Assembly (NCBI GenBank): GCA_030604405.1
Contig: JAUVVY010000021.1
Span: 1 to 64,000 of the forward strand
Direction: 5' to 3'
DNA: 64,000 nt
Source of the DNA: a bacterium
GTDB taxonomy: Bacteria > Armatimonadota > Zipacnadia > Zipacnadales > UBA11051
Shown: in pieces, positions 1 to 64,000 of the stretch
Position numbering within the stretch: position 1 is the first letter of the stretch
How the letters are laid out: each line of letters starts with the position of its first letter
Position numbers and translations under genes: made by a program
Notes under the pieces: generated by a model
Told to the model about the DNA's origin: nothing
Seen by the model: only the letters and a program-made list of their open reading frames with translations
Database searches by the model: none

Positions 1-480
1 CCACCTGCTGGGCACCGGCGGCGACTTCCTGCACGCGGCCGGCATTGGTCTGGGCCGCTTCGCCCACCTGCCCAGCTAACCCGTTCACCTGCTGTGCACC
101 GGCTGCAACTTCCTGCACACGGCCGGCATTGGTCTGGGCCGCTTCGGCGACTTGGCCGGCGGTGGCGACCACCTGCTGTGCACCGGCTGCGACTTCCTGG
201 GTGCGGGCGCCGTTGGTCTGGGCGGCCGCGGCGATCTCCGAAACTGAGGCATTGACCTGCTGGGCGGCGGCTGCGACTTCCTGCACGCGTCCTGCATTGG
301 TTTGGGCCGCTTCCGCGACATTACCTGCGCTAGCGACCACCTGCTGGGCACCGGCAGCAACTTCCTGGGTACGGGCGGCATTGGTCTGGGCTGCTTCGGC
401 AACCTGGCCAGCCGAGGCATCAATCTCCTGGGCGGCCCCTGCAACTTCCTGGCTGCGGGCCGAACTGGCCTGAGCATTCT
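1..480 (-). repeat. In-frame 84-bp tandem repeats coding the C-terminal receptor arm
   Basis: The anchor cattggtctgggccgctt and variants recur at about 43, 127, 211, 295, 379 and 463, exactly 84 bp apart. They code 28-residue units of the type [20 protein letters not shown]. The array is still running at the left edge, so the copy number is a minimum. Confidence 0.9.
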
Positions 481-2233
481 GCCCTACCTGCTCAGCCGTA
501 GCGCTAACTTCCTGGGAGCTGGCGGCCAACTCCTGCCCGGCCGCGGCTACATCCTGGGCGTTGTTTTGGATAACTCCCAGACCCTCGACCACGTTGGCGA
601 GGGCTTCATTTGAGCGTGCGATGCCCTCCACGCTTTCTTGCATCGGAGCCTGCATGTTGTTGACCAATTCATCAACCCCGCCCAGCACCTTGGCGGCATC
701 CTGTGCATTGCCGCGGGACTGTTCAGCCAGTGCCCGCACTTCTTCGGCCACGACGGCAAAGCCGCGACCGGCTTCACCGGCGCGTGCCGCTTCAATTGCG
801 GCGTTAAGAGCGAGAAGGTTGGTCTGCTCAGCGATATTCTGGATGTTGTTGGTGATTTCATTGATCTGTTCCGACATCGTGACAAGTTCTTCCAGTTGGC
901 CCTGGCTGTTAGTGACCACGCCCTGGACTTGCTGCATGACGCTGGCAACTTCTTCGCCGCGCTGTACGCCTTGCTGTGCCGCGTTAACGATTTCCTGAGA
1001 CTGTGTGCCGACTTGCTGGGCGGCGGCGCCTACGTTCTGCGAGGTTGCGCCAACCTGCTCAGCACCTGAGGCTACCTCTGCTATATCCTTGCCGACGGCT
1101 TCAGCGCCCTCGCCGACTTTCTGGCTGGCCTCCCGCACTTCCTGGGCGGCACTACCCACCTCCTGCAAGGCTGCCCCTACCTCGGTGGCGGTATCGGCTA
1201 CTGAGCGTGCAGCTCCGTGAATTTCCTGAGCTGCGCTGCCCACCTCCTGGATAGCCGCGCCTACCTCAGTGGCGGTATCGGCTACCGAGCCGGCGGCTCC
1301 TTGAGCCTCCTGAGCTGCGCTACCCGCCTCCTGGAGAGCTGCGCCTACCTCGGTGGCGGTATCGGCTACCGAGCGGGCAGATCCGTGAATTTCCTGAGCT
1401 GCGCTGCCCACCTCCTGGATAGCCGCGCCTACCTCGGTGGCGGCATCGGCTACTGAGCCGGCGGCCCCCTGAACTTCCTGAGCCCCGCTGCCCATCTCCT
1501 GCAGAGCCGCGCCTACCTCGGTGGCGGTATCAGCCACTGAGCGCGCAGATGCGTGAATTTCCTGAGCTGCGCTGCCCACCTCCTGGATAGCCGCGCCTAC
1601 CTCGGTGGCGGTATCGGCTACTGAGCCGGCGGTTCCTTGAACCTCCTGAGTTGCGCTACTCGCCTCCTGCAGAGCCGCGCCTACCTCGGTGGCGGTATCA
1701 GCTACTGAGCGTGCAGAGGCGTGAATTTCCTGAGCTGAGCTGCCCACCTCTTGGACAGCCGCCCCCACCTCAGTAGCGGTATCAGCTACTGAGCGGGCGG
1801 CGCCCTGAACTTCCTGAGCCCCGCTGCCCATCTCATCCAGTGCTTTGCCCAGGACAGTGGCAGTATCGGCGACCGTATGGGCCGACTTCTCTGCCTTTTC
1901 GGCTTCGGTGACGCCTTGGCCCAGATCATCGGCTACTGTCAAAGAAGCGTCTATGATCTGGCCTAGAATGTCGGTGATGTCACCAACTGTTTCGCTGGAA
2001 CTCTGCGCAGCCTTCACCTGCCTGTCATTGTAGTCGCGTAGCTCTTTGACGGTGTCTGACATCTCCTGGTTGCTGCTGCCGAGCTCATCAACTGCAGCAG
2101 AGACCTGTTGTGTAGAATTATCCAGCGGGCGGATAATCTGGCCTATCTGCTGCATGTCCTGCTCCAGTTCGTGATATTCCTCAGAATAATCAGAACTGCT
2201 TGCATCCTGGTCGGACTGTGTGTCCTTTGGCAT
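1..2233 (-). CDS. Soluble methyl-accepting chemotaxis protein with long repeat arrays, 3' end beyond the window
   Basis: Reading leftward from an ATG at 2233 (GGAGG about 9 nt upstream), one frame stays open to base 1, giving about 744 residues without a stop. There is no signal peptide, membrane segment or recognisable ligand domain, so it should be a cytoplasmic receptor. The chemoreceptor hairpin tip, which contacts CheA/CheW in this family, is unmistakable: [20 protein letters not shown], then [18 protein letters not shown]; the turn glutamate is near residue 487. Residues about 117-370 are nine 28-residue repeats (type [15 protein letters not shown]). From about residue 584 a second array (type [20 protein letters not shown]) runs to the edge. 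Both are four-heptad units that should extend the antiparallel coiled coil. No che genes lie nearby. The family call is very secure; the ligand and C-terminus cannot be seen. Confidence 0.93.
1130..1885 (-). repeat. Nine in-frame 84-bp tandem repeats coding the N-terminal receptor arm
   Basis: A recognisable anchor (tatcggctactgagc and variants) recurs exactly every 84 bp, near 1190, 1274, 1358, 1442, 1526, 1610, 1694, 1778 and 1862. Each unit codes 28 residues, four heptads. Alternate units end in IHASAR-like or VQGAAG-like residues, so there is also a 168-bp higher-order period. Confidence 0.93.
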
Positions 2234-2595
2234 TCCATGAGCCTCCCTGTTTGTAGTCAGCTTCTGAGAATCGATTCACAGCCTGATACCGCTTGTCGGC
2301 GGCAACAGCGTGGCAGAAATCGTCGCAGGCGGGGAACGGCTTGCAAGTGTCACCTCCAGTTCTCCCCGGTGCATCCGAGTTCGGCTCGCGATCTCGCCGC
2401 TGTGCATACTGCCACGGCTCCCCGCTGACAATACTTACGGAACGTCGAATCGTGGACTTATTCCGTCGTTTCCCAGACTGCAATTAACGTGCCTACATCG
2501 GGAAGCTATCGTACCTGGCTCTGAAGCTGACACAAAAGGTAGCGCCCCGGCAAGCCGACGCCGGGGCGCTGAAGTGGGGCAGATGCCGATAGGGC
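2234..2595. other. Intergenic region without a supported gene
   Basis: About 360 bp lies between the chemoreceptor start and the UroD-like gene stop, both on the minus strand. I find no convincing reading frame. It holds a terminator-like hairpin at 2541-2570, and presumably the chemoreceptor promoter, for which I see no good consensus match. Confidence 0.5.
2541..2570 (-). terminator. Intrinsic terminator after the UroD-like gene
   Basis: A perfect 11-bp GC-rich stem (agcgccccggc / gccggggcgct) with an 8-nt loop is followed on the minus strand by ACCTTTTGTGT. It lies 26 bp past the UroD-like stop codon. Confidence 0.75.
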
Positions 2596-3624
2596 TCAGT
2601 CGTACACGCCGAACTCCTTGGTCGTCTCGACCATTGCCCTGTAGTTTTCGGGGTTGACTGCGGAGATAATGCTGTTGCCCGAGCACATGATGTGCCCGCC
2701 GCCCACCGAAGCAGTTTCAAGCAGGCGCTTGACTTCCGCGATGACCTCTTCTACCGTCCCGCGGCACAGCAGGTCCACATCAACATTGCCGACCACGCAG
2801 GTATCATAGTGCGCCTTGAGGCGGTCCAACTCCATCCCAGGAAGCGGCTCAAGCGGGCCAAATGCATCAACGCCTGTAGATACCATCATGTCCATGATCT
2901 TGCGGATGTCGCCGTCGGTGTGCTTGATGCAGTAGGCCCCGGCGCGCTTGATCTCCTGCACTACAGTGCGCAGCCCGGGCAGAATGAAGCGCTCGAAGTG
3001 TGCCGGTGACATGAACGGGCCCTGCTTCCAGGCATAATCGTCGCCCAGCAGGACGATCTCCACACCCTCGGCGATGACGCGGCGGTATAGCTCCACATAG
3101 TACTCGACGCCGACCTTGGCCAGCTTTTCGACCAATTCGGGCCGGGTACCGTAGTCAATAAGCAGGTTCTGCAGGCCGGCGCGGAGGTACTGACTGACGG
3201 CAAAAATGCCTTCCCCTACGAAGCAGATGGCCTGCTTGCCCTTGAACCTGGCCACGACCTCGCGGGTCTGGTTGAGGAAGTATTCGTCGTTGCCATCGGG
3301 AGGCTGATAGTCAAGCAGATCGCTCTCGTCTTGAATCAGAGCCGGCTCACAGGAGATGGGGATTACTTCGGTGGTCATCCGCTGCAGCGTTCCCCACTTG
3401 TCGCGGTAGATGCGCTTTTCCTCATCCACCCATTCTACGTCACGATAGTCGGTCGTGATGCCGAAGGCGACCACGTCCAGGCCCATCTTTTCGACAAGGT
3501 CGAAATAGTCGCAGCCGGGATAGAGGGCCTCGACCACCTTCGGGTCAATAATAATCTCCATCAGCGGCACCCGGTCGGGCTGTTTGCCCTCCAACGCGGC
3601 AAAGATACGTTCAGGAGAATTCAT
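2596..3624 (-). CDS. UroD-fold (MtaA/CmuA-like) protein, probable methyltransferase
   Basis: A protein of about 342 residues starting MNSPERIFAALEGKQPDRVP, the typical N-terminus of the uroporphyrinogen decarboxylase superfamily. An in-frame TTG two codons upstream is possible, but the ATG at 3624 has a GGTGA before it. The C-terminal half has the barrel strands with IKHTDGDI and MCSGNSIISAVNPENYRAMV, where this family has metal- and substrate-binding positions. The N-terminal arginine motif of true HemE is absent and no haem genes are near. A corrinoid- or cofactor-linked methyltransferase role is therefore more likely than decarboxylation, but no corrinoid protein is encoded beside it. The substrate is unknown. 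It stands alone, ends at a clear terminator, and is divergent from the MFS gene. Confidence 0.85.
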   Translation of the reverse strand: MNSPERIFAALEGKQPDRVPLMEIIIDPKVVEALYPGCDYFDLVEKMGLDVVAFGITTDYRDVEWVDEEKRIYRDKWGTLQRMTTEVIPISCEPALIQDESDLLDYQPPDGNDEYFLNQTREVVARFKGKQAICFVGEGIFAVSQYLRAGLQNLLIDYGTRPELVEKLAKVGVEYYVELYRRVIAEGVEIVLLGDDYAWKQGPFMSPAHFERFILPGLRTVVQEIKRAGAYCIKHTDGDIRKIMDMMVSTGVDAFGPLEPLPGMELDRLKAHYDTCVVGNVDVDLLCRGTVEEVIAEVKRLLETASVGGGHIMCSGNSIISAVNPENYRAMVETTKEFGVYD

Positions 3625-3779
3625 CAGCAATCACCATTTTTCCGTTTGAGTTCCGTGCACGATGGGCAAGCAGCGTAGGTCAACTGTGTCATAGCCCTCG
3701 ATGAGTAGTTCGCTGCATTGGGTCGCGTTTCCTGCCGGCAACTACGATAACTTCAGACGACCGCTGAGGCCGTGGGTCC

Positions 3780-3808
3780 TTGACAACCGGTGCCCTTGCC
3801 TGATACAA
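3780..3808 (+). promoter_or_regulatory. Sigma-70-like promoter for the MFS gene
   Basis: TTGACA, 17 nt, then ATACAA, about 100 nt upstream of the ATG at 3906. The -35 box is perfect and the -10 box partial. Confidence 0.45.
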
Positions 3809-3905
3809 GACAGCGCGTATGGTGCGGCGGCGATACCACTTTGCCGTCGCGGATTCTGTCTTTCGGGTCGCAGGACGACGCGGCGCAGGAGATTGGCGCA
3901 GAGTA

Positions 3906-5054
3906 ATGAACCGCAATTTCGGCACACTCTTAGCCGTCTCGCTCCTGTTCGGCCTCGGCTCGGGGATCTACGAGTTCGCCCTGCCGTACTTGCTCGACGC
4001 CCACGGCATTTCGGTGCCGCGCATGGGCCTGATATATGCCGCAGGTGCGATTGTCGTCTTCCTGGCTCGCATATATGCCGGTCATCTCTCAGACATCTTC
4101 GGGCGCAAGTCGCTGTACGGCTCAGCGGTCGCACTCACCGCCATCGTTACTGCCGTCACACCCGCTGCCGTAGTCCTCTGGCTTCAGGCTATCCTCAAGA
4201 GCGCCTTTGACGCGGGGGCGATGGTTTTTGACAGCATGTATCAGCTTTGCCTGCACGATGACAGCCGCAAGAAATACCTCGACCGGGTGGGGAGGACGAG
4301 GGGATTGCAGGCTCTGGCCGCGGCGGTCAGCACATTTGCAGCCGGCTTGCTGTTGGCTCGCGATCTATACACCGGCACATTCCATCTCGCATCCGCGACG
4401 CTGGTGCTCGGCCTAGCGGTTTTCCTCATCGGCTACAGGCCCGGCAATAACGCTGCCGGAAAGCCCACCTCCGGACAATCGTTGCGCAGTCTGCTTGCGC
4501 TCGATCTGCCGCGGCCGCTGATAGTCCTGACCGTGGCCGCCTTCATCTTTACCGTCGGCTTGTCAATCAGCCACTGCTTTGTCATGCAACTTTTCTGGGA
4601 GCGGCAGTTCGGAGCCTCGCGGGCGGATATCGGCATCATTCTGATGCTGCACCGGTTCACCATCGCCATCCCGCTGTTGCTGCTGGGCTGGTCGGCGAAA
4701 AAGCACCTGAAGCAGATATTCATCGCATTTCTGATCTTTGAGGGGCTTGCCATCAGCGCCTCAGGCTTTATCGGGGGCCTTCTGCCGGCGGCGGCTGTGT
4801 GGCTGATGCACGACCTGTTTGGCGCGGGAGTGTGGATGCCGATTCAGAGCGCGCTCGTCCAGAAGTATTCGCGTGAGGAAAGCCGTGGGCAGGATGTTAG
4901 CAAGGTCTTTGCCATCGGATCGCTGGGTTGGGTCTTCGGCCCGCTTATCGCCGGGGCGGTTTTTGACCGCTGGTACGGCGGCCCCTTTGTCCTCAGCGGG
5001 GCCATTGTAATCCTGGCAGCCTGTGTACTGCTGTTGCTACCCGGCGAGGATTGA
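3906..5054 (+). CDS. Major facilitator superfamily transporter
   Basis: About 382 residues with some 12 hydrophobic segments, starting MNRNFGTLLAVSLLFGLGSG. The loop after the second segment carries GHLSDIFGRKSL, the MFS motif A, and a second half of similar organisation follows (LILMLHRF... region near residue 240). The frame is open upstream to 3819, but that extension (RRRYHF...) is basic and unlike a transporter N-terminus, so the ATG at 3906 is preferred; its ribosome-binding site is weak. The substrate cannot be read from the sequence. It is not co-directional with its neighbours and appears monocistronic. Confidence 0.87.
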   Translation: MNRNFGTLLAVSLLFGLGSGIYEFALPYLLDAHGISVPRMGLIYAAGAIVVFLARIYAGHLSDIFGRKSLYGSAVALTAIVTAVTPAAVVLWLQAILKSAFDAGAMVFDSMYQLCLHDDSRKKYLDRVGRTRGLQALAAAVSTFAAGLLLARDLYTGTFHLASATLVLGLAVFLIGYRPGNNAAGKPTSGQSLRSLLALDLPRPLIVLTVAAFIFTVGLSISHCFVMQLFWERQFGASRADIGIILMLHRFTIAIPLLLLGWSAKKHLKQIFIAFLIFEGLAISASGFIGGLLPAAAVWLMHDLFGAGVWMPIQSALVQKYSREESRGQDVSKVFAIGSLGWVFGPLIAGAVFDRWYGGPFVLSGAIVILAACVLLLLPGED

Positions 5055-5181
5055 AGCAGGGCGAGCTATGGGAATGGCGGCGGCTTGGGTATCTGGTAGA
5101 ACCTCACCAATTCCCTGCAAGTGTGGCTCGTTGCTGCCTGACTACGTTGCACCACTCTTGTATTGCAGTGCCGCGAGCGAT

Positions 5182-6099
5182 CTATTGGTCATAGTCGAAC
5201 TCTATCGCTGTGTGACTGACTATGTCGTAACAATCGAGGTTGTCGTTCCACCGCAGCTTCGCCTCGAATGCCCACTCGGATTGCGGCGGGCCGGTCCAGA
5301 CGACGACGCTCTTCCAATCCGACGAATGCCTGATCACCTTTGCCACCCAGTCGGGGGTACCCGTCAGGGCGGCTTCCTTGGCCACCTCCTCGCCAGGCTG
5401 GTAGATGTCAGGCACCTCGCTGTCAGCCCCGGTGTCTTCTACGCCTAGCGGCCCCTCGTCAACGAGCTGGTACTGCCCGGCATCATCGTCCCACTCCAGG
5501 TCCATCCAAGTGGTGAACTCGCTGCCGATGGGGCCTAATACCAGGTGGACTGTTTTCCAGTCGTCAGCATGAGTGGCGACCTGCACTGACCAGGCTGGCT
5601 TTCGCGATTGTCCGAAGATGACGGCCGCGGCCAGGCCGGGACCTTCTACGTCTATGCTCGGAACTTCGCCGCTGAAATCTGTATCGCTGGCATCGAGCAC
5701 CGGCTCGACCTGCGTCTCTTCGATGGCCGTGGGAGACGAGCCTTGTTCATCTAGCTCGGCCTGCAGGCCCAGGTAGCAGAAAGAGAGCACTGCTGCAACT
5801 AGCAGGCCTATCAGCAGCAGGCAGCCGCAGCCGATGCCGATAATCCAGCCCCAGGGAGTGCCCTTCTGGGGAGTAGGTTGCTCGGCGGCAGGCTCCGTAG
5901 GTGGTGGGGGAGTACCTTCGGCTTGTTCGGGCGGCTGTTGAGCCGACGGCGGCGCAGACTGCGCCTCGGGCTGGGGCGCAGGCGCCTGCTCGGGTCCAGG
6001 TGACGCAGGCGCGGCAGCCTCGGCCTCGGTCGGCTCGGGTGGCTGCTGAGGGTCATCGGGTACGGGTGTTGGCAAGCCGGGGTCTTTAGGATGTTCCAT
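5182..6099 (-). CDS. Single-pass membrane protein with proline-rich cytoplasmic region, unknown function
   Basis: About 305 residues. Residues 1-80 are a low-complexity Pro/Glu/Ala/Gln stretch, probably disordered and cytoplasmic. One hydrophobic segment follows (WGWIIGIGCGCLLLIGLLVA, about 83-107). The remaining 200 residues, probably extracytoplasmic, are acidic and contain two similar blocks: a KPAWSVQVATHADDWKTVHL type and a PDWVAKVIRHSSDWKSVVVW type, each followed by GP and a W-rich strand. This is an internal duplication of a small beta-rich unit. A GGAGGTG lies 6 nt before the ATG. I do not recognise a family. Confidence 0.7.
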   Translation of the reverse strand: MEHPKDPGLPTPVPDDPQQPPEPTEAEAAAPASPGPEQAPAPQPEAQSAPPSAQQPPEQAEGTPPPPTEPAAEQPTPQKGTPWGWIIGIGCGCLLLIGLLVAAVLSFCYLGLQAELDEQGSSPTAIEETQVEPVLDASDTDFSGEVPSIDVEGPGLAAAVIFGQSRKPAWSVQVATHADDWKTVHLVLGPIGSEFTTWMDLEWDDDAGQYQLVDEGPLGVEDTGADSEVPDIYQPGEEVAKEAALTGTPDWVAKVIRHSSDWKSVVVWTGPPQSEWAFEAKLRWNDNLDCYDIVSHTAIEFDYDQ

Positions 6100-6222
6100 A
6101 ATCGCACCTCCGCGAGCAATAGGTATGCAGGGCTCACGACTTCAGATCTTCACAGTACGCCTCCGGCAAGTTCCAATTCGGCCACTGGCCTCGGGACACC
6201 TGCCGGGCCGAGCCGCTGTTGC

Positions 6223-7320
6223 TCACTCAAGGCGCCCTATAATCCTCAGCCACGCATCGCGCCAGTTTTCCAGGTTATAGACTGAGCGCACGGTTGCCTG
6301 CTGCTGTATCCCGACCGTTTCCCGGTTTCGCCAGGCTTCGGTCATCGCCGCCGCCAGCGCTTCGGGCGTCGGCTCTGACTTCATGGTAGGCAGATCCGCC
6401 AGCCCGGCGACATTGGTGCTCACCGTAGCCGTGCCGCAGGCCATCGCTTCGAGGGCCGAAAGTGAGGTCCCCTCACCGGCAATTGTGGGGATTACGGTTA
6501 ATTCCGCTGCCGAGTACGCCGCCGGCATTTGCTCCCAGGGGATCGGTCCGATGAATTCCACACGGTGCGAGATACGGTGTTCGGCCGCCAGTTCGCGACA
6601 GTACGCGGCGTAATCAGGCTGACTCTCGGCACCGGCAACAATCATGCGGGCGTCATCGAGTTCGTCTGAGCAGCGGCCAAACGCCTGAATCGCCAGGTGA
6701 ATGCCGCGGTTGCGATAGACGTTGCGCGGGATCAGTACCATCGGCCCGTCCGGCAGGTCCGGATGTGGTTGTGTGGCTGTGAACATCTGCGTATCTACGC
6801 AGTTAGGCACAAAAAAGCGTCCGGGGGCGATTTCGGAGAATGGCTCGGCACCTGGGCTGACATCTTCGCCGACTTCACGCAGGAAAAAGGTATCATTGGC
6901 TACCACGAAGGTCGCATTACGATACGCGCGGCGGGCCAATGCTTGCTTGATCCGGTTGTGTAGTGCCGAGGGGTTGTCATCCCAAAACACGCCATGAGAG
7001 ACCAGAACCGTCCCCGGATGCCATTCCAGAAAACGGTGGTAGTTCGGATAGTGGACCACCAGCATATCGTATTCGGCCAGTTCGCCGCGCAGCCTCGGCA
7101 AACCGAAAGGTAGCGTCCAGAATTCTCCTTGCTTACCCAGGATGCGGCTGACGGGCGACCGGATGATGCGTATCGCCGGGTCATCTATGTCCTGCACCGG
7201 CCGCTGATATACAGTGATCTGGTGGCCGGCGGCCTCGCACACGCGCCGCAGAAGCTGCGCCCAAACATCTGCGCCGCCGACAATCGGCTTGTAGCTGTAG
7301 GTCACCTGTGCGATGCGCAT
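6223..7320 (-). CDS. GT4-family glycosyltransferase
   Basis: About 365 residues starting MRIAQVTYSYKPIVGGADVW, the usual GT-B N-terminal strand plus glycine-rich loop. The C-terminal Rossmann half has GEGTSLSALEAMACGTATVS, the E-x7-E nucleotide-sugar motif of retaining GT4 enzymes. The ATG at 7320 is preferred over an in-frame TTG at 7329 because AGAAGGG sits 10 nt upstream of it. It probably transfers a sugar from a nucleotide donor onto an envelope glycan or lipid; donor and acceptor are unknown. There is no other glycan gene beside it, so the pathway is not apparent. Confidence 0.88.
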   Translation of the reverse strand: MRIAQVTYSYKPIVGGADVWAQLLRRVCEAAGHQITVYQRPVQDIDDPAIRIIRSPVSRILGKQGEFWTLPFGLPRLRGELAEYDMLVVHYPNYHRFLEWHPGTVLVSHGVFWDDNPSALHNRIKQALARRAYRNATFVVANDTFFLREVGEDVSPGAEPFSEIAPGRFFVPNCVDTQMFTATQPHPDLPDGPMVLIPRNVYRNRGIHLAIQAFGRCSDELDDARMIVAGAESQPDYAAYCRELAAEHRISHRVEFIGPIPWEQMPAAYSAAELTVIPTIAGEGTSLSALEAMACGTATVSTNVAGLADLPTMKSEPTPEALAAAMTEAWRNRETVGIQQQATVRSVYNLENWRDAWLRIIGRLE

Positions 7321-7567
7321 GCCCTGCAAACCCTTCTCTTACGGATACACATTGCCGCCACAGTCACGTCTTTTCAGTTCGGCTTTCTACCGCCCGGCAC
7401 CTTCTGTCAGCGTTTTGCGCACCCTTGCCATCAGCAGAATCCAAGGAAAGTTGCCCCGCATTAGACAAAATCGCCGGATAAAAACACACAGTAATATAAA
7501 GGAAGCAAGACCACATCCGTCGAATTAAGCAGTATCTGTCTTCAGTCTTCGCATCGAGGTGAGGCTA

Positions 7568-10500
7568 GTGAAGTCACATGGCCTGTTGTGCACGTTTCTC
7601 CTCATGGTGTGGGCGTCATCGGTTTCTGGCGCTATTCTGAGTGGCACGGTGGTTGACGCCGAAGGCAAGCCCATAGCGGATGCGCAGGTATGGTTGCATC
7701 GCACGGTCTACAGAGAAGAAAGCCAGCGCGGTCTGGTGGCCAGCATGAAAACCGCTGCTGACGGGGCCTTCTCGCTCGTGGACCCGGATTACGATGACAT
7801 TGAGGGCAAGGGCAGGTGGATGCTGGTTGCTTACAAGCAAGGACTGGCCCTCGATGGCGCCCATACTTCGGATATCGCCAAGCCCTTCGAACTGAAGCTG
7901 GTCCCGCCGGAAACAATTTCCGGCAAGATCCTGGATGAAGCTGGCAAGCCGCTGCCTGGAGCAACCGTGGCGGTGACCAACTGCCGGGTTGGGCAATATG
8001 GTCAACCAGGCTTCCGACGTTTCGTGCTGCTGACAGACTTCGCCAAGCAGTTCGGCGTACAAACCGACCAGGATGGAGCCTTCGCTTTGCACCTTACCCC
8101 GCCCGGCGCCAGTGTCACCCTGTACCTCTGCGCCGCCGGTTATGGCTCCTTCAGCATCTCTAGCCCAGTGGATGTATCAGCTTTGCGCCTGCAGCCGGCC
8201 GGCAGCATCAAGGGCCGCATAGTCGCACCTGAGAAGCTGCCTGACATGGCGAAAGCCCGGCTGATGGCGTTCGGGCGCATGTCAGGCCGCGACATGTCTG
8301 CATCAGGCGAGGCCAAAGTGGACGCAAACGGGGAGTTCGAGTTCCCTGAATTGCCACCGGGGAGTTATCTGCTGCATATCTCCAGCCAGCCAGGCGACGC
8401 GTACCATGTGCAAGGCAAGAGCGACATTGAGGTAAAATCCGGCAAAGAGACCGTTGTAGAACTGCAGGCCCAAAAGACTGCGGTCATACGCGGCCGCGTG
8501 ATCGCCGGCGACACTGGACAGGGCCTGGCAGACGTTAGCGTATCAATCAGCGAAGCACCATCCGGCAGGACGCAGCAGAACGGTACCTTTGAAGTTCATG
8601 CCCTACCCGGCGATAAATATATCCGCGTTTTCCCCGATGAAGGCTATCTCGGCACCCGGTATGAAGAGCGTATTGCCATCGAACTCGGCCCTGAGGGCGC
8701 GGATGTCGGCGACATCAAACTAGAGAGGGCCCACACGCTGAAGTTCCTGGTGGTGGATGAACAGGACCAGCCGGTCGAGGAGGCAATGGTCACTGTAAGG
8801 GTGGAAGGCGACCGCGATTACTTCCCCGCCTTTTCTTCGCAGACCACGGATGAGAATGGAATCTATGAGAAGTCCAGCCTGCGTGCGGGTGCGATAGTTA
8901 GCGCGCGTGCCGCCAAAGGCAATGCCATGAGCGAAAAGGTCAAAGCCACCGTCGGCGAGACCGAACAACCGGTCAAGCTGGTGCTGAAGGCCGATGCCGC
9001 TGCCGCAATAACAGCGATAATAGTTGACCAGAACGGCAAGCCAGTAGTGGACGCAGAAGTTAGCGCGTACGAGCGTGGCGAAAACTGGGGGCGCTCAATA
9101 CGTAGTGACCCGCCAGATGAAAATGGCCGGATTGAATGCAAGGGTCTGACACCCGGGTGGCAATACCAGTTTCGCGTCAAAGCGCCGGACAGCGACCGCC
9201 TGGACACCGGGATATGGACTGCTGTGGCCGGCGAAACGCACGACTTCGGCACCATTAAGCTCACTCGTCACACCGCTTTTCTGGCTGGAGTGGTCGTTGA
9301 CGGGGCCGGAAAGCCGCTGGGCGGCGCGAAGGTGTTCAACGTGGGAGATACCCCGGGCCGCAAGCAGGTTTCCACTGATGAGCAGGGCCGCTTCCGGCTC
9401 AGTGGCCTGGCAGAGGGCCGGGCCTACGCTTACGTTGACGCGCCCGGATGCCGTTTCACCGCAGCAGCGGCGCCCACGGGCACTGCCGACCTGAAAATAG
9501 TGCTCCGGCCGCAAGCGCCCGGCACCATGGGAAATCCCCCGGCGCCGAGAGCAAATCAATTGCCGCCCGACCAGGCCAAGGCGCTTGCCAGGAAGCTGCT
9601 GATCGAAGCGGCCGAGCAAACCCATGGCGCTGCAGGCTACTACCGTCAGTCTCTACTGCAGGCGCTGGCGCAGGTTGACCCGACGGCGGCGTATGAAATG
9701 GCGGCCAAGGGCGGAGACGAGATCTGGCCGATTAACGTGCAGGTTGCCCGCCTGCGCATGGCCGATGACTGCGATGAAGCTCTGGCGCTGATGAAAGAGA
9801 GCTTCGGCACCTACGGCTCCTACGATCTCACGCGCGGCCTGCTTGGCGCCGCCGATGACCAGCTCTCAGAGCATCCGGATATAGCGCGCCGCTGTCTGGA
9901 AGAGGCCCTGAAAGTTACGCCCACTCTCAGTGTGGCCAACAAGCGCGTCCTGTACGCTGCCCTGGCGGCCCGAAAGCTGCAAGAGATCGCCCCTCAGCGA
10001 GCGGAGCAGGTCTATGAGCAAATCGTCCCGCTGGCCGCCAGCCTCAGCGGTGCCGACTATGACGCCTTCGTGCGCGGCATGGTAGCTGAGCAAATCTGCG
10101 ACAAGCACTTCGATATGGCAATGCAGCTCATAGACGGCATCCAGGACCAGGACGAAAAGCAGCGGCATCTGACCAATATCGCCCGCCATATCGCCAAAAC
10201 CGACCCCGACCGCGCAGTAGATATGCTCAAGAAACTTAGCGATGAATGGCAGCGAGATTACGCATACGTCAGGATGCTGCCGTTTTTTCCTCCAGACCGA
10301 TTCGACCATGCCATTGAGATCGCCAGCGGCCTCAGCCGCAATGAACTTCGTGCCCGCGCTCTCGCCCTGCTCGCCCAGGTGGGGCCTGAAGAGCGAGTAC
10401 CCCAGCTCCTGGAGCAAGCCGCCGGCGAACTCATCGCTGAGGCCACAGAGCAGGGCATGGCTCCGGGCGGCTCGCGTCTGGCGCAATCAATGGCGCGGCT

Positions 10501-10948
10501 GGCGTGTGTGGCCCGCCGGCTGGGATACCAGCAGTACATGGACTTCGCCTTACGTGCCGCCTCGCTGCACATTCGCGGCGCTGAAAGTGGCTACGTTGAC
10601 ACCAGCCTCAATGTGCGTGAAGATTTCACACTGGCAATACAGTTGGCCTACACCTCGCCCGAGTTCTCCCGCCATATCACCGAGTCGGCCCTGCAACGTG
10701 CCCGCGGCGTCGCAAAGCTCAACGGGCACTGCTATTCGACGCTTGCTGCTGCGGCCGCCGAAGTGGACATCACCTGGGCCGGGCAACTGCTCAAGCAGAT
10801 GCCGCCCGATGATCCTTCTGCCAGGCGGCTCTGCCGCACCGAGGCTGCCCGTGCTGTGGTCAGGCGGCTGCTTGAAACTCCCGAAGAGCGCGAACACGAG
10901 ATGCTAACCAGCTACGAAAATTGGATCGTAGTTGACGAAGATTACTAA
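7568..10948 (+). CDS. Large secreted protein with about seven carboxypeptidase-regulatory-like domains and a helical-repeat C-terminus
   Basis: About 1126 residues. A GTG at 7568 follows GAGGTGAGG and opens a signal peptide (LLCTFLLMVWASSVSGA); a GTG at 7559 is the alternative. The first 650 residues hold about seven beta-sandwich units of the carboxypeptidase-regulatory/TonB-plug-like type. Each has a G-x-V-x-D-x-x-G-K-P-x-x-x-A signature, for example LSGTVVDAEGKPIADAQVWL, ISGKILDEAGKPLPGATVAV and LAGVVVDGAGKPLGGAKVFN. After a proline-rich linker (PPAPRANQLPPDQ) the last 470 residues are alpha-helical with TPR-like pairs. The short gaps to the next three genes suggest one operon with an ABC exporter. 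Role unknown; adhesion or envelope scaffold is a guess. Confidence 0.82.
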   Translation: MKSHGLLCTFLLMVWASSVSGAILSGTVVDAEGKPIADAQVWLHRTVYREESQRGLVASMKTAADGAFSLVDPDYDDIEGKGRWMLVAYKQGLALDGAHTSDIAKPFELKLVPPETISGKILDEAGKPLPGATVAVTNCRVGQYGQPGFRRFVLLTDFAKQFGVQTDQDGAFALHLTPPGASVTLYLCAAGYGSFSISSPVDVSALRLQPAGSIKGRIVAPEKLPDMAKARLMAFGRMSGRDMSASGEAKVDANGEFEFPELPPGSYLLHISSQPGDAYHVQGKSDIEVKSGKETVVELQAQKTAVIRGRVIAGDTGQGLADVSVSISEAPSGRTQQNGTFEVHALPGDKYIRVFPDEGYLGTRYEERIAIELGPEGADVGDIKLERAHTLKFLVVDEQDQPVEEAMVTVRVEGDRDYFPAFSSQTTDENGIYEKSSLRAGAIVSARAAKGNAMSEKVKATVGETEQPVKLVLKADAAAAITAIIVDQNGKPVVDAEVSAYERGENWGRSIRSDPPDENGRIECKGLTPGWQYQFRVKAPDSDRLDTGIWTAVAGETHDFGTIKLTRHTAFLAGVVVDGAGKPLGGAKVFNVGDTPGRKQVSTDEQGRFRLSGLAEGRAYAYVDAPGCRFTAAAAPTGTADLKIVLRPQAPGTMGNPPAPRANQLPPDQAKALARKLLIEAAEQTHGAAGYYRQSLLQALAQVDPTAAYEMAAKGGDEIWPINVQVARLRMADDCDEALALMKESFGTYGSYDLTRGLLGAADDQLSEHPDIARRCLEEALKVTPTLSVANKRVLYAALAARKLQEIAPQRAEQVYEQIVPLAASLSGADYDAFVRGMVAEQICDKHFDMAMQLIDGIQDQDEKQRHLTNIARHIAKTDPDRAVDMLKKLSDEWQRDYAYVRMLPFFPPDRFDHAIEIASGLSRNELRARALALLAQVGPEERVPQLLEQAAGELIAEATEQGMAPGGSRLAQSMARLACVARRLGYQQYMDFALRAASLHIRGAESGYVDTSLNVREDFTLAIQLAYTSPEFSRHITESALQRARGVAKLNGHCYSTLAAAAAEVDITWAGQLLKQMPPDDPSARRLCRTEAARAVVRRLLETPEEREHEMLTSYENWIVVDEDY

Positions 10949-10961
10949 GGTGGTGATTGTT

Positions 10962-12317
10962 GTGAAAAAGTTGCTCTGGATACTGGCACTTGCGGCCACG
11001 ATTGCCGCGGCGCAGGCGGGCGAATTGCAGTTTATAGACAAATGGACCGCCGGCGAATTGCCTGCCTACGGCCAGCAGTGCTGGCCATTGGTCGCAGTCA
11101 AGCCGGCTGGCCTCACCGCCGAGCCACAGTACCCTCCCGGCACCGTCCGCTACGCTAGTTTCAATTTCCGAGACGATGCCAATGAGCCGGTGCTCGTAGT
11201 TGCAGCTCTGGTGACACCGCCCGACGGTCAGGCGATGCTTTACGTGGACAGCAACGCCGACGGAGTGCTGAAGGCCGGTGAGCGTGCCGCTTTAGCTACT
11301 CCCGAACGCCGCCCGCTGGGATTTGGCAAGCCCCAAAAGGCCGTCTGGGTAGCCCCGCTGTATAAGCCCCGTAAGCGCATGGTGGCCTTCACGATGACTA
11401 GTTTCGAGCTGATGCTCGGATGCGCGGTGCGGGGCTATGCGCAGGCGACACTGCCGCTGGCCGAAAAGCAAGTTCGCGCCGTATTCGTGGATGTGAATGC
11501 TAATATGCTTCTGGAGCAGTTCCGGGACGCTGTCTATGCAGATGTCAACGGTGATGGGCAATTCGACGGTGCGACGGAGTGTTTTCCGCTTGTGGAGCGC
11601 GTAGCTATCGGCCCAGCGGCCTTCAGTTTTGCCAAGTGGCAGCCGTTGGAGGCGGCCGAGTGGCAGTCTGCTGCAGTCGGGTCGGCGCGGGTAAAATTCG
11701 TCATCGGCTCTCTGCCTGTTGAGCCGGAGTCAGTGCTCGCCACAATAGGCAGCCTCACAGGCGGAACCTTTCAGATAACTGCCCTGAATAAAGAGATGGA
11801 ACTGCCCGCCGGAACGTACACCGCCGAGAGCCTGATTATCCAAGTCCCCGGTTGCAAAGCTAACACTATGACCTATACCTTCAGCCGCTCTGGCCTTGGC
11901 ACGGTCATGAAAGTCGGCGGCGAGGAGACGACTTTTGACCTGCTCGGTGATATGTCGGCCCCTGCCAGCTTCGATGGTGAGCCGCGGCCCGGGGTTAGAC
12001 TCAGCATCGAAATCAATCCGCGTACCAGCACCGGCATGATTCTGAATTCGGAATCCGAGGGTAGTCAGATCAGTCAGCGAAGCTTCTCCTACGGTGGGGC
12101 AACACTCCCTACTACTGTCACGCTCATCGGGCCGGAGGGGGCCGAGTTAGCCAGAGTGGACTCGGTGAGTCCCGCCTGCTGTGGCACCTTTGCCCGCTGC
12201 GAATTGACAGTGCCTGCTGACGCCAAGCCCGGCGAGTACACCATCAAAGTAGTCTATAACCTCAGCCTCCTCGGCCAGAACCCCACCGGCGAGACAAAAT
12301 TCAATATAGAGGAATAA
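10962..12317 (+). CDS. Secreted protein with two EF-hand/dockerin-like calcium loops, unknown function
   Basis: About 451 residues. The GTG at 10962 is preferred because AAGGTGG lies 9 nt upstream and it opens a signal peptide (KKLLWILALAATIAAAQAG); the frame is open further upstream, overlapping the previous gene. Residues 96-107 (DSNADGVLKAGE) and 194-206 (DVNGDGQFDGATE) match the Dx[DN]xDG calcium-binding loop of dockerins and thrombospondin type-3-like modules. The rest is beta-rich, with a C-terminal region ending TIKVVYNLSLLGQNP that looks Ig-like. It begins 13 bp after the previous stop, so the two are probably co-expressed. No enzyme motif is visible. Confidence 0.72.
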   Translation: MKKLLWILALAATIAAAQAGELQFIDKWTAGELPAYGQQCWPLVAVKPAGLTAEPQYPPGTVRYASFNFRDDANEPVLVVAALVTPPDGQAMLYVDSNADGVLKAGERAALATPERRPLGFGKPQKAVWVAPLYKPRKRMVAFTMTSFELMLGCAVRGYAQATLPLAEKQVRAVFVDVNANMLLEQFRDAVYADVNGDGQFDGATECFPLVERVAIGPAAFSFAKWQPLEAAEWQSAAVGSARVKFVIGSLPVEPESVLATIGSLTGGTFQITALNKEMELPAGTYTAESLIIQVPGCKANTMTYTFSRSGLGTVMKVGGEETTFDLLGDMSAPASFDGEPRPGVRLSIEINPRTSTGMILNSESEGSQISQRSFSYGGATLPTTVTLIGPEGAELARVDSVSPACCGTFARCELTVPADAKPGEYTIKVVYNLSLLGQNPTGETKFNIEE

Positions 12318-12375
12318 ACCCCCACACAGGCAATGCGTATTACATGGAGCCTTTGCTGGGGAGCCAAGAGCGATC

Positions 12376-13281
12376 ATGCGGCAGATGACTGAGGCAGACA
12401 ATTATGTCCTGCGCGTCAGCAACCTGCACAAGCGTTATGGGGTAGTGCAGGCCCTCAACGGCCTTAGCTTCGACGTGCCGCGCGGGGCGTTCTACGGATT
12501 GTTCGGGCGCAACGGCTCCGGCAAGACCACCACCTTCGACATCATCAGCGGCCTCACTGGCCGTGATAGCGGCACAGTTGAGATGCTCGGCGAGCAGGTC
12601 GGCATGGAACCATCGGTCGAGGCGAAGCGGCGTTTTGCCTATGTCGGCGGCCATATCAACCTTTACAGTTGGATGACTCTCCAGGAGCACCTCGATTATG
12701 TGGCCGGCTTCTACTCGACGTGGGAGCCAAACCGCTGCGATGAACTCATGAAAGTGTTTCGGCTGCCCATGCGGCAGCGCGTGGAGACGCTCTCCCCGGG
12801 CCAGCATGTCCAATTTCAGTTGCTGATGGCGCTGCCGCGCCACCCGGAGCTTCTGATAATGGACGAGCCGGGCAACCTCGACCCGGTGGTCAGGCTGCGG
12901 CTCATGACCACCATGACCGAGATCATCCGGGCTGAGCAAGCAACAATTCTCATGGCCTCGCATCTGCTTGACGAATTGCAAGGTGTCTGCGACCACATGT
13001 GCATCATTGACCGCGGCGTGACGCTCACGGCGGGGCCTGTGGACGAGTTGATGGCCGACGTACGGCAGCTACATTTCCACGGCGTCTCGGGCGCAGAGCC
13101 GCCGGCGATGGAAGGCCTGTGGTTCGAGCCGATTGCCGAGGACGAGCTGAACGCTGTAATAATCGGGCACACCGAGGACAAGGCGGAGGCGCTGGCCCGC
13201 GAGCTTGGAGCCAGGAGCTACGATACCGAAACGGTGAGTCTGCAGGACTTCTTCATCGCCCTTACCTCGGACAAGGATTGA
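12376..13281 (+). CDS. ABC transporter ATP-binding protein
   Basis: About 301 residues. Walker A is GRNGSGKTT (about residues 49-57); Walker B is LLIMDEP. The ABC signature is LSPGQHVQF rather than LSGGQ, and the D-loop region reads GNLDP where SGLDP is usual; both are tolerated variations in ABC-2/YtrB-type exporters. A switch histidine is present (MASHLLDEL). The C-terminal 70 residues are a non-ATPase domain typical of this subgroup. It is followed after 6 bp by the permease gene, with which it should form a membrane exporter, and sits in line with the two secreted-protein genes upstream. Confidence 0.92.
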   Translation: MRQMTEADNYVLRVSNLHKRYGVVQALNGLSFDVPRGAFYGLFGRNGSGKTTTFDIISGLTGRDSGTVEMLGEQVGMEPSVEAKRRFAYVGGHINLYSWMTLQEHLDYVAGFYSTWEPNRCDELMKVFRLPMRQRVETLSPGQHVQFQLLMALPRHPELLIMDEPGNLDPVVRLRLMTTMTEIIRAEQATILMASHLLDELQGVCDHMCIIDRGVTLTAGPVDELMADVRQLHFHGVSGAEPPAMEGLWFEPIAEDELNAVIIGHTEDKAEALARELGARSYDTETVSLQDFFIALTSDKD

Positions 13282-13287
13282 GACAGG

Positions 13288-15048
13288 GTGGACACGTCTG
13301 CGCGCAATCCCATAGCCAGACTGGCAGTGCATGAGTTCCGCCGCACGTTCGGCGTGCGTCTGAGCGATATGTATATGCCGTGGACCTCTTCAAGGCTGGA
13401 CCGGATTCTCTCCGTGTCGGGCGTGGCGATGGGCGTTATGTATGTGTGGGGAATGGCTGGGTTTACGCGTGGATGGATGGTTGATTGGCACGGAGTGTCC
13501 GGCAGTGGCGTATTAAGTTGGCTACTATGGGGCCTCGGCGGGCTAATCCCCGTCGTGCTGGCAGTGCGTGCCGGGTGGATCGGGTCTGAACAGATGTTGG
13601 CCGCCTCGCTCCAACGCATCACCAAACCTGTTACTCACCTATTGCCACTGAGCGCGACACAAGCATTAGCCGCGATAATTATGGGCCGAGCGTGGGCAGT
13701 AGTGGTTGCGTTAGGAGTGGGCATGGTGATACTGGCCCTCGCCCGCTATCTGATGGTAGCGCAGCAGCTTGTTAACTCGCTGCCTTCCCTCATTGATCCG
13801 TGGCTATGCGCGGCCCCGCTGCTGTTCTATGGCTTCTTGGTCGTTACGACCAGGAATGCTGCCGAGAGCCGCCGCTGGGACACAGGCGTGGCTGGGCTCC
13901 GCTCACTCTGGATCACCTTGGGTGCTGTGGCTGGCCTGGGCGCCTGCTATGCAGCGAAGCTGAATTTCAGTGTCCACTGGCAGTTGACCGCGTATGTGGC
14001 ATTCGCCGCAGCGGGTGTCACTGCGGTGGTGGCGTGCCAGGTATTGAGCAACGCAATGGGCAGAGCTAGACTGCCGGCGGATCGCCCGCTGGCAAGCGGC
14101 CAGGACCCCTATGACGCGCTGCTGCGGCCGACGCTTCTTGCCAGGTGGACGAAGGCGGCTGCGGGTGCGCAAGGCTTCGGTCTCGGCGAAGCGGGCCGGT
14201 CGGTGCTTACGCGCCGCTGGCTGAAGCGAAGTGCAGCATTCGCCACGGTCCTCGCGGTGCTCCTCACGCTCTCGAGCGCTCTCTGGCAGCTCGGAGCTGT
14301 TGTTGTTTGCGGCCCTTCGTCTTCGAGTTGTGAAGCGGCAATAGAGTTCGGCGTCGGTGGCGTGGTGGCGCTGTTTGGGTTCGCCATACTGATAATGGCC
14401 GTCGCCCTGTGGCAGGAGATTATCGTTGTTGATTCGCGTACAGCGAGGTACATGGGCCAGGTCGCCGACCCGTTCGGGCGCAAGCACGTGGGCCTATTGC
14501 TGCCGGTCCCGATCCGCAGGCTCTGGGCACAGCGGCTGCTCGGGCTTTTGATGATGTGCGCGCTCCTGGTCGTAGCCGGCGCCGCCAGCCACGGGGTTTC
14601 GTGGAGGTTGGGGCAGTTGCTTGCTGGTTCTGACCTAGCGAGCGTCGGGCCGGTACTATATTGGATTTTTCCGGCTGCGCTCGTATTGGCCTTGGTTGCC
14701 TTTGCCTTGGTGCCTTTGCTGGGCAGGGCGGCAAGAACCGTTGAAATATCGGGCTGTCTCTTGTGGGGATTGTGCTATTGCAGCGCCTTCGGCGCTGCGG
14801 CCATCTTCGTGGCACTTCGTCTGGATCGTGTCTCCGGCCCTGCATTCACTTACTACACGCTGCTCGTGGCAATAGCGTGGTGGGCGCTGGTGCTGGTCTT
14901 CTCGTGGTTGGGGTGTGAGCCGTCGGCATGGCGCCTGACCGACACCGGTGCTCCGTCGTTTGCCGGCAAGCTCCAGGCCTTGTTCGTGCATCTGGCCTTG
15001 ATCTTGACATGCGGTTGTGTCGGCTGCCTGTTCATAATTCTTCTCTGA
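13288..15048 (+). CDS. ABC-2-type transporter permease
   Basis: About 586 residues with roughly 12 to 13 hydrophobic segments (for example VSGVAMGVMYVWGMAGF near 44-60 and ALLVVAGAASHGV near 425). A cytoplasmic N-terminal stretch contains HEFRRTFGVR, as often seen at the start of ABC-2 permeases. The GTG start lies 6 bp after the ATPase stop. The large size and duplicated arrangement (two halves of about six segments) suggest a half-transporter working with the preceding ATPase. The substrate is not indicated. Confidence 0.85.
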   Translation: MDTSARNPIARLAVHEFRRTFGVRLSDMYMPWTSSRLDRILSVSGVAMGVMYVWGMAGFTRGWMVDWHGVSGSGVLSWLLWGLGGLIPVVLAVRAGWIGSEQMLAASLQRITKPVTHLLPLSATQALAAIIMGRAWAVVVALGVGMVILALARYLMVAQQLVNSLPSLIDPWLCAAPLLFYGFLVVTTRNAAESRRWDTGVAGLRSLWITLGAVAGLGACYAAKLNFSVHWQLTAYVAFAAAGVTAVVACQVLSNAMGRARLPADRPLASGQDPYDALLRPTLLARWTKAAAGAQGFGLGEAGRSVLTRRWLKRSAAFATVLAVLLTLSSALWQLGAVVVCGPSSSSCEAAIEFGVGGVVALFGFAILIMAVALWQEIIVVDSRTARYMGQVADPFGRKHVGLLLPVPIRRLWAQRLLGLLMMCALLVVAGAASHGVSWRLGQLLAGSDLASVGPVLYWIFPAALVLALVAFALVPLLGRAARTVEISGCLLWGLCYCSAFGAAAIFVALRLDRVSGPAFTYYTLLVAIAWWALVLVFSWLGCEPSAWRLTDTGAPSFAGKLQALFVHLALILTCGCVGCLFIILL

Positions 15049-15152
15049 CTGAGGCCGTACCCAGTTGACACGAGCGGCCCCGGCAGGCCCAGGTGTACCG
15101 GCCGGCGAAATAGATATGGTAATTCCGCAATTCGGAATCGTGGAATTGCCCG

Positions 15153-16157
15153 CTACTGCCCCTGCACGGCCTCGATGAGTGCGGCCATATTCTCTGCAGG
15201 TACGTCCTTGGGGATCGAATGTGCCGGCGCGATGATATAGCCCCCGTCGCGGCCAATCTCTGCCATCAGCCGACGTGCCTCCGTCTTCACCTCTTCCGGC
15301 GTTGCGTAGGGCAGCAGTCGCTGTGTGCTCACGCCGCCGTGGAAGGTCAGGTAGTTGCCGTACTGCCGCTTTGCCTCGTAAACGTCAATTACCTCCGGCT
15401 GAAACGGGTTGAACACGTCCACGCCGATCTCGATGAGGTCGGGGAAAACTTCATACACGTCGCCACAGCAGTGGATGAGGACGTACTTGTCCGCTGCGTG
15501 CACAGCTTCATACATACGAGCCAGGCGCGGCTTGATAAAGCGCCGCCACAGTTTCGGCCCCATCAGCATCCCCTGCTGCTGGCCCCAGTCGTCACCGAAG
15601 CGCACTCCGTCAATAGGGTAGGTCACGGCACGCCTGATCAGACCGAGGTTGAACTCGGTTATGGCGTCGAGCAGGTCGTCCACGAAGCGGGGGTGGTCGT
15701 GCATGTCCATCATCAGGTTGACCATCCCGCGCATCGTCCAGGCCCGCTCGAAAAGCGAAAAGCCAATTTCCATCGTTACGAACTTGTCCTCAACGGATGC
15801 TAGCTTGTCGCCGAATCCCTCCCAGCGCGCCGGGTCGTCAGGGTCCGGCCACTGATAGTCGCCAGGAGTCGGCTGCGGGAAGATCAATCTCTCCGGGTTG
15901 CCGATATCTTTATCTATGGTGCGGTTCCAGACGACACCAAACTGGTCGCGCCAGAGGTCGGGCTCGATCTCCACCCACGCGTCGGGCCGCAGCGGCTCGC
16001 AGGCGGCCAGATGATTGCCGAGCTTGGCGACAAAGTCAGGGTCGCCAGTGTACTCGACCATTTTCTGTTGGGCGACCTGGGTAAAGTCCAGGTGCCACGG
16101 GCAGATGTCCGGCTGCTCGTGGCGCAGGGCCATTTTCACGCGTTCTTTGGCGGTCAT
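15153..16157 (-). CDS. UroD-fold protein, probable methyltransferase
   Basis: About 334 residues starting MTAKERVKMALRHEQPDICP, a UroD-superfamily N-terminus. The sequence VLIHCCGDVYEVFPDLIEIG carries the His-x-Cys that serves as zinc ligands in MtaA/CmuA-like methyltransferases, and APAHSIPKDVP sits where a late ligand or substrate loop lies. The HemE arginine motif is absent. AGGAGC is placed 6 nt before the ATG. It is clearly a different subfamily from the UroD-like gene at 2596-3624, where the corresponding motif is HTDGD. It diverges from the NIF3-like gene across 205 bp, so the two may be co-regulated. Confidence 0.87.
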   Translation of the reverse strand: MTAKERVKMALRHEQPDICPWHLDFTQVAQQKMVEYTGDPDFVAKLGNHLAACEPLRPDAWVEIEPDLWRDQFGVVWNRTIDKDIGNPERLIFPQPTPGDYQWPDPDDPARWEGFGDKLASVEDKFVTMEIGFSLFERAWTMRGMVNLMMDMHDHPRFVDDLLDAITEFNLGLIRRAVTYPIDGVRFGDDWGQQQGMLMGPKLWRRFIKPRLARMYEAVHAADKYVLIHCCGDVYEVFPDLIEIGVDVFNPFQPEVIDVYEAKRQYGNYLTFHGGVSTQRLLPYATPEEVKTEARRLMAEIGRDGGYIIAPAHSIPKDVPAENMAALIEAVQGQ

Positions 16158-16362
16158 TGCCTGCTCCTGTTTTCGGAATTGTGACGCACCGGCGGGCCTC
16201 GCATCGGCCCGCAGTATTTTAACCTATTGTCCACGGACATGCCAGGCCCGAACGGCGGCGGGCAGGAGGAGAAAGCGAAAGTGTGGCGAAATCGCTCAAG
16301 TGGTTTTCTGCGAGGTTCCGACAAAAAGGCTCTGTGCCCATTTTTCCGATTAAAGAAGGCGA

Positions 16363-17145
16363 ATGAAGATGACTGCGAAGGAAATAGGTGACTACATCGA
16401 GAAGCTGGTCCCCGGCTGGCAGCTTGGCGGGGAAGAGGGCTTCCTGTGGGGCGATCCGCGCAGTGAGGTCACTGGCGTTGTGGTTGCGTGGATGGCCACG
16501 GTTGAGGCCATCGAGGCCGCGGCCGCTCAGGGCTGCAACTTCATGCTGGTTCACGAGCAGCTTACGTATCCCTACCCATCCCGCGGCTCCTTGTTGGAAC
16601 AGTGCTTGCACTGGCGCAGCAACCAGGCGCGTCTGAGCAGGCTTGCCGGGCACAACATCACGGTATATCGCGCCCACGGATTGCTCGACACCTACTGCAT
16701 TCTCGACGATTTCGCCAAGCGGCTGGGCCTTCCGGAACCGTCGGTGAGCGAGGCCTATTTCCGCATCTACGACATCGGGCCGACAACCGTCGGCGAGCTG
16801 GCTGACACGTGCAAGACGGCTACCGGCATGGACGCGGTGCGCGTGGTCGGCGATATGGACCGTGTCGTCAGCCGCGTTGGCACGCCCTGGGGCGGCCTCG
16901 GCCTGTCGCTCAACGTCGGCTTCATCGAGGGGCTCTTGTGCTACGAGCCGGATGTGCTCATCGGCGGCGAAAGCGACGAGTACGCAATGTTCTTGCTCCA
17001 GGACTGCGACGTGCCGTTTATCGAGATGGGCCATACGACCAGTGAGAACATCGGCCTGGCGCGGATAGCAAACGAAATGGACTCCGCCTTCAGCGACATC
17101 AAGGTGATCTACCATCCCGTGACCTGTCCGTGGCAGATGCGCTAG
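16363..17145 (+). CDS. NIF3/DUF34-family dinuclear-metal protein
   Basis: About 260 residues. Family-like ligands can be placed: NFMLVHEQLTYPYP (usual HH-P motif), VYRAHGLLD (usual Y-x-x-H-x-x-x-D), and GESDEYAMF followed by GHTTSEN (usual late Glu/His ligands). In the first motif the second histidine is replaced by glutamate, so the metal site is not canonical. NIF3-like proteins form hexameric rings with two metals per subunit; their function is still debated. Either of two nearby ATGs (16363, 16369) may be used; AAGAAGGCG precedes them. Divergent from the UroD-like gene. Confidence 0.78.
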   Translation: MKMTAKEIGDYIEKLVPGWQLGGEEGFLWGDPRSEVTGVVVAWMATVEAIEAAAAQGCNFMLVHEQLTYPYPSRGSLLEQCLHWRSNQARLSRLAGHNITVYRAHGLLDTYCILDDFAKRLGLPEPSVSEAYFRIYDIGPTTVGELADTCKTATGMDAVRVVGDMDRVVSRVGTPWGGLGLSLNVGFIEGLLCYEPDVLIGGESDEYAMFLLQDCDVPFIEMGHTTSENIGLARIANEMDSAFSDIKVIYHPVTCPWQMR

Positions 17146-17187
17146 CTCAGATAGACATGGACACGTGGCACAAATATGCACGCGTAG

Positions 17188-17206
17188 GTCGGGCTTCCAG
17201 CCCGAC
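17188..17206. repeat. Dispersed intergenic hairpin repeat, copy 1
   Basis: GTCGGGCTTCCAGCCCGAC is a perfect 8-bp inverted repeat with a TCC loop, preceded by CGCGTAG. Related copies occur at 52488-52568, 55834-55883 and 60366-60480. Confidence 0.75.
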
Positions 17207-17255
17207 AATGACACAAGAATGAACTACTCTTAGAGTGCGATTGAGGTGCAAAGGC

Positions 17256-17996
17256 ATGACGATGAGAGCAATTCTGCCCGGAACACTGATTGCGTGGGTG
17301 ATGTTCGCAGCAACTGCTACGCTGTATGCTTTTCCCACTGACGGCGTCGTGGCCCCGGTACCTGAGACGCTGGCGGACAAGACTTATGAATTGCAGATCG
17401 AGCATCACGGTGTCCAGGTAATGCAGGGACGGGCATATTTCGACAGGATCGGCCTGCAGGTTGGGCTGGGAGGCGGATGGGAGGTCGGCTTTGATCACCA
17501 TCTCGGCGGCCCCGATCGCACAATCAGCAGTGACGCGCACTATCGCTGGCACCTGAAGTACCGTCCCGCTGAGGTGGGTTTTGACAAACACTGGTTTAAT
17601 TTCAAGAAGCAGATTCTGGCCGAGAAAAAGAGCCGTCCGGCTTTGGCCTGGGGCGTGTTGAATATTGGCGGGAATGCCACCAGTGGCAACTATGTAGTGG
17701 CCGGCAAGCATTTCGGCCGTTGGCAGCTTTGCCTGGGCTGGTCGGATATTCTCGACAATCCCAGCTTTGACTACAATGAGCCGGACTATATCTATGAGGT
17801 GGTAGGCTACCAGTACAATGACGACTGGAAGTTCTGGGCCGAGCACATCAGCCGCGGAGGTTTTTCGACCAGTTTCGCTGGCGAGGGCCGCATTGCGGAC
17901 AATCTGTATCTCACAGCGGGCTGGATGAGAGCCAACAATGCTATGCATGACGATGCGTGGATATTGAACTTGACGTACCGAGGTACCTGGCAGTAG
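17256..17996 (+). CDS. Small outer-membrane beta-barrel-like protein
   Basis: About 247 residues. The ATG at 17256 has GAGGTG 7 nt upstream; it opens a signal peptide (GTLIAWVMFAATATLYA). The mature part alternates hydrophobic and polar residues with many aromatic strand ends, for example GRWQLCLGWSDILD, YIYEVVGYQYNDDWKFWAEH and DNLYLTAGWMRANNAMH, as in 8- to 10-strand barrels. The last strand is DAWILNLTYRGTWQ, not the usual terminal Phe/Trp. It ends at a strong bidirectional terminator. The function is unknown. Confidence 0.65.
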   Translation: MTMRAILPGTLIAWVMFAATATLYAFPTDGVVAPVPETLADKTYELQIEHHGVQVMQGRAYFDRIGLQVGLGGGWEVGFDHHLGGPDRTISSDAHYRWHLKYRPAEVGFDKHWFNFKKQILAEKKSRPALAWGVLNIGGNATSGNYVVAGKHFGRWQLCLGWSDILDNPSFDYNEPDYIYEVVGYQYNDDWKFWAEHISRGGFSTSFAGEGRIADNLYLTAGWMRANNAMHDDAWILNLTYRGTWQ

Positions 17997-18041
17997 TAGT
18001 TTGACGCCGCGCCTGCTCGTCCAGGCAGCAGCGAGGAGAAG

Positions 18042-18069
18042 ACGAACCCGCCACTGATGGCGGGTTCGT
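18042..18069. terminator. Bidirectional intrinsic terminator
   Basis: A perfect 12-bp stem (acgaacccgcca / tggcgggttcgt) with a CTGA loop. It is followed on the plus strand by TGGTCTTTTCT and on the minus strand by CTTCTCCTC. It lies between convergent genes ending at 17996 and 18104. Confidence 0.85.
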
Positions 18070-18103
18070 TGGTCTTTTCTGAAATGGATTGTACTTGTGA
18101 GGC

Positions 18104-18898
18104 TTACTGGTTGATGCTGGGTAGGCCGGCTTTGACAATGGGGAGCGCCTTGGTCAGGTTGTCGGCCCAGGCCTGTGCCAGTTCCTCGGTGCTCTTCATT
18201 TTTGCCAGCTTGGCGTCCTTCTTGGTAGCCGTTAGGATGCGCTGTTGACCCACATAGAGCGCGTGCTCCTCGCCGATCGGCTGCACGGTAATCGGCAGCA
18301 TGCCGTCCTTGGACACCACGTCAACCAGCCGCGATTCAACTACTGCACCGCGCTGTCGGAGCGTGGCAAAGCCGTTAAGGTCGCGCAGCCGGAACAGTAG
18401 TACGCCGCCCACGCCGACAGCGTAGGTAACCGGCGCACCAGCCGACGCGCACGGCGCTACCTCGGGCAGGTTCGTGCGCAGGCTCGCGAGCCACTGCTGG
18501 GCCAGCTCTTCCGACGAACGCCCAACCGCCTCGGCGTCGTTTGGATAGACAGTGATCAGCCTATACTTGCCGACGCAGATGGTGGGCTTACCGCGCACCT
18601 CAGTGAGCTTGAAGTTGCCTGGGTCCACGCGCTCGTTCGATATTATCTCAGTCAGGCGCAGATAGATGATGCGTTCGCGCTCGGCGACGGTGAAGCCGGC
18701 TGCCGGGCTGCGAATGGTGAACAGAAGAAAGTTGCCGATGGCGATGTCGGCCTTCTCCAATTCAGGACCCCGTGTCGCGGGCTTGTCGTTCAGATCGCCG
18801 CTGATAACGATCTCACACGCTTCGCCAGTACTTGCCGTAGCCGCCAAAGCCGCTACCGCCAGGACTACGCCGATTAGTAAGCATATGCGCTTTTCCAA
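18104..18898 (-). CDS. Secreted protein with two copies of an MscS-associated extracytoplasmic domain
   Basis: About 265 residues with a signal peptide (CLLIGVVLAVAALAATASTG). The TTG at 18898 is chosen because GGAGGGGAG lies 9 nt upstream; an in-frame ATG at 18913 would overlap that site. The mature protein contains two homologous blocks of about 90 residues. Both have the pattern LLF-[TR]-[IL]-R, then a GFT/GFA helix, a strand ending VGKYRLITVYPNDAEA or VGQQRILTATKKDAKL, and a final helix SSEELAQQWLASLRTNLP or STEELAQAWADNLTKALP. This resembles the extracytoplasmic region found in front of some cyanobacterial MscS-type channels (my recollection of the family, not a search). It begins 60 bp after uppS and is probably the last gene of that operon. 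Confidence 0.68.
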   Translation of the reverse strand: MEKRICLLIGVVLAVAALAATASTGEACEIVISGDLNDKPATRGPELEKADIAIGNFLLFTIRSPAAGFTVAERERIIYLRLTEIISNERVDPGNFKLTEVRGKPTICVGKYRLITVYPNDAEAVGRSSEELAQQWLASLRTNLPEVAPCASAGAPVTYAVGVGGVLLFRLRDLNGFATLRQRGAVVESRLVDVVSKDGMLPITVQPIGEEHALYVGQQRILTATKKDAKLAKMKSTEELAQAWADNLTKALPIVKAGLPSINQ

Positions 18899-18958
18899 GA
18901 TGCTCCCCTCCATGCGTTGGTGGTTTGTCCCATATTGTAACAGTCTGCGGTCAGTATT

Positions 18959-19702
18959 TCAACTGGGCCGACCACCGAACCGCCGTTTGCGCTCGTTGAA
19001 CTCTTCGATTGCCTCAAGCAGATTGTAGGCATCAAAGTCGGGCCAATAGACCGGCAGCACTACTATTTCGCTATATGCCAGTTGATAGAGCAGGAAGTTG
19101 CTGACGCGCAGTTCCCCACTGGTGCGGATCAACAGGTCGGGATCCGGCAACTCGGGTTGGTACAGGTAAGTGGCGACAACCTCGGTGTCTATTTCGGACG
19201 GCGCGATCTTGCCCGCCACTGCGTCAGCGGCGATGGCGGCCGCCGCGTCGGCGATCTCTGCACGGCCGCCGTAGTTGACGCACAGGTTCAGAGTAAGCTC
19301 CTTGTTGTCGGCTGTGTCATGCTCAGTCTTGGCCAGCAGCTCCTGCAGGCTCGGTGGCAACTGGCACAGTCTGCCCGAGGTCACAACGCGCACCTGCTGC
19401 TCTTGAAGCTCTTTGAACTCCTCCCGCAGCGTCTCTTCGATTAGTGCCATCAGGCCTTCAATCTCGTTCTCAGGGCGCCTCCAGTTCTCCGTCGAAAAAG
19501 CGTACACCGACACTACCTGCACAGCGAAGTCAATTGCTGCATCCATAAGCCGTTTCATCGCACGCCGGCCGGCTGCATGACCCTGTAGCCGTGTCAGGCC
19601 GCGCTGCTCCGCCCAACGCCCGTTGCCATCCATGATAACCGCAATATGGGTGGGTATCTTGAGGCCCTCAAGCCGTTGCCGAATCTCTTCGTCCAAACTC
19701 AA
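18959..19702 (-). CDS. uppS: Isoprenyl transferase (undecaprenyl diphosphate synthase)
   Basis: About 247 residues. HIAVIMDGNGRWA holds the catalytic aspartate and the diphosphate-binding loop. YAFSTENW, LNLCVNYGGR, LIRTSGELRVSNFLLYQ and a terminal block ending AIEEFNERKRRFGG are all cis-prenyltransferase hallmarks. It makes the C55 lipid carrier for peptidoglycan and other envelope glycans, on the inner face of the membrane. A TTG start is used, with AGAGGT upstream. Position after frr is the common bacterial order, although the usual next genes cdsA and dxr are not here. Confidence 0.97.
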   Translation of the reverse strand: MSLDEEIRQRLEGLKIPTHIAVIMDGNGRWAEQRGLTRLQGHAAGRRAMKRLMDAAIDFAVQVVSVYAFSTENWRRPENEIEGLMALIEETLREEFKELQEQQVRVVTSGRLCQLPPSLQELLAKTEHDTADNKELTLNLCVNYGGRAEIADAAAAIAADAVAGKIAPSEIDTEVVATYLYQPELPDPDLLIRTSGELRVSNFLLYQLAYSEIVVLPVYWPDFDAYNLLEAIEEFNERKRRFGGRPS

Positions 19703-19788
19703 TGCTCTTACCTCTGCGCGTGAAGCTATCTGGTCTGTTTCCTATTCCCATAGGCGGAGCTTACGACTCGACACATTCCCTGCTGCAC

Positions 19789-20442
19789 CTACGATAGTGC
19801 GACTATCTTCAACGGTGGCGGCAGCGATGTCAGTTGTTCCCACCAGTCATCGGCATTGTTACGAAGCCTGACCAGGTGACCCTCGCAAGCACAGCCGCTA
19901 GCGCCGAAGCGCGGGATTACGGCTCCGACTCCGGCCAGCTCAGACGCCAGCCGACATTCGCGCCCCGCAGCCCACGGCCACACAAGGGCACGTGTGCTTG
20001 CGACTGTCGCGCTCAGGTAGTCAATGTGCCAGTGCAGTTTCTTCTCCCGCCGCGCATGGCGTTGGAGCCGTGCACGCAGCCCTTTCTTCGCGCTGCCGAC
20101 ATACAGATAACGCCCGGGCTCGAAGTCTATACTACCCAGGCTCCCCACGGACAGCTCCAGCGGGCTGCTGAGGATGATCTCCAGTACGTACACTCCGCTG
20201 CCAGGGCTCTCACAAAGCGATATCTGCGCTATCTCGGCGCGAGGCTGTGGTATGAATGCAGCGACGGTGAGATGCACCGTGCCGTCGGGGGCACAAGTCT
20301 GCTTGATTACGCGCAACTGGGTATAAGGGCTGGAGGCGTCGCTTGGTGTAACGTCCGTGATCAGCGCGGGCAGCCCGGCCTGCTTCAGGCACTGCCGAGC
20401 CTGTTCAAGAGGATAAGCCACACAGTCGGGTATGGAGTTCAT
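19789..20442 (-). CDS. PASTA-like domain fused to a GIY-YIG (DUF123) nuclease-like domain
   Basis: About 217 residues in two parts. Residues 1-75 (YPLEQARQCLKQAGLPALIT... then RVIKQT and VHLTVAAFIP) have the V-x-x-A-x-x-x-L-x-x-A-G ... V-x-x-Q pattern of a PASTA-type unit. Residues about 83-190 match DUF123: GVYVLEIIL, a strand RYLYVGSAKKGLRARLQRH with the GIY-YIG tyrosines and arginine, then KKLHWHIDYL, and a cysteine pair GCACEGHL. The DUF123 Tyr/Arg/His set looks intact, so it may be a nuclease; its target is unknown. The start codon overlaps the frr stop in ATGA, implying translational coupling. Confidence 0.8.
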   Translation of the reverse strand: MNSIPDCVAYPLEQARQCLKQAGLPALITDVTPSDASSPYTQLRVIKQTCAPDGTVHLTVAAFIPQPRAEIAQISLCESPGSGVYVLEIILSSPLELSVGSLGSIDFEPGRYLYVGSAKKGLRARLQRHARREKKLHWHIDYLSATVASTRALVWPWAAGRECRLASELAGVGAVIPRFGASGCACEGHLVRLRNNADDWWEQLTSLPPPLKIVALS

Positions 20443-20993
20443 ATCTCCATTATTTCTTCTGTCTTGGTGTTCAGCGCCTCGTCAATCTGTTCGATGTACT
20501 TGTCGGTCAGGTCCTGGACTTCGTCCTTGCCCCTGTGCATCTCGTCCTCAGATAGACGCTTTTTCTTCTCCATATCGTCAATGGAGCTGTTGGCATCGCG
20601 GCGAATATTGCGGACGGCGACGCGACCGTCCTCGGCCAGCCTCTGCACGACTTTGCTCAGCTCCTGCCGGCGCTCCTCGGTAAGTGGGGGAATGGTGATG
20701 CGCACGACCTGTCCGTCGCTATTGGGTGTCAGGTTGAGATCTGATGTGAGAATGGCCTTCTCGATGGCGGGGATGACCGTTTTGTCCCAGGGCGAGATGA
20801 CAATCAGGCGACTCTCTGGAATGGCGATATTGGCGACCTGGTTGACGGGCACTTCTGAGCCGTAATATTCGACCCGTAAGCGGTCGAGCAGCGCGGGCGT
20901 AGCGCGGCCGGTGCGCACACCTGCGAACTCATTGCGCGCCGCCTCAACCGTTTGCTTCATCTTGCCTTCGGCCTGCTTGATAACTTTATCCAC
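20439..20993 (-). CDS. frr: Ribosome recycling factor
   Basis: 184 residues, the normal length. The N-terminal helix contains EFAGVRTGRATPALLDRLRV and the domain II start has YYGSEVPVNQVANIAIPE. The C-terminal helix contains IRRDANSSIDDMEKKKRLSE, then KDEVQDLTDKYI. With EF-G it splits post-termination ribosomes. The GTG start follows GAGGGTGGAAA. It sits in the rpsB-tsf-pyrH-frr order and overlaps the next gene by 4 bp. Confidence 0.98.
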   Translation of the reverse strand: MDKVIKQAEGKMKQTVEAARNEFAGVRTGRATPALLDRLRVEYYGSEVPVNQVANIAIPESRLIVISPWDKTVIPAIEKAILTSDLNLTPNSDGQVVRITIPPLTEERRQELSKVVQRLAEDGRVAVRNIRRDANSSIDDMEKKKRLSEDEMHRGKDEVQDLTDKYIEQIDEALNTKTEEIMEI

Positions 20994-21045
20994 TTTCCAC
21001 CCTCCCGGTCCATTTGCTTCGGCCCCGGCGCCGCTGCCGAGTTGC

Positions 21046-21783
21046 TCAGGTGGGCCAGCCGGTGACCAGAGTACCTACAGCTTCTCCGAGCAAAACTCGC
21101 TTGAGGTTGCCTGCCTCGTTGATGTTAAAGACTACGATCGGCAATTCGTTGTCCATGCTCAGCGAGATCGCCGTCGAGTCGATGACCTTGAGCCGTCGAG
21201 TCAGAGCGTCCTGGTAGGTGATGGTGTCGAATAGTTGGGCGTCGGGGTACTTTTCGGGGTCCTTGTCATAAACGCCGGCTACCCTGGTGCCTTTGAGGAC
21301 GACTTCTGCGGAGATCTCGACAGCGCGCAGCACGGCAGCGGTGTCAGTGGTAAAGAAGGGGTTGCCGGTGCCGGTGGCAAAGATGACCACGCGTCCCTTC
21401 TCCAGGTGGCGGATGGCACGCCGCCTGATAAACGGCTCAGCTACCTGCCGCATCTCGATGGCCGTTTGCACTCGCGTCTCCAGGTCCTCGCCTTCCAGTA
21501 CGTCCTGCAGACAAAGGGCGTTGATGACCGTGGCCACCATCCCGCCATAGTCCGCCGTCGCGCGGTCCATGCCCTGTTCGGCGGCATCGCGCCCGCGCCA
21601 GATGTTGCCGCCGCCGACGACGACAGCCAACTCCAGGCCGCTGGCCGCCACCTCGGCAATTTCCCCGCCGATGCGTCGCACCCGTTCCCAGTCAATAGTG
21701 TCGCCGCCGCCGCCAAAGACCTCGCCGCTGAGCTTCAGCATAGCCCGTTGCCAGCGCAATTGCCCTGGGGGTTGGTCAGCCAC
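21046..21783 (-). CDS. pyrH: Uridylate kinase
   Basis: 245 residues. AMLKLSGEVFGG is the N-terminal amino-acid-kinase loop, VVVGGGNIWRGRDA the phosphate-binding loop, and FATGTGNPFFTTDTAAVLRA the UMP-binding segment; VYDKDPEKYPDA and LKVIDSTAISLSMDN follow. It phosphorylates UMP to UDP and is usually hexameric and allosteric. A GTG start shares one base with the tsf stop (TAGTG), so translation should be coupled. Confidence 0.98.
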   Translation of the reverse strand: MADQPPGQLRWQRAMLKLSGEVFGGGGDTIDWERVRRIGGEIAEVAASGLELAVVVGGGNIWRGRDAAEQGMDRATADYGGMVATVINALCLQDVLEGEDLETRVQTAIEMRQVAEPFIRRRAIRHLEKGRVVIFATGTGNPFFTTDTAAVLRAVEISAEVVLKGTRVAGVYDKDPEKYPDAQLFDTITYQDALTRRLKVIDSTAISLSMDNELPIVVFNINEAGNLKRVLLGEAVGTLVTGWPT

Positions 21784-22706
21784 TACAACTCCTCCCCGAC
21801 CTGGTAGCGGGTAAAGCGGCGGATGACTGCGCGCTCTCCCAGGTTCCCGGTCAGCTCGTTCAGTAGCTCCTCAATGGTAATGTCGTCATCGCGGATATAC
21901 GGCTGGTTGAGCAGGCAGACCTGCGAATAGAATTTCCTCAGCCGCCCCTCCACCATCTTCTCCACGATATGCTCGGGCTTCCCCTCTGTCTTGGCCTGTT
22001 CGCTCAGAATCTCGCGCTCGCGGTCCAGGGCATCCTGAGGTACATCCTCTTGGGACACCCATTTCGGCTGCATGGCCGCGATCTGCATGGCAATGTTGTG
22101 GGCAAATTCGCCGAAATCGTCCAACACCGTCGCAGAGGGCGTCTCGCAACTGATCTCGACCAGCACACCGATCTGCTCCCCAGCGTGGATGTAAGATACG
22201 ACTGTCCCTGCTACTGTACCCTCATCCTCACGCTCGCCGGCCACTTCCCCGACCTGATAGCGGACGAAGCGGCGAATCGCCACGCGTTCGCCCAGCTTGC
22301 CAGTGACCTCATTGAGCAACTCCTCGACGGCAAGGCTGTCATCGTGGATATAGGTCGCCTTCAGCAGCTCATCGAGCGAGCAGCTACTACTCTGCGTATC
22401 CGCAATCTGCATGGCAATGTTGCCGGCAAACTCTCTAAAATCATCCGAGCGGGCGGCGAAATCGGTCTCGCAGTTAACCTCCACCAGCACACCAATCTGC
22501 CCATTATCCTCGAGATATGATGCGACCACACCCTCAGTGGCGGTTTTGCTCTCGCGCCTGGAGGCGACTTCGATGCCTTTCTTGCGCAGGATGTCAACTG
22601 CCTTTTCAGAATCGCCGCCGGCTTCCTCCAGCGCCCGTTTGCAGTCCATGATGCCGGCGCCGGTGAGCTGGCGTAGTTTTAGAATATCTTCGTTCGAAAC
22701 TGCCAT
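21783..22706 (-). CDS. tsf: Elongation factor Ts
   Basis: 307 residues. The N-terminal module (ILKLRQLTGAGIMDCKRALE) and the core motif IGVLVEVNCETDFAARSDDF are diagnostic, and the second core subdomain repeats the pattern (IGVLVEISCETPSATVLDDF). GKPEHIVEKMVEGRLRKFY is the conserved C-terminal helix. It exchanges GDP on EF-Tu. GGAGG lies 8 nt before the ATG. The two VRYQVGE-type segments reflect the duplicated core of the family rather than a new duplication. Confidence 0.98.
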   Translation of the reverse strand: MAVSNEDILKLRQLTGAGIMDCKRALEEAGGDSEKAVDILRKKGIEVASRRESKTATEGVVASYLEDNGQIGVLVEVNCETDFAARSDDFREFAGNIAMQIADTQSSSCSLDELLKATYIHDDSLAVEELLNEVTGKLGERVAIRRFVRYQVGEVAGEREDEGTVAGTVVSYIHAGEQIGVLVEISCETPSATVLDDFGEFAHNIAMQIAAMQPKWVSQEDVPQDALDREREILSEQAKTEGKPEHIVEKMVEGRLRKFYSQVCLLNQPYIRDDDITIEELLNELTGNLGERAVIRRFTRYQVGEEL

Positions 22707-22865
22707 CTAAGAGCCTCCGTGAAAAAGCTTTCGTGTTGTAGCGCAAAGCAGAGAGCTTGAATGGCCGCAGCAAGCACAACGCGGTCGGCATCACAAATGC
22801 CGGCCGGCGAGTACCCTCACTCAGCCTCGAGGCGGCGTGTTGTGCGGCCGTATTGATGCCTAAGG

Positions 22866-23735
22866 TTACTGCGCAGGTTCTTCCTGTGCCTCAGGGGTCT
22901 CCTCGGTCTCTTCGAGCATCTCGATGAATGCATCTTCGGGCGCCAGTTGCTCAGGCGCGGCCTCGGCCGGCAGCCCCTCTACTAAAGCCGGCTGTTCGAC
23001 TTCCTCGACGCCCGCGATGTCATAGGTGCTGTCATCAATCAGGCTCTTCTGGTATTCGCCGGTACCCTCCAGGGCCGCATCCGCGATCTTGTTGGTCAGC
23101 AGACGGATCGCGCGGATGGCGTCATCATTGGCCGGGATTACGTACTCGATATCGGTGGGGTCGCAATTGGTATCAACCAGCGCGACGATGGGGATGCCCA
23201 GCTTCTTCGCCTCGGCCGCAGCGATCTGTTCGCGGTTGAGGTCAACTATAAACACCACAGCAGGCAGGCCTGTCATATCACGAATGCCGCCAAGGCTCAA
23301 CTGCAGCTTATCGCGTTTCCGACGCAGCATCAGCGCTTCCTTCTTCGTCAGTATGTCCCATTCGCCGGCCGCCTCCTGGCGGTCGAGTTCCACCAGATGG
23401 GCGATGCGTTGCTTGATGGTGTTGAAATTCGTCAGCATGCCGCCGAGCCAGCGCCTATTCACGTACGGCATGTGGCACCGCGTGGCCGCCCCTTCCGCGG
23501 ACTCGGCCCCTTGGCGTTTGGTACACACGAACAACACGCCGCCGCCTGCGGCGACCGCCTCGCGGACGAAATCATAGGCATCCTCGATCAGACGCAAGGT
23601 TTGGTGCAAGTCTATGATGTATATCCCATTGCGCTCATGATAGATATACGGCTTCATCTTGGGGTTCCACCGCCGGGTCTGATGCCCGAAGTGAACCCCC
23701 GCCTCAAGTAGTTCCTTCATCGTAGCAACAGCCAA
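22866..23735 (-). CDS. rpsB: Small ribosomal subunit protein uS2
   Basis: About 290 residues. The TTG at 23735 is the start: it follows GGAGGTG by 6 nt and gives the normal S2 beginning [20 protein letters not shown]. The frame continues upstream to 23822, but that stretch has no S2 similarity and crosses the promoter. Further hallmarks are [43 protein letters not shown] and DTNCDP. The last 60 residues are an acidic Glu/Pro/Ala tail ([20 protein letters not shown]), longer than in E. coli. It heads the translation-gene operon. Confidence 0.98.
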
Positions 23736-23767
23736 GAAAAGCACCTCCGTAGCATTGTCTGGCTGCA

Positions 23768-23784
23768 GCGTCATGCCCTGACGC
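23768..23784 (-). promoter_or_regulatory. Small hairpin in the rpsB leader
   Basis: GCGTCA and TGACGC form a 6-bp stem with a 5-nt loop, between the promoter and the rpsB start. S2 leaders are autoregulated in several phyla; whether this hairpin takes part is inference. Confidence 0.3.
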
Positions 23785-23810
23785 TTAGTACACCAGATTT
23801 GTGAACCGTA

Positions 23811-23840
23811 AGAATAACACACCTAAAGCCCGATAGTCAA
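23811..23840 (-). promoter_or_regulatory. Sigma-70-like promoter for rpsB
   Basis: TTGACT, 18 nt, then TATTCT on the minus strand, in the gap between the pabC stop and rpsB. It suggests that the translation genes have their own promoter even though the pab genes read into them. Confidence 0.55.
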
Positions 23841-23889
23841 CTTATTGCGCGGTACGTCAATACCGCCCAGCGCGCGCTACCAGAGCCCA

Positions 23890-24744
23890 TCAGAGGTCAG
23901 CGAGCATGTCTTCGCAGCTCTCTCGCAGTCTCCGAGTCACCGGCCCGGGCTGGCCGCATCCGATTGCGCCAGCCGCAAACCGGCACAGCGGCATCACGCC
24001 CATCAGGCTGTTAGTGAAAAACGCCTCGTCAGCCTGCGCCAGGTCTCCCGGCAGCAGCGATCGCTCGGCGCATGGTATCCCCAGCTCAGTGGCGATTTCT
24101 ATGATTACCTGCCTGATGATCCCCGGCAGCGCCCCATCATCCAGCGGCGGAGTCAGGAGTTTCTCGGCTGCCACGATGAAGAGATTCGACGCGCTGGCCT
24201 CAGCGATGCGGCCATCAGTATTCAGCAGGATGGCCTCATCTGCGTCATTTTCTGCCGCCTCGGCTTTCGCCAGCAGGTTATCGAGATAGTTGAGGGTTTT
24301 GTGCTTACACAGTGGCGAATGCTGGTTGCGCCGCGTTGTGGCAAGCACCGCCGCCATGCCATTTTCGTAAAAATGCTGCGGGTAGCCCTGGTACGGCCGC
24401 GCCCAGATGATGAGTCGGCCTGTCCCTGCATCCAGCTCCGAGGGTGCGCCGCCCACGCCCCGCGTCAGGGTGATTCGCAGGTACAGTTGCCCCTCATCGG
24501 CCTGCTCTACGATCTCCTCTACTGCTGCGCACAGCTCTTGGGGGGAAAGCGGGCAGGGAATTCTCAGGGCGTGGGCGCTGGCGTTAAGGCGGGCGATGTG
24601 GCGATTCAGAAAGGCTACCTGGCCGTTTAGCCCCAGGAGTGTCTCGAACAGGCCGTCGCCGTACAGCAGCCCCCTATCGGCTGCCGGTACGACAGCCTTT
24701 TCGGCGGGAACGATTTCACCATCTGTCCAGAACAACTCCGACAT
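23890..24744 (-). CDS. pabC: Aminodeoxychorismate lyase (class IV aminotransferase fold)
   Basis: 284 residues. ADRGLLYGDGLFETLL is the class IV N-terminal signature. KTLNYLDNLLAKAEA contains the PLP lysine (about residue 146), ILLNTDGRIAEASASNLFIV the cofactor-phosphate region, and TNSLMGVMPL the C-terminal loop. It converts aminodeoxychorismate to p-aminobenzoate and pyruvate for folate. Its start codon directly adjoins the pabA stop. A branched-chain or D-amino-acid aminotransferase is possible by fold alone, but the pabB-pabA context decides. Confidence 0.92.
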   Translation of the reverse strand: MSELFWTDGEIVPAEKAVVPAADRGLLYGDGLFETLLGLNGQVAFLNRHIARLNASAHALRIPCPLSPQELCAAVEEIVEQADEGQLYLRITLTRGVGGAPSELDAGTGRLIIWARPYQGYPQHFYENGMAAVLATTRRNQHSPLCKHKTLNYLDNLLAKAEAAENDADEAILLNTDGRIAEASASNLFIVAAEKLLTPPLDDGALPGIIRQVIIEIATELGIPCAERSLLPGDLAQADEAFFTNSLMGVMPLCRFAAGAIGCGQPGPVTRRLRESCEDMLADL

Positions 24745-25335
24745 CTATTGCACCCTTTTGTAACCCAGAAAGTTGCGCAGCAGGTCGTGGCCGACTGCGG
24801 TCAGGATCGCTTCCGGGTGAAACTGCACGCCCTCGACGGGGCAGTTATCATACTCGCGGTGCCGCACTCCCATGATCTCATCCTGGTCGGTCCAGGCGGT
24901 GATCTGCAGACAGTCCGGTATTGTCTCGGGCTTGATCACCAGCGAGTGGTAGCGCGTCGCCTCAAAGGGCGTCGGGAGATTTCTCAAGACGCCCTCTCCG
25001 CGGTGATATATCGTGGAGGTCTTACCGTGAACGACGCGCTCGGTGCGTACAATGTCGGCGCCGAAGACATGGCCGATGGCCTGGTGGCCGAGACAGACGC
25101 CGAGAATCGGGATCTTGCCCGCGAACTCCGCGATCGCATCATTACTGATTCCGGCCTCCAGCGGCGTGCAGGGGCCCGGCGAGATTATTATGTGCGTGGG
25201 CTCAAGCGCGGCTATGCCTGCGCAGTCTATGGCATCATTGCGCACTACATGCGGCTCAAAGCCCAGCTCGCCCACATACTGGTAGAGGTTATACACAAAC
25301 GAGTCGTAGTTATCTATAAGTACGACCATACGCAT
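24745..25335 (-). CDS. pabA: Aminodeoxychorismate/anthranilate synthase glutamine amidotransferase
   Basis: 196 residues. [15 protein letters not shown] is the class I GATase start, and [12 protein letters not shown] the oxyanion region. [14 protein letters not shown] has the nucleophilic cysteine (about residue 79); [12 protein letters not shown] holds the catalytic His-Glu pair. It supplies ammonia from glutamine to PabB. It sits 9 bp after the pabB stop. In many bacteria one such subunit also serves TrpE; no trp genes are in this window. Confidence 0.95.
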
Positions 25336-25344
25336 CGCCTTACG

Positions 25345-26766
25345 CTATTCACTCGGCACGCTGCCTGTCAGTACGTGCCACAGTGCTTTGCCCTTATCCA
25401 GCGTCTCCTGAAATTCGGCTTCTGGCGTTGAGTCGGCTACAATGCCGCCGCCGACCTGGTAGTACGCGCTCCCACCGGTGACAATAATGGTACGGATCAC
25501 GATATTGAACTGCGACCTACCGTCGCGCCCGATATAGCCGATGTTGCCGGTATAGACGCTGCGCTGAGTTGGCTCCAGCTCATCAATGATTTCCATGGCG
25601 CGGACCTTGGGAGCGCCGGTTATTGAGCCGCCCGGGAAGCTGGCCCGCAGCAGGTCCACCAGGTCCTTGCCCTGGGACAATTGGCCCTCGACCGTCGCAA
25701 CCAGGTGGTGCACGGTCGGGTAGCTTTCCAGCACGCACAGCTCCGGCACCTTCACCGTGCCGAATTCGCACACCCGTCCCAGGTCATTTCTTTCCAGGTC
25801 AACGATCATGGTCAGTTCCGCGCGATCCTTTTCACTGGCCAGCAGCTCCTCAGCCAGGCGCCGGTCTTCTTCGGGAGTCTCACCGCGCGGACGTGTGCCC
25901 TTGATCGGACGAGTGATCACATGGCGGCCATCAATCTGCAGGAACTGTTCGGGGCTGGAGCTGATCACCTGCACATCTCCGAAATCCAGAAAAGCTGCGA
26001 ACGGCGCCGGATTCACCTCGCGCAGGCAGGTGTAAAGATGCCAGGGCGATACCGCCAGTTGGGTCTGGAACCGCTGCGACAGATTCGCCTGGAAAATATC
26101 GCCGGCGTAGATATACTCGATGGTCTGCTTCAGGGCCTGCAGATAATCCTCGCGTGTGAAATTCGACGCCGGCTCACCGGTTCCGGCAGGCACTGATGTG
26201 TCCAGCGCTGGCGGCAGGGGCTGGCCGATGATCTCCTGAAGCTGCGCCAGCCGCGCTTGTGCGTACTCTTCGCTCGGCTCCTCGCCGTGTTTTTCGTGCC
26301 CGCTGCTTATCACGTAGCCGTGCTTGGTCTCATGGTCGTACGCGTACAGCAGGTCGTAGAACCCGAAGCACATATCTGGTGCGGCGATATCATCTACGGC
26401 GGTTCGCGGCAGCTTCTCGACGAAGTGGCACAGGTCGTAGCCCAGATAGCCGACGGCACCGCCGGTAAAGCGAACCGGAGCATCTATCGGCGCGACCCGC
26501 TCGGCCTGCAGATGATATCGCAGGAATTCAAACGGGTCGCCCACCGAATGCTCGGTTGCTTGCCGGCTGATGGCGGTGAGCGTTTCATTCTTCGATTTGA
26601 TAATCAGGTAAGGGTCAAAGCCAACGTAGGAGTAGCGACCGTAATGGCCGATCTGCATCCCGCTATCCACAAATACGAGGTGCGCATGGCCGGCGAGCCG
26701 GTGGCAGACTTCACACGGCGGCGGAGCCTCGGCGACAGGGACTACCAGGGGCAAGGTGACACCCAT
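25345..26766 (-). CDS. pabB: Aminodeoxychorismate synthase component I
   Basis: 473 residues. The chorismate-binding domain is clear: VSSSPEQFL-type strand ISSSPEQFLQ, RPIKGTRPRGETPEEDRRLA, MIVDLERNDLGRVC, FPGGSITGAPKVRAMEIIDE and QVGGGIVADSTPEAEFQETL. The motif PIKGT has the lysine that PabB uses to form a covalent intermediate; TrpE has alanine there, so aminodeoxychorismate synthase is favoured. First gene of a pabB-pabA-pabC operon for folate precursor synthesis; GAGGGTGATT lies upstream of the ATG. Confidence 0.94.
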   Translation of the reverse strand: MGVTLPLVVPVAEAPPPCEVCHRLAGHAHLVFVDSGMQIGHYGRYSYVGFDPYLIIKSKNETLTAISRQATEHSVGDPFEFLRYHLQAERVAPIDAPVRFTGGAVGYLGYDLCHFVEKLPRTAVDDIAAPDMCFGFYDLLYAYDHETKHGYVISSGHEKHGEEPSEEYAQARLAQLQEIIGQPLPPALDTSVPAGTGEPASNFTREDYLQALKQTIEYIYAGDIFQANLSQRFQTQLAVSPWHLYTCLREVNPAPFAAFLDFGDVQVISSSPEQFLQIDGRHVITRPIKGTRPRGETPEEDRRLAEELLASEKDRAELTMIVDLERNDLGRVCEFGTVKVPELCVLESYPTVHHLVATVEGQLSQGKDLVDLLRASFPGGSITGAPKVRAMEIIDELEPTQRSVYTGNIGYIGRDGRSQFNIVIRTIIVTGGSAYYQVGGGIVADSTPEAEFQETLDKGKALWHVLTGSVPSE

Positions 26767-26990
26767 CGTTGTGAATCACCCTCGGCGACAGCGGCTGCAG
26801 CATGCGTGCAAACACGCCGCGAGCGTGTTGATTGGTTGCTTGATGCGGTTGTACTCGAATATACTGAGGTAAGATCTCTACCTGACAACCAGGGAATTAC
26901 TTTGCTACAATAGCGCTTTCCGCCGGGCTTGGCAAGAGCTTTTCAGTTTTCCTGGCTGCTCGGTCCCAGCCGCAAAAGACTTGTAGGAGA

Positions 26991-29843
26991 TTGACCGTCA
27001 TCGGGCGAATACTAATCACTGTGAACAGCTTTAAACCGCCGCATGTGATTTCACTGTTCGCGATTTTGCTGACGCTGCCTGGGGCTTGGGCACAGCGTCC
27101 GCAAACGCCTGCAGGCCAGGCGCAGATGATCTGGTACACATCTCCTGTGGACGGCTCCGAGCAGGCCTATGGAGTTTATGTGCCCGCTGCGCCACCTCCT
27201 GAAACCGGCTATCCCGCCGTCTTTCACACTCACGGTTATGGCTGGAGCGTAAGTGCCCGCTTTTCCGATTGGCAGAAGTCCTGGGCCGAGGCCCATCGCT
27301 GGGTGCTGATTAACCTCAACGCCCGCGGCCCGCAGTTCTACGAAGGAATTGGTGAGGTCGCCACCATGGAAGTGGTCCGGGATGCCGCTGCTCGCTTTGG
27401 TCTGGCCCCCGAACGCCTCTACATCACTGGCTCCTCAATGGGCGGCACCGGCGCCTTCCGTCACGGCGTTCGGCATCCATATACTTTCGCCGCCGCGGTG
27501 GGGGTTGACGGCTGGACTGACTATCGCCTGTGGCACCATCATTGGTACGCCCGCGCCGACGCCCGTGATGCCATTGAGGAGTTTCGTCGTCCGTTGTTGC
27601 AGGCCGCATCGCCCCTGTACTGGGCAGAGCGCGGGCAGTGGGGCGCGGTGAAGGCCGTCGTTGACGGCCGCGACACGACGGTATGGCCTGACAACGGCCT
27701 GCAGCTCTACGCGGCGCTGACGACAATGGCCTACAACCACGGCGGCTATGACAGCGCCTTGACGCTCAATTATGACAAGGGCCACGGCGGGGGCTACAAT
27801 ATCCAGGATGCGTACAACTTCTTCCTCGGCCGCTCCCGGGTTACTGACCCCCGCAGCTTCCAGTGCCGCACGTACCTCCTCAAGCATGGCGAGATGTATT
27901 GGGGCCGCATCGAGAGATTCCGCACCTTCGGCCTGCCCGCAACGCTTGCCTCGAGCATTGCCGGCGACATTATCACTGTGACCACTGACAATGTTGACCG
28001 CTTCACTTTGTATCTGCAGGTCTCGCCCGCCGCGGAGTCCGAAAATGTCAGCGTCTATGCCGATGGGCTGCTTTGTTACAGCGGGCCACGGGCGACGGTA
28101 TCGTTCGAGGCGATTCGCGACTGCACCGGCGAGATCGCCGCATGGGTGCCGGTCGCGGGAGAGCAGATGCTGGGGCCGGTCAAGCGCGCGGAACTCGCCG
28201 GGACGATTGGAGATGTTTTCACACAGCCCTTTGTAGTGGCCTATGGCACGGCCGGAAGCGAAGAGATGACGCAGCAGCACCGCCGCGAGGCGCAGGATTT
28301 TTCCAGCGCCTGGCGCGGCTTCATGATCCGCCGAGGATCGGAGCCAGACGCCATCGGCCCGTATCCGGAAGATGCTTTGCCGGCGCCGGCCCTGCACGAA
28401 AAGTCACTTGTCATCTTCGGCACCCGCGAATCCAGTCGCCTGCTGCAGATGGCATATCAGGCGGCGGACATTCCCGTCATCGTCGGAGATGACTATGTCA
28501 CTGTCGCTGATGATTCCGGCCGGAAGTGCACCTATTATGGCGACAATTTCGGCTGCTTTGTCTGCTATCCCAATCCGCTGTCCGATGGACGGCGCTACCT
28601 ACTCATTGCTCGCGGGCAGTGGTTCACCAAGCCCGATGGGACCATGCCCGCCGGCCTCGAGTATGACATGGAGAAGCTCCCCTGGGCCTATCCCGATTAC
28701 ATGATATTCAACACCGACCAGGCGCAGCTTCCCCACGTGCTCAATGTCAATAACAAGCCGCCTGTTACTTGCTACGAGGCGGCGTACTTCGTTGAAGTTG
28801 GCTTCTTTGATGGCCGTTGGCGGCCGGACCGCGGCGTTACACTCGACCGCACACGACTCGCCAAGCCTGCAGATGTCAGCTTCATCCATGTCGAGCGGGT
28901 CAAAGCAAGCGCAGATGGGGCAGAGGTGCTGGTGGTTGATGCGGCGGGCAAGCCGTTTGCAGACGCCCGGGTCACGCTCACCTGGCCGGAGGTGAAATAC
29001 TCGGCCTCGGCGCTGACCGATGAGCAGGGCTGGGCGCGGGTGCCCGGGCCAGGTGCCGCCGAGGCGCGCGTGATCTCGGTAATGGGCACCGCGGCCGTGT
29101 ATGACTTCACCGCCGATATAGCACACAGTAGCGCCGACGGGCCGCTTCGCATGGTGCTGTCCCGCCCGCAGCGCCAATCAGACGCCTTCGGCAATTCCTA
29201 CTACACGCTCACGGCCAAGCTGTTCAATCTCGGCGAGCGCAGGACAACGGGGAAGCTGCATCCGACTGCGCCGGGAGGTCGCTGGGCCCCGCAGGCACCG
29301 GCATTCGTGCTGGCAGCCGGAGAGAACAAAAGCGTGGGCCTGAAGTGGTTCCCGGTCGCCAGTGGCGACGACACTCCACTGCCGGCAGGCGAGTACCTGC
29401 TTAGCCTCACTGCGCGGCCCGACTACGCAATAGCGGAGCGGAATTGCCCCAAGCCGATTGTAGCTGGCACCAGGCTGAAACTTGGGATGATTGATTGCGG
29501 CCCGCTGGTCGTGGAGGCAACTGAGCCTCCTCAATTTGTCGCGGGCCAACCTTACAAGATCAGTTGCGAATTACTCAACGTGGCCTGGGAGCAAGTGGCG
29601 GTTGAGCTGTCCTGCAGCATCATCCCTGCAGGCACTGCGCTAGCCGGGCAGGAGCGCTACCGCTATCTATCGCCCCGTGTTATCGCGCCCGCCGCTTTGA
29701 ACAAAGCTTCGGTGGTGTGGGAGCAGCAGGCCGATGAAGAGCCGCTGCCGGTCGGCCTGTACGAGGCGGTTGTCTATGCACCGGCTCGTCCCGAACTGAC
29801 CACCCGCATCGAATTCAGCGTAACAGCGGATCCAAGCGGCTGA
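26991..29843 (+). CDS. Secreted alpha/beta-hydrolase (esterase/peptidase type) with long C-terminal extension
   Basis: About 950 residues. A hydrophobic export segment ends near LTLPGAWAQ. Residues about 45-300 are an alpha/beta hydrolase: FHTHGYGWSV oxyanion region, YITGSSMGGTGAF with nucleophile Ser about 149, and DKGHGGGYN with His about 265, as in polyhydroxybutyrate-depolymerase/prolyl-oligopeptidase-like esterases. Later parts are beta-rich, including a carboxypeptidase-regulatory-like unit (VLVVDAAGKPFADARVTLTW) and Ig-like segments. The start is uncertain: TTG at 26991 directly abuts AGGAGA, and a GTG at 27021 has no clear site. It acts outside the cytoplasm; the substrate is unknown. 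Confidence 0.8.
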   Translation: MTVIGRILITVNSFKPPHVISLFAILLTLPGAWAQRPQTPAGQAQMIWYTSPVDGSEQAYGVYVPAAPPPETGYPAVFHTHGYGWSVSARFSDWQKSWAEAHRWVLINLNARGPQFYEGIGEVATMEVVRDAAARFGLAPERLYITGSSMGGTGAFRHGVRHPYTFAAAVGVDGWTDYRLWHHHWYARADARDAIEEFRRPLLQAASPLYWAERGQWGAVKAVVDGRDTTVWPDNGLQLYAALTTMAYNHGGYDSALTLNYDKGHGGGYNIQDAYNFFLGRSRVTDPRSFQCRTYLLKHGEMYWGRIERFRTFGLPATLASSIAGDIITVTTDNVDRFTLYLQVSPAAESENVSVYADGLLCYSGPRATVSFEAIRDCTGEIAAWVPVAGEQMLGPVKRAELAGTIGDVFTQPFVVAYGTAGSEEMTQQHRREAQDFSSAWRGFMIRRGSEPDAIGPYPEDALPAPALHEKSLVIFGTRESSRLLQMAYQAADIPVIVGDDYVTVADDSGRKCTYYGDNFGCFVCYPNPLSDGRRYLLIARGQWFTKPDGTMPAGLEYDMEKLPWAYPDYMIFNTDQAQLPHVLNVNNKPPVTCYEAAYFVEVGFFDGRWRPDRGVTLDRTRLAKPADVSFIHVERVKASADGAEVLVVDAAGKPFADARVTLTWPEVKYSASALTDEQGWARVPGPGAAEARVISVMGTAAVYDFTADIAHSSADGPLRMVLSRPQRQSDAFGNSYYTLTAKLFNLGERRTTGKLHPTAPGGRWAPQAPAFVLAAGENKSVGLKWFPVASGDDTPLPAGEYLLSLTARPDYAIAERNCPKPIVAGTRLKLGMIDCGPLVVEATEPPQFVAGQPYKISCELLNVAWEQVAVELSCSIIPAGTALAGQERYRYLSPRVIAPAALNKASVVWEQQADEEPLPVGLYEAVVYAPARPELTTRIEFSVTADPSG

Positions 29844-29937
29844 TCGCTGACTCAGGCAGGACTTGGTGCTGCTGCGGTGAAGCAATAGTTAAGACGATAC
29901 GTCGGCATCGCTAGTACCACGAATGGAGGTTGCTGAG

Positions 29938-31539
29938 ATGAGACGCATTCTTACGGTTCTGCTCGTTGTTGCTGTGGCACTGATGCTTGCCTTGCCGGCT
30001 GCGGCTCAGGACGATGAGCCACTGAGTCCGGAGGCGGTGGTGACAAAGCTGCGAGCGGCTTTCCTTACCGCATTCACCGGGACGACTGAAGAGAGCATGG
30101 AGGAAGCGTTTGAGCAGTTGGTTGTGACGCCAGAGGACGAGGGCGCAGGCGAAGGCGTGGGCACGTTTATTTTGTTTTACGCGATGCTGCTGGCCCCGCC
30201 TCCTGGCGAGCCGGCTGAGATAGATGGAGATACGGCCATAGTGAAGCTCCAGCCGGAGACCATCGAATTCGTGCTGGTCCAGCAAGACGGCCAGTGGAAG
30301 GTGGATATGGCCGCCACCTACGAGCGTATGCCGGAGAAGTTTCGGGAGGTCTTCCAGCCGGTGGTCGAGCGGTCTCGCGAGAAGGCCCGGCAGGTCGCCT
30401 GCCTGTCGAATCTGAAGCAGTTGGCCACCGGCGCGCTGATGTACGCGCAGGACCACGACGAGACTTTCCCCGATGCAGACGAGTGGATGGACCAGATAAT
30501 GCCATATATCAAGAATGAAGCGATCCTGAAGTGCCCGGCTGCGTCGGATTTGGAATATGGCTATGCCATGAACGCCGCGCTCAGCGGCATGGCTATGGAG
30601 GATGTTACCAGCTTGGCTTCGACGGTCATGTTCTTTGACTCAGACATCGGCACGCGCAACGCCGCCGGCGGCCCGGACGCGGCGTGCGACCCACCTCGCC
30701 ACAACGGCGGCAACAACTTCGCCTACACCGACGGGCATGCCAAGTGGGGTCGGGAAGTACCCTCATTTGCCTTGAAAGCCGACCTGGAGAAGGCCCGGCA
30801 GTCCAACTGCCTGTCGAATCTGAAGCAATTGGCCACCGGCGCGCTGATGTGCGCGCAGGACTACGACGAGGTTTTTCCCGATGCCGACAAGTGGATGGAC
30901 CAGATAATGCCATATATTAGGAATGAAGCGATCCTGAAGTGCCCGGGTGCGCCGGATTTGGAATATGGCTACGCCATGAACGCCGCGCTCAGCGGCATGG
31001 CTATGGAGGATGTTACCAGCTTGGCTTCGACGGTCATGTTCTTTGACTCAGACATCGGCACGCGCAACGCCGCCGGAGGGCCGGACGCGGTATGCGACCC
31101 GCCGCGGCACAACGGCGGCAACAATTACGCCTACACCGACGGACATGCCAAGTGGGGCCGGGAAGTACCCTCATTTGACCCGGAAGCTGACGGCGAAGAG
31201 CACGGGCAAGCCGACGCCGTGGTCGAGCTGAGCGATGATAGCTTTGAGGCGGAGGTTCTGAAGGTTGAGGGCTGGGTGCTGGTGGACTTCGGGGCCGACC
31301 GGTGCGATGCGTGCCGCGAGCTCAAGCCGGTTTTCCACGAGATGGCGAGGGAGTATGAGGGCCGCGTAAAGTTCGCTTCAGTAGATCTGGTCAAGTCTTC
31401 CAAAGCACAAGATGACTACGGCATACGCTACATTCCGACGGTGATCCTTTTCCGCGATGGCAAGCAAGTGGACAGGACGGTCGGCTTCGGCGGAGAGGAC
31501 GAGTTCCGAGCCTGGCTCGAAGGCAATCTGCAAGATTAG
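29938..31539 (+). CDS. Secreted protein: two pseudopilin-type H-X9-DG modules plus C-terminal thioredoxin domain
   Basis: About 533 residues. The ATG at 29938 has GGAGG 8 nt upstream and opens a signal peptide (LTVLLVVAVALMLALPAAAQ). Residues about 25-140 are a helical/beta region with no assignment. Two modules follow, starting CLSNLKQLATGALMYAQDHD and CLSNLKQLATGALMCAQDYD and each ending HNGGNN-[FY]-AYTDGHAKWG, the C-terminal module of Armatimonadota/Planctomycetota prepilin-like proteins, but without the prepilin N-terminal helix. Residues about 420-533 are a thioredoxin fold with an active site DRCDACREL (C-x-x-C), the cis-proline YIPTVILF and a terminal helix. A redox-active envelope protein is inferred. 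Confidence 0.85.
   Translation: MRRILTVLLVVAVALMLALPAAAQDDEPLSPEAVVTKLRAAFLTAFTGTTEESMEEAFEQLVVTPEDEGAGEGVGTFILFYAMLLAPPPGEPAEIDGDTAIVKLQPETIEFVLVQQDGQWKVDMAATYERMPEKFREVFQPVVERSREKARQVACLSNLKQLATGALMYAQDHDETFPDADEWMDQIMPYIKNEAILKCPAASDLEYGYAMNAALSGMAMEDVTSLASTVMFFDSDIGTRNAAGGPDAACDPPRHNGGNNFAYTDGHAKWGREVPSFALKADLEKARQSNCLSNLKQLATGALMCAQDYDEVFPDADKWMDQIMPYIRNEAILKCPGAPDLEYGYAMNAALSGMAMEDVTSLASTVMFFDSDIGTRNAAGGPDAVCDPPRHNGGNNYAYTDGHAKWGREVPSFDPEADGEEHGQADAVVELSDDSFEAEVLKVEGWVLVDFGADRCDACRELKPVFHEMAREYEGRVKFASVDLVKSSKAQDDYGIRYIPTVILFRDGKQVDRTVGFGGEDEFRAWLEGNLQD
30379..31177 (+). repeat. 408-bp spaced tandem duplication inside the thioredoxin-fusion gene
   Basis: Segments 30379-30769 and 30787-31177 (391 bp each, offset exactly 408 bp or 136 codons) are nearly identical at DNA level, including long runs with no change. 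This points to a recent duplication or continuing gene conversion. Confidence 0.93.
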
Positions 31540-31608
31540 CCCTGCGCCGTGGACACGGTGAATAGAGCCCGCCTCGCCACGTATCTCAACAGCGTGGAGA
31601 TGTTGCCC

Positions 31609-33381
31609 TTATTCGTCGGGTGCTTCTTTTGTCTCTGCGCGTTTGATCGCCGCTCTTTGCTCCTCGGTCAGCGCGTATGGCGACTCCTCCGGTCGGTATC
31701 GCAGGATGACCTCATTGACGGTGGGGATGATGCCGTAGAGTTCAGGGCGGCGTGCGGAGAATAGCATCTCCCGCCAGCCCTTCCGCTGCTCCGGCAGGTT
31801 CTCCAGTGAATAGGCAGCCATGCCGCTGTCGGCGCGCTGCTGCTGCTCGGGCATCAGGCCGGCGTAATAGACGCGCTTGTCGTCCAGGTCAATGTCATAG
31901 TAAATCAGGCCCTCGCGCATGAACTCCGAGCCGGCGACCACCTGGCCATAAGGGTCAATGATGAGGCTGCGCAGCGAAGGGTCCGAGGTGTTCCAGTGCG
32001 CGCAGGCAATCCACACGGCATTGTCCGCCGCCCGCGCCCGCAGCATCGTCCCATTGTGGCGGCCACTGGCACCCCACATCTGGCTGGGGTCAATGATGAT
32101 CTCGGCGCCCTTTAGAGCCAGCACGCGGTCGAATAGCGGAGTGTACAGATCGCCGCAGGTGTGGGAGCCGACACGGCCGAAATCGGTGTCGAAAACTTCC
32201 AGCTTTTCAAAACCGCGCGGCCAGTAGATAGGCTGATGGTAAACTATCTTGCCGGTGCGGTCCCACACGTGACAAACGCTGCTCTCACCGTAGTTGGCGA
32301 TCCCGCCGATGGCAATGTAGCATTTCAACTCGGCCGCCTTCTCGGCTACCATATCCATTACGCGGCTAGTGGTTTCATCAGCAGCGCTGCAGCCTTGTTC
32401 GGACAGCAGCAGCAGGTCAGGCTTGATTTCCGCAGCCCTGTCAATGAGCCGCAGCATCGCCTCAGGCACCTTCTCATCGCGCCACATATCCTCAGCAGGC
32501 AGATAACCCACCACCAGACGGCAAGTGCGCTTTTCGTAGGCGGGAAGCTGGGGCTTGACGTACGCTTCGGCCACTGGCTGCAGCGCCTTGCGGTCGCCGA
32601 AGGAGCTGACAATGAAGGTGTTCTCCTTGCGGAAGTCGGCTCCCGTGCCGCTCTTTTTGCGCTTGTCCAGATTGACGATGGCCACGGCGATGCCGTCCTC
32701 GTAACCGGTATCAGCCACCGGCGTGCCGACGCGGTTGAGCACCATGCTGCGGCCCCAGGCGGCCCCTGGCATCTTGATGGCATGGCGGTTGGTCAGGTAG
32801 GTCTTCTCATCGGCGTACATGGCGGCGACGATGTGCACATGCGAGTCCACACAGCGGGCCATCAGTAGCGGCTCCCACGTGCTGTGGTCGCGCAGCCGCT
32901 CCGGATAGTGGTGCCAGGTGATAATGTCGGCCCCTTTCATGCGCAGCACTTCGTAGATCTCGGCGATGTAGAAGTCGGTGCCGATGGTCATTCCGATGGG
33001 GCCGAATTCGGTGTCGAACACGGGCAGCTCGTCCCCCAGGGCAATGTCATCATCCGCCAGCGCGTGGGCTTTGCGGTAGCGCCCGATGATCTGTCCGGAG
33101 CGGTCGAGAAGCACCGCAGTGAAGTATGTCTCATCGCCTTCGCGCTCGGTCATTGACAGGGCCAGACAGGCGTTTGCATCTGCTGCGAAATCCGCAAACG
33201 GCTTCAAGTCCTCGGCCGCGCTGTCCGCACCGAAGGACAGAAACGGCATGTGCGGCATCACGATCAGGTCGGCACCCGGCGGGCATTTGGCAAGCGCTTC
33301 CAGGACGTATTCCTGGCTCTCATACTGCTCGCCATTCAGCAGACAGATTGTGGCAATGGTGAGTATCCGTTGCAGTGCCAT
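31609..33381 (-). CDS. Tandem double nitrilase-superfamily (carbon-nitrogen hydrolase) protein
   Basis: 590 residues forming two CN-hydrolase domains (about 1-285 and 290-590). The family triad is Glu-Lys-Cys. In domain 1 the Glu position reads LIVMPHMPF (His or Met instead), Lys is present in GRYRKAH, and the Cys position reads GTDFYIAE (Thr). In domain 2 Glu328 (LLLLSEQGC) and Cys409 (SHTCGDLY) are present, but the Lys position reads IVYHQPIYWP. So neither domain has the whole triad by simple alignment. AGGAGG lies 8 nt before the ATG. It probably acts on an amide or nitrile, or is a binding relative; the substrate is unknown. Confidence 0.85.
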   Translation of the reverse strand: MALQRILTIATICLLNGEQYESQEYVLEALAKCPPGADLIVMPHMPFLSFGADSAAEDLKPFADFAADANACLALSMTEREGDETYFTAVLLDRSGQIIGRYRKAHALADDDIALGDELPVFDTEFGPIGMTIGTDFYIAEIYEVLRMKGADIITWHHYPERLRDHSTWEPLLMARCVDSHVHIVAAMYADEKTYLTNRHAIKMPGAAWGRSMVLNRVGTPVADTGYEDGIAVAIVNLDKRKKSGTGADFRKENTFIVSSFGDRKALQPVAEAYVKPQLPAYEKRTCRLVVGYLPAEDMWRDEKVPEAMLRLIDRAAEIKPDLLLLSEQGCSAADETTSRVMDMVAEKAAELKCYIAIGGIANYGESSVCHVWDRTGKIVYHQPIYWPRGFEKLEVFDTDFGRVGSHTCGDLYTPLFDRVLALKGAEIIIDPSQMWGASGRHNGTMLRARAADNAVWIACAHWNTSDPSLRSLIIDPYGQVVAGSEFMREGLIYYDIDLDDKRVYYAGLMPEQQQRADSGMAAYSLENLPEQRKGWREMLFSARRPELYGIIPTVNEVILRYRPEESPYALTEEQRAAIKRAETKEAPDE

Positions 33382-33535
33382 GGTTAAGCCTCCTGAGTCG
33401 TCTTACGCCGGATTATTCACGAACACGGCCGCACATGGGGTGAGACTGTCCGGAAAGGGTATTCATGCGCGCAGCGGGTCCTTGTCCCAAACAGGTCAGA
33501 AACGACATCGTACAATTCCGCGTAAGCCAGGCAAG

Positions 33536-33573
33536 CAAGCGGCCCGCCCTCGCGCAGAGCGGGCCGTCGCTTG
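33536..33573 (-). terminator. Terminator-like hairpin after the lipoprotein gene
   Basis: An 8-bp stem (cggcccgc / gcgggccg), extended by CAAG/CTTG across a 3-nt bulge, lies 24 bp beyond the stop. On the minus strand it is followed only by TTGCTTGCC, so the U-tract is weak. Confidence 0.45.
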
Positions 33574-33596
33574 CATGTCGTGTAACGCGTGCGGGC

Positions 33597-34292
33597 CTAG
33601 TCTGCCTCCGCTCCGCCCATCATGTCGGACAGGTCGGTCACTTCCACGCCCTCGGGCAATTCGAACTCGTCGTCCGCAATTTCGTTGATGCGGTCGTACT
33701 TGAACACCATCATCTCGCCGTCAGCGTCGCCCTTGCGCATCAGACCCGTTTCTTTGTCTATCCAGATCTTGGCCTTCTCGTCCTGGCCTTTCGCTGTAGT
33801 CTCAACGACCCAGCACGCGACGCCGTCAACATCCTCGGTGGCGAGTATCTCAACGTCCTGGTCGAGCATGTCGGTGCCCATTACCGGCATGTCCTCGCCC
33901 TCTTCTATCGGCAGCGACATTGCCGTGTTGTCTTCGGGATTGTAAGCGAACATGGTCTTTTCGGCCATATCAACGAAGATGGGGCCGGTCTCGTCTTTGA
34001 TAACGATTTTCACCACGACGCCGTCCTTGAGGGCTACAAGCTGGACCATGTCCTTGTCGTCTATGGTCATGGTCATCTCATAGCTGTCAGGAGCGGTCAC
34101 GGTCTTGAGCGCCTCGGCGAGTGTGCCGGGCTCTGCAGAGGGCCCTTCATCAGGTACGGCCTCGGGCGGCGGAAGCATCTCAGACATACCCGGGCCCTCG
34201 GCATCCGACGGCGCCTTGGGACACCCGCTTATCACGGCCATAAGCACAAAGACGGACAATGTTACGAGAAGAATCTTCACAGGAATTCTCAC
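33597..34292 (-). CDS. Lipoprotein with LolA/LppX-like fold
   Basis: About 231 residues. The GTG start follows GGGAGGGTG. The signal ends in a lipobox (LMAVISGC), giving a lipidated cysteine near residue 24. A Pro/Glu/Ala linker follows (about 28-58), then a region with the strand pattern of LolA-type lipid-binding proteins: SYEMTMTIDDKDMVQLVALK, TMFAYNPEDNTAMSLPI, ACWVVETT, KAKIWIDKETGLMRKGD and DRINEIADDEFELPEGVEV. It is probably attached to a membrane facing the periplasm. The ligand is unknown; the family call rests on pattern only. Confidence 0.72.
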   Translation of the reverse strand: MRIPVKILLVTLSVFVLMAVISGCPKAPSDAEGPGMSEMLPPPEAVPDEGPSAEPGTLAEALKTVTAPDSYEMTMTIDDKDMVQLVALKDGVVVKIVIKDETGPIFVDMAEKTMFAYNPEDNTAMSLPIEEGEDMPVMGTDMLDQDVEILATEDVDGVACWVVETTAKGQDEKAKIWIDKETGLMRKGDADGEMMVFKYDRINEIADDEFELPEGVEVTDLSDMMGGAEAD

Positions 34293-34392
34293 TATTACAC
34301 CCTCCCTTGGGCATCTTAACGGCAGACTATTTGCGCACTCGCGCGGTTCTCAGACAGCAACATTATCACCAAATCGCTGCCTAATGTCAACC

Positions 34393-35463
34393 TCATTGTG
34401 CAATCTCGCTGCAAAGGTCCTCAATCAGATCGAAAGTCTTGGTCGCCTGCTCGATCAACTGCCGGCGCTTTTGCTCGACCCTGGGCGTGGCGTGGCGGGC
34501 GGCCTCCATCAGGTCGTCAGTGCCGCCCTGTTCGACGAGATGCAAATCCATCACCGGCTGGCCGCTACGATGGCAGAATGCATTGACCTTAGGATCGTAA
34601 GACAGACCGGCCGCGGTAGTGCCGACTGCGCAGGCCATAATCAGAGCGTGCAGGCGCATGGCGAGTACTTCGTCGGCGGCTTGGATCAGACCCATGATCT
34701 CGCACGGCTCATAAGGCCCCGCCGGCACCTTGGCGGCGCCGGGCTGCAGCCGGCTCTGAATGTGGCGTGCGATGGCGACATCCTGATTATATTGAAAGGG
34801 CAGCAGCAGCACCGCGCGATCGAGGTCGTTGAGCCAGCGCACGATCGCCTCGTAGGCGCCCTCGGCGGCCGGCCAGCTCCGCAGCGCCACCAGGATGTAA
34901 TCGCTTGGCGGAAGTTCGAGGGCCGCCAGCATCTCCTCTACGCGCTGGGGCGGCGCCGGCTCCAGCAGCAACACCGGGTCGGCGGTGACTATCGGCTCCG
35001 GATCGTGCAGGCCCCAGGCCACCAAATCCTCCGCCGAGTCAGGATCACGCACGGTGACCAGACGCGCGCGCGAGAAGTTGCGCACCAGTGCACCGCGCAG
35101 GTAGGAGCTCTGCAGCGGCCCGACGCCCTGGGCGAAGATCACAAACGGCGTCCGCACCGTTCGCGCTATGACAAGTTGGTTCAGATAGTACAGAGCCGAC
35201 AGCTTGCTGGTGGTGTCCTGAAACAGCCCGCCACCGCCTTGAATGAATAGATCAGCCGCGTGGATCGCGGAAAGCTGCTGCCACAGGCTCCAGCGGCTGG
35301 CAGCCATGACGCCGTGCGTTTTAGCCGTCTGCTCCGGCTTGGCGGACAGCACGACGATTTCGACCTCGGGCAGACGTGCGCGCACCCCGGAGACCATAGC
35401 CGCCAGGATGGCCTCATCGCCGGTGTTGCCGAAACCGTAATAGCCGGACAGCACTAGCCGCAT
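34393..35463 (-). CDS. csaB: Polysaccharide pyruvyl transferase
   Basis: About 356 residues. The ATG at 35463 has GGAG 7 nt upstream, and it gives the family start MRLVLSGYYGFGNTGDEAIL. Other hallmarks are ADLFIQGGGGLFQDTTS, FVIFAQGVGPL, TVRDPDSAEDL and VLAMRLHALIMACAVGTTAA. CsaB ketal-pyruvylates cell-wall polymer so that S-layer (SLH) proteins can bind; this is known in Bacillus, Thermus and relatives. No SLH protein or csaA is next to it here. Its presence in a genome with outer-membrane proteins suggests SLH-type anchoring of the outer membrane. Confidence 0.92.
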   Translation of the reverse strand: MRLVLSGYYGFGNTGDEAILAAMVSGVRARLPEVEIVVLSAKPEQTAKTHGVMAASRWSLWQQLSAIHAADLFIQGGGGLFQDTTSKLSALYYLNQLVIARTVRTPFVIFAQGVGPLQSSYLRGALVRNFSRARLVTVRDPDSAEDLVAWGLHDPEPIVTADPVLLLEPAPPQRVEEMLAALELPPSDYILVALRSWPAAEGAYEAIVRWLNDLDRAVLLLPFQYNQDVAIARHIQSRLQPGAAKVPAGPYEPCEIMGLIQAADEVLAMRLHALIMACAVGTTAAGLSYDPKVNAFCHRSGQPVMDLHLVEQGGTDDLMEAARHATPRVEQKRRQLIEQATKTFDLIEDLCSEIAQ

Positions 35464-35619
35464 TGCTAACTCCATTGCAGCAGGTAAGCACCTTCGCCCC
35501 ATATACTGGCGAGCAAGTCAATATTCTCTTTTCGTGAGGCGAATCCCTTGTCTGTGGCACATGCAGGATTGGCAATTAGCGTCACTGCGGCAAATCCCAA
35601 AGTCAGCTCTGGCTCTCAG

Positions 35620-36426
35620 TTATTCACGCTCGGCCTTATGTCCCATGACCAGCAGATAGGTGCCCCACTTGAGGCGCGTCGCCTTGGACATGGGAATGTG
35701 GAACCATTTGTCGTATCCGCTGACAAGTTTGAGGCCGGCCGCGATCAGTCTGGTCCAGGTGCGATAGGGGTACTTACAGATCGTATCCCACACAGCGAAA
35801 CCGTCCACCTGGGCGTCGCGGATACCGGCGGCTCCAAAGTCTGCCTTCAGGTCGTCCGGCGAAAGACGCGCCTCGCGTAGGGGGAAGTCGTCTTTGAGCC
35901 AGGGCCAGCCCATGCGCTCCCACCGGCCAGTCCATGGGTGGACGTTGTTGGGCACCGTTGCGCCCAGCACCCCGCCAGGTTTCAGCCAGCCGGCCATGGC
36001 GTGCAACAGCTCTCTGCGCTCGTCTGTCTCTACCCAGTGCTCGATGACGCCGTCGCTGCACACCAGGTCCGCAGGCTCAGGCGGAGTATATGTATAGATG
36101 TCGGCCTGGACCATCTCTGCATTGATAACTTTGCCGGTCGCTGCTTGCAGGGCCTGTTGATTCTTGGCCGCCGATCTCAGCGGCTCTTCTTCGATGTCCA
36201 CGAGGATAACGCGGGCGCCAGAGAGCCCCAGAGCCAATCCCAGCGGGCCGCCCCCACAGCCGGCTTCGATGACGAGCGAGTCACTATCAATTTGGGCATA
36301 CCTGGCAAACGTGGTGGTCGGCGAACGCTTGACACTTCGCAACATGCGCCCGACCGTCGTAGTGTATGCTTCCGGACTCGCTTCGTAAAAGGCCTTTGAC
36401 CAGTCGCCACCCCTCTTGTCCGTCAC
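35620..36426 (-). CDS. Class I SAM-dependent methyltransferase
   Basis: 268 residues. VIEAGCGGGPLGLALGLSG is motif I and VILVDIEEEPLR the acidic ribose-binding strand end. ADLVCSDGVIEHW is motif IV-like, and WLKPGGVLGATVPNN post-I. The C-terminal half, with WPWLKDDFPLREARLS and FAVWDTICKYPYRTW, is typical of UbiE/Mcy-like small-molecule methyltransferases. GGAGGGC precedes the GTG start. The substrate is unknown, and neighbours give no clear pathway. Confidence 0.88.
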   Translation of the reverse strand: MTDKRGGDWSKAFYEASPEAYTTTVGRMLRSVKRSPTTTFARYAQIDSDSLVIEAGCGGGPLGLALGLSGARVILVDIEEEPLRSAAKNQQALQAATGKVINAEMVQADIYTYTPPEPADLVCSDGVIEHWVETDERRELLHAMAGWLKPGGVLGATVPNNVHPWTGRWERMGWPWLKDDFPLREARLSPDDLKADFGAAGIRDAQVDGFAVWDTICKYPYRTWTRLIAAGLKLVSGYDKWFHIPMSKATRLKWGTYLLVMGHKAERE

Positions 36427-36506
36427 AGTTGCCCTCCGTCGGCTGTTCGAGTGTTTTGTCGTCTTGCAAGGTGCCGCCGGTGCGTAAATTCAGCCGCAAC
36501 TGGCAA

Positions 36507-37709
36507 TTATATATTCTGCTTGGCAAAGCGGCCGAGGTACAATGACAGCAGCCCGCAAGCCGTAAAGATGTAGATAAAGACCGTAAAGACTGCATCGAAG
36601 TCGAAGCTCAGCCCCAGGATATTGGCCCCGACAGCGGTCACGGCAACCCCCAGGTCGCGCCAGGCAAACACGATGCCGTAGGCGAGAGGACGGCGCCGGG
36701 TGTCAGCGGCATCCCCCACGATCGCCGCGGCCACCACCGGCACGGTGCTCCCCAACAGGCCTAGGGTGAAGCCGGTAACCAGCACGGCGTAGGGGCTGGT
36801 CCACGCAACCGTCACCACCAGGCCCAGGGCCCCGATCATGAAGCCCCCGAACAGCACCGGCGTATGGCCGACGCGGTCGGTCAGATAGCCACCGACAAAG
36901 CTCAGCACCATGCGGGTGGCGGGATACAGGCCGATGGACATCCAGATCCACTCGGCCCCATAAGTGCGCTCAATGTAGTCTGCCAAAATGCCCAGGATCA
37001 GACCGTAGGCCAACGCGGCGGTGAACTGCAACACACCGGAGATTAGCGCCCTGGCCCGCCCCATCATCGCCAGCAGCGAGAGCAGCGACGGGGTCTCCCG
37101 CAGTGCTTGACCGGTCGCTGGTAGGAAGAAGGCCAGAATGTTACCGATGAGTGTGAAGCCGGCTGCGGCGGCGTACATCAACTGGGAGGTTTCGACAGGC
37201 ACAGCCTTGTAAATCATGCCCAGGATGATGGCTCCGGCGAGCCAGCCGAGGTGAGTTGAACAATATAGAATGCCCATGCCGGTGCCGTGTCTGCCGCCGG
37301 CTTTGTCGGCCATATCGAGCGTCTGCATGGCGCTCCCGGTCCACATCATCGCCCCGCCCATGCCCCAGAGAAATGCCGAGCCCATCGCGAAGGCGTATGA
37401 CGGGAAGTAGGGAACAGCAAACATGGCGATGGTGAAAAACAGGTAGGTCAGGGAGCCGACTATGGTGAATTTGCGGTCAGACCAGCGTGGGAAAAGGTAG
37501 ATATTGACCACGCGGAAGATCAGCATGGACAGGTAAACCAGTGCGATGACGGCGCTGCACTGCACGCGCGACCAGTCGGTGACGCGGCCCAGATAGGGGA
37601 CAAGATAGGCCTGCTGCGCGCCGGCGCCCATGAATATGAAGCAGAAGGTGGCCGAAAGCAGGTATAGTCTTCGGGAAAAGGCTGGCGAACGGTCCTGTGA
37701 TTCTGGCAT
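36507..37709 (-). CDS. Major facilitator superfamily transporter
   Basis: About 400 residues and roughly 12 membrane segments, from MPESQDRSPAFSRRLYLLSA. GYLTDRVGHTPVLFGGF is an MFS motif A-like loop in the second half and LFPRWSDRKFTIVGS the one in the first half. The ATG at 37709 is preferred because the frame upstream (to 37853) is not membrane-like, though no good ribosome-binding site is seen. It is unlike the MFS protein at 3906-5054. It lies 80 bp before the methyltransferase gene in the same direction; linked function is possible but unsupported. Confidence 0.85.
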   Translation of the reverse strand: MPESQDRSPAFSRRLYLLSATFCFIFMGAGAQQAYLVPYLGRVTDWSRVQCSAVIALVYLSMLIFRVVNIYLFPRWSDRKFTIVGSLTYLFFTIAMFAVPYFPSYAFAMGSAFLWGMGGAMMWTGSAMQTLDMADKAGGRHGTGMGILYCSTHLGWLAGAIILGMIYKAVPVETSQLMYAAAAGFTLIGNILAFFLPATGQALRETPSLLSLLAMMGRARALISGVLQFTAALAYGLILGILADYIERTYGAEWIWMSIGLYPATRMVLSFVGGYLTDRVGHTPVLFGGFMIGALGLVVTVAWTSPYAVLVTGFTLGLLGSTVPVVAAAIVGDAADTRRRPLAYGIVFAWRDLGVAVTAVGANILGLSFDFDAVFTVFIYIFTACGLLSLYLGRFAKQNI

Positions 37710-37899
37710 GGCTAGTAAGCAGGCTTCGCAACCAGGCAGGAGAAGTCCTCTCTTTAGCGAAAAAACAAAGGTGCCATGGCCGAAATGGAGAGACCTTAGA
37801 AGCGTTTTTCGGTGTTCAATGTATTGACAGGCAACAGTAGGACGAAATAACATACATTTGTTGCCCGCGCGAAATCAGACTGGCTAATCGGGAACTGGA

Positions 37900-38292
37900 A
37901 TGGTCTCCAAACTAAAGGAAATACGTGATGCCCTTCTCACTTGGGAGCCGAGCGCCGATTATCTTGATCATCTGCGACAAAGGGTTGCCTCACCCACCGA
38001 GGCCGCGGATCAACTCGCAACCGTATGTGATTGGACGTTTAGACTACACTTGGGACTGGCCGCGTTCTTGGTAACGGCAACGCTTAGCTTCCTGGCTTTG
38101 ATAGTGGGGATACTAATAGAGAGGCCGTGGGAGACTATGTGTGCCCAGGAGTGCACTTTTGTCGTGGCCCTATTTGTGGGCGCGGCGATTGCAGTGTACT
38201 TTGCCGTAGCAATGCTCATGCGGGCGGGACAAGTCAGAAGCGACTATACCGCGCTAATACTATATGGGTGGCTTACTGAGGAGAATGAGTGA
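37900..38292 (+). CDS. Small two-helix membrane protein, unknown
   Basis: About 130 residues: a soluble N-terminus (residues 1-45, with WEPSADYLDHLRQRVASPTE), two hydrophobic segments (LAAFLVTATLSFLALIVGIL about 52-73 and VVALFVGAAIAVYFAVAMLM about 88-108), and a short C-terminus. It overlaps the next gene by a few bases. Codon usage looks less GC-extreme than in surrounding genes. No family is recognised. Confidence 0.6.
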   Translation: MVSKLKEIRDALLTWEPSADYLDHLRQRVASPTEAADQLATVCDWTFRLHLGLAAFLVTATLSFLALIVGILIERPWETMCAQECTFVVALFVGAAIAVYFAVAMLMRAGQVRSDYTALILYGWLTEENE

Positions 38293-38893
38293 ATTGTTCG
38301 CAGCGGCAGTCTTAGTGGGCGGCTTCTTGTGGATCGTGGTGGTTACGCTGTTTGTGCTGTGGAAGACCGGCGACCATGCACTTAGCAAGGAGGTTGAAAG
38401 GCTGAGAAGAGAGGCAGACAGGCTCCCGCCTTCCCCCGAGGACTATGATGAGCAGCAGGCTAGCGCGGCTCTTGGACTCGTCCGCGAGATCCGTGAACTT
38501 CCGTATTTGAGAATACGTGAGGTTGAGGAGTTAAGAACGCTTTATGACCAGCACAATGAGATAGGAGCACTTGGAGAGGCTCAAGAGACCAGCCAGAGGA
38601 CTGCGCAAACTGTCATGGACCTGTTCAGTGCGGCAATGGATGTGCCAGACGGCCCACTCACCCCGCGGGCTCGCTCGGTCTTTAATGAGTTGATTGACCG
38701 TATAGTTGACCGTATGGCCGCAGCATCCGCCGCGAAAGGCATCGAACTCCCCTTGCTCTACGATTCGGCCACGAGGCACGACGTGGTGGAGGTGGTACGC
38801 GCGGTCCGGAGCTGGTCTGACACCCTTGAGATTCCCTTCGAGTCAGTAGTCGAAGAAGTAGTGAGTGAACGACACGAAGACAGCCCACAGTAA
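38285..38893 (+). CDS. Membrane-anchored coiled-coil protein, unknown
   Basis: About 202 residues. An N-terminal anchor (FAAAVLVGGFLWIVVVTLFV) is followed by a charged helical region (LSKEVERLRREADRLPPSPE, then VREIRELPYLRIREVEELRT) likely to form a coiled coil, and a helical C-terminus. The start is unclear: the ATG at 38285 is almost touching GAGGAG, while a TTG at 38294 would be spaced normally. Stop-start overlap with the preceding membrane-protein gene suggests the pair is one unit. No family is recognised. Confidence 0.6.
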   Translation: MSELFAAAVLVGGFLWIVVVTLFVLWKTGDHALSKEVERLRREADRLPPSPEDYDEQQASAALGLVREIRELPYLRIREVEELRTLYDQHNEIGALGEAQETSQRTAQTVMDLFSAAMDVPDGPLTPRARSVFNELIDRIVDRMAAASAAKGIELPLLYDSATRHDVVEVVRAVRSWSDTLEIPFESVVEEVVSERHEDSPQ

Positions 38894-39007
38894 GCCGATC
38901 TGAACTCAGTTGCATCGGTCTTAGTGTATTACCTTCGGGCGGGATCCGTATCCATCATTACTAATCAGGCGACAATTGATCCCGCGTTCATGCAGTAGAT
39001 GCATGTT

Positions 39008-39038
39008 GAACCGCGTCCGTGAACGTAAGGCGCGGTTC
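39008..39038 (+). terminator. Hairpin, probable terminator
   Basis: GAACCGCG and CGCGGTTC form an 8-bp stem around a 15-nt loop, followed by TTCATTTG. It could end transcription from the 37900-38893 pair. Confidence 0.45.
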
Positions 39039-39086
39039 TTCATTTGTCAGGCCGTTACCCACGGGTCCGCACAGGTTCAATCTCGA

Positions 39087-39115
39087 TTGGAGCGCGGTTT
39101 GGCAGGGACTATATT
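39087..39115 (+). promoter_or_regulatory. Sigma-70-like promoter for the paralogue cluster
   Basis: TTGGAG, 17 nt, TATATT, about 98 nt before the first paralogue start at 39213. Confidence 0.45.
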
Positions 39116-39212
39116 GTGGGAAATTCGCCCTGTGACGAGTTTGTCTGGAAGGAACTCCACCGGTGAAGGGCTAAGTGTAGTCTAGCAAGCAACAGCAGAG
39201 GGGCGTGTGACT

Positions 39213-40634
39213 ATGCGAGAATTATGTGTGATAGTACTGATATTCGTTGTGATGGCCGGCACTGCGCGGGCGCAGCTTGATGTGGCGAAGCTGGCGGAGG
39301 CGCACAAGGCCGTCGACATGGCGCGCAATGACGGCAAAGGCCATTCGGATAAGGCGGACTCGGGAGCGCTGGGCTGGGGTGAGGGAGACATCATCCAGAA
39401 CTATGCTAGTATGTGGGAAGTGACCGAGGACACTTACTGGCTGAGCAAGATAGGCGAGCATTTTCACCGCATCATGGACAACGCTTCAGATCCTGACGGC
39501 GACGGTTATCTGAGCTGGCAGACCAAAAGGTACTCGTGTGCTGTGGCTTACGCCCATCGTCTGCATAATGTATCAGCGGCCCAGATCGCTCCGGAGCGCC
39601 AGAAGAACAGCAGCGGTGCGCAGGCCGCGAAGTGCAGCGGCCACACCTACATAATTGGGTTTCACGAAGGACCGGCGAAGTTCCGCATCATTGACTGGGA
39701 CACCCGGGAAGTTATCGCGGACGGAATTGAATACGAAGATGGCGCGACAATTGCACAGATTGAGCCGTTTGAGTTCAAGATTACGGGACAGACGCATCAG
39801 GGCGATCGCTTTATGGTCCGTACCATTGCCCAGGAGCCGATTGAATACGTCGTGCACCAGGGCATGTTCATCTATCCGGTGGCGCTGTTCATCGAAGCGG
39901 CCAGGTCCCGGCCGGAGCTGCGGGAACAGTTCGGGGCCGACGCGGAAGAATTCCTGGCCTTTATCAACAAGCATGTGTTCGAGAAGAATGAGCGCGACTG
40001 GCTGGACATGGACGAGCTGGGCGGCGGGTATCGTTTTGAGCCGAAGATTACCGACCGCATGCCCAACCGCATCATGGTGCACAACCAGTACGGGGCACTG
40101 GCACGGGCATGGCTGGTGCTGAGCGGTGTTGAAGGCGCTCATCCGCTGATGGCCACGCGAGCCGTGCGGATGGTGCGCTATTTTCACAATCACCTGGAGT
40201 TGGATGAGGAGCACAACGCTTACAGGTGGTATTCGGAGGACTACATCGAATACGGACAGCCGGGCCACAACGGCTGGGGAGGGCCGCGAGAGGACACCAG
40301 CCACGGTTCCCTTGATGTAAGCCTGGCAATAGAAGCAGCGCGCCGTGGCGTGGTATTTACCGACGAAGATATGGTGAGGATCGCAAACACATGGCTCAAG
40401 GTGATGTGGAATCAAGACGAAGAGGAGCCGCTGATGGCCAACCGCGTTGATGGTGCACAGCCCGGGAAGCATTCGGCACTGTTCCCGCGCTGGTCGGAGC
40501 TGTCGCAGTGGGACAGGAAGGTGTATGACCTGGCGCTGACGGCATTCCTTGCCAGAGATGAAGAGGGACAGGTGAATGCTGCTCCGATAATGCTATTGTG
40601 CGCGAAGCGTGCGGGCGTGGAGTTGCCGCAATGA
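39213..40634 (+). CDS. Secreted paralogue 1: probable alpha/alpha-barrel protein with inserted beta-module
   Basis: About 473 residues. The ATG at 39213 opens a 20-residue signal peptide (CVIVLIFVVMAGTARA, then QLDVAK). Helical segments with GWGEGDIIQNYASMWEVTED, an Asp-rich loop NASDPDGDGYLSW, and later VHNQYGALARAWLVL, EDTSHGSLDVSLAIEAARRG and DEDMVRIANTWLKVMW suggest an (alpha/alpha) toroid as in polysaccharide lyases and C5-epimerases. Residues about 145-220 are beta-rich (KFRIIDWDTREVIADGIEY then GQTHQGDRFMVRT), resembling a module of flagellar FlgK/FlgL. The conserved His/Asn/Gln and Asp-x-Ser-His-Gly residues are candidates for an active site. I do not recognise a named family. Confidence 0.7.
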   Translation: MRELCVIVLIFVVMAGTARAQLDVAKLAEAHKAVDMARNDGKGHSDKADSGALGWGEGDIIQNYASMWEVTEDTYWLSKIGEHFHRIMDNASDPDGDGYLSWQTKRYSCAVAYAHRLHNVSAAQIAPERQKNSSGAQAAKCSGHTYIIGFHEGPAKFRIIDWDTREVIADGIEYEDGATIAQIEPFEFKITGQTHQGDRFMVRTIAQEPIEYVVHQGMFIYPVALFIEAARSRPELREQFGADAEEFLAFINKHVFEKNERDWLDMDELGGGYRFEPKITDRMPNRIMVHNQYGALARAWLVLSGVEGAHPLMATRAVRMVRYFHNHLELDEEHNAYRWYSEDYIEYGQPGHNGWGGPREDTSHGSLDVSLAIEAARRGVVFTDEDMVRIANTWLKVMWNQDEEEPLMANRVDGAQPGKHSALFPRWSELSQWDRKVYDLALTAFLARDEEGQVNAAPIMLLCAKRAGVELPQ

Positions 40635-40680
40635 GTAAAGACGCTGGCAGCCACAAACAACTACGTGGAGGTGTGTGAGT

Positions 40681-42090
40681 ATGCGAGAATTATGTGTGAT
40701 AGTACTGATATTCGTTGTGATGACCGGCACTGCGCGGGCGCAGCTTGATGTGGCGAAATTGGCGGAGGCGCACAAGGCCTTCGACATGGCGCGCAATGAG
40801 GGCAAAGGCAATTCGGATAGCGCGAACTCGGGAAGTCTGGGCTGGGGCGAGGGCGGCATCATCAACGCCTACGCCCAACTATGGGAGGTAACCGAAGACA
40901 CTTACTGGCTCGAGAAGATAAGCGATCACTTCCATCGGATCATGGGCAACGCCTCTGATCCCGACGGTGACGGGTATCTGAGCTGGCAGACCCCGGGTTA
41001 TTCGTGCGCGGTGGCCTGGACCGAACGGTTGCACAATGTGTCAGCAGCCGAGATAACGCCTGCCTACCAGAAGAACACAAGTGGGCAGGCAGCCGCCAAG
41101 TGTACCGGCCATGCTTACATGATTGAGTTTCACGAAGCTGCCGACAAATTCCGTATCCGTGACTGCAATACTCACGAAGTGGTGGCGGATGGCGTGGAGT
41201 ACCAGGGCAAGGCGACCATCACCCAGATTGAGCCCTTCAAGCTGACGATCAGCGGGGAGGCGCACCAGGGCGACCGCTTCTTAGTTCGCACGGCCGGGCC
41301 TGAGGGTATCGAGTACACAGTGCACCAGGGCATGTTCGTCCATCCTGTCGCGAAGTTCATTGAGGCGGTTAAGACCCGGCCGGAGTTGCAGGAGCAGTTC
41401 GGCGCCGATGCCGATGAATTCCTGGCCTTCATCAACAAGCACCTGTTCGAGAAAAACGAGCGGGACTGGCTGGACATGGGCGAGCTCGGCGGGGGATACC
41501 GTTTCGAGCCGAAGGTCACCGACCGCTTTCCCAACCGGATCATGCCACACAACCAGTATGGCGCGCTGGCGCGGGCGTGGCTGGTGCTCAAAGACGTTGA
41601 AGGAGCCCACCCGCTGATGGCTCAACGTGCGGAACAGATGGCGCGCTATTTCCACAGCTACCTGGAGTTGGATGAGGAGAATGATGCTTACGGGTGGCAT
41701 TACTGGGACTGGACCGAATACGGTGAGCCGGGGAATTCCGGCTCGGAGGACACCAGCCACGGGCACATAGATGTGAGCCTGGCGGTAGAAGCAGCGCGGC
41801 GGGGCGTGGTATTCACCGACGAGGACATGGTGCGGATAGCCAACACCTGGCTGAAGGTGATGTGGAACAAGGACGAGGACAACCCGCTGATGGCAGCAGG
41901 CGTGGACGGGCGCGAGCCATACAAGTTCTCATCGCTGCTGGTGTCCTGGTCGGAGTTGTCACAGTGGGACAAGCAAGTGTATGACCTGGCGCTGAAGGCC
42001 TTCCTGACCAAGGACGAAGAACAGCAGGCACGCTGGGCCCCGGCGATGCTGCTTTGCGCCAAGCGGGCCGGGGTGGAACTGCCGCAATAG
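40681..42090 (+). CDS. Secreted paralogue 2
   Basis: About 469 residues; GGAGGTG lies 7 nt before the ATG at 40681. The signal peptide and the first 35 codons are nearly identical in DNA to paralogue 1. It keeps all shared motifs: NASDPDGDGYLSW, GEAHQGDRFLVRT in the beta-module, PHNQYGALARAWLVL, EDTSHGHIDVSLAVEAARRG and ANTWLKVMW. The Trp/Tyr-rich segment before EDTSHG is WHYWDWTEYGEPGNSG. It starts 46 bp after paralogue 1 and presumably shares its transcript. Function as for paralogue 1: unknown, probably glycan-directed. Confidence 0.7.
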   Translation: MRELCVIVLIFVVMTGTARAQLDVAKLAEAHKAFDMARNEGKGNSDSANSGSLGWGEGGIINAYAQLWEVTEDTYWLEKISDHFHRIMGNASDPDGDGYLSWQTPGYSCAVAWTERLHNVSAAEITPAYQKNTSGQAAAKCTGHAYMIEFHEAADKFRIRDCNTHEVVADGVEYQGKATITQIEPFKLTISGEAHQGDRFLVRTAGPEGIEYTVHQGMFVHPVAKFIEAVKTRPELQEQFGADADEFLAFINKHLFEKNERDWLDMGELGGGYRFEPKVTDRFPNRIMPHNQYGALARAWLVLKDVEGAHPLMAQRAEQMARYFHSYLELDEENDAYGWHYWDWTEYGEPGNSGSEDTSHGHIDVSLAVEAARRGVVFTDEDMVRIANTWLKVMWNKDEDNPLMAAGVDGREPYKFSSLLVSWSELSQWDKQVYDLALKAFLTKDEEQQARWAPAMLLCAKRAGVELPQ

Positions 42091-42140
42091 GTCACCACAG
42101 CCGGTAGCTATTGCATACCGATATACGGAGGTGTCGGAAC

Positions 42141-43568
42141 ATGTTGAAATTGTGTATGGGCGCAATGATACTTGGCGTCATGGCCGCCAGCGCGTGGGCG
42201 CAGCTTGATGTGGCGAAGCTGGCGGAGGCACACAAAGCGTATGATATGGGCCGCAACGAGGGCAAAGGCAACTCGGACAGCCCCAACTCCGGCGCGCTGG
42301 GATGGGGCGAAGGCGGCATTATCAACGCATACGCGCAGATGTGGGAAGTAACTGGCGACACTTACTGGCTTACCAAGATAAGCGAGCACTTCCACAACAT
42401 TATGGGCACGGCTTCGGACCCGGATGGCGATGGTTATGTGAGTTGGACGACCAAGGGCTACTCCACCGCTGTGGCTCATGCCAAGCGGCTGCACAACGTG
42501 TCGGATGCGAAAATCACGCCGGCTTCTCAGATTAACAGGAATGGCCAGGCGGCCGCTGAATGCACCGGCCACAAGTACATAATTGACTTTCACAATGGGC
42601 CCGAAGAATTCCGTATCCTCGACTGGGATACCCGACAGCTCCTGGTGGATGGCGTGGAGTACAAAGACGGCGCTGAGATTACGCAGATCGTGCCTTTCAA
42701 GTTCATCATCAGTGGCCAGACACACCAGGGCGACCGCTTCATGGTGCGCACCTTCGCACCTGAGGGGGTCGAATACGTCGTGCACCAGGGCATGTTCATA
42801 TATCCTGTCGCGAAGTTCATCGAGGCGGTCAAGGCTCGGCCAGACTTGCAGGAGCAATTCGGCGCCGACGCCGATGAATTTCTGGCCTTCATCAACAAGC
42901 ATGTGTTTGAGCACAATGAGCAGGACTGGATCGAGATGGGAGACCGTGGCGGGGCGTATCGTGAGCAGGCCACGTTTACCGCTCGCGATCCTAATGTCAT
43001 CTTGCCACACAATCAGTATGGGGCGCTGGCGCGGGCGTGGCTGGTGCTGAAAGATGTCGAGGGCGCACACCCGCTGATGGCCGATCGCGCTGAGAAGATG
43101 GCGCGCTATTTCCACAGTTACCTGGAATTGGATGAGGAGAAGAACGCCTACAAGTGGCACTACATGGACTGGATTTTGTACGGCGAGCCCAAGGGTTCCG
43201 GCTATGAGGACATCAGCCACGGGCACATAGATGTGAGCCTGGCCGTGGAGGCGGCGCGGCGGGGAGTGGTATTCACCGACGAGGACATGGTGCGAATGGC
43301 TAACACTTGGCTCAAGGTAATGTGGAGCCAGGACGAGGACAACCCGCTGATGGCGTCGCGGGTGGACGGTTCGGAGCCATTCAAAGCCTCAGCGCTGCTG
43401 GTGAGCTGGTCGGAGCTTTCGCAGTGGGACCGGAACGTCTATGATCTGGCGCTGAAGGCCTTCCTGACCAAGGACGAACAGCAGCAGGCACGCTGGGCCC
43501 CGGCGATGCTGCTATGTGCCAAGCGCGCGGGGGTGGAACTGCCTGGGATAATCGCCGACGGCGGATAA
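42141..43568 (+). CDS. Secreted paralogue 3
   Basis: About 475 residues. The ATG at 42141 has GGAGGTG 7 nt upstream. The signal peptide differs from copies 1 and 2 (MLKLCMGAMILGVMAASAWA) but the mature start QLDVAKLAEAHKAYD is the same. Shared motifs are GTASDPDGDGYVSW, GQTHQGDRFMVRT, PHNQYGALARAWLVL and EDISHGHIDVSLAVEAARRG. The block after FEHNEQDWIEMGDRGGAYRE has lost the GGGYRFEPK-type segment of the other two, so a surface loop or substrate site may differ. Last of the tandem set, 125 bp before the glycosyltransferase gene. Confidence 0.7.
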   Translation: MLKLCMGAMILGVMAASAWAQLDVAKLAEAHKAYDMGRNEGKGNSDSPNSGALGWGEGGIINAYAQMWEVTGDTYWLTKISEHFHNIMGTASDPDGDGYVSWTTKGYSTAVAHAKRLHNVSDAKITPASQINRNGQAAAECTGHKYIIDFHNGPEEFRILDWDTRQLLVDGVEYKDGAEITQIVPFKFIISGQTHQGDRFMVRTFAPEGVEYVVHQGMFIYPVAKFIEAVKARPDLQEQFGADADEFLAFINKHVFEHNEQDWIEMGDRGGAYREQATFTARDPNVILPHNQYGALARAWLVLKDVEGAHPLMADRAEKMARYFHSYLELDEEKNAYKWHYMDWILYGEPKGSGYEDISHGHIDVSLAVEAARRGVVFTDEDMVRMANTWLKVMWSQDEDNPLMASRVDGSEPFKASALLVSWSELSQWDRNVYDLALKAFLTKDEQQQARWAPAMLLCAKRAGVELPGIIADGG

Positions 43569-43613
43569 CTTGAACCGACTTGAGGGCTGCTCTTCTATAT
43601 TTGGCCCATTGCG

Positions 43614-43622
43614 TGCTATACT
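43614..43622 (+). promoter_or_regulatory. Extended -10 promoter before the exosortase-locus genes
   Basis: TGCTATACT is an extended -10 element 72 nt before the ATG at 43694; there is no good -35 box at the usual distance. Confidence 0.35.
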
Positions 43623-43693
43623 GTAGCAGCACCAGGTTGCGTTCAGGACCGTTCGCAAGTGCCACATCGGCTCGATGGGGATTCTGCTTGACC

Positions 43694-45316
43694 ATGCGGC
43701 AATCAGATAAGTTCCAGGCAAAAGTGCGCCACATAGCCATAGGCGCAATCGCGGCGTTTGGCGTAGCCTTCCTCTATCTGGTGTATCACGCGACACAGTT
43801 TGATGACCTCAGGGACATCAACGCCCTGGACATGGCTCAGGTGGCACGCAACCTGTCCAGGGGCGAGGGTTTCACGACCAAATTCATCCGCCCCCTGACC
43901 TTGGCAATCAGTCAGTCCATTGAGGGACATCCTGAACTGATAATGCCGCCACTTCACCCGTTGTTGGCGGCCGGCTTTTTTAAGCTGTTCGAGGCCAGTG
44001 CGAAGGTAATGGCCTGGGAGTGCGGGATATGCTTCTTGCTCACCATAGGCATCACTTACTGGCTGGCGATCAAGGTGTTTGACAGTCAAGTGGCGGCCCT
44101 GGCGATGGCGATGGTGGCCACCGACACGGTGCTGCTGCAGTATGCCATATCCGGCCTGGAGACCTCTCTTCTCACTCTCCTGGTCACTTTGCTTTTCTTC
44201 CTACTGTTCATGCACTGGAAGGTCGAGCGGCACCGGCTGTTGTTGAGCGCGGTGTGTGGTGCAGTCGCAGGTTTGATCTATCTGACGCAGTACGCATGGG
44301 TCGTCATCTGGCTGCCCGCTGTGGTGGTCATCTTCTTTAACGCTGGGGATAAGCGTAAGTTCGCCAACGTGGCTGTTTTTGTGATCATTTCAGTGCTTGT
44401 AGTGATGCCGTGGTTTGTGCGCAATTACAATATCACCGGCAACCCCTTGTTTACCTACCGTTGGACCGAGTCGGTGATGAGGACTTTGAGCCACTCGGGC
44501 AACACCGTGTACCGTAGCTGGGATGTTGCGCCCGAAGGGCTGCTGGCCTTCACAATAGAGTCGCCGCGGGAAATGTACCACAAGGTACGCAATTCGCTGC
44601 TGTACTATCGTCCCATTGTGACCTCCGTTGGCGGCCCGTTCATAGTCGCCTTCTTCTGGGTAGCAATACTGATACCGCTCGGGGGAGTGGGGTTTGAAAG
44701 GCTACGAAAGGCACTTTATGCCACTTTCATCCTGCTGGTAGTGGTATTGAGCGTACTAGGCCCTTCGCCGCGTCTGGTGGCACCGTTGTCTCCGATTGTC
44801 AGCGTCGTCGGTCTGGCACTGTTCTGTGAGTTGCTCAACCGCCGGCTGGAACGCGTGCAGGAGCGGCAACGGAAGCGTTGGCGGGCCCTCGGCATCGGCC
44901 TGCTTGTAACAGTACATGTACTGCCGCTGGCGCTGAGGATGATGCCGGGCTTCTCGACCTACTACGCTCACGGGGCAGCATTGCAGCGGGCGGCCGACGA
45001 GCTTGACAGCTTTGTGGCAGAAGGCAGGCCGGTGGTCACCGATGTGCCCTGGGTCGTAGCCTGGTATGGGGACCGGCCGGCGGTGTGGCTGCCTCACCGG
45101 CCGGTTGACATGCGGCGGATCGAGCAAGAGATCGGCCGTATTGAACATCTGGTGCTAACGCCTGCGCTGGTCAACATGGCCGATAGCGAGAAGGCCACTG
45201 GCTGGGCCAGAGCTTGGCAGCAGGCGCTAAGAGAGGACATACGTTACGAGACCTGGGTAGTTGATCAACGCCTCGCGAATGCAGGGTGGATTCTGTTCAG
45301 ACGTGTCTCGGAATGA
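43694..45316 (+). CDS. Polytopic membrane glycosyltransferase (GT39/ArnT/PMT-like)
   Basis: About 540 residues with some 10 to 12 membrane segments. After the first segment comes the periplasmic loop DLRDINALDMAQVARNLSRG, with the acidic residues used for catalysis and metal binding in GT-C enzymes such as ArnT and the dolichol-type mannosyltransferases. The loop MPPLHPLLAAGFFKLF is also typical. The last 130 residues are a periplasmic domain (PVVTDVPWVVAWYGDRPAVW). It would transfer sugar from a polyprenyl-phosphate donor to an acceptor outside the membrane. The ATG at 43694 is chosen over an upstream extension that lacks membrane character. First of a co-directional group with exosortase. 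Confidence 0.83.
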   Translation: MRQSDKFQAKVRHIAIGAIAAFGVAFLYLVYHATQFDDLRDINALDMAQVARNLSRGEGFTTKFIRPLTLAISQSIEGHPELIMPPLHPLLAAGFFKLFEASAKVMAWECGICFLLTIGITYWLAIKVFDSQVAALAMAMVATDTVLLQYAISGLETSLLTLLVTLLFFLLFMHWKVERHRLLLSAVCGAVAGLIYLTQYAWVVIWLPAVVVIFFNAGDKRKFANVAVFVIISVLVVMPWFVRNYNITGNPLFTYRWTESVMRTLSHSGNTVYRSWDVAPEGLLAFTIESPREMYHKVRNSLLYYRPIVTSVGGPFIVAFFWVAILIPLGGVGFERLRKALYATFILLVVVLSVLGPSPRLVAPLSPIVSVVGLALFCELLNRRLERVQERQRKRWRALGIGLLVTVHVLPLALRMMPGFSTYYAHGAALQRAADELDSFVAEGRPVVTDVPWVVAWYGDRPAVWLPHRPVDMRRIEQEIGRIEHLVLTPALVNMADSEKATGWARAWQQALREDIRYETWVVDQRLANAGWILFRRVSE

Positions 45317-45390
45317 CCTGACAAAAGGGAATGGCAGGCGGGGCCAATACGAGATGTGGGTGACGTATAGCTTGAACATGGACTGACATT

Positions 45391-45975
45391 ATGCAAATGC
45401 AGGACCAGTCGCAGACATCGGAACCAACCAAGGAATGCTATCGGTGCGGCAGGCAGTTGCCTGCCGACGCCAAGACGTGCCCTGTATGCGGCAGGAGACA
45501 GTACCGGATTTGCTATTGCGGCAACCGGATTCCGGTCAATACAGCGGAGTGTCCGCACTGTGGTGCCGACTGGTCGGACAGCACGCGCGTCAAGCGCAAG
45601 AAAAGCCGGTCGAGCAGGCTCAATTCGGCGGCACTGCTCAGAAGCGCCGGAATAGGGGCCGTAATAGCTCTGGTCATTGCAGGACTTTTCAACATTTTCA
45701 TCACTTATTTTGCGACAATCGGTGTGCAGGGCGAGGCTCTTCCTGATGACTTTTTTGGCCTATTGGATATGGCATCGGTGGGGCTCAGACGCGTTGCCGC
45801 GGCTTGGTGGCAAGCCGCGCTCACTCGCCGTGGCAGCATTCTGGCATTTGCCATTTGTCTAGCTGTGGGTGCGGGCATCGGGGCAGTGGCTTCTCTGGCG
45901 AAGGTCGCGACGCGGAAATTAGGCAGGCGCAGCAAAAGAGGAAGCAGTCGCCGGCGCAGCTCTCGCAGCAAGTGA
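45391..45975 (+). CDS. Double zinc-ribbon membrane protein, unknown
   Basis: About 194 residues. The N-terminus has zinc-ribbon cysteines: CYRCGRQLPADAKTCPVCGR and CYCGNRIPVNTAECPHCGAD (C-x-x-C pairs, one slightly irregular). A basic linker (RVKRKKSRSS), two hydrophobic segments (SAGIGAVIALVIAGLFNIFI about 86-105 and LAFAICLAVGAGIGAVASL about 150-168) and a very basic tail (RKLGRRSKRGSSRRRSSRSK) follow. It lies between the glycosyltransferase and the exosortase gene in the same direction. The role is unknown; the ribbons should be cytoplasmic. Confidence 0.72.
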   Translation: MQMQDQSQTSEPTKECYRCGRQLPADAKTCPVCGRRQYRICYCGNRIPVNTAECPHCGADWSDSTRVKRKKSRSSRLNSAALLRSAGIGAVIALVIAGLFNIFITYFATIGVQGEALPDDFFGLLDMASVGLRRVAAAWWQAALTRRGSILAFAICLAVGAGIGAVASLAKVATRKLGRRSKRGSSRRRSSRSK

Positions 45976-46000
45976 CGACTCAATTGGAAATAGCGATTGT

Positions 46001-46882
46001 ATGACACCAACAACGGACACAGCGGCAGATCCCGCAAGCGGCGAAGAAAATGGCAAGCCGACTCTCTGGCCGCTGGCGGTGGTAATTGCCCTGGTGTTGG
46101 TGGTCTTTTGGGATAACCTCCACTGGCTGGTGCGTACCTGGTCTGCCGACGAATTCTACAACCACGGCTTTCTCATCCCCATCATCAGCGGCTACCTGAT
46201 ATACCGCAAATGGGATCACCTCAAGCAGTTGCCGCGTGTGAACTTCTACGGTGGCATTGCAGTGATACTCGCCGCAGTGTCGTTGCACCTGGTGGCAACC
46301 TATCTGGATGTTCACTTTCCCTCCACCTTTGCGCTGATCGGAGTAATGACCGGGCTGGTGTGGTGGCTGTGGGGCTGGCAGGCTCTGAAGGAAATTGCAT
46401 TTCCGCTGCTGTTTCTGGTTTTCATGGTGCCACTGGGCAAACTGTTGATTGACCAGGTGGCGCAGCCGATGCAGCTATTGGGTGCGAAGCTAGCGGGCGG
46501 GGCGGCGCAATTTCTGGGCATGCCTGCGACCATTGACGGGATTTCGCTGCGAACTCCTGAATACAGCTTCGAAGTCGCGCTAGCCTGCAGCGGGTTGAAA
46601 TCGGCGATAGCTATGCTGGCTCTCGGCGCCTTGCTGGCCTACCTGGTCAGGGGCGTCTGGTGGAAGAAGGTGCTGATCCTTGTCGCATCGCTGCCGACGG
46701 CGATACTGGCCAACGCGATGCGGATCTGGCTGACGCTGGTGCTGGGCCGCGCGCTGGGCGAGAAGGCAGCCGAGGGTTTCTTTCACACTTTCTCGGGCAT
46801 GTTGGTTTTCCTACTGGCGTTCCTCGGGCTATTTGGGGTGACAAGCTTACTGAGATGCACGCAGCTACGCGAAGATATCTAG
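46001..46882 (+). CDS. Exosortase (EpsH-family transpeptidase)
   Basis: 293 residues with about eight membrane segments. The exosortase catalytic residues are all present: Cys196 in ALACSGLKS, Arg241 in PTAILANAMRIW and His262 in FFHTFSGMLVF. The N-terminal part has YNHGFLIPIISGYLIYR, typical of the family. Exosortases cleave C-terminal PEP-CTERM-type sorting signals of exported proteins, usually in genomes that make exopolysaccharide. It overlaps the EpsI-like gene by 28 bp. No protein in this window ends in a recognisable PEP-CTERM signal. Confidence 0.92.
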   Translation: MTPTTDTAADPASGEENGKPTLWPLAVVIALVLVVFWDNLHWLVRTWSADEFYNHGFLIPIISGYLIYRKWDHLKQLPRVNFYGGIAVILAAVSLHLVATYLDVHFPSTFALIGVMTGLVWWLWGWQALKEIAFPLLFLVFMVPLGKLLIDQVAQPMQLLGAKLAGGAAQFLGMPATIDGISLRTPEYSFEVALACSGLKSAIAMLALGALLAYLVRGVWWKKVLILVASLPTAILANAMRIWLTLVLGRALGEKAAEGFFHTFSGMLVFLLAFLGLFGVTSLLRCTQLREDI

Positions 46883-47520
46883 CAGCGGCCGTACTACTGG
46901 CGTTGAGCGTCGTAGCAGTGCGGGCTGTTCGGCACATGCGTGCGGTCGATGCCGGCTACATGCCCGACTTTAAGCAGATGCCCGAACGCATAGGTGAGTA
47001 TGTGGCCCACGACATGGAGCTAAGCGAAACGGTGGTCAATTTTCTGCGCCCGGACGCAATGCGCTCGGTCGAATACCGCTCGCCCAGTAGCAATCCGCCA
47101 TGGCTGGACATAAGTGTGATCTATGGCAAGGACTGGCGGCCGATTCATTCGCCGTTGCATTGCCTTGCCGCGGAGGGGTGGGCGATCGGCACCCAAGAGG
47201 AGATCACCATAGAGGTTCCGGACGGCCTGCCGCGTCAGGACACGCTCGTGGCCAAGCGGCTGCGTGCGGTCAGGGAGGGCGTAGAGTTGGTAGTGTTATA
47301 TGTGCTGGCCTATCCGGGAGGTACCACGTCAAGCTGGCCCAAATTCGCCTACAAAGTGGCCACGGGACGGGCCCGGGCCGGTGGCGTGATACTGCTGCTG
47401 CAGACGCCGGTAACCGGCGGGGATTGTGAAAGAGCGGAAGAGGCCGCCTCGAAGACCATAGCAGAAGTCTATCCGGCCTGTGTCAGCTTTTGGTACGAGG
47501 ATAACGACGCCGGCGAGTGA
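46855..47520 (+). CDS. EpsI-family exosortase partner protein
   Basis: About 221 residues. From the ATG at 46855 it has an N-terminal anchor (YLAAAVLLALSVVAVRAV) and then an EpsI-like periplasmic domain: MPERIGEYVAHDMELSETVV, RSVEYRSPSSNPPWLDISVI-type segment, DWRPIHSPLHCLAAEGWAIG, and VLYVLAYPGG. EpsI domains are found fused to or beside exosortases in exopolysaccharide loci. The coding sequence overlaps the end of the exosortase gene in another frame, implying translational coupling. The upstream frame extension lies wholly within the exosortase gene and is not used. Confidence 0.85.
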   Translation: MHAATRRYLAAAVLLALSVVAVRAVRHMRAVDAGYMPDFKQMPERIGEYVAHDMELSETVVNFLRPDAMRSVEYRSPSSNPPWLDISVIYGKDWRPIHSPLHCLAAEGWAIGTQEEITIEVPDGLPRQDTLVAKRLRAVREGVELVVLYVLAYPGGTTSSWPKFAYKVATGRARAGGVILLLQTPVTGGDCERAEEAASKTIAEVYPACVSFWYEDNDAGE

Positions 47521-47576
47521 GTTGGCCCAAAGAGGGCCAGGCTTTTGGGGATAAGAGGTACGCAGTCGTTCGGTAG

Positions 47577-49466
47577 GTGACATCCTTGACTAGACGGCGC
47601 GTGGTCAGCACAGTGCTTGTAGCACTCGCGATCGGGGTGCTTACAGGCGCGCTGGTGATGGCATTTCACAAGCCCGCGCCAGTGCCGGGAGGCAGCTTGC
47701 TCTGGCGGTTGGAACTGCTGTCCTACGACTGGCGATTGCCACGCCAACGGGTCGTGCCTGGCGATATAGTGATAGTGGCCATAGACAAGGAGTCATCTGA
47801 CAATTTCCAGAAGTGGCCCTGGCCGCGGTCGCTTCATGCAGCGCTGTTGGACAGGATCAGCAAAGCCGGGGCAAAAGCCATCGGGTTGGATGTCGTATTC
47901 AGCGAGGTCTCCAGTAACGCCGAGAGCGCTGATTGGCGCGAAGAGCCGGAACCCTCCCCTGACGATCGGGAGCTGGAGGAGGCACTGGAGGCCTCCGGGC
48001 AGGTGGTATTGGCCGCTCTGCTGCAGGAGCAGGAGAGCGATCGAGGGGACATGGAGTCGGCGATGACCTCGGCACAGTTCCCGTACTGGCGGTTCGAAGA
48101 TGCGGCTGCGGGTGTGGGCATCGTCAATTTCTCCAAGGACCTCGACGACGCAGTCCGCCGCATGCACCTGACTTACACCTATCAGGATGAGCGCGAACCC
48201 TCCTTTGCACTGGCGCTGCTGCAAGCGGCCGCCGCTGATGCAAGCCTTGCCCAGCAGATAGACACCGGGCCGCCCCATCCGTACTTGCCGGACAATACCA
48301 TTCTGATTGACTACGTCGGCCCAGCGCGGACTTTCAAGACGGTGCCATACTATCAGGCATTGGAGCCGGACCTCGTCCCTGACGAATTCTTCAACGACAA
48401 GATCGTTCTGATTGGCGCTACCGACCCTCTGCTGCAGGACATCCACCTTTCGCCCGTGGAGGGGGCCAAGGGCAGGGACATGGCGGGCGTAGAGATCCAG
48501 GCCAATAGTCTAGCCACGCTGCTGGGCGGCAAGTGGACGCGGCCTGTGCCTGTGTGGGTTACGTTGCTGGCGACGATGCTGTTGAGCGTGCTGGCCGCCA
48601 TCGGTACGGCCTTGTTGCGGCCGCTGCGGGCCCTGCCGATGGTGGCGGCTCCCGTAGCAGCCCTTGGAGTCGCGGTGCCGTTTGTGCTACTGCGTAGTTA
48701 TCTTATCTGGCTGCCGATGGTCGCGCCACTTGCGGCTCTGGCCATCTCCTACACTGCGGTCACGGTGTATATGTACGTGGTCGAGGAGCAGACGCGACGG
48801 GCTATCCGCGCCGCCTGGCAGCGCCGGGTCGCCCCGGAGGTGCTGGATGTCATACTCAAAGACCCGGAATTGGCCTATGTACACGGCAGGCGCACCGTGG
48901 CGACGACGCTTTTTTCCGACATCCGGGGCTTCACCATGATGTGCGACAACTTGGAGCCTGAGGAAGTAGTTGAAGTACTCAACGAATATCTTACTGAAAT
49001 GACGAAGGTGATTCGCAAGCACCGTGGAACTATACATAAATTTATCGGAGACGGAATCATGGCCGTCTTCGGCGATCCAATGCCTGACGACGGACATGCT
49101 GACCAGGCGGTCGCGGCAGCGCTGGAAATGCACAAGAGATTGCAGGAGATGCGCCAGTCAAGCGACAGTCCCTCTATCCGGCAGATGCGGATAGGCGTGG
49201 GAATTCACACCGGCGAGCTGGTGGCGGGGGACATTGGCTCTGCCGAATTCATGGAGTACACTGTCATCGGTGCGGCGGTCAGCGTGGCCTCGCGGTTGGA
49301 GACTTTGAACAAGGAGTTCAACACGGGCATAATTATCAGCGAAGATACGAAAAACGCCCTCGAGGCTGAGTACGACACCGAGGAGCTTGGCTTTCACGAG
49401 ATAAGAGGGATTGCTGAACCAATTAGGGTCCACGCCCTGGTGGTCCAACACGCCCGAGAAACGTAA
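47577..49466 (+). CDS. CHASE2 sensor with class III nucleotide cyclase domain
   Basis: About 630 residues. An N-terminal segment (VVSTVLVALAIGVLTGALVM) is followed by a CHASE2 domain (about 40-330: SYDWRLPRQRVVPGDIVIVA, LDVVFSEVSS, DEFFNDKIVLIGATDPLLQD, GVEIQANSLATLL), three membrane segments, and a cyclase domain. Metal aspartates are present (D448 in LFSDIRGFT, D492 in FIGDGIMAVFGDP). The transition-state Arg573 is kept, but the motif reads VIGAAVSVASRLE instead of VIGDxVNxAxRLE: the expected Asp and Asn are Ala566 and Ser569. Catalysis may be weak or lost. TTG 47586 (AGGTGA 5 nt before) may be the true start. A FecR-protein gene follows, a common partner of CHASE2 proteins. Confidence 0.9.
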   Translation: MTSLTRRRVVSTVLVALAIGVLTGALVMAFHKPAPVPGGSLLWRLELLSYDWRLPRQRVVPGDIVIVAIDKESSDNFQKWPWPRSLHAALLDRISKAGAKAIGLDVVFSEVSSNAESADWREEPEPSPDDRELEEALEASGQVVLAALLQEQESDRGDMESAMTSAQFPYWRFEDAAAGVGIVNFSKDLDDAVRRMHLTYTYQDEREPSFALALLQAAAADASLAQQIDTGPPHPYLPDNTILIDYVGPARTFKTVPYYQALEPDLVPDEFFNDKIVLIGATDPLLQDIHLSPVEGAKGRDMAGVEIQANSLATLLGGKWTRPVPVWVTLLATMLLSVLAAIGTALLRPLRALPMVAAPVAALGVAVPFVLLRSYLIWLPMVAPLAALAISYTAVTVYMYVVEEQTRRAIRAAWQRRVAPEVLDVILKDPELAYVHGRRTVATTLFSDIRGFTMMCDNLEPEEVVEVLNEYLTEMTKVIRKHRGTIHKFIGDGIMAVFGDPMPDDGHADQAVAAALEMHKRLQEMRQSSDSPSIRQMRIGVGIHTGELVAGDIGSAEFMEYTVIGAAVSVASRLETLNKEFNTGIIISEDTKNALEAEYDTEELGFHEIRGIAEPIRVHALVVQHARET

Positions 49467-49498
49467 TACGAGCTGTTGAACGAGAGGCGAGCCGATCC

Positions 49499-51184
49499 AT
49501 GAAGAGTCTGCGACGTTGCTTTTATATCGGTGTAGCGGCTGCGGCGATTCTGATGGTGGGGACGACCAGCGTCCAGGCCGCGCCAACGGCAAAGATCACC
49601 GCTATTGTGCTGTCGGTGCAGCACCGCAAAGGCGCTTCGGGAGAGTGGGCCAAAAGTAAGGTGGGCAGCTTACTACCCGCCGGCAGCCGCGTGCGCACCG
49701 GCAAGCGCAGCAAGTGCGAGATCAAGTTCCCGGACGGCAGCATAGTGCGCATGGGCCCCCGCAGCGACATGGTGATACAGGCTGTGACGGATCGCCAGAT
49801 GCAGCTCAAGTACGGCAGCTTGTGGGCGAAGTTCATTGCCGGCAGGGGGGCGCGGGTCCAGGGCGGCAGCGCAGTTGCAGCGGTCAAGGGGACGACGCTG
49901 GATTTCTCAAGCTGGCCGAATCCTGATGGCCTATCCAGCGACCGGTGTACAGTCTATGATACCTTGCAGGGCGTGGACTTTGCTACACCGCACGGCATTA
50001 CGTCTCTGATGGGCGGTTTCGGGGCCACGTGGTCACCCAGGCCGCCACCGCCCCCGGGCGCGCCGCCACCATCACCACCACCTGCACAACTTAGGCCACC
50101 GGGCGCATTTGCGCACGGGCAGTATTCGCCCCCGTCGTTTGGCTTCGCGTCAGGCTCTAACACGCAGACCACCCCGGGCGGAGATGCCGGCCTCACTCAC
50201 AAACAGACCCGATACTCCTCCAAGCGGTCGGTCAATATGCAATTGCCGGGCACTTACGGCGAGGAGGAGGGTAACCTGGAAGTCATAGTCCAGCAGGTTC
50301 CGGAGCGGAAGGTGCGTCCCGGCTCGGCTGCACTGTTCGCAATGGCTCAGATGCCTCGGGTGGCCAGCACATTCGTGGCGGCTACCGTGGCTCAGACCAC
50401 AATGCCGGGGAAAGTGTTCGGCAAGCGCTTCTTCGGGCCTTACCTCGATGCTGATGTGTTCGGCTTATGGGGCGACAACGACAGCATGGCGGGCCTGCGG
50501 CTGCGGCCCACTGCGATAGTCGGAGACTGGTACCTGGAGCTCGGCGCGACCACATGGAACGACTTTGAGGGCAACTGGCACACTCACCTCAGCGAAGGCT
50601 TTGCGGCCATAAGGCCGAAAGACAGCGAGATAACGATAGGTCGCCAGCACTTTCTGGAGGGGCCGGTCAACAACGCCGACCTCGGCACCATCATCGGCTT
50701 TGACACCATTGACGCCATCAGATGGCGGCGGCAGTTGAATGAGCGCTGGAGCGTGGATGTGGGGCTGGTACAGGATTACCTGCCATTCACCAACAAGGAC
50801 TTGAGCGGCCATTTTGTCAGGCTTCAAAGCAATGTTGACGAGGGCATGTTCGGCTTCAACTGGGTTCGTGAAAGCGGCAATGCCTCTGCCTACAGCATTG
50901 ATGCCTCGCTGCCGGCAGTGCCCGGCGTAATTGACCTTTACGGCGAATTCGGATGCAATAGCGCGCGCCGACATGTGGAGACATGGGGCATTTATCTGCC
51001 GGGACTCTACCAGGAGCATGACATAGACCTGTTTATCGAGAGAGCCTCGAGGAGTGGTGAGGCAACGCTTCACTCGCTGGTGGCGTACAAAGAGATCTCA
51101 GATGATGTTACCGGCGTGCTGCTGCTGCAGAAGAGCTCGGGCACTCCGTGGGGCATCTCTGTGGGCGGCATGTTGGAATTCTAA
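49499..51184 (+). CDS. FecR-domain protein fused to an outer-membrane beta-barrel
   Basis: 561 residues with a signal peptide (GVAAAAILMVGTTSVQA). Residues about 30-140 are a FecR domain: HRKGASGEWAKSKVGSLLPA, GSRVRTGKRSKCEIKFPDGS, and a YGSLWAKFIAGRG stretch with VKGTTLDF. A long Pro-rich linker follows (about 180-205). The C-terminal 250 residues have amphipathic strands with aromatic ends, such as DWYLELGATTWNDFEGNWHT, IRPKDSEITIGRQHFLEGPV, ERWSVDVGLVQDYLPF and LLLQKSSGTPWGISVGGMLE, ending in Phe as barrels do. Outer-membrane location is inferred. It starts 32 bp after the cyclase gene. Confidence 0.82.
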   Translation: MKSLRRCFYIGVAAAAILMVGTTSVQAAPTAKITAIVLSVQHRKGASGEWAKSKVGSLLPAGSRVRTGKRSKCEIKFPDGSIVRMGPRSDMVIQAVTDRQMQLKYGSLWAKFIAGRGARVQGGSAVAAVKGTTLDFSSWPNPDGLSSDRCTVYDTLQGVDFATPHGITSLMGGFGATWSPRPPPPPGAPPPSPPPAQLRPPGAFAHGQYSPPSFGFASGSNTQTTPGGDAGLTHKQTRYSSKRSVNMQLPGTYGEEEGNLEVIVQQVPERKVRPGSAALFAMAQMPRVASTFVAATVAQTTMPGKVFGKRFFGPYLDADVFGLWGDNDSMAGLRLRPTAIVGDWYLELGATTWNDFEGNWHTHLSEGFAAIRPKDSEITIGRQHFLEGPVNNADLGTIIGFDTIDAIRWRRQLNERWSVDVGLVQDYLPFTNKDLSGHFVRLQSNVDEGMFGFNWVRESGNASAYSIDASLPAVPGVIDLYGEFGCNSARRHVETWGIYLPGLYQEHDIDLFIERASRSGEATLHSLVAYKEISDDVTGVLLLQKSSGTPWGISVGGMLEF

Positions 51185-51252
51185 GCGGATGGCTGTGGCA
51201 GATCTTGTAGAGTAGCAATAATCGCGTATAATCTGAGGTGAGGTGAAGCACG

Positions 51253-52326
51253 ATGCAAAGACATCTGTATTGGGCACTGGCCCTGGTCGCGACGGCCGGG
51301 CTATTGATCGTGGCAGGCTGCGGTGGCGGCGGGGAAGGTGAAGCGGCCGCAACAGGCGGCCTGAAATTTGCGGTGAACTTCCCGCCGGTGCCGGACGGTG
51401 TAGAGCCGGCGGTAATCTATCAGGCGACAAATAGCATCACCATTGACATTGTTGACTCGGCCACGGGTACCAATGTGGTGGCTCAGGTGGTGCTGAATCG
51501 GCCATCGCCTGAAGGCGGACAGGTAACAACCACCATCGAGGCCATTCCCATTGGCGAGTGGCTGGTCAAAGTTCAGGGCTGGAGTCTTGAGGACGGTCTG
51601 GGGAATCTGTTGAGCCGAGTCTTCGACACGGCCCTAATTCTCATTGGTCAGACTACGACTAAGACGATGGTCATGGAGGGGTATCCCTACAGCATTGACC
51701 TATTCGCCTCGAGCAATCCGGTGCTGGTGGACGAGTTCACAGGTGTCTATGCCACCCCCAGAGCGGTCAATGGTGACATCCTGCTGGCATCATATCAATA
51801 CGAGTGGTCGTCCTCGGACCAAAATATCGCCGACCTTGTCACAAATGGGCCGGCTGCGGTCAATAGTGCGCTGATCGAAGGGAGCAGCCAGCTCTTCATC
51901 GGCATTGCGCGCGGCACATGCGACATATTCTGCCAGTTGGTACACGCGGAACCGAGCGGAGCTACTACTCCACAGCAGGCTGACGTCGTGGGCACACTGG
52001 CCCTGGTCGTAGATCCCAACATTGACGAGGTCATCGTATCCCCTGACACCATGGAGCTTTACAGCGGCAACCACGCTGACGCCACTGTGACCGCCAAGTA
52101 CGGAGGGAGCGAGGTTACAAACATCGAGTTCAGCTTTGCAAGTGACAACACAGGTGTGGCAACTGTGACCAAGACTGCGGCCAACACCTGCCGTGTGCAC
52201 GCCGTCAGTGGTGGAACGGCGACTGTCACCGTCACCCAGCCCTACACTAGCGCCAGCGCTACTATCGCAGTGACGGTGCGTGAGGGTGCGCTCCAAGTCA
52301 TCGTCAGTGGCGCTCCGGGCGGGTAA
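51253..52326 (+). CDS. Lipoprotein with bacterial Ig-like (BIG2) domain
   Basis: About 357 residues. GAGGTGAGGTGAAG lies before the ATG. The lipobox is LLIVAGC, followed by a Gly/Glu linker. Residues about 265-345 match the BIG2 pattern: VIVSPDTMELYSGNHADATV, FSFASDNTGVATVTKT and RVHAVSGGTATVTVTQPY. The middle (about 145-240: SIDLFASSNPVLVDEFTGVY then YEWSSSDQNIADLV) looks like a further Ig-like or beta-sandwich unit. It is probably surface or periplasmic, and could bind glycan or protein. Last gene before an intergenic repeat cluster. Confidence 0.8.
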   Translation: MQRHLYWALALVATAGLLIVAGCGGGGEGEAAATGGLKFAVNFPPVPDGVEPAVIYQATNSITIDIVDSATGTNVVAQVVLNRPSPEGGQVTTTIEAIPIGEWLVKVQGWSLEDGLGNLLSRVFDTALILIGQTTTKTMVMEGYPYSIDLFASSNPVLVDEFTGVYATPRAVNGDILLASYQYEWSSSDQNIADLVTNGPAAVNSALIEGSSQLFIGIARGTCDIFCQLVHAEPSGATTPQQADVVGTLALVVDPNIDEVIVSPDTMELYSGNHADATVTAKYGGSEVTNIEFSFASDNTGVATVTKTAANTCRVHAVSGGTATVTVTQPYTSASATIAVTVREGALQVIVSGAPGG

Positions 52327-52487
52327 GGCACGACAGATGCCGCTGATATTCACGGGTGGTTGTCAGGCCGAGGATGCCTTTACTGTCGCGTGGGTGAAGC
52401 TTGCGCGCCATAGCGTAGCGAAGGCGGGGCCTTCTAACCTGACAATACGTTTTGTTTGTTGCGTGCCTCGGGCTTCCCCCAAGAACC

Positions 52488-52568
52488 CCGTAGTTCGGGT
52501 ATGCCTAGTATAGTCCCGTGGGTCGGGCATCCCTAATATAGTCCCGTAGGTCGGGCATCCTGCCCGAC
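52488..52568. repeat. Dispersed hairpin repeat, three tandem 28-bp copies
   Basis: Units at 52488-52515, 52516-52543 and 52544-52568 share ccgt-[ag]-g-gtcgggcat. The last ends in the complete palindrome GTCGGGCATCCTGCCCGAC (52550-52568). The first two are partly decayed. A further degenerate piece (cctcgggcttcccc) lies near 52467. Confidence 0.72.
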
Positions 52569-52590
52569 TCCGTTGTCATTCGGAGCGCGT

Positions 52591-53244
52591 ATGCCAAGAC
52601 GCGGCTTCACACTCATAGAGTTGCTGGTCGTCATCGCCATTATTGCGATCCTGGCCGCGATTCTGTTTCCGGTGTTCTCGCGGGCGCGGGAGGCGGCTCG
52701 CAAGACGAGTTGTGCGTCGAATCTGCGCCAGCTTGGTCTCGCCAGCCACATGTACGCACAGGACCACGACGAGTTGCTGCCTTGCGACTATTACGCCTGC
52801 AACAGCAGCACCACTCATGCTCGGCTGGTGGGGCAGATTCTGCCATACATCAACAACACGCAAATCATGTACTGCCCCTCGGCCTGTAGAATACAAACGT
52901 GGGTGCCGGAGATCGTGGGTACAGAGGCCAACATCGCGGCCGGCAACATCGGCTATTACTGCTTCAGCTATGACCGAGCGCCCAGCACTGTAACCCCGCC
53001 GAAACCCAGCTACAGCACCTGGATTAGCTGGGCCTTTCTGATCAAGCGGACCGGTGACACGCCTCGGATCATGAGCGAGCAGTGGGACAGCGACTGCTGG
53101 CTGTGGTCGGACCCCTGGTGCAAGCTGACGCGCGTAGATCACGGTGTTACGTTACATGGCTCTCACGCGTGCTCTATCAACATCTGCTACCTCGACGGCC
53201 ACGTGAAGTTCCAGCCGACGCCGGCGAAGCTTGTATTCAAGTAG
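52591..53244 (+). CDS. Prepilin-like protein with H-X9-DG C-terminal module
   Basis: About 217 residues, from [20 protein letters not shown]: a type IV prepilin leader with cleavage between G and F, and the conserved Glu5 of the mature N-terminal helix. The helix runs into [20 protein letters not shown] and [15 protein letters not shown], the usual Armatimonadota/Planctomycetota type. The C-terminus has [20 protein letters not shown], a variant of the H-x9-DG motif. It should be cleaved by a prepilin peptidase and inserted by a type II secretion/type IV pilus-like system, whose genes are not here. GGAG lies 8 nt before the ATG at 52591. Confidence 0.93.
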
Positions 53245-53345
53245 CCGGGTAAGTGGCTTGCCTGCCCTGTTGCCGGGCGCAATAGTCTAACTTGCAGTTT
53301 CATTGTTAGCTTGTACGCTGCTCTGTGATGCGGCAGGCGGGCAGT

Positions 53346-54119
53346 TCAGTGCTCCAGCAATTCGGCGAACTCCAGGGCGTTTTGGACGGCCTGACCCTGG
53401 TAGTGGTTGTTAAACAGTACGTACGTGGTCTCGGCTGCCGCGTCTAACTCTTTGACCTTCGGCAGCCACTCCCGCAACTCGTCCTCGGAATAGAGGTAAT
53501 TGTACCGCTCCCAGGCCTCGTCGTGCTGCCACCACTTCTCGTAATTGCGCCCGTGGAACCGTATGTATGCCAGGTCAGATGTGGCCACGGCGATAGGCGG
53601 GATGAGGCTGTCGAACTGCGGCTGGTCAACACAACAAAAACCGAGGCTATGCTCGCGCAAGAAGTCGAAGGTCCGCTCGTCCTCGACCCAGCCCCGGTGG
53701 CGGAACTCCACCACTAGTGGCAGATCGGGCCACTGCTCGCGGATGAACGCCAGGTGGTTTACATTATCCTTGTCCAGTTTGAATGCGTTGGGGAACTGTA
53801 GCAGCACGCAGCCGAACTTGTCCGCGTCAATCAGTGGCGCCAGCGCGTCAACGTATTCGCGATAGATATTCGGCTCCTGCGAGCGCTCCAGTGTCATCTC
53901 CCTGGTGGCCTTCAGCGTGAAGATGAACTCGTCGGAAGTCTTGGCAGCCATTGCCGCCAGTGTTTGTGCCGAGGGCGGGCGGTAGTAGGTGTAGTTGACC
54001 TCGACGGTGTCAAATTTGTGCGCGTAGATGCTCAGAAAATCGCGCTTGTTGGTGCCCTCTGGATAGACGGGCCCAACCCAATCGTCGTAAGAGTATCCGG
54101 AGGTCCCGATGCGTATCAT
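53346..54119 (-). CDS. DUF72 (YecE-like) TIM-barrel protein
   Basis: About 258 residues. MIRIGTSGYSYDDWVGPVYP and FDTVEVNYTYYRPPSAQTLA are the family N-terminus; FIFTLKATREMT, GCVLLQFPNAFKLD, PLVVEFRHRGWVEDE, AYIRFHGRNYEKWW and YVLFNNHYQGQAVQNALEFA complete the DUF72 signature. The biochemical function is unknown for the whole family. The ATG at 54119 has GAGGTGG 5 nt upstream; the frame extends three codons further to a GTG. It starts a run of minus-strand genes read in order 58590 to 53346. Confidence 0.93.
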   Translation of the reverse strand: MIRIGTSGYSYDDWVGPVYPEGTNKRDFLSIYAHKFDTVEVNYTYYRPPSAQTLAAMAAKTSDEFIFTLKATREMTLERSQEPNIYREYVDALAPLIDADKFGCVLLQFPNAFKLDKDNVNHLAFIREQWPDLPLVVEFRHRGWVEDERTFDFLREHSLGFCCVDQPQFDSLIPPIAVATSDLAYIRFHGRNYEKWWQHDEAWERYNYLYSEDELREWLPKVKELDAAAETTYVLFNNHYQGQAVQNALEFAELLEH

Positions 54120-54154
54120 CCATTCCACCTCGCAATTGTTATCCCGGCGCCTGT

Positions 54155-55780
54155 CTAGTTCTGCAGTATTCGCCCCGCCCCGGCACCGGTATGTTCACCA
54201 TTCTCGACGGTCAGTTCACCGTTGACGATTACGTACACTATCCCCTCAGGGTACTGATGCGGATTCTCAAACGTAGCCTTATCTCCGATCGTATCGGGGT
54301 TGAAGACCACAACGTCGGCCTTGTAGTCAGGCTTCAGCAGGCCGCGGTCATTGAGGTTAAGCCGCGATGCCGCCCGCGCGGTGCACTTGTTGATGGCGGT
54401 CGCCATGTCCGTGAGGGCCTTGTCGCGAACGTAGTGGCCCAGGAAGCGCGGGAAGGTGCCGTATGAGCGCGGATGCGGCTGACCGCGTGAAAGCGCCCCG
54501 TAGGGAGCGTACGAAAAGCCGTCAGAGCCGATCATGCCGAGCGGGTGTTTGAGGCGCTTCTCCACATCTGCATCATCCATCGAGTACAGCGCCACATTGA
54601 CGTGCGCATTCTCTTCGATAAGAAAATCAAACACCGCGTCAATGGTGTCCTGGCTGCGTTCCCGGACGATCTCATCGAGGAATTTGCCGATGGCCGGCTG
54701 GTTTTGCTCGGTTTCGACATCCACGACCATGATGCGGTCCAGTTCGAACTCCAGCGGATGGTGGTCGCTCTTGCCGGCTTCCCAGTCGGCCATCTGCTGG
54801 CGGTACTGGTTGCGTATCTGCGGATCGGCGAGACGCTGCAGAAGCATTTCATTGCCGCCCGAGTACATCCAGGAGGGGAATGAGCCGGAGAGGTGGCGGC
54901 TGGCGACGGTGTAAGGATAGACATCGAAAGCGATGTCCAGACCCTCTGCCTCAGCCTGTTCGACGGTGCGGATTGCTTCATCGGCCAGGTGCCAGTTGCG
55001 CGGACCTGCGCATTTGAAATGGTCAATCTGCAATCGCAGCAGCAGGCCCTCTGCCTTGAGGCTGCGGGCAATGTCAATCATCTCTGCGAGCGAGTCCAGC
55101 AGATTGGGGCCCTCATTGCGGATATGCACGCTGACATGCTTGTTATTCTGGGTCGCTACGCGGCACAGCGCCTCGATTTCATCCGTCTCCGCCGCCGAGC
55201 CCAGAGCATAAGCCAGGCCGAACGCCAGGCCGACTGCGCCCTCGTCGAAGCTCTGCTGCAGCACCTGGCACATCTGCTGTATCTGCTCTGGCGTGGCAGG
55301 ATTGGCTTCAAAGCCTATGACATCGGCGCGGATGGGGCTGTGCGCGGCCATTGGCGCGACATTCACGCTCGGCCCGGCATCTTGCAGGCGAGCCAGGTAT
55401 TCTGCCGTTGATTGCCAGGCCCACTCCACCGGCGCGGTGATGATGAAGGTGGAGGTCTCCTGCAGGTTCTTCTTGTTCTCCTCGCGAACCGGGAACACCC
55501 CCAGCCCGCACTGGCCGGTGCACTCCGTCGTCACGCCCTGGCGGATCTTGCTTTCCGCCTTGTAGTTGTAGAGCAGCGTCAGGTCGGAATGGCTGTGGAT
55601 GTCAATAAAGCCCGGGGCCACAACCAGGCCGGCACAGTCCAGCACCTGCGCCGCCTGCGCGCCGGACATATCGCCGATCGCGGCGATGGTGTTGCCTGAG
55701 ATGGCCATATCGGTGACATTCGGCCCGGCACCGCTGCCGTCGTAAACGCTCCCGCCCTGTAGGATCAGATCAATTTCCAA
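54155..55780 (-). CDS. D-aminoacylase-type amidohydrolase
   Basis: About 541 residues. The TTG at 55780 is chosen (GAAGGTG 5 nt upstream; product starts EIDLILQGGSVYDGSGAGPN); the frame runs on upstream to 55930 only by reading through an intergenic repeat. Metal-site motifs are GFIDIHSHSD (H-x-H), ECTGQCGLGVFPV (the family cysteine), HIRNEG (metal His) and QIDHFKCAGPRNW (metal His). The C-terminus has VVFNPDTIGDKATFENPHQY, the beta-domain end of N-acyl-D-amino-acid deacylases. It hydrolyses an N-acyl group from a D-amino acid or similar; the exact substrate is unknown. It lies with sugar-type dehydrogenases, perhaps for amino-sugar or cell-wall-derived compounds. Confidence 0.9.
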   Translation of the reverse strand: MEIDLILQGGSVYDGSGAGPNVTDMAISGNTIAAIGDMSGAQAAQVLDCAGLVVAPGFIDIHSHSDLTLLYNYKAESKIRQGVTTECTGQCGLGVFPVREENKKNLQETSTFIITAPVEWAWQSTAEYLARLQDAGPSVNVAPMAAHSPIRADVIGFEANPATPEQIQQMCQVLQQSFDEGAVGLAFGLAYALGSAAETDEIEALCRVATQNNKHVSVHIRNEGPNLLDSLAEMIDIARSLKAEGLLLRLQIDHFKCAGPRNWHLADEAIRTVEQAEAEGLDIAFDVYPYTVASRHLSGSFPSWMYSGGNEMLLQRLADPQIRNQYRQQMADWEAGKSDHHPLEFELDRIMVVDVETEQNQPAIGKFLDEIVRERSQDTIDAVFDFLIEENAHVNVALYSMDDADVEKRLKHPLGMIGSDGFSYAPYGALSRGQPHPRSYGTFPRFLGHYVRDKALTDMATAINKCTARAASRLNLNDRGLLKPDYKADVVVFNPDTIGDKATFENPHQYPEGIVYVIVNGELTVENGEHTGAGAGRILQN

Positions 55781-55833
55781 TTTCGCACCTTCTTCAATCG
55801 TCGCGGCGTAGGCCGGACGTCCAAGATTCAATT

Positions 55834-55965
55834 CCGTGGGTCGGGCTTCCCGCAGGCCCTGAGCTTGCCGAAGGGCAGCCCGAGGCCGTTGCCGTTTTCC
55901 CCCTCTCCCTGCGGCGGGTACCCACTGCAAAGCAGTGGGTGAGGCCAGGGGGTGAGGGCGCCACC
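55834..55965. repeat. Composite intergenic repeat
   Basis: It begins with a degenerate copy of the hairpin family (ccgtgggtcgggcttcc ... gcagcccgag, 55834-55883). Its centre, at 55857-55877, is gccctgagcttgccgaaggg, which resembles the TGAGCTTGTCGAAGG element widespread in bacterial genomes. The rest is a CCCCCTCTCCCTGCGG and GGCCAGGGGGTGAGGGC pair of the sort often seen as interspersed repeats. Confidence 0.6.
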
Positions 55966-55966
55966 G

Positions 55967-57559
55967 CTACATATTATCGAGCAGATGCCAGAACGCCCTG
56001 GCCTGCCTCGTGAAATTCTGCGGGCTGCGGATGTCGCCGACGGCGATGGTGAAATGCCCGCTGAACGACCGGCATCGCAGAATTGACATCAGCTCCTTGA
56101 CCTCGCCCTGCCCCTGGCCGACCAATGTATATTTGGGCCATGGCGGCTCGCAGCCGTCGCTTATCATCAATTGCGCCATCCGCCGCTTGGCTTTCACTTG
56201 CCGGAAGGTGTACAGGAACGGCTTTTCGCCGACCTGGGCGAAGTGAGCCGGATTGAGGCTGAAGAACAACGTTTGCCGTGACGACGCAGCCTGGATCAGC
56301 GCCCTGTCGCAGCGCCTGGTATCTTCGAAAAATGACCCTGGCGCGTTCTCGATGAGCAGCCTGGTCTCGGTTTCGCTTGCGCGGGCGACAATAGCATTCA
56401 GCAGGTCCAGAACCTGACGATACTGGCCTTCTATATCGCCGCGCTCCCACGGCTCGTAAGAGGGCAGCTTGATAAAATCGGGCGACAAATCGGCCGCATC
56501 TGTCAGTACACGTTCGAACTCATCCAGGGCGTCTTCCACCGAGCTTTCAGACGCCGCAGGCAGGTCAGCATAGTACGCAGACACCAGGATGCCGGCCTCT
56601 GCCAGTGCAGAAGCCAACTGGTCGGCGAGTCTGTCATCTCCGGCGATCAGCCGTGCCCATTGCGGGCCGATCTCGATGTACTCGATGCCCTCAGCGGCGA
56701 TTAGCCACAGCGCCTGGTCCGCGTCCTCGGGCGCAAAGCCCACATCATCTATCACTGCACTTAGCGTGAAATCCTCGCGGCTGAGCCGGTCGCGCTTGAT
56801 AGCGGCACGCTGGATGACGCAGTCGCGGCAGTGCCGGTTGTCGCACAGCACCGCCGCCGGGTCGCGGCGCAGTGCAGCGATGGTCAGCTCCAGCATCTGC
56901 TTGGCCGCTGTCAGCCTGCAGACCGCGTTGCCGATCTTGGCAATTTTCATGATGCCTGCGTTTTCAAAAAGCGCGTCGAGGCCGATGAAATCGCGGTGCG
57001 GGCCAGGGTATTTTCCCAGGATTTTGGTCTGCAAGTTACCGTCGGCATCTATATACTTGCGGGAGATGATATTCAGGTAGGGCGCGTCCAGAGCCTCCTC
57101 GGCGCAGTGGAGGAGAGTATTGCGATCCTGATCGCAGCCCAGGAAAAGGATGTAGGCATCATTGCGCCGCGCCAGCCGGCCCCATGGCGATTCCGGCCCC
57201 AGAGCACTAGGCTGGTCAATGTGCCCTGCAATGAGTTCTTCGACCAGCGGCCCCATGCCGGCTATCGAGTGTGTCGGATGCAGGCTTCTTGTCACACCGG
57301 GATAGTTGCGAAACACCTCGGTGATGAGGCCAACGTCGGAGGGCGACGATTCGACGCGGAATGGCGAATCGAAGGCCATCGCAGGCATTAGAAGCGTGCC
57401 TTGCGGGCCAATTGCCTCCAGGAGCGCCTCGATTACTGTCTCGGCACCGCCCTCGACCTCCCCAAACGCCGACAGAGCCGAGTGCACCATAACCACACAG
57501 CCCTCAGGCAAGCCGAGCTCCTTCAGCCCCTTTACGATATCATTCTTGGTCAACGCCAT
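55967..57559 (-). CDS. AAC(3)-like acetyltransferase fused to a xylose-isomerase-like TIM barrel
   Basis: 530 residues in two parts. Residues 1-230 match the AAC(3)/YokD acetyltransferase family: VVMVHSALSAFGEVEGGAET, TRSLHPTHSIAGMGP with the conserved histidine, ALGPESPWGRLARRNDAYIL and FLGCDQDRNTLLHCAEEALD. A cysteine-rich linker follows (LCDNRHCRDCVIQ, about 238-250). Residues about 265-530 look like a sugar-phosphate-isomerase/AP-endonuclease-2 barrel: EGIEYIEIGPQWARLIAG, DFIKLPSYEPWERGD, TRLLIENAPGSFFEDTRRCD and QTLFFSLNPAHFAQVGEKPF. AGGAGC lies 8 nt before the ATG. Antibiotic resistance is not implied by this context; acyl transfer to an amino sugar is more likely, but unproven. Confidence 0.83.
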   Translation of the reverse strand: MALTKNDIVKGLKELGLPEGCVVMVHSALSAFGEVEGGAETVIEALLEAIGPQGTLLMPAMAFDSPFRVESSPSDVGLITEVFRNYPGVTRSLHPTHSIAGMGPLVEELIAGHIDQPSALGPESPWGRLARRNDAYILFLGCDQDRNTLLHCAEEALDAPYLNIISRKYIDADGNLQTKILGKYPGPHRDFIGLDALFENAGIMKIAKIGNAVCRLTAAKQMLELTIAALRRDPAAVLCDNRHCRDCVIQRAAIKRDRLSREDFTLSAVIDDVGFAPEDADQALWLIAAEGIEYIEIGPQWARLIAGDDRLADQLASALAEAGILVSAYYADLPAASESSVEDALDEFERVLTDAADLSPDFIKLPSYEPWERGDIEGQYRQVLDLLNAIVARASETETRLLIENAPGSFFEDTRRCDRALIQAASSRQTLFFSLNPAHFAQVGEKPFLYTFRQVKAKRRMAQLMISDGCEPPWPKYTLVGQGQGEVKELMSILRCRSFSGHFTIAVGDIRSPQNFTRQARAFWHLLDNM

Positions 57560-57606
57560 CTATGCTGCTCCTTTGCGTCTGACCGGCGGCAACAGGTCGC
57601 ATGGTT

Positions 57607-58590
57607 CTAGACCAGCGGCTCTACGTCTATCATCTCACCGGTCGTCGCCGCCTCGTAAGCCAGCAGGCAGGCCTGGGCGCTCTTGGCCCCCTCCAGCGCC
57701 GGTACCAGCGGCTCTTTGTCATTGATTATGCAGTCGGCGAAGTGCTCGACCTGCGGCGAATATGGATGGCCCTTGTATTCATACGGTATCTCGAGGAATT
57801 CCTCGATCCCGTCGAGGGCGATGGCATTGCGGCGGATGGTGCCTTTGGTGCCGTAGATGCTCATGTTGCAGAGCGCCGGCCTGGCGCCGATGGACCCGTA
57901 CAGGGCCGTGACCTTCGCAATCGCGCCGCTTTCGAAGCTGAACAGCGCCACCTGGGTAGTAGGCGTCTTCATCTCCGGGTAGGCGATATGGTTTTGCTCC
58001 GCCTTCACAGAGACCACGTCACCGGCGTACCATCGCAGCAGATCGAGCTGGTGGACGCCGCCGCCGACGATCGGTATCTCCTGATCCAGCTTCCACTGCT
58101 CCATGTACTGCTGGCCGCGCAGATCGTGGATGTAATCGGCCTCCATGTAGAAGATTTCGCCAACATGGCCGTCACTGACAAGCTTCTTAAGCATCGCAAA
58201 ATGCGGGTTGAAGCGCAGCACCTGCCCGACCATCGTCTTGCATTCGGCCGCAGCGCCTGCCGCTTGCACCATCAGCTTCAGGTCCTCTATGCTGTTGGCC
58301 ATTGGCTTTTCGACGAAAACATGCTTGCCGGCCTCCAGCGCGTTGATGAACGGCTCGGCGTGCAGATGGTCGGGAGTATGCACCGAGATGGCGTCTATGT
58401 CGTCTCGCTCCAGAATGCGATAGTCGCTATAGCCGTCGGCGCTGGGAAATTGCTCCGTGGCCGCGACCAGCCGCTGCTCATCGCGATCACAAACTGCCAC
58501 CAGTTCTGCGTTGTCGCTCTTGTCATAGTCGCGGCACCATCCTGTACCGTTGTGGCCCAGTCCGATGACACCAACTCTGATCTCTTTCAT
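57607..58590 (-). CDS. Gfo/Idh/MocA-family NAD(P)-dependent oxidoreductase
   Basis: About 328 residues from the ATG at 58590 (GGGGTG 4 nt upstream). IRVGVIGLGHNGTGW is the Rossmann loop, VAVCDRDEQRL the second strand end, HVFVEKPMANSIEDLKLM the EKP motif with the catalytic lysine, and GGGVHQLDLLRWYAG the motif with the catalytic His. The C-terminal alpha/beta domain is normal. Substrates are usually sugars, cyclitols or related alcohols. It lies 47 bp upstream of the AAC(3)-TIM fusion stop-start gap in the same direction, so co-expression is likely. Confidence 0.93.
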   Translation of the reverse strand: MKEIRVGVIGLGHNGTGWCRDYDKSDNAELVAVCDRDEQRLVAATEQFPSADGYSDYRILERDDIDAISVHTPDHLHAEPFINALEAGKHVFVEKPMANSIEDLKLMVQAAGAAAECKTMVGQVLRFNPHFAMLKKLVSDGHVGEIFYMEADYIHDLRGQQYMEQWKLDQEIPIVGGGVHQLDLLRWYAGDVVSVKAEQNHIAYPEMKTPTTQVALFSFESGAIAKVTALYGSIGARPALCNMSIYGTKGTIRRNAIALDGIEEFLEIPYEYKGHPYSPQVEHFADCIINDKEPLVPALEGAKSAQACLLAYEAATTGEMIDVEPLV

Positions 58591-58797
58591 GGAGCACCCC
58601 ATAGCGAACATGCTGTTGCGTCTCTGCACGCACATTCCCTGGCAATGGCGGCGAATCCTCCCCGATTGCAGGCCAATAGGAGGGAGCGGGCACTATCACA
58701 AGGAAGTATCTGTGTGCAGTAGCAGATTTCCGTACTGATTTGAAAACTAACCCGAATTCTGCATCATGCTTGGCGCTGGTACTCAGGAGGCAATGAC

Positions 58798-60210
58798 ATG
58801 CGCATGTTGATCGGCGGCAGTTGGGTGGATAAAGACGAAAAGATAGAAGTGCGGCGGCCGTATGACAACGGGCTGGTAGATACGGTGCCGGCGGCGAATT
58901 CAGAAGATGTCCGGGCGGCGATAGATGCTGCTGAAGCAGGTCTTGAGGCGATGAAGAGTCTGCACCCCTACGAGCGGGCCGAGATGCTGGCCGGGGCCGC
59001 CAGGCTGCTGGATGAGGCGCGTGACGACATCGCACACCTGCTGGCAAACGAGGTCGGCAAGACGATCACCGAGGCGGGGACCGAGGCCTCCCGTCCAGCG
59101 GCGATATTCGAGCTTTGCGCCGAGGCTACGCGCGATTTGCGCGGCGAAGTGATACCCTACGGCGCTGCTCGGGGCACCGAGAATCGCCGCGGCTACTGGA
59201 TCCGCGTCCCAGCCGGCATAGTCAGCGCCATCTCTCCCTTCAACTTCCCAGCCGCGCTCAGCGCTCACAAGGTCGGGCCGGCGCTGGCGGCCGGTAACGC
59301 GGTGGTGCTCAAGCCGGCCAGTCAGACGCCCCTGGCGGTGCTGCGGATGGCCGAGGCGGTAGTGGAAGCCGGCTTTCCCGAAGGGGCCCTCAACGTAGTC
59401 ACCTGCACGGGTGCTGAGGCCGGACCGATGCTCACTGACCCGCGTGTGCGTGTGATCAGCTTCACCGGCAGCGCGGAGGTGGGGGAGCAGATCACCCGCC
59501 AGGCCGGAATCAAGCGGGTCCATCTCAAGCTAGGCTCCAACTCCGCCGTCACTGTGCTGGCCGACGCCGACCTCGATGATGCGATGGACCGGCTGGTGAG
59601 CGGCCCGTTTGCAGTCGCCGGGCAGGTGTGCATATCGGTGCAAAAGATACTGGTCGAAGAGCCGCTTTACGAGCGGTTCATGGAGCGCTACATCCCTCGC
59701 GTCGAGGCGCTGAAAGTCGGAGATCCGCTCGATGAGAACACCAACGTTGGCCCGATGATTGGTGAGGCTGCCGCCGAGCGGGCGGAAAGCTGGCTGGACG
59801 AAGCCATGCAGGCGGGAGCCGAGATACTGTGCGGCGGGACCAGAGACGGCACACTGTTTCAGCCGACCGTTGTGACCGACTGCCCGCGCACGGTGAAGCT
59901 GTGGACCGAGGAGGTTTTTGCACCCATTGTACTGGTGTATCCAGTCTCCGGTCTCGACCGAGCCATCGAACTGACGAATGACAGCCAGTACGGTCTGCAG
60001 GCGGGGATTTACACCAGTGACATCAATAATGCCCACAAGTTCGCCGAAGCCGTGGATTGTGGCGGCATCAATGTCAACGACATCAGCTTCTACCGTGCCG
60101 ACTTCCAGCCCTACGGCGGACGCAAACGTTCGGGCATCGGCCGCGAGGGCATCCGCTTCGCCATCGAAGAGATGACGGAACATAAAGTCGTGGCGTTCCG
60201 CATTTCCTGA
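58798..60210 (+). CDS. Aldehyde dehydrogenase family protein with altered general-base position
   Basis: 470 residues. AGGAGG lies upstream of the ATG. Hallmarks: SPFNFPAALSAHKVGPALAA, GNAVVLKPASQTPLAV, ISFTGSAEVGEQI, catalytic Cys278 in GQVCISVQKILVEE, and EEVFAPIVLV. The usual ELGG motif is replaced by LKLGSNSAV: residue 244, exactly 34 before the cysteine, is Lys where most family members use Glu as general base. Deacylation of the thioester may therefore be slow, or the product may be an acyl-CoA or other thioester, as in enzymes that lack this Glu. Divergent from the Gfo gene at 58590; likely part of the same catabolic group. Confidence 0.92.
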   Translation: MRMLIGGSWVDKDEKIEVRRPYDNGLVDTVPAANSEDVRAAIDAAEAGLEAMKSLHPYERAEMLAGAARLLDEARDDIAHLLANEVGKTITEAGTEASRPAAIFELCAEATRDLRGEVIPYGAARGTENRRGYWIRVPAGIVSAISPFNFPAALSAHKVGPALAAGNAVVLKPASQTPLAVLRMAEAVVEAGFPEGALNVVTCTGAEAGPMLTDPRVRVISFTGSAEVGEQITRQAGIKRVHLKLGSNSAVTVLADADLDDAMDRLVSGPFAVAGQVCISVQKILVEEPLYERFMERYIPRVEALKVGDPLDENTNVGPMIGEAAAERAESWLDEAMQAGAEILCGGTRDGTLFQPTVVTDCPRTVKLWTEEVFAPIVLVYPVSGLDRAIELTNDSQYGLQAGIYTSDINNAHKFAEAVDCGGINVNDISFYRADFQPYGGRKRSGIGREGIRFAIEEMTEHKVVAFRIS

Positions 60211-60588
60211 CGATCCACGCGCATCAGCGACGGCTGACCGTTAGGTAATCTCAAACGCTGACAGAAACCAGAAAGTCGTTGGAGGGGCCTGTCGCAGCAT
60301 TGCCCCCGCGTTGCGAGCGCAATGCAAGCCTGGCCCAGCCGTTGCCGTTTGGCCTGTCCGCCTCCATATCGCGTCGGTCGGGCTTCGCCAAAATATCGCG
60401 TGGGCTTGCCCGCGGAAGCCTTGGCGAAGGCGGCTCGGGCTTCCTAAAAAATGTCGCGTGGCTCGGGCTTCCAGCCCGAGTCGGCTGTTGCCTCTTGCAG
60501 GCCCCTGCCGAAGGTATGTTGGCCTCCGCCGAAGACACACGTGAGCCTGGCCCGCGCGATTGATGAATCGAGTATCGTGTCTGCGGAA
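60211..60588. other. Intergenic region dominated by hairpin repeats
   Basis: No gene is seen in 378 bp between the aldehyde dehydrogenase and Gfo stops (convergent). Most of 60366-60480 is repeat-derived. Confidence 0.6.
60366..60480. repeat. Cluster of dispersed hairpin repeats
   Basis: At least four copies or partial copies of the family occur: cgcgtcggtcgggcttcg, cgcgtgggcttgcccgcgg, cggctcgggcttcct and a full palindrome CTCGGGCTTCCAGCCCGAG at 60462-60480. The tgtcgcgtgg leader before the last copy repeats the start of the others. Confidence 0.75.
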
Positions 60589-61596
60589 TCAAGCTAAGAA
60601 TGCCTTTGGACTGAGTCGGGCTTCCTCCGCAGCGGAACGATAGGCGGCTTCGATAAAGGCCATGTTCTGCAGATTGGTCTTACCCGACGTCAGGGGCTCG
60701 TGGTTCTCACGGATGCACTCCGCAAAATGGGCCACCTGATTGCGCATTGGCAGTAGGCCGTCCTGCTCGGTAGGCATCTCAGTGATCACATTGCCGTCCG
60801 TATCGCAGTGCCTGATTCCGTTCTGGTCTGCGACCGCCCAGCCCTCAGTACCGTGAAGGTAAAATCTCTCTTCGGACGGGCTAGTCGCCCAGGTGGTCAG
60901 CAGATAGCCGATAGTGCCGGATTCGTAGCCGAACATGGTGATGGCCGTATCGTCGGTAGCGTATTCCCGGTCGGGAAAGGCGCCGCTGCTCCATTCACTC
61001 GCGACCCAGTCGGGCAGGCCGATGTACCAGTTGAGCATGTCCACGGTGTGGTAGCCCATGTCGTGCAGGGCACCGCCGCCGGCGGTTTCCCACTTGCCAC
61101 GCCAGCCGAAATCGGCGCTCCAGCGGAACACATATTGGCCGCGGACGAGGAAGATATGCCCCAGTTGTCCCGCAATGTCCTTGAGACCGGCGTAAGTCGG
61201 GTTATAGCGGCGCTGAGTTGCCAGCATGAAGATGATGCCGGCCTGCTCGGCGCTCTCGACGAAATGCTGCGCCTCGGCCATATTCCGCGCCAGCGGCTTT
61301 TCCTTCAGAAGCGGCAGGCCCGCATCACAGGCCTTCTCCACCACACCCGCATGAAGGTGATGGGGCAGAATCGCTAGCAGACCATCCAGCGCGACCTCAT
61401 CAATCATCTCTTCGTAGTCGCTGAAGGCGGCGGCATCTATATCGGCAACCGCCTTATCGAGCGCCTCCTGGTTGGTGTCACACGCGGCGACGAGTTCTAC
61501 ACCGTCAGTGGCCTTTGCTGCTGCAACGTGCCCGCTCCCCATGCCGCCCACGCCGACGATACCCAGTCGCAGGGCTTCTTTGCTACACTCCGACAT
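60589..61596 (-). CDS. Gfo/Idh/MocA-family oxidoreductase
   Basis: About 335 residues from the ATG at 61596 (AGGAGG 8 nt upstream); the frame is open further to 61722 but without family similarity. LGIVGVGGMGSGHVAAAKAT is the Rossmann loop, ELVAACDTNQEAL the second strand, LPLLKEKPLARNMAEAQHF the EKP motif, and GGGALHDMGYHTVDMLNWYI the segment with the catalytic Asp/His. RNQVAHFAECIRENHEPLTS is the typical C-terminal turn. It acts on an unknown sugar or cyclitol. A paralogue of the enzyme at 57607-58590, but in a different subgroup (GGGALHD versus GGGVHQ). Confidence 0.93.
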   Translation of the reverse strand: MSECSKEALRLGIVGVGGMGSGHVAAAKATDGVELVAACDTNQEALDKAVADIDAAAFSDYEEMIDEVALDGLLAILPHHLHAGVVEKACDAGLPLLKEKPLARNMAEAQHFVESAEQAGIIFMLATQRRYNPTYAGLKDIAGQLGHIFLVRGQYVFRWSADFGWRGKWETAGGGALHDMGYHTVDMLNWYIGLPDWVASEWSSGAFPDREYATDDTAITMFGYESGTIGYLLTTWATSPSEERFYLHGTEGWAVADQNGIRHCDTDGNVITEMPTEQDGLLPMRNQVAHFAECIRENHEPLTSGKTNLQNMAFIEAAYRSAAEEARLSPKAFLA

Positions 61597-61761
61597 ATCT
61601 CGGCCTCCTGACCAGGGATTGATATGCTCAGGTTCAGTTCCCCGCACCGCAGGCGATGGCCTCCAGGATGACGATGTCATGAAGGATATTTCACTTTGAA
61701 GGCCAATAGTAGATGAGTACACAGCGGTTCAGCACAGCCTTCGGATTCATCAATCAAGGGG

Positions 61762-63489
61762 ATGGCACAACTACAAATGGGTATTCCCACCGAGTTGCTG
61801 ACAAGCAATTTGTCAATACTGGTTCTCGGTCTGGCGCTGCTGGCGATTGCTGGTGCGATCCTGCAACGGCTGCTCAAGTGGGCGGTGGAGGCCATCGGCC
61901 GACTGAGCCTGGACGACGAGCGCCGGTTGCTCGGTCCGGAGCGCAGTGAGGAGATTATCGCATATCTCAGCCGGCTCGTCCGCCTGGTATTTGGTATAAC
62001 GGCAGTGGCCGCCATCGGCTTCGCCCTCTACTTGACTTTTGCCGGTATTGACGCTGGCGAGCGGGCTCTGTATCGGCTGCAGATGTTGACATGGGCAGAT
62101 TTCGTGCCGGCCGCGGCAGCGTCGGCCCGATTCATCGCACTACTCGTCCTGCTCCGGCTTGGCGGGTGGCTGGGGCGGCTGTTCAGCGAGTGGGTCGTGG
62201 CCCGCCTCAAGGCCGCAGCAATCGTGCGTGTCGAGGACGAGCGGGTCGAGCGCATTGGCCGCCGCATGGTGGCAGTGTTCCGGGCGTTGCTTTGGTATTA
62301 CGGCGCAATGGTGGCCATTTACATCCTCGATATCCCAGAGACCGGCGCACACGCCTTGCTTGTGGTATTTGAGATCATAGTGGTCTATTGCCTGGTCGGT
62401 CTGATTGGACTATCGCTGTCTGCCGCGGTGGACGCCATCTATGAGGGCCTGGTGCAATACTGGGACGAGAAAAGCGACGCGCTGTGGGAAAGCCGGCATC
62501 ACATACGCAATCTCAGCGACCGCATTAAAACAGCCCTGCAGTGGGCCGTTTATATCGCCGCCATCACCTACCTGGCATCACGGATTACCTTCGGCGGATA
62601 CGCCATCGGCGAGCGCACGCTGGAAGCCATGCTGTACGACTTCGCCGCCGCCACCGCAAAGGTCATCGCCATCTGGATCGCGGCAATGCTTGTGGTGGAG
62701 ATCAGCGCGCTGTTGATCCACCGCCTGTCTTTGAAGCCCGATGCTGACGGCACCGTCCCCAAGCGTCGCCAGACCGTAATGCCGCTGCTCAGCAGTCTGC
62801 TACGTTTTGCGGTCTATTTCATTGCCACAGTCATGGCGCTGAATATCCTCGGCCTGGACACCACCGCAATATTGGCCGGTGCAGGCATCGCCGGACTGGC
62901 AATCGGCTTCGGCGCGCAGAATCTTATCCGTGACCTGGTCTCCGGCTTCTTCATCCTCTTCGAAGGCTATTTCTGGGTCGGCGATTGGGTTGATACCGGA
63001 CAGCACCACGGTGTCGTCGAAAGCATCACTCTGCGCAGCACATGGATTCGTGACCCTGACGGCATGGTACACATCATTCCCAACGGCGAGATTCAGGCCC
63101 TCACCAACTACTCGCGCGAGTTTGTGCACGCTGTCGTGGACGTTGGCGTCTCGTACGAGGGCGACCTGGAAAAGGCCATCGAGGTCACTCGCGAGGCGAT
63201 GACGGAGCTGCGAGAGGCAGAGCCTAGTGCCACTGGCGCGCCCGACATCAGGGTGGTCGATTTTGGTGGCTCGGACATCGTCCTGCGCGTGCGGCTACCG
63301 GTAAGGCCCGGAACGCACCGGCAGGTCGCCTCTGAGATGCGCCGGCGCATAAAGGCCGCCTATGATGAAAATGGTGTCGAGATTCCTTTCTCGCGCCATG
63401 TGATTATTTTCGAACAAGCCGACGGCCAGCAGCTCAACGAGATTCCCATCAGGATCATCGGTGACGAGCACGGCCCACCCGCAACGTAG
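61762..63489 (+). CDS. MscS-family mechanosensitive channel
   Basis: 575 residues. Several N-terminal membrane segments (about 12-30, 75-100, 115-135, 180-200, 205-225, 265-285, 305-325) precede the MscS core. TM3 is the pore helix LAGAGIAGLAIGFGAQNLIR, followed by the beta-domain VGDWVDTGQHHGVVESITLR, WIRDPDGMVHIIPNGEIQAL and a C-terminal alpha/beta region (VVDVGVSYEGDLEKAIEVTR). The long N-terminus resembles larger MscK/YbdG-type members. The start codon is uncertain (ATG 61762 touches AAGGGG; ATG 61777 is an alternative). It would release osmolytes during hypo-osmotic shock. Confidence 0.92.
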   Translation: MAQLQMGIPTELLTSNLSILVLGLALLAIAGAILQRLLKWAVEAIGRLSLDDERRLLGPERSEEIIAYLSRLVRLVFGITAVAAIGFALYLTFAGIDAGERALYRLQMLTWADFVPAAAASARFIALLVLLRLGGWLGRLFSEWVVARLKAAAIVRVEDERVERIGRRMVAVFRALLWYYGAMVAIYILDIPETGAHALLVVFEIIVVYCLVGLIGLSLSAAVDAIYEGLVQYWDEKSDALWESRHHIRNLSDRIKTALQWAVYIAAITYLASRITFGGYAIGERTLEAMLYDFAAATAKVIAIWIAAMLVVEISALLIHRLSLKPDADGTVPKRRQTVMPLLSSLLRFAVYFIATVMALNILGLDTTAILAGAGIAGLAIGFGAQNLIRDLVSGFFILFEGYFWVGDWVDTGQHHGVVESITLRSTWIRDPDGMVHIIPNGEIQALTNYSREFVHAVVDVGVSYEGDLEKAIEVTREAMTELREAEPSATGAPDIRVVDFGGSDIVLRVRLPVRPGTHRQVASEMRRRIKAAYDENGVEIPFSRHVIIFEQADGQQLNEIPIRIIGDEHGPPAT

Positions 63490-63512
63490 GCTGATATCAG
63501 GTTATCGCTCCC

Positions 63513-64000
63513 ATGACAAACTGCCCGAACTGCAAAGCTACCTTGTCAGAGAACACGCAGACCTGCCCGCACTGCGCGGCGGACGCCTCGTGGTGGCTCG
63601 CCCGCGAAGGCGAGGTTTTCGGCCCGTTCGACTTTGCCACCGTGCGCTTCGTCCTCGCCGACGACCGCGCCACGCTTCAGGACCTGGCAATGATTGGCCG
63701 CGAGGGACAGTGGCAGCCGCTGGGCGAACTTATCGGCGAGGAAGGCTCTGCGGCGACTGGCCCAACTATCGCACCTGTTGCGTCCAGAGCCCCTGATGAG
63801 CCGAAAACTGAGCCCAGATACCGCAACTGGTCGGCGACGGGGTGGCTGGTGTACGTGGTATTGTTCGTGCTTGTCTGTGCGGGCGCGGCCGGAGCGATCA
63901 TCTGGCCGATACATGCCAGAGTTTCCAGGGAAAACGCCGCGCAGGCGGCAGAAAGCAATCTGCGGCAGATCGGCCTGGCGCTGCAGCTATATGCACATGA
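63513..64000 (+). CDS. Zinc-ribbon/GYF_2/membrane-anchored pseudopilin-type protein, 3' end beyond the window
   Basis: The frame from the ATG at 63513 is open to the edge (about 162 residues). A zinc ribbon is first: CPNCKATLSENTQTCPHC. Residues about 27-75 match GYF_2: WWLAREGEVFGPFDFATVRF and REGQWQPLGELIGEE. A disordered linker leads to a membrane segment (GWLVYVVLFVLVCAGAAGAI, about 112-131), then AAQAAESNLRQIGLALQLYA, the beginning of the same SNL-[RK]-Q-[LI]-G module found at 29938-31539 and 52591-53244. Here the prepilin leader is replaced by cytoplasmic ribbon and GYF domains. It begins 23 bp after the MscS stop. Confidence 0.82.
   Translation, partial: MTNCPNCKATLSENTQTCPHCAADASWWLAREGEVFGPFDFATVRFVLADDRATLQDLAMIGREGQWQPLGELIGEEGSAATGPTIAPVASRAPDEPKTEPRYRNWSATGWLVYVVLFVLVCAGAAGAIIWPIHARVSRENAAQAAESNLRQIGLALQLYAH

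Follow-up and report, generated by a model that had tools for sequence, protein, structure and literature searches.

A conserved fusion of H-X9-DG modules with a thioredoxin domain in Armatimonadota

The gene at positions 29938..31539 (+) of the window, the 64,000-nucleotide stretch of DNA analysed here, combines an export signal, an N-terminal domain, two tandem H-X9-DG modules, and a C-terminal thioredoxin domain. The H-X9-DG domain is usually carried by pilus-like proteins, and thioredoxins are enzymes that form or cleave disulphide bonds. The domains are known, and their conserved combination is new, as compared within Armatimonadota and the literature that was found; literature searches of incomplete coverage returned no report joining H-X9-DG/SBP_bac_10 with thioredoxin. 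In the order to which the source organism belongs, good evidence points to thioredoxin and H-X9-DG proteins acting together. The most likely mechanism, put forward tentatively, is that the protein is exported and carries out thiol-disulphide exchange specifically for H-X9-DG proteins.

The gene is a single uninterrupted frame of 533 codons, running from ATG 29938 to the TAG at 31537-31539. The frameshift or faulty assembly join between modules and thioredoxin, against which the preliminary description had cautioned, is absent. An alternative in-frame ATG at 29923 gives a 538-residue reading. Matches found in promoter and terminator scans were no commoner than in shuffled sequences. The genome of the window, referred to as G000, comes from a marine-sediment bacterium and is 97% complete and assembled in 96 contigs; its nearest relative is G001. 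The preliminary description placed the gene, modules and thioredoxin correctly but overlooked that a further domain, some 110 residues long, separates the signal peptide from the first module. The features of the gene are as follows:

29925..29929 (+): Shine-Dalgarno-like GGAGG, 8 bases before ATG 29938 (sequence)
29938..31539 (+): whole gene, comprising signal peptide, N-domain, two H-X9-DG modules and thioredoxin (single open frame, GGAGG upstream; all domains have dN/dS below 1 when compared with the G001 orthologue)
29938..30009 (+): Sec-type signal peptide MRRILTVLLVVAVALMLALPAAAQ, residues 1-24 (sequence, hydropathy 2.68)
30025..30342 (+): N-terminal alpha+beta domain, residues ~30-135, putatively NTF2-like, motif DGQWKVDMAAT (kept in homologues; AF2 model)
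30382..30789 (+): H-X9-DG module 1, residues 149-284 (Pfam, NCBIfam, sequence; AF2 pLDDT 96.7)
30700..30735 (+): H-X9-DG motif 1 HNGGNNFAYTDG (sequence)
30790..31197 (+): H-X9-DG module 2, residues 285-420, tandem copy of module 1 (408-bp shift, 92.8% DNA identity; sister in tree, 100/96)
31108..31143 (+): H-X9-DG motif 2 HNGGNNYAYTDG (sequence)
31225..31536 (+): thioredoxin domain, residues 430-533 (Pfam E 6.9e-22; Foldseek to E. coli thioredoxin)
31303..31314 (+): active-site CDAC, residues 456-459, preceded by Arg instead of Trp (sequence, alignment)
31435..31437 (+): cis-Pro position P500 (YIPT), opposite the active site (sequence, alignment)

The signal peptide region contains neither a prepilin motif nor a lipobox in its sequence, and N_methyl is absent from the Pfam matches. 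The protein thus lacks the combination of N_methyl motif and hydrophobic N-terminal helix that defines type IV pilins and pseudopilins. The 22 residues just upstream of module 1 have a hydropathy of -1.31, whereas the same place in a true prepilin (52537-53241) has +1.93. The latter is a genuine H-X9-DG prepilin encoded on the forward strand of the same window. The signal peptide was initially described as replacing the prepilin helix; however, only the hydrophobic half of the helix is gone, and each module retains the polar half. Without the half of the pilin helix that inserts into the membrane, the protein, as judged from its sequence, cannot act as an ordinary filament subunit.

The H-X9-DG motifs are positioned at residues 255 and 391, which agrees with the exact spacing of 136 codons reported initially. 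The NCBIfam model TIGR04294 (pre_pil_HX9DG) matches two stretches of the protein above its cut-off (29.5 vs 19 bits), and PF07596/DUF1559 (SBP_bac_10) reaches 30.2 bits against a cut-off of 23.3 on only 33 residues of its 268-position profile. The modules share with other H-X9-DG/DUF1559 pseudopilin-like proteins (SBP_bac_10, PF07596; TIGR04294) the polar part of the pilin helix with CLSNLKQ, followed by W, PY, CP, GYA.N, and RHN..N.AY.DGH. In contrast to those proteins, the one described here has no N_methyl segment, carries a signal peptide and an N-domain in front, has the module doubled, and ends with a thioredoxin.

The two module copies form a DNA repeat (30379-30769 and 30787-31177) with a shift of 408 bp, a length of 391 bp, and an identity of 92.8%. 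They differ at 28 positions, with 13 synonymous and 11 replacement codons. The dS between modules 1 and 2 is 0.18, compared to approximately 1.0 to G001, which has one module, and the module tree groups the two copies as sisters (100/96), beside G001. The low dS and the sister placement indicate a recent in-frame tandem duplication unique to G000. The duplication noticed in the preliminary description is therefore real, but it is private to this genome and lies outside the conserved design. Relative to G001, both evolve under constraint (dN/dS 0.14-0.17). The modules have 104 consecutive identical bases in common (30565-30668 and 30973-31076) and differ by about 10% in the remainder; it is possible that the identical run results from gene conversion.

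The AF2 model of the module (ma7e786d4aff1, window 30373-30780) has a pLDDT of 96.7. Its comparison with the PDB gave no significant match: the best hit had an E-value of 3.3, and a Myxococcus pilus structure was matched with E 9.9 over 40 columns. A search of solved structures with the sequence profile of the module gave no match either. The structure comparison thus provided no significant pilin-fold match for the module, and the modelled fold appears to be without a solved representative. The AF2 model of the whole protein has a pLDDT of 81.7 and a pTM of 0.60, and the relative placement of the domains is therefore unreliable.

The N-terminal domain of approximately 110 residues consists in the AF2 model of helices followed by strands. 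Comparison with NTF2-like Pfam families gave no confident match, only weak ones such as DUF5105 (E 0.048, in two of 11 members). Its motif and strand order, rather than a database match, suggest that the domain is NTF2-like. It evolves under looser constraint (dN/dS against G001 of 0.48) than the modules or the thioredoxin (0.25).

The C-terminal domain has the score, fold, CxxC, and cis-Pro of the PF00085 family, and the thioredoxin with a CDAC active site recognised at first sight is confirmed. The Pfam match spans residues 433-532 of the 538-residue reading (E 6.9e-22, 77.9 bits, cut-off 23.5), and Foldseek aligns the domain with E. coli thioredoxin with E 7.5e-12 and a target TM-score of 0.94. 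Like thioredoxins (PF00085) and the envelope Dsb and TlpA/ResA types, the domain combines the thioredoxin fold with CxxC, cis-Pro, and predicted export. It differs from them in scoring below the cut-off of the TrxA equivalog TIGR01068 (75.5 vs 96.8 bits), in the Arg before CDAC, in its fusion to H-X9-DG modules, and in the lack of a DsbD/CcdA partner among the proteins searched. The CDAC motif is without the usual preceding Trp and the usual Pro within. Among 18 family or adjacent thioredoxins, 14 retain CxxC; the motif is lost in G003, where the thioredoxin is fused, and in G018, G021, and G008. The fold and the cis-Pro motif are retained where CxxC is lost.

Searches for redox partners returned no DsbD_TM in G000, G001, and G004, although CxxC is intact in all three, no VKOR among 41 genomes, and neither DsbB nor DsbD_2 across the genus (five genomes). 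The envelope thiol chemistry of G000 and its genus has no recognised partner among the DsbD, VKOR, and DsbB families.

A profile of the one-module fusion was searched against 291 Armatimonadota genomes. The fusion is present in seven of them, namely the five members of the genus and two from another family, G018 and G026. Homologues with the same architecture, whose absence would have spoken against the preliminary description, thus exist in six other genomes. All six have the one-module form; in the G026 fusion, the N-domain is doubled instead of the module. A 457-residue frame (G253:C13) considered as a further fusion was rejected, as it has no H-X9-DG module inside. In the module tree, ten modules of the N-domain family form one clade (98/87), with the modules of G037 and G038 outside it, and the family's thioredoxins branch apart from ordinary ones (77/90). 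The fusion appears to be ancient within the order, some lineages having lost or split it later. The class Zipacnadia has been described from anoxic sediments (PMC10290634).

Unfused forms of the family remain close to thioredoxin genes. In G013, a gene for N-domain and H-X9-DG module is followed by a gene for N-domain and thioredoxin. The order in G024 is N-domain with thioredoxin, N-domain with a degenerate H-X9-DG module, and a thioredoxin without a signal peptide. A lipoprotein-type thioredoxin is encoded two genes upstream of the N-domain/H-X9-DG gene in G037 and one gene upstream in G038. In G003, an exported thioredoxin with CPPC is positioned just upstream of the fused gene whose CxxC is lost. 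A thioredoxin lies within 1.5 kb of four of the five unfused N-domain/H-X9-DG genes, compared to none of 61 other H-X9-DG loci; the exception is the unfused gene of G024:C89, which has no thioredoxin nearby. Because the four positive genes come from two genera, they count as about two independent cases. Chance adjacency was rejected against the 61 control loci, with positives from these two genera.

At a separate prfB locus of G008, G021, G032, G037, and G039, a paralogous gene for N-domain and thioredoxin directly follows the gene of a true (N_methyl) H-X9-DG prepilin; the G039 copy is cut by the contig end. The corresponding gene of G018 contains an H-X9-DG module and is separated from the prepilin by one small gene. 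The prepilins adjoining the CxxC-less thioredoxins of G021 and G008 keep their cysteines. The fused or adjacent pairing in several lineages indicates that the association is unlikely to be accidental. The preliminary idea of redox activity brought to an envelope assembly gains partial support from this pairing, its redox element being more speculative in view of the four CxxC losses and the missing partner families. The remaining neighbours were rejected as a guide to function: S9/esterase genes are upstream in G000, G001, and G004, and CN_hydrolase is downstream in G000, G002, and G003, neither being common to all genomes.

The cysteines of the modules, located in CLSN and CP, are nearly invariant (64/76 and 73/76, respectively); in the present protein they are C155 and C199 of module 1 and C291 and C335 of module 2. 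All three modules without the second cysteine are also without the first (Fisher p 0.004 for modules with both sites readable, uncorrected for kinship), and in G018 the CxxC and both module cysteines were lost together. This co-variation and the joint loss fit exchange on the module or on similar pseudopilins. However, the G037 and G038 modules lack the first cysteine although the neighbouring thioredoxin is intact, which counts against a redox reading. So do the four CxxC losses, two of them (G021 and G008) beside prepilins with intact cysteines, the missing redox partners, the atypical CDAC, and the lack of a nearby thioredoxin at G024:C89.

In the mechanism that we propose, members of the family would be exported, soluble envelope proteins built of an NTF2-like N-domain, an H-X9-DG module, and a thioredoxin. 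The module is most likely the docking or substrate part. The thioredoxin may exchange disulphides with the conserved pair of cysteines in H-X9-DG proteins, acting in cis and probably also in trans on the many H-X9-DG pseudopilins of the genome. The disulphide and substrate assumed in this scheme, and the direction of the reaction, go beyond the observed architecture, export signal, conservation, and association. G000 has T2SSF, prepilin peptidase, and secretins, and 36 PF07596 matches. The duplication in G000 would provide two docking or substrate units per thioredoxin. A narrower proposal, which is possible but on the unlikely side, is that of a specialised redox chaperone or isomerase acting on H-X9-DG pseudopilins, in which the domesticated soluble module would recognise the fold and the attached or neighbouring thioredoxin would handle the cysteine pair.

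The main rival, itself an unlikely one, gives the thioredoxin domain a non-redox role, in which its substrate groove would bind H-X9-DG proteins as part of an exported chaperone or scaffold, with CxxC optional. The loss of CxxC from several lineages that keep the fold and the cis-Pro motif is consistent with such a holdase, as are the atypical CDAC and the absence from G000 of a known electron supply to the envelope among the DsbD, DsbB, and VKOR families. Retention of CxxC in most members argues in the opposite direction, as does the intact thioredoxin next to the G003 gene that has lost the motif. It is rather improbable that the module has no link to pili and is a ligand-binding or structural domain of general use outside the cytoplasm, the protein then being an envelope redox-defence or surface protein. 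The promiscuity of the module in the phylum, where it is found behind zinc ribbons, an anti-sigma-like zinc finger, and N-domains, and in arrays, agrees with that reading; a study of R. baltica describes PF07596 as a family of solute-binding proteins (PMC2754498), and T. immobilis has signal-peptide/SBP_bac_10 proteins without the prepilin motif (PMC8567305). It leaves unexplained, however, why this H-X9-DG subfamily, and also an N_methyl pseudopilin gene, should be paired with thioredoxin.

Neutral accretion, by which the domains would travel together through paralogy and fusion with no joint function, is improbable: the domain make-up changes fast, with the module lost or doubled and the N-domain doubled in G026, and the whole family is restricted to one order, but all domains are under purifying selection and were repeatedly kept as neighbours after splitting. 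There is very little chance that the second module or the module-thioredoxin junction is a mis-join. The fragmentation of the assembly and the 104 identical bases could point to one, whereas the 28 differences between the copies and a linker between them that matches neither parent exactly make an assembly fault unlikely; furthermore, the frame is kept, and the module-thioredoxin junction recurs in the six other genomes. Exchange on H-X9-DG proteins remains the preferred, tentative mechanism.

To our knowledge, the H-X9-DG/DUF1559 proteins have no established function. Few families have expanded as much in Planctomycetes and related phyla (PMC10632474, PMC8567305). P. limnophila has 68 paralogues, two of which are essential (PMC10632474), R. 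baltica has 74 such proteins (PMC2754498), and T. immobilis has 91 proteins with both prepilin and SBP_bac_10 domains, alongside a few that carry a signal peptide and lack the prepilin motif (PMC8567305). The Sec/SPI + SBP_bac_10 proteins of Tuwongella immobilis resemble the protein described here in having a signal peptide instead of a prepilin motif; thioredoxin is unmentioned there (PMC8567305) and present here.

The H-X9-DG module is promiscuous in this order. In L022 (G000:C9, 811-2235 (-)), L013, and L021, modules are fused either behind a zinc finger that is anti-sigma-like and carries a transmembrane helix, or behind zinc ribbons followed by a pilin-like helix. L016 (G014:C397, 397-2619) and L102 (G009:C322) are exported and carry several degenerate modules in a row behind an N-domain, indicating that module arrays arose more than once. 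Elsewhere in the window, two adjacent exported paralogues (39207-42087 (+)) are 75% identical over 475 residues and have no Pfam match, and an exosortase gene (46001-46879 (+); PF09721, E 7.4e-71) is preceded by a zinc-ribbon protein gene (45391-45972).

The H-X9-DG module is able to leave the pilin context altogether. Its conserved thioredoxin partner, fused or adjacent, provides a concrete and testable lead to the biogenesis or chemistry of H-X9-DG/DUF1559 proteins. If the proposal of a redox chaperone were true, it would offer the first handle on the function of this large class.
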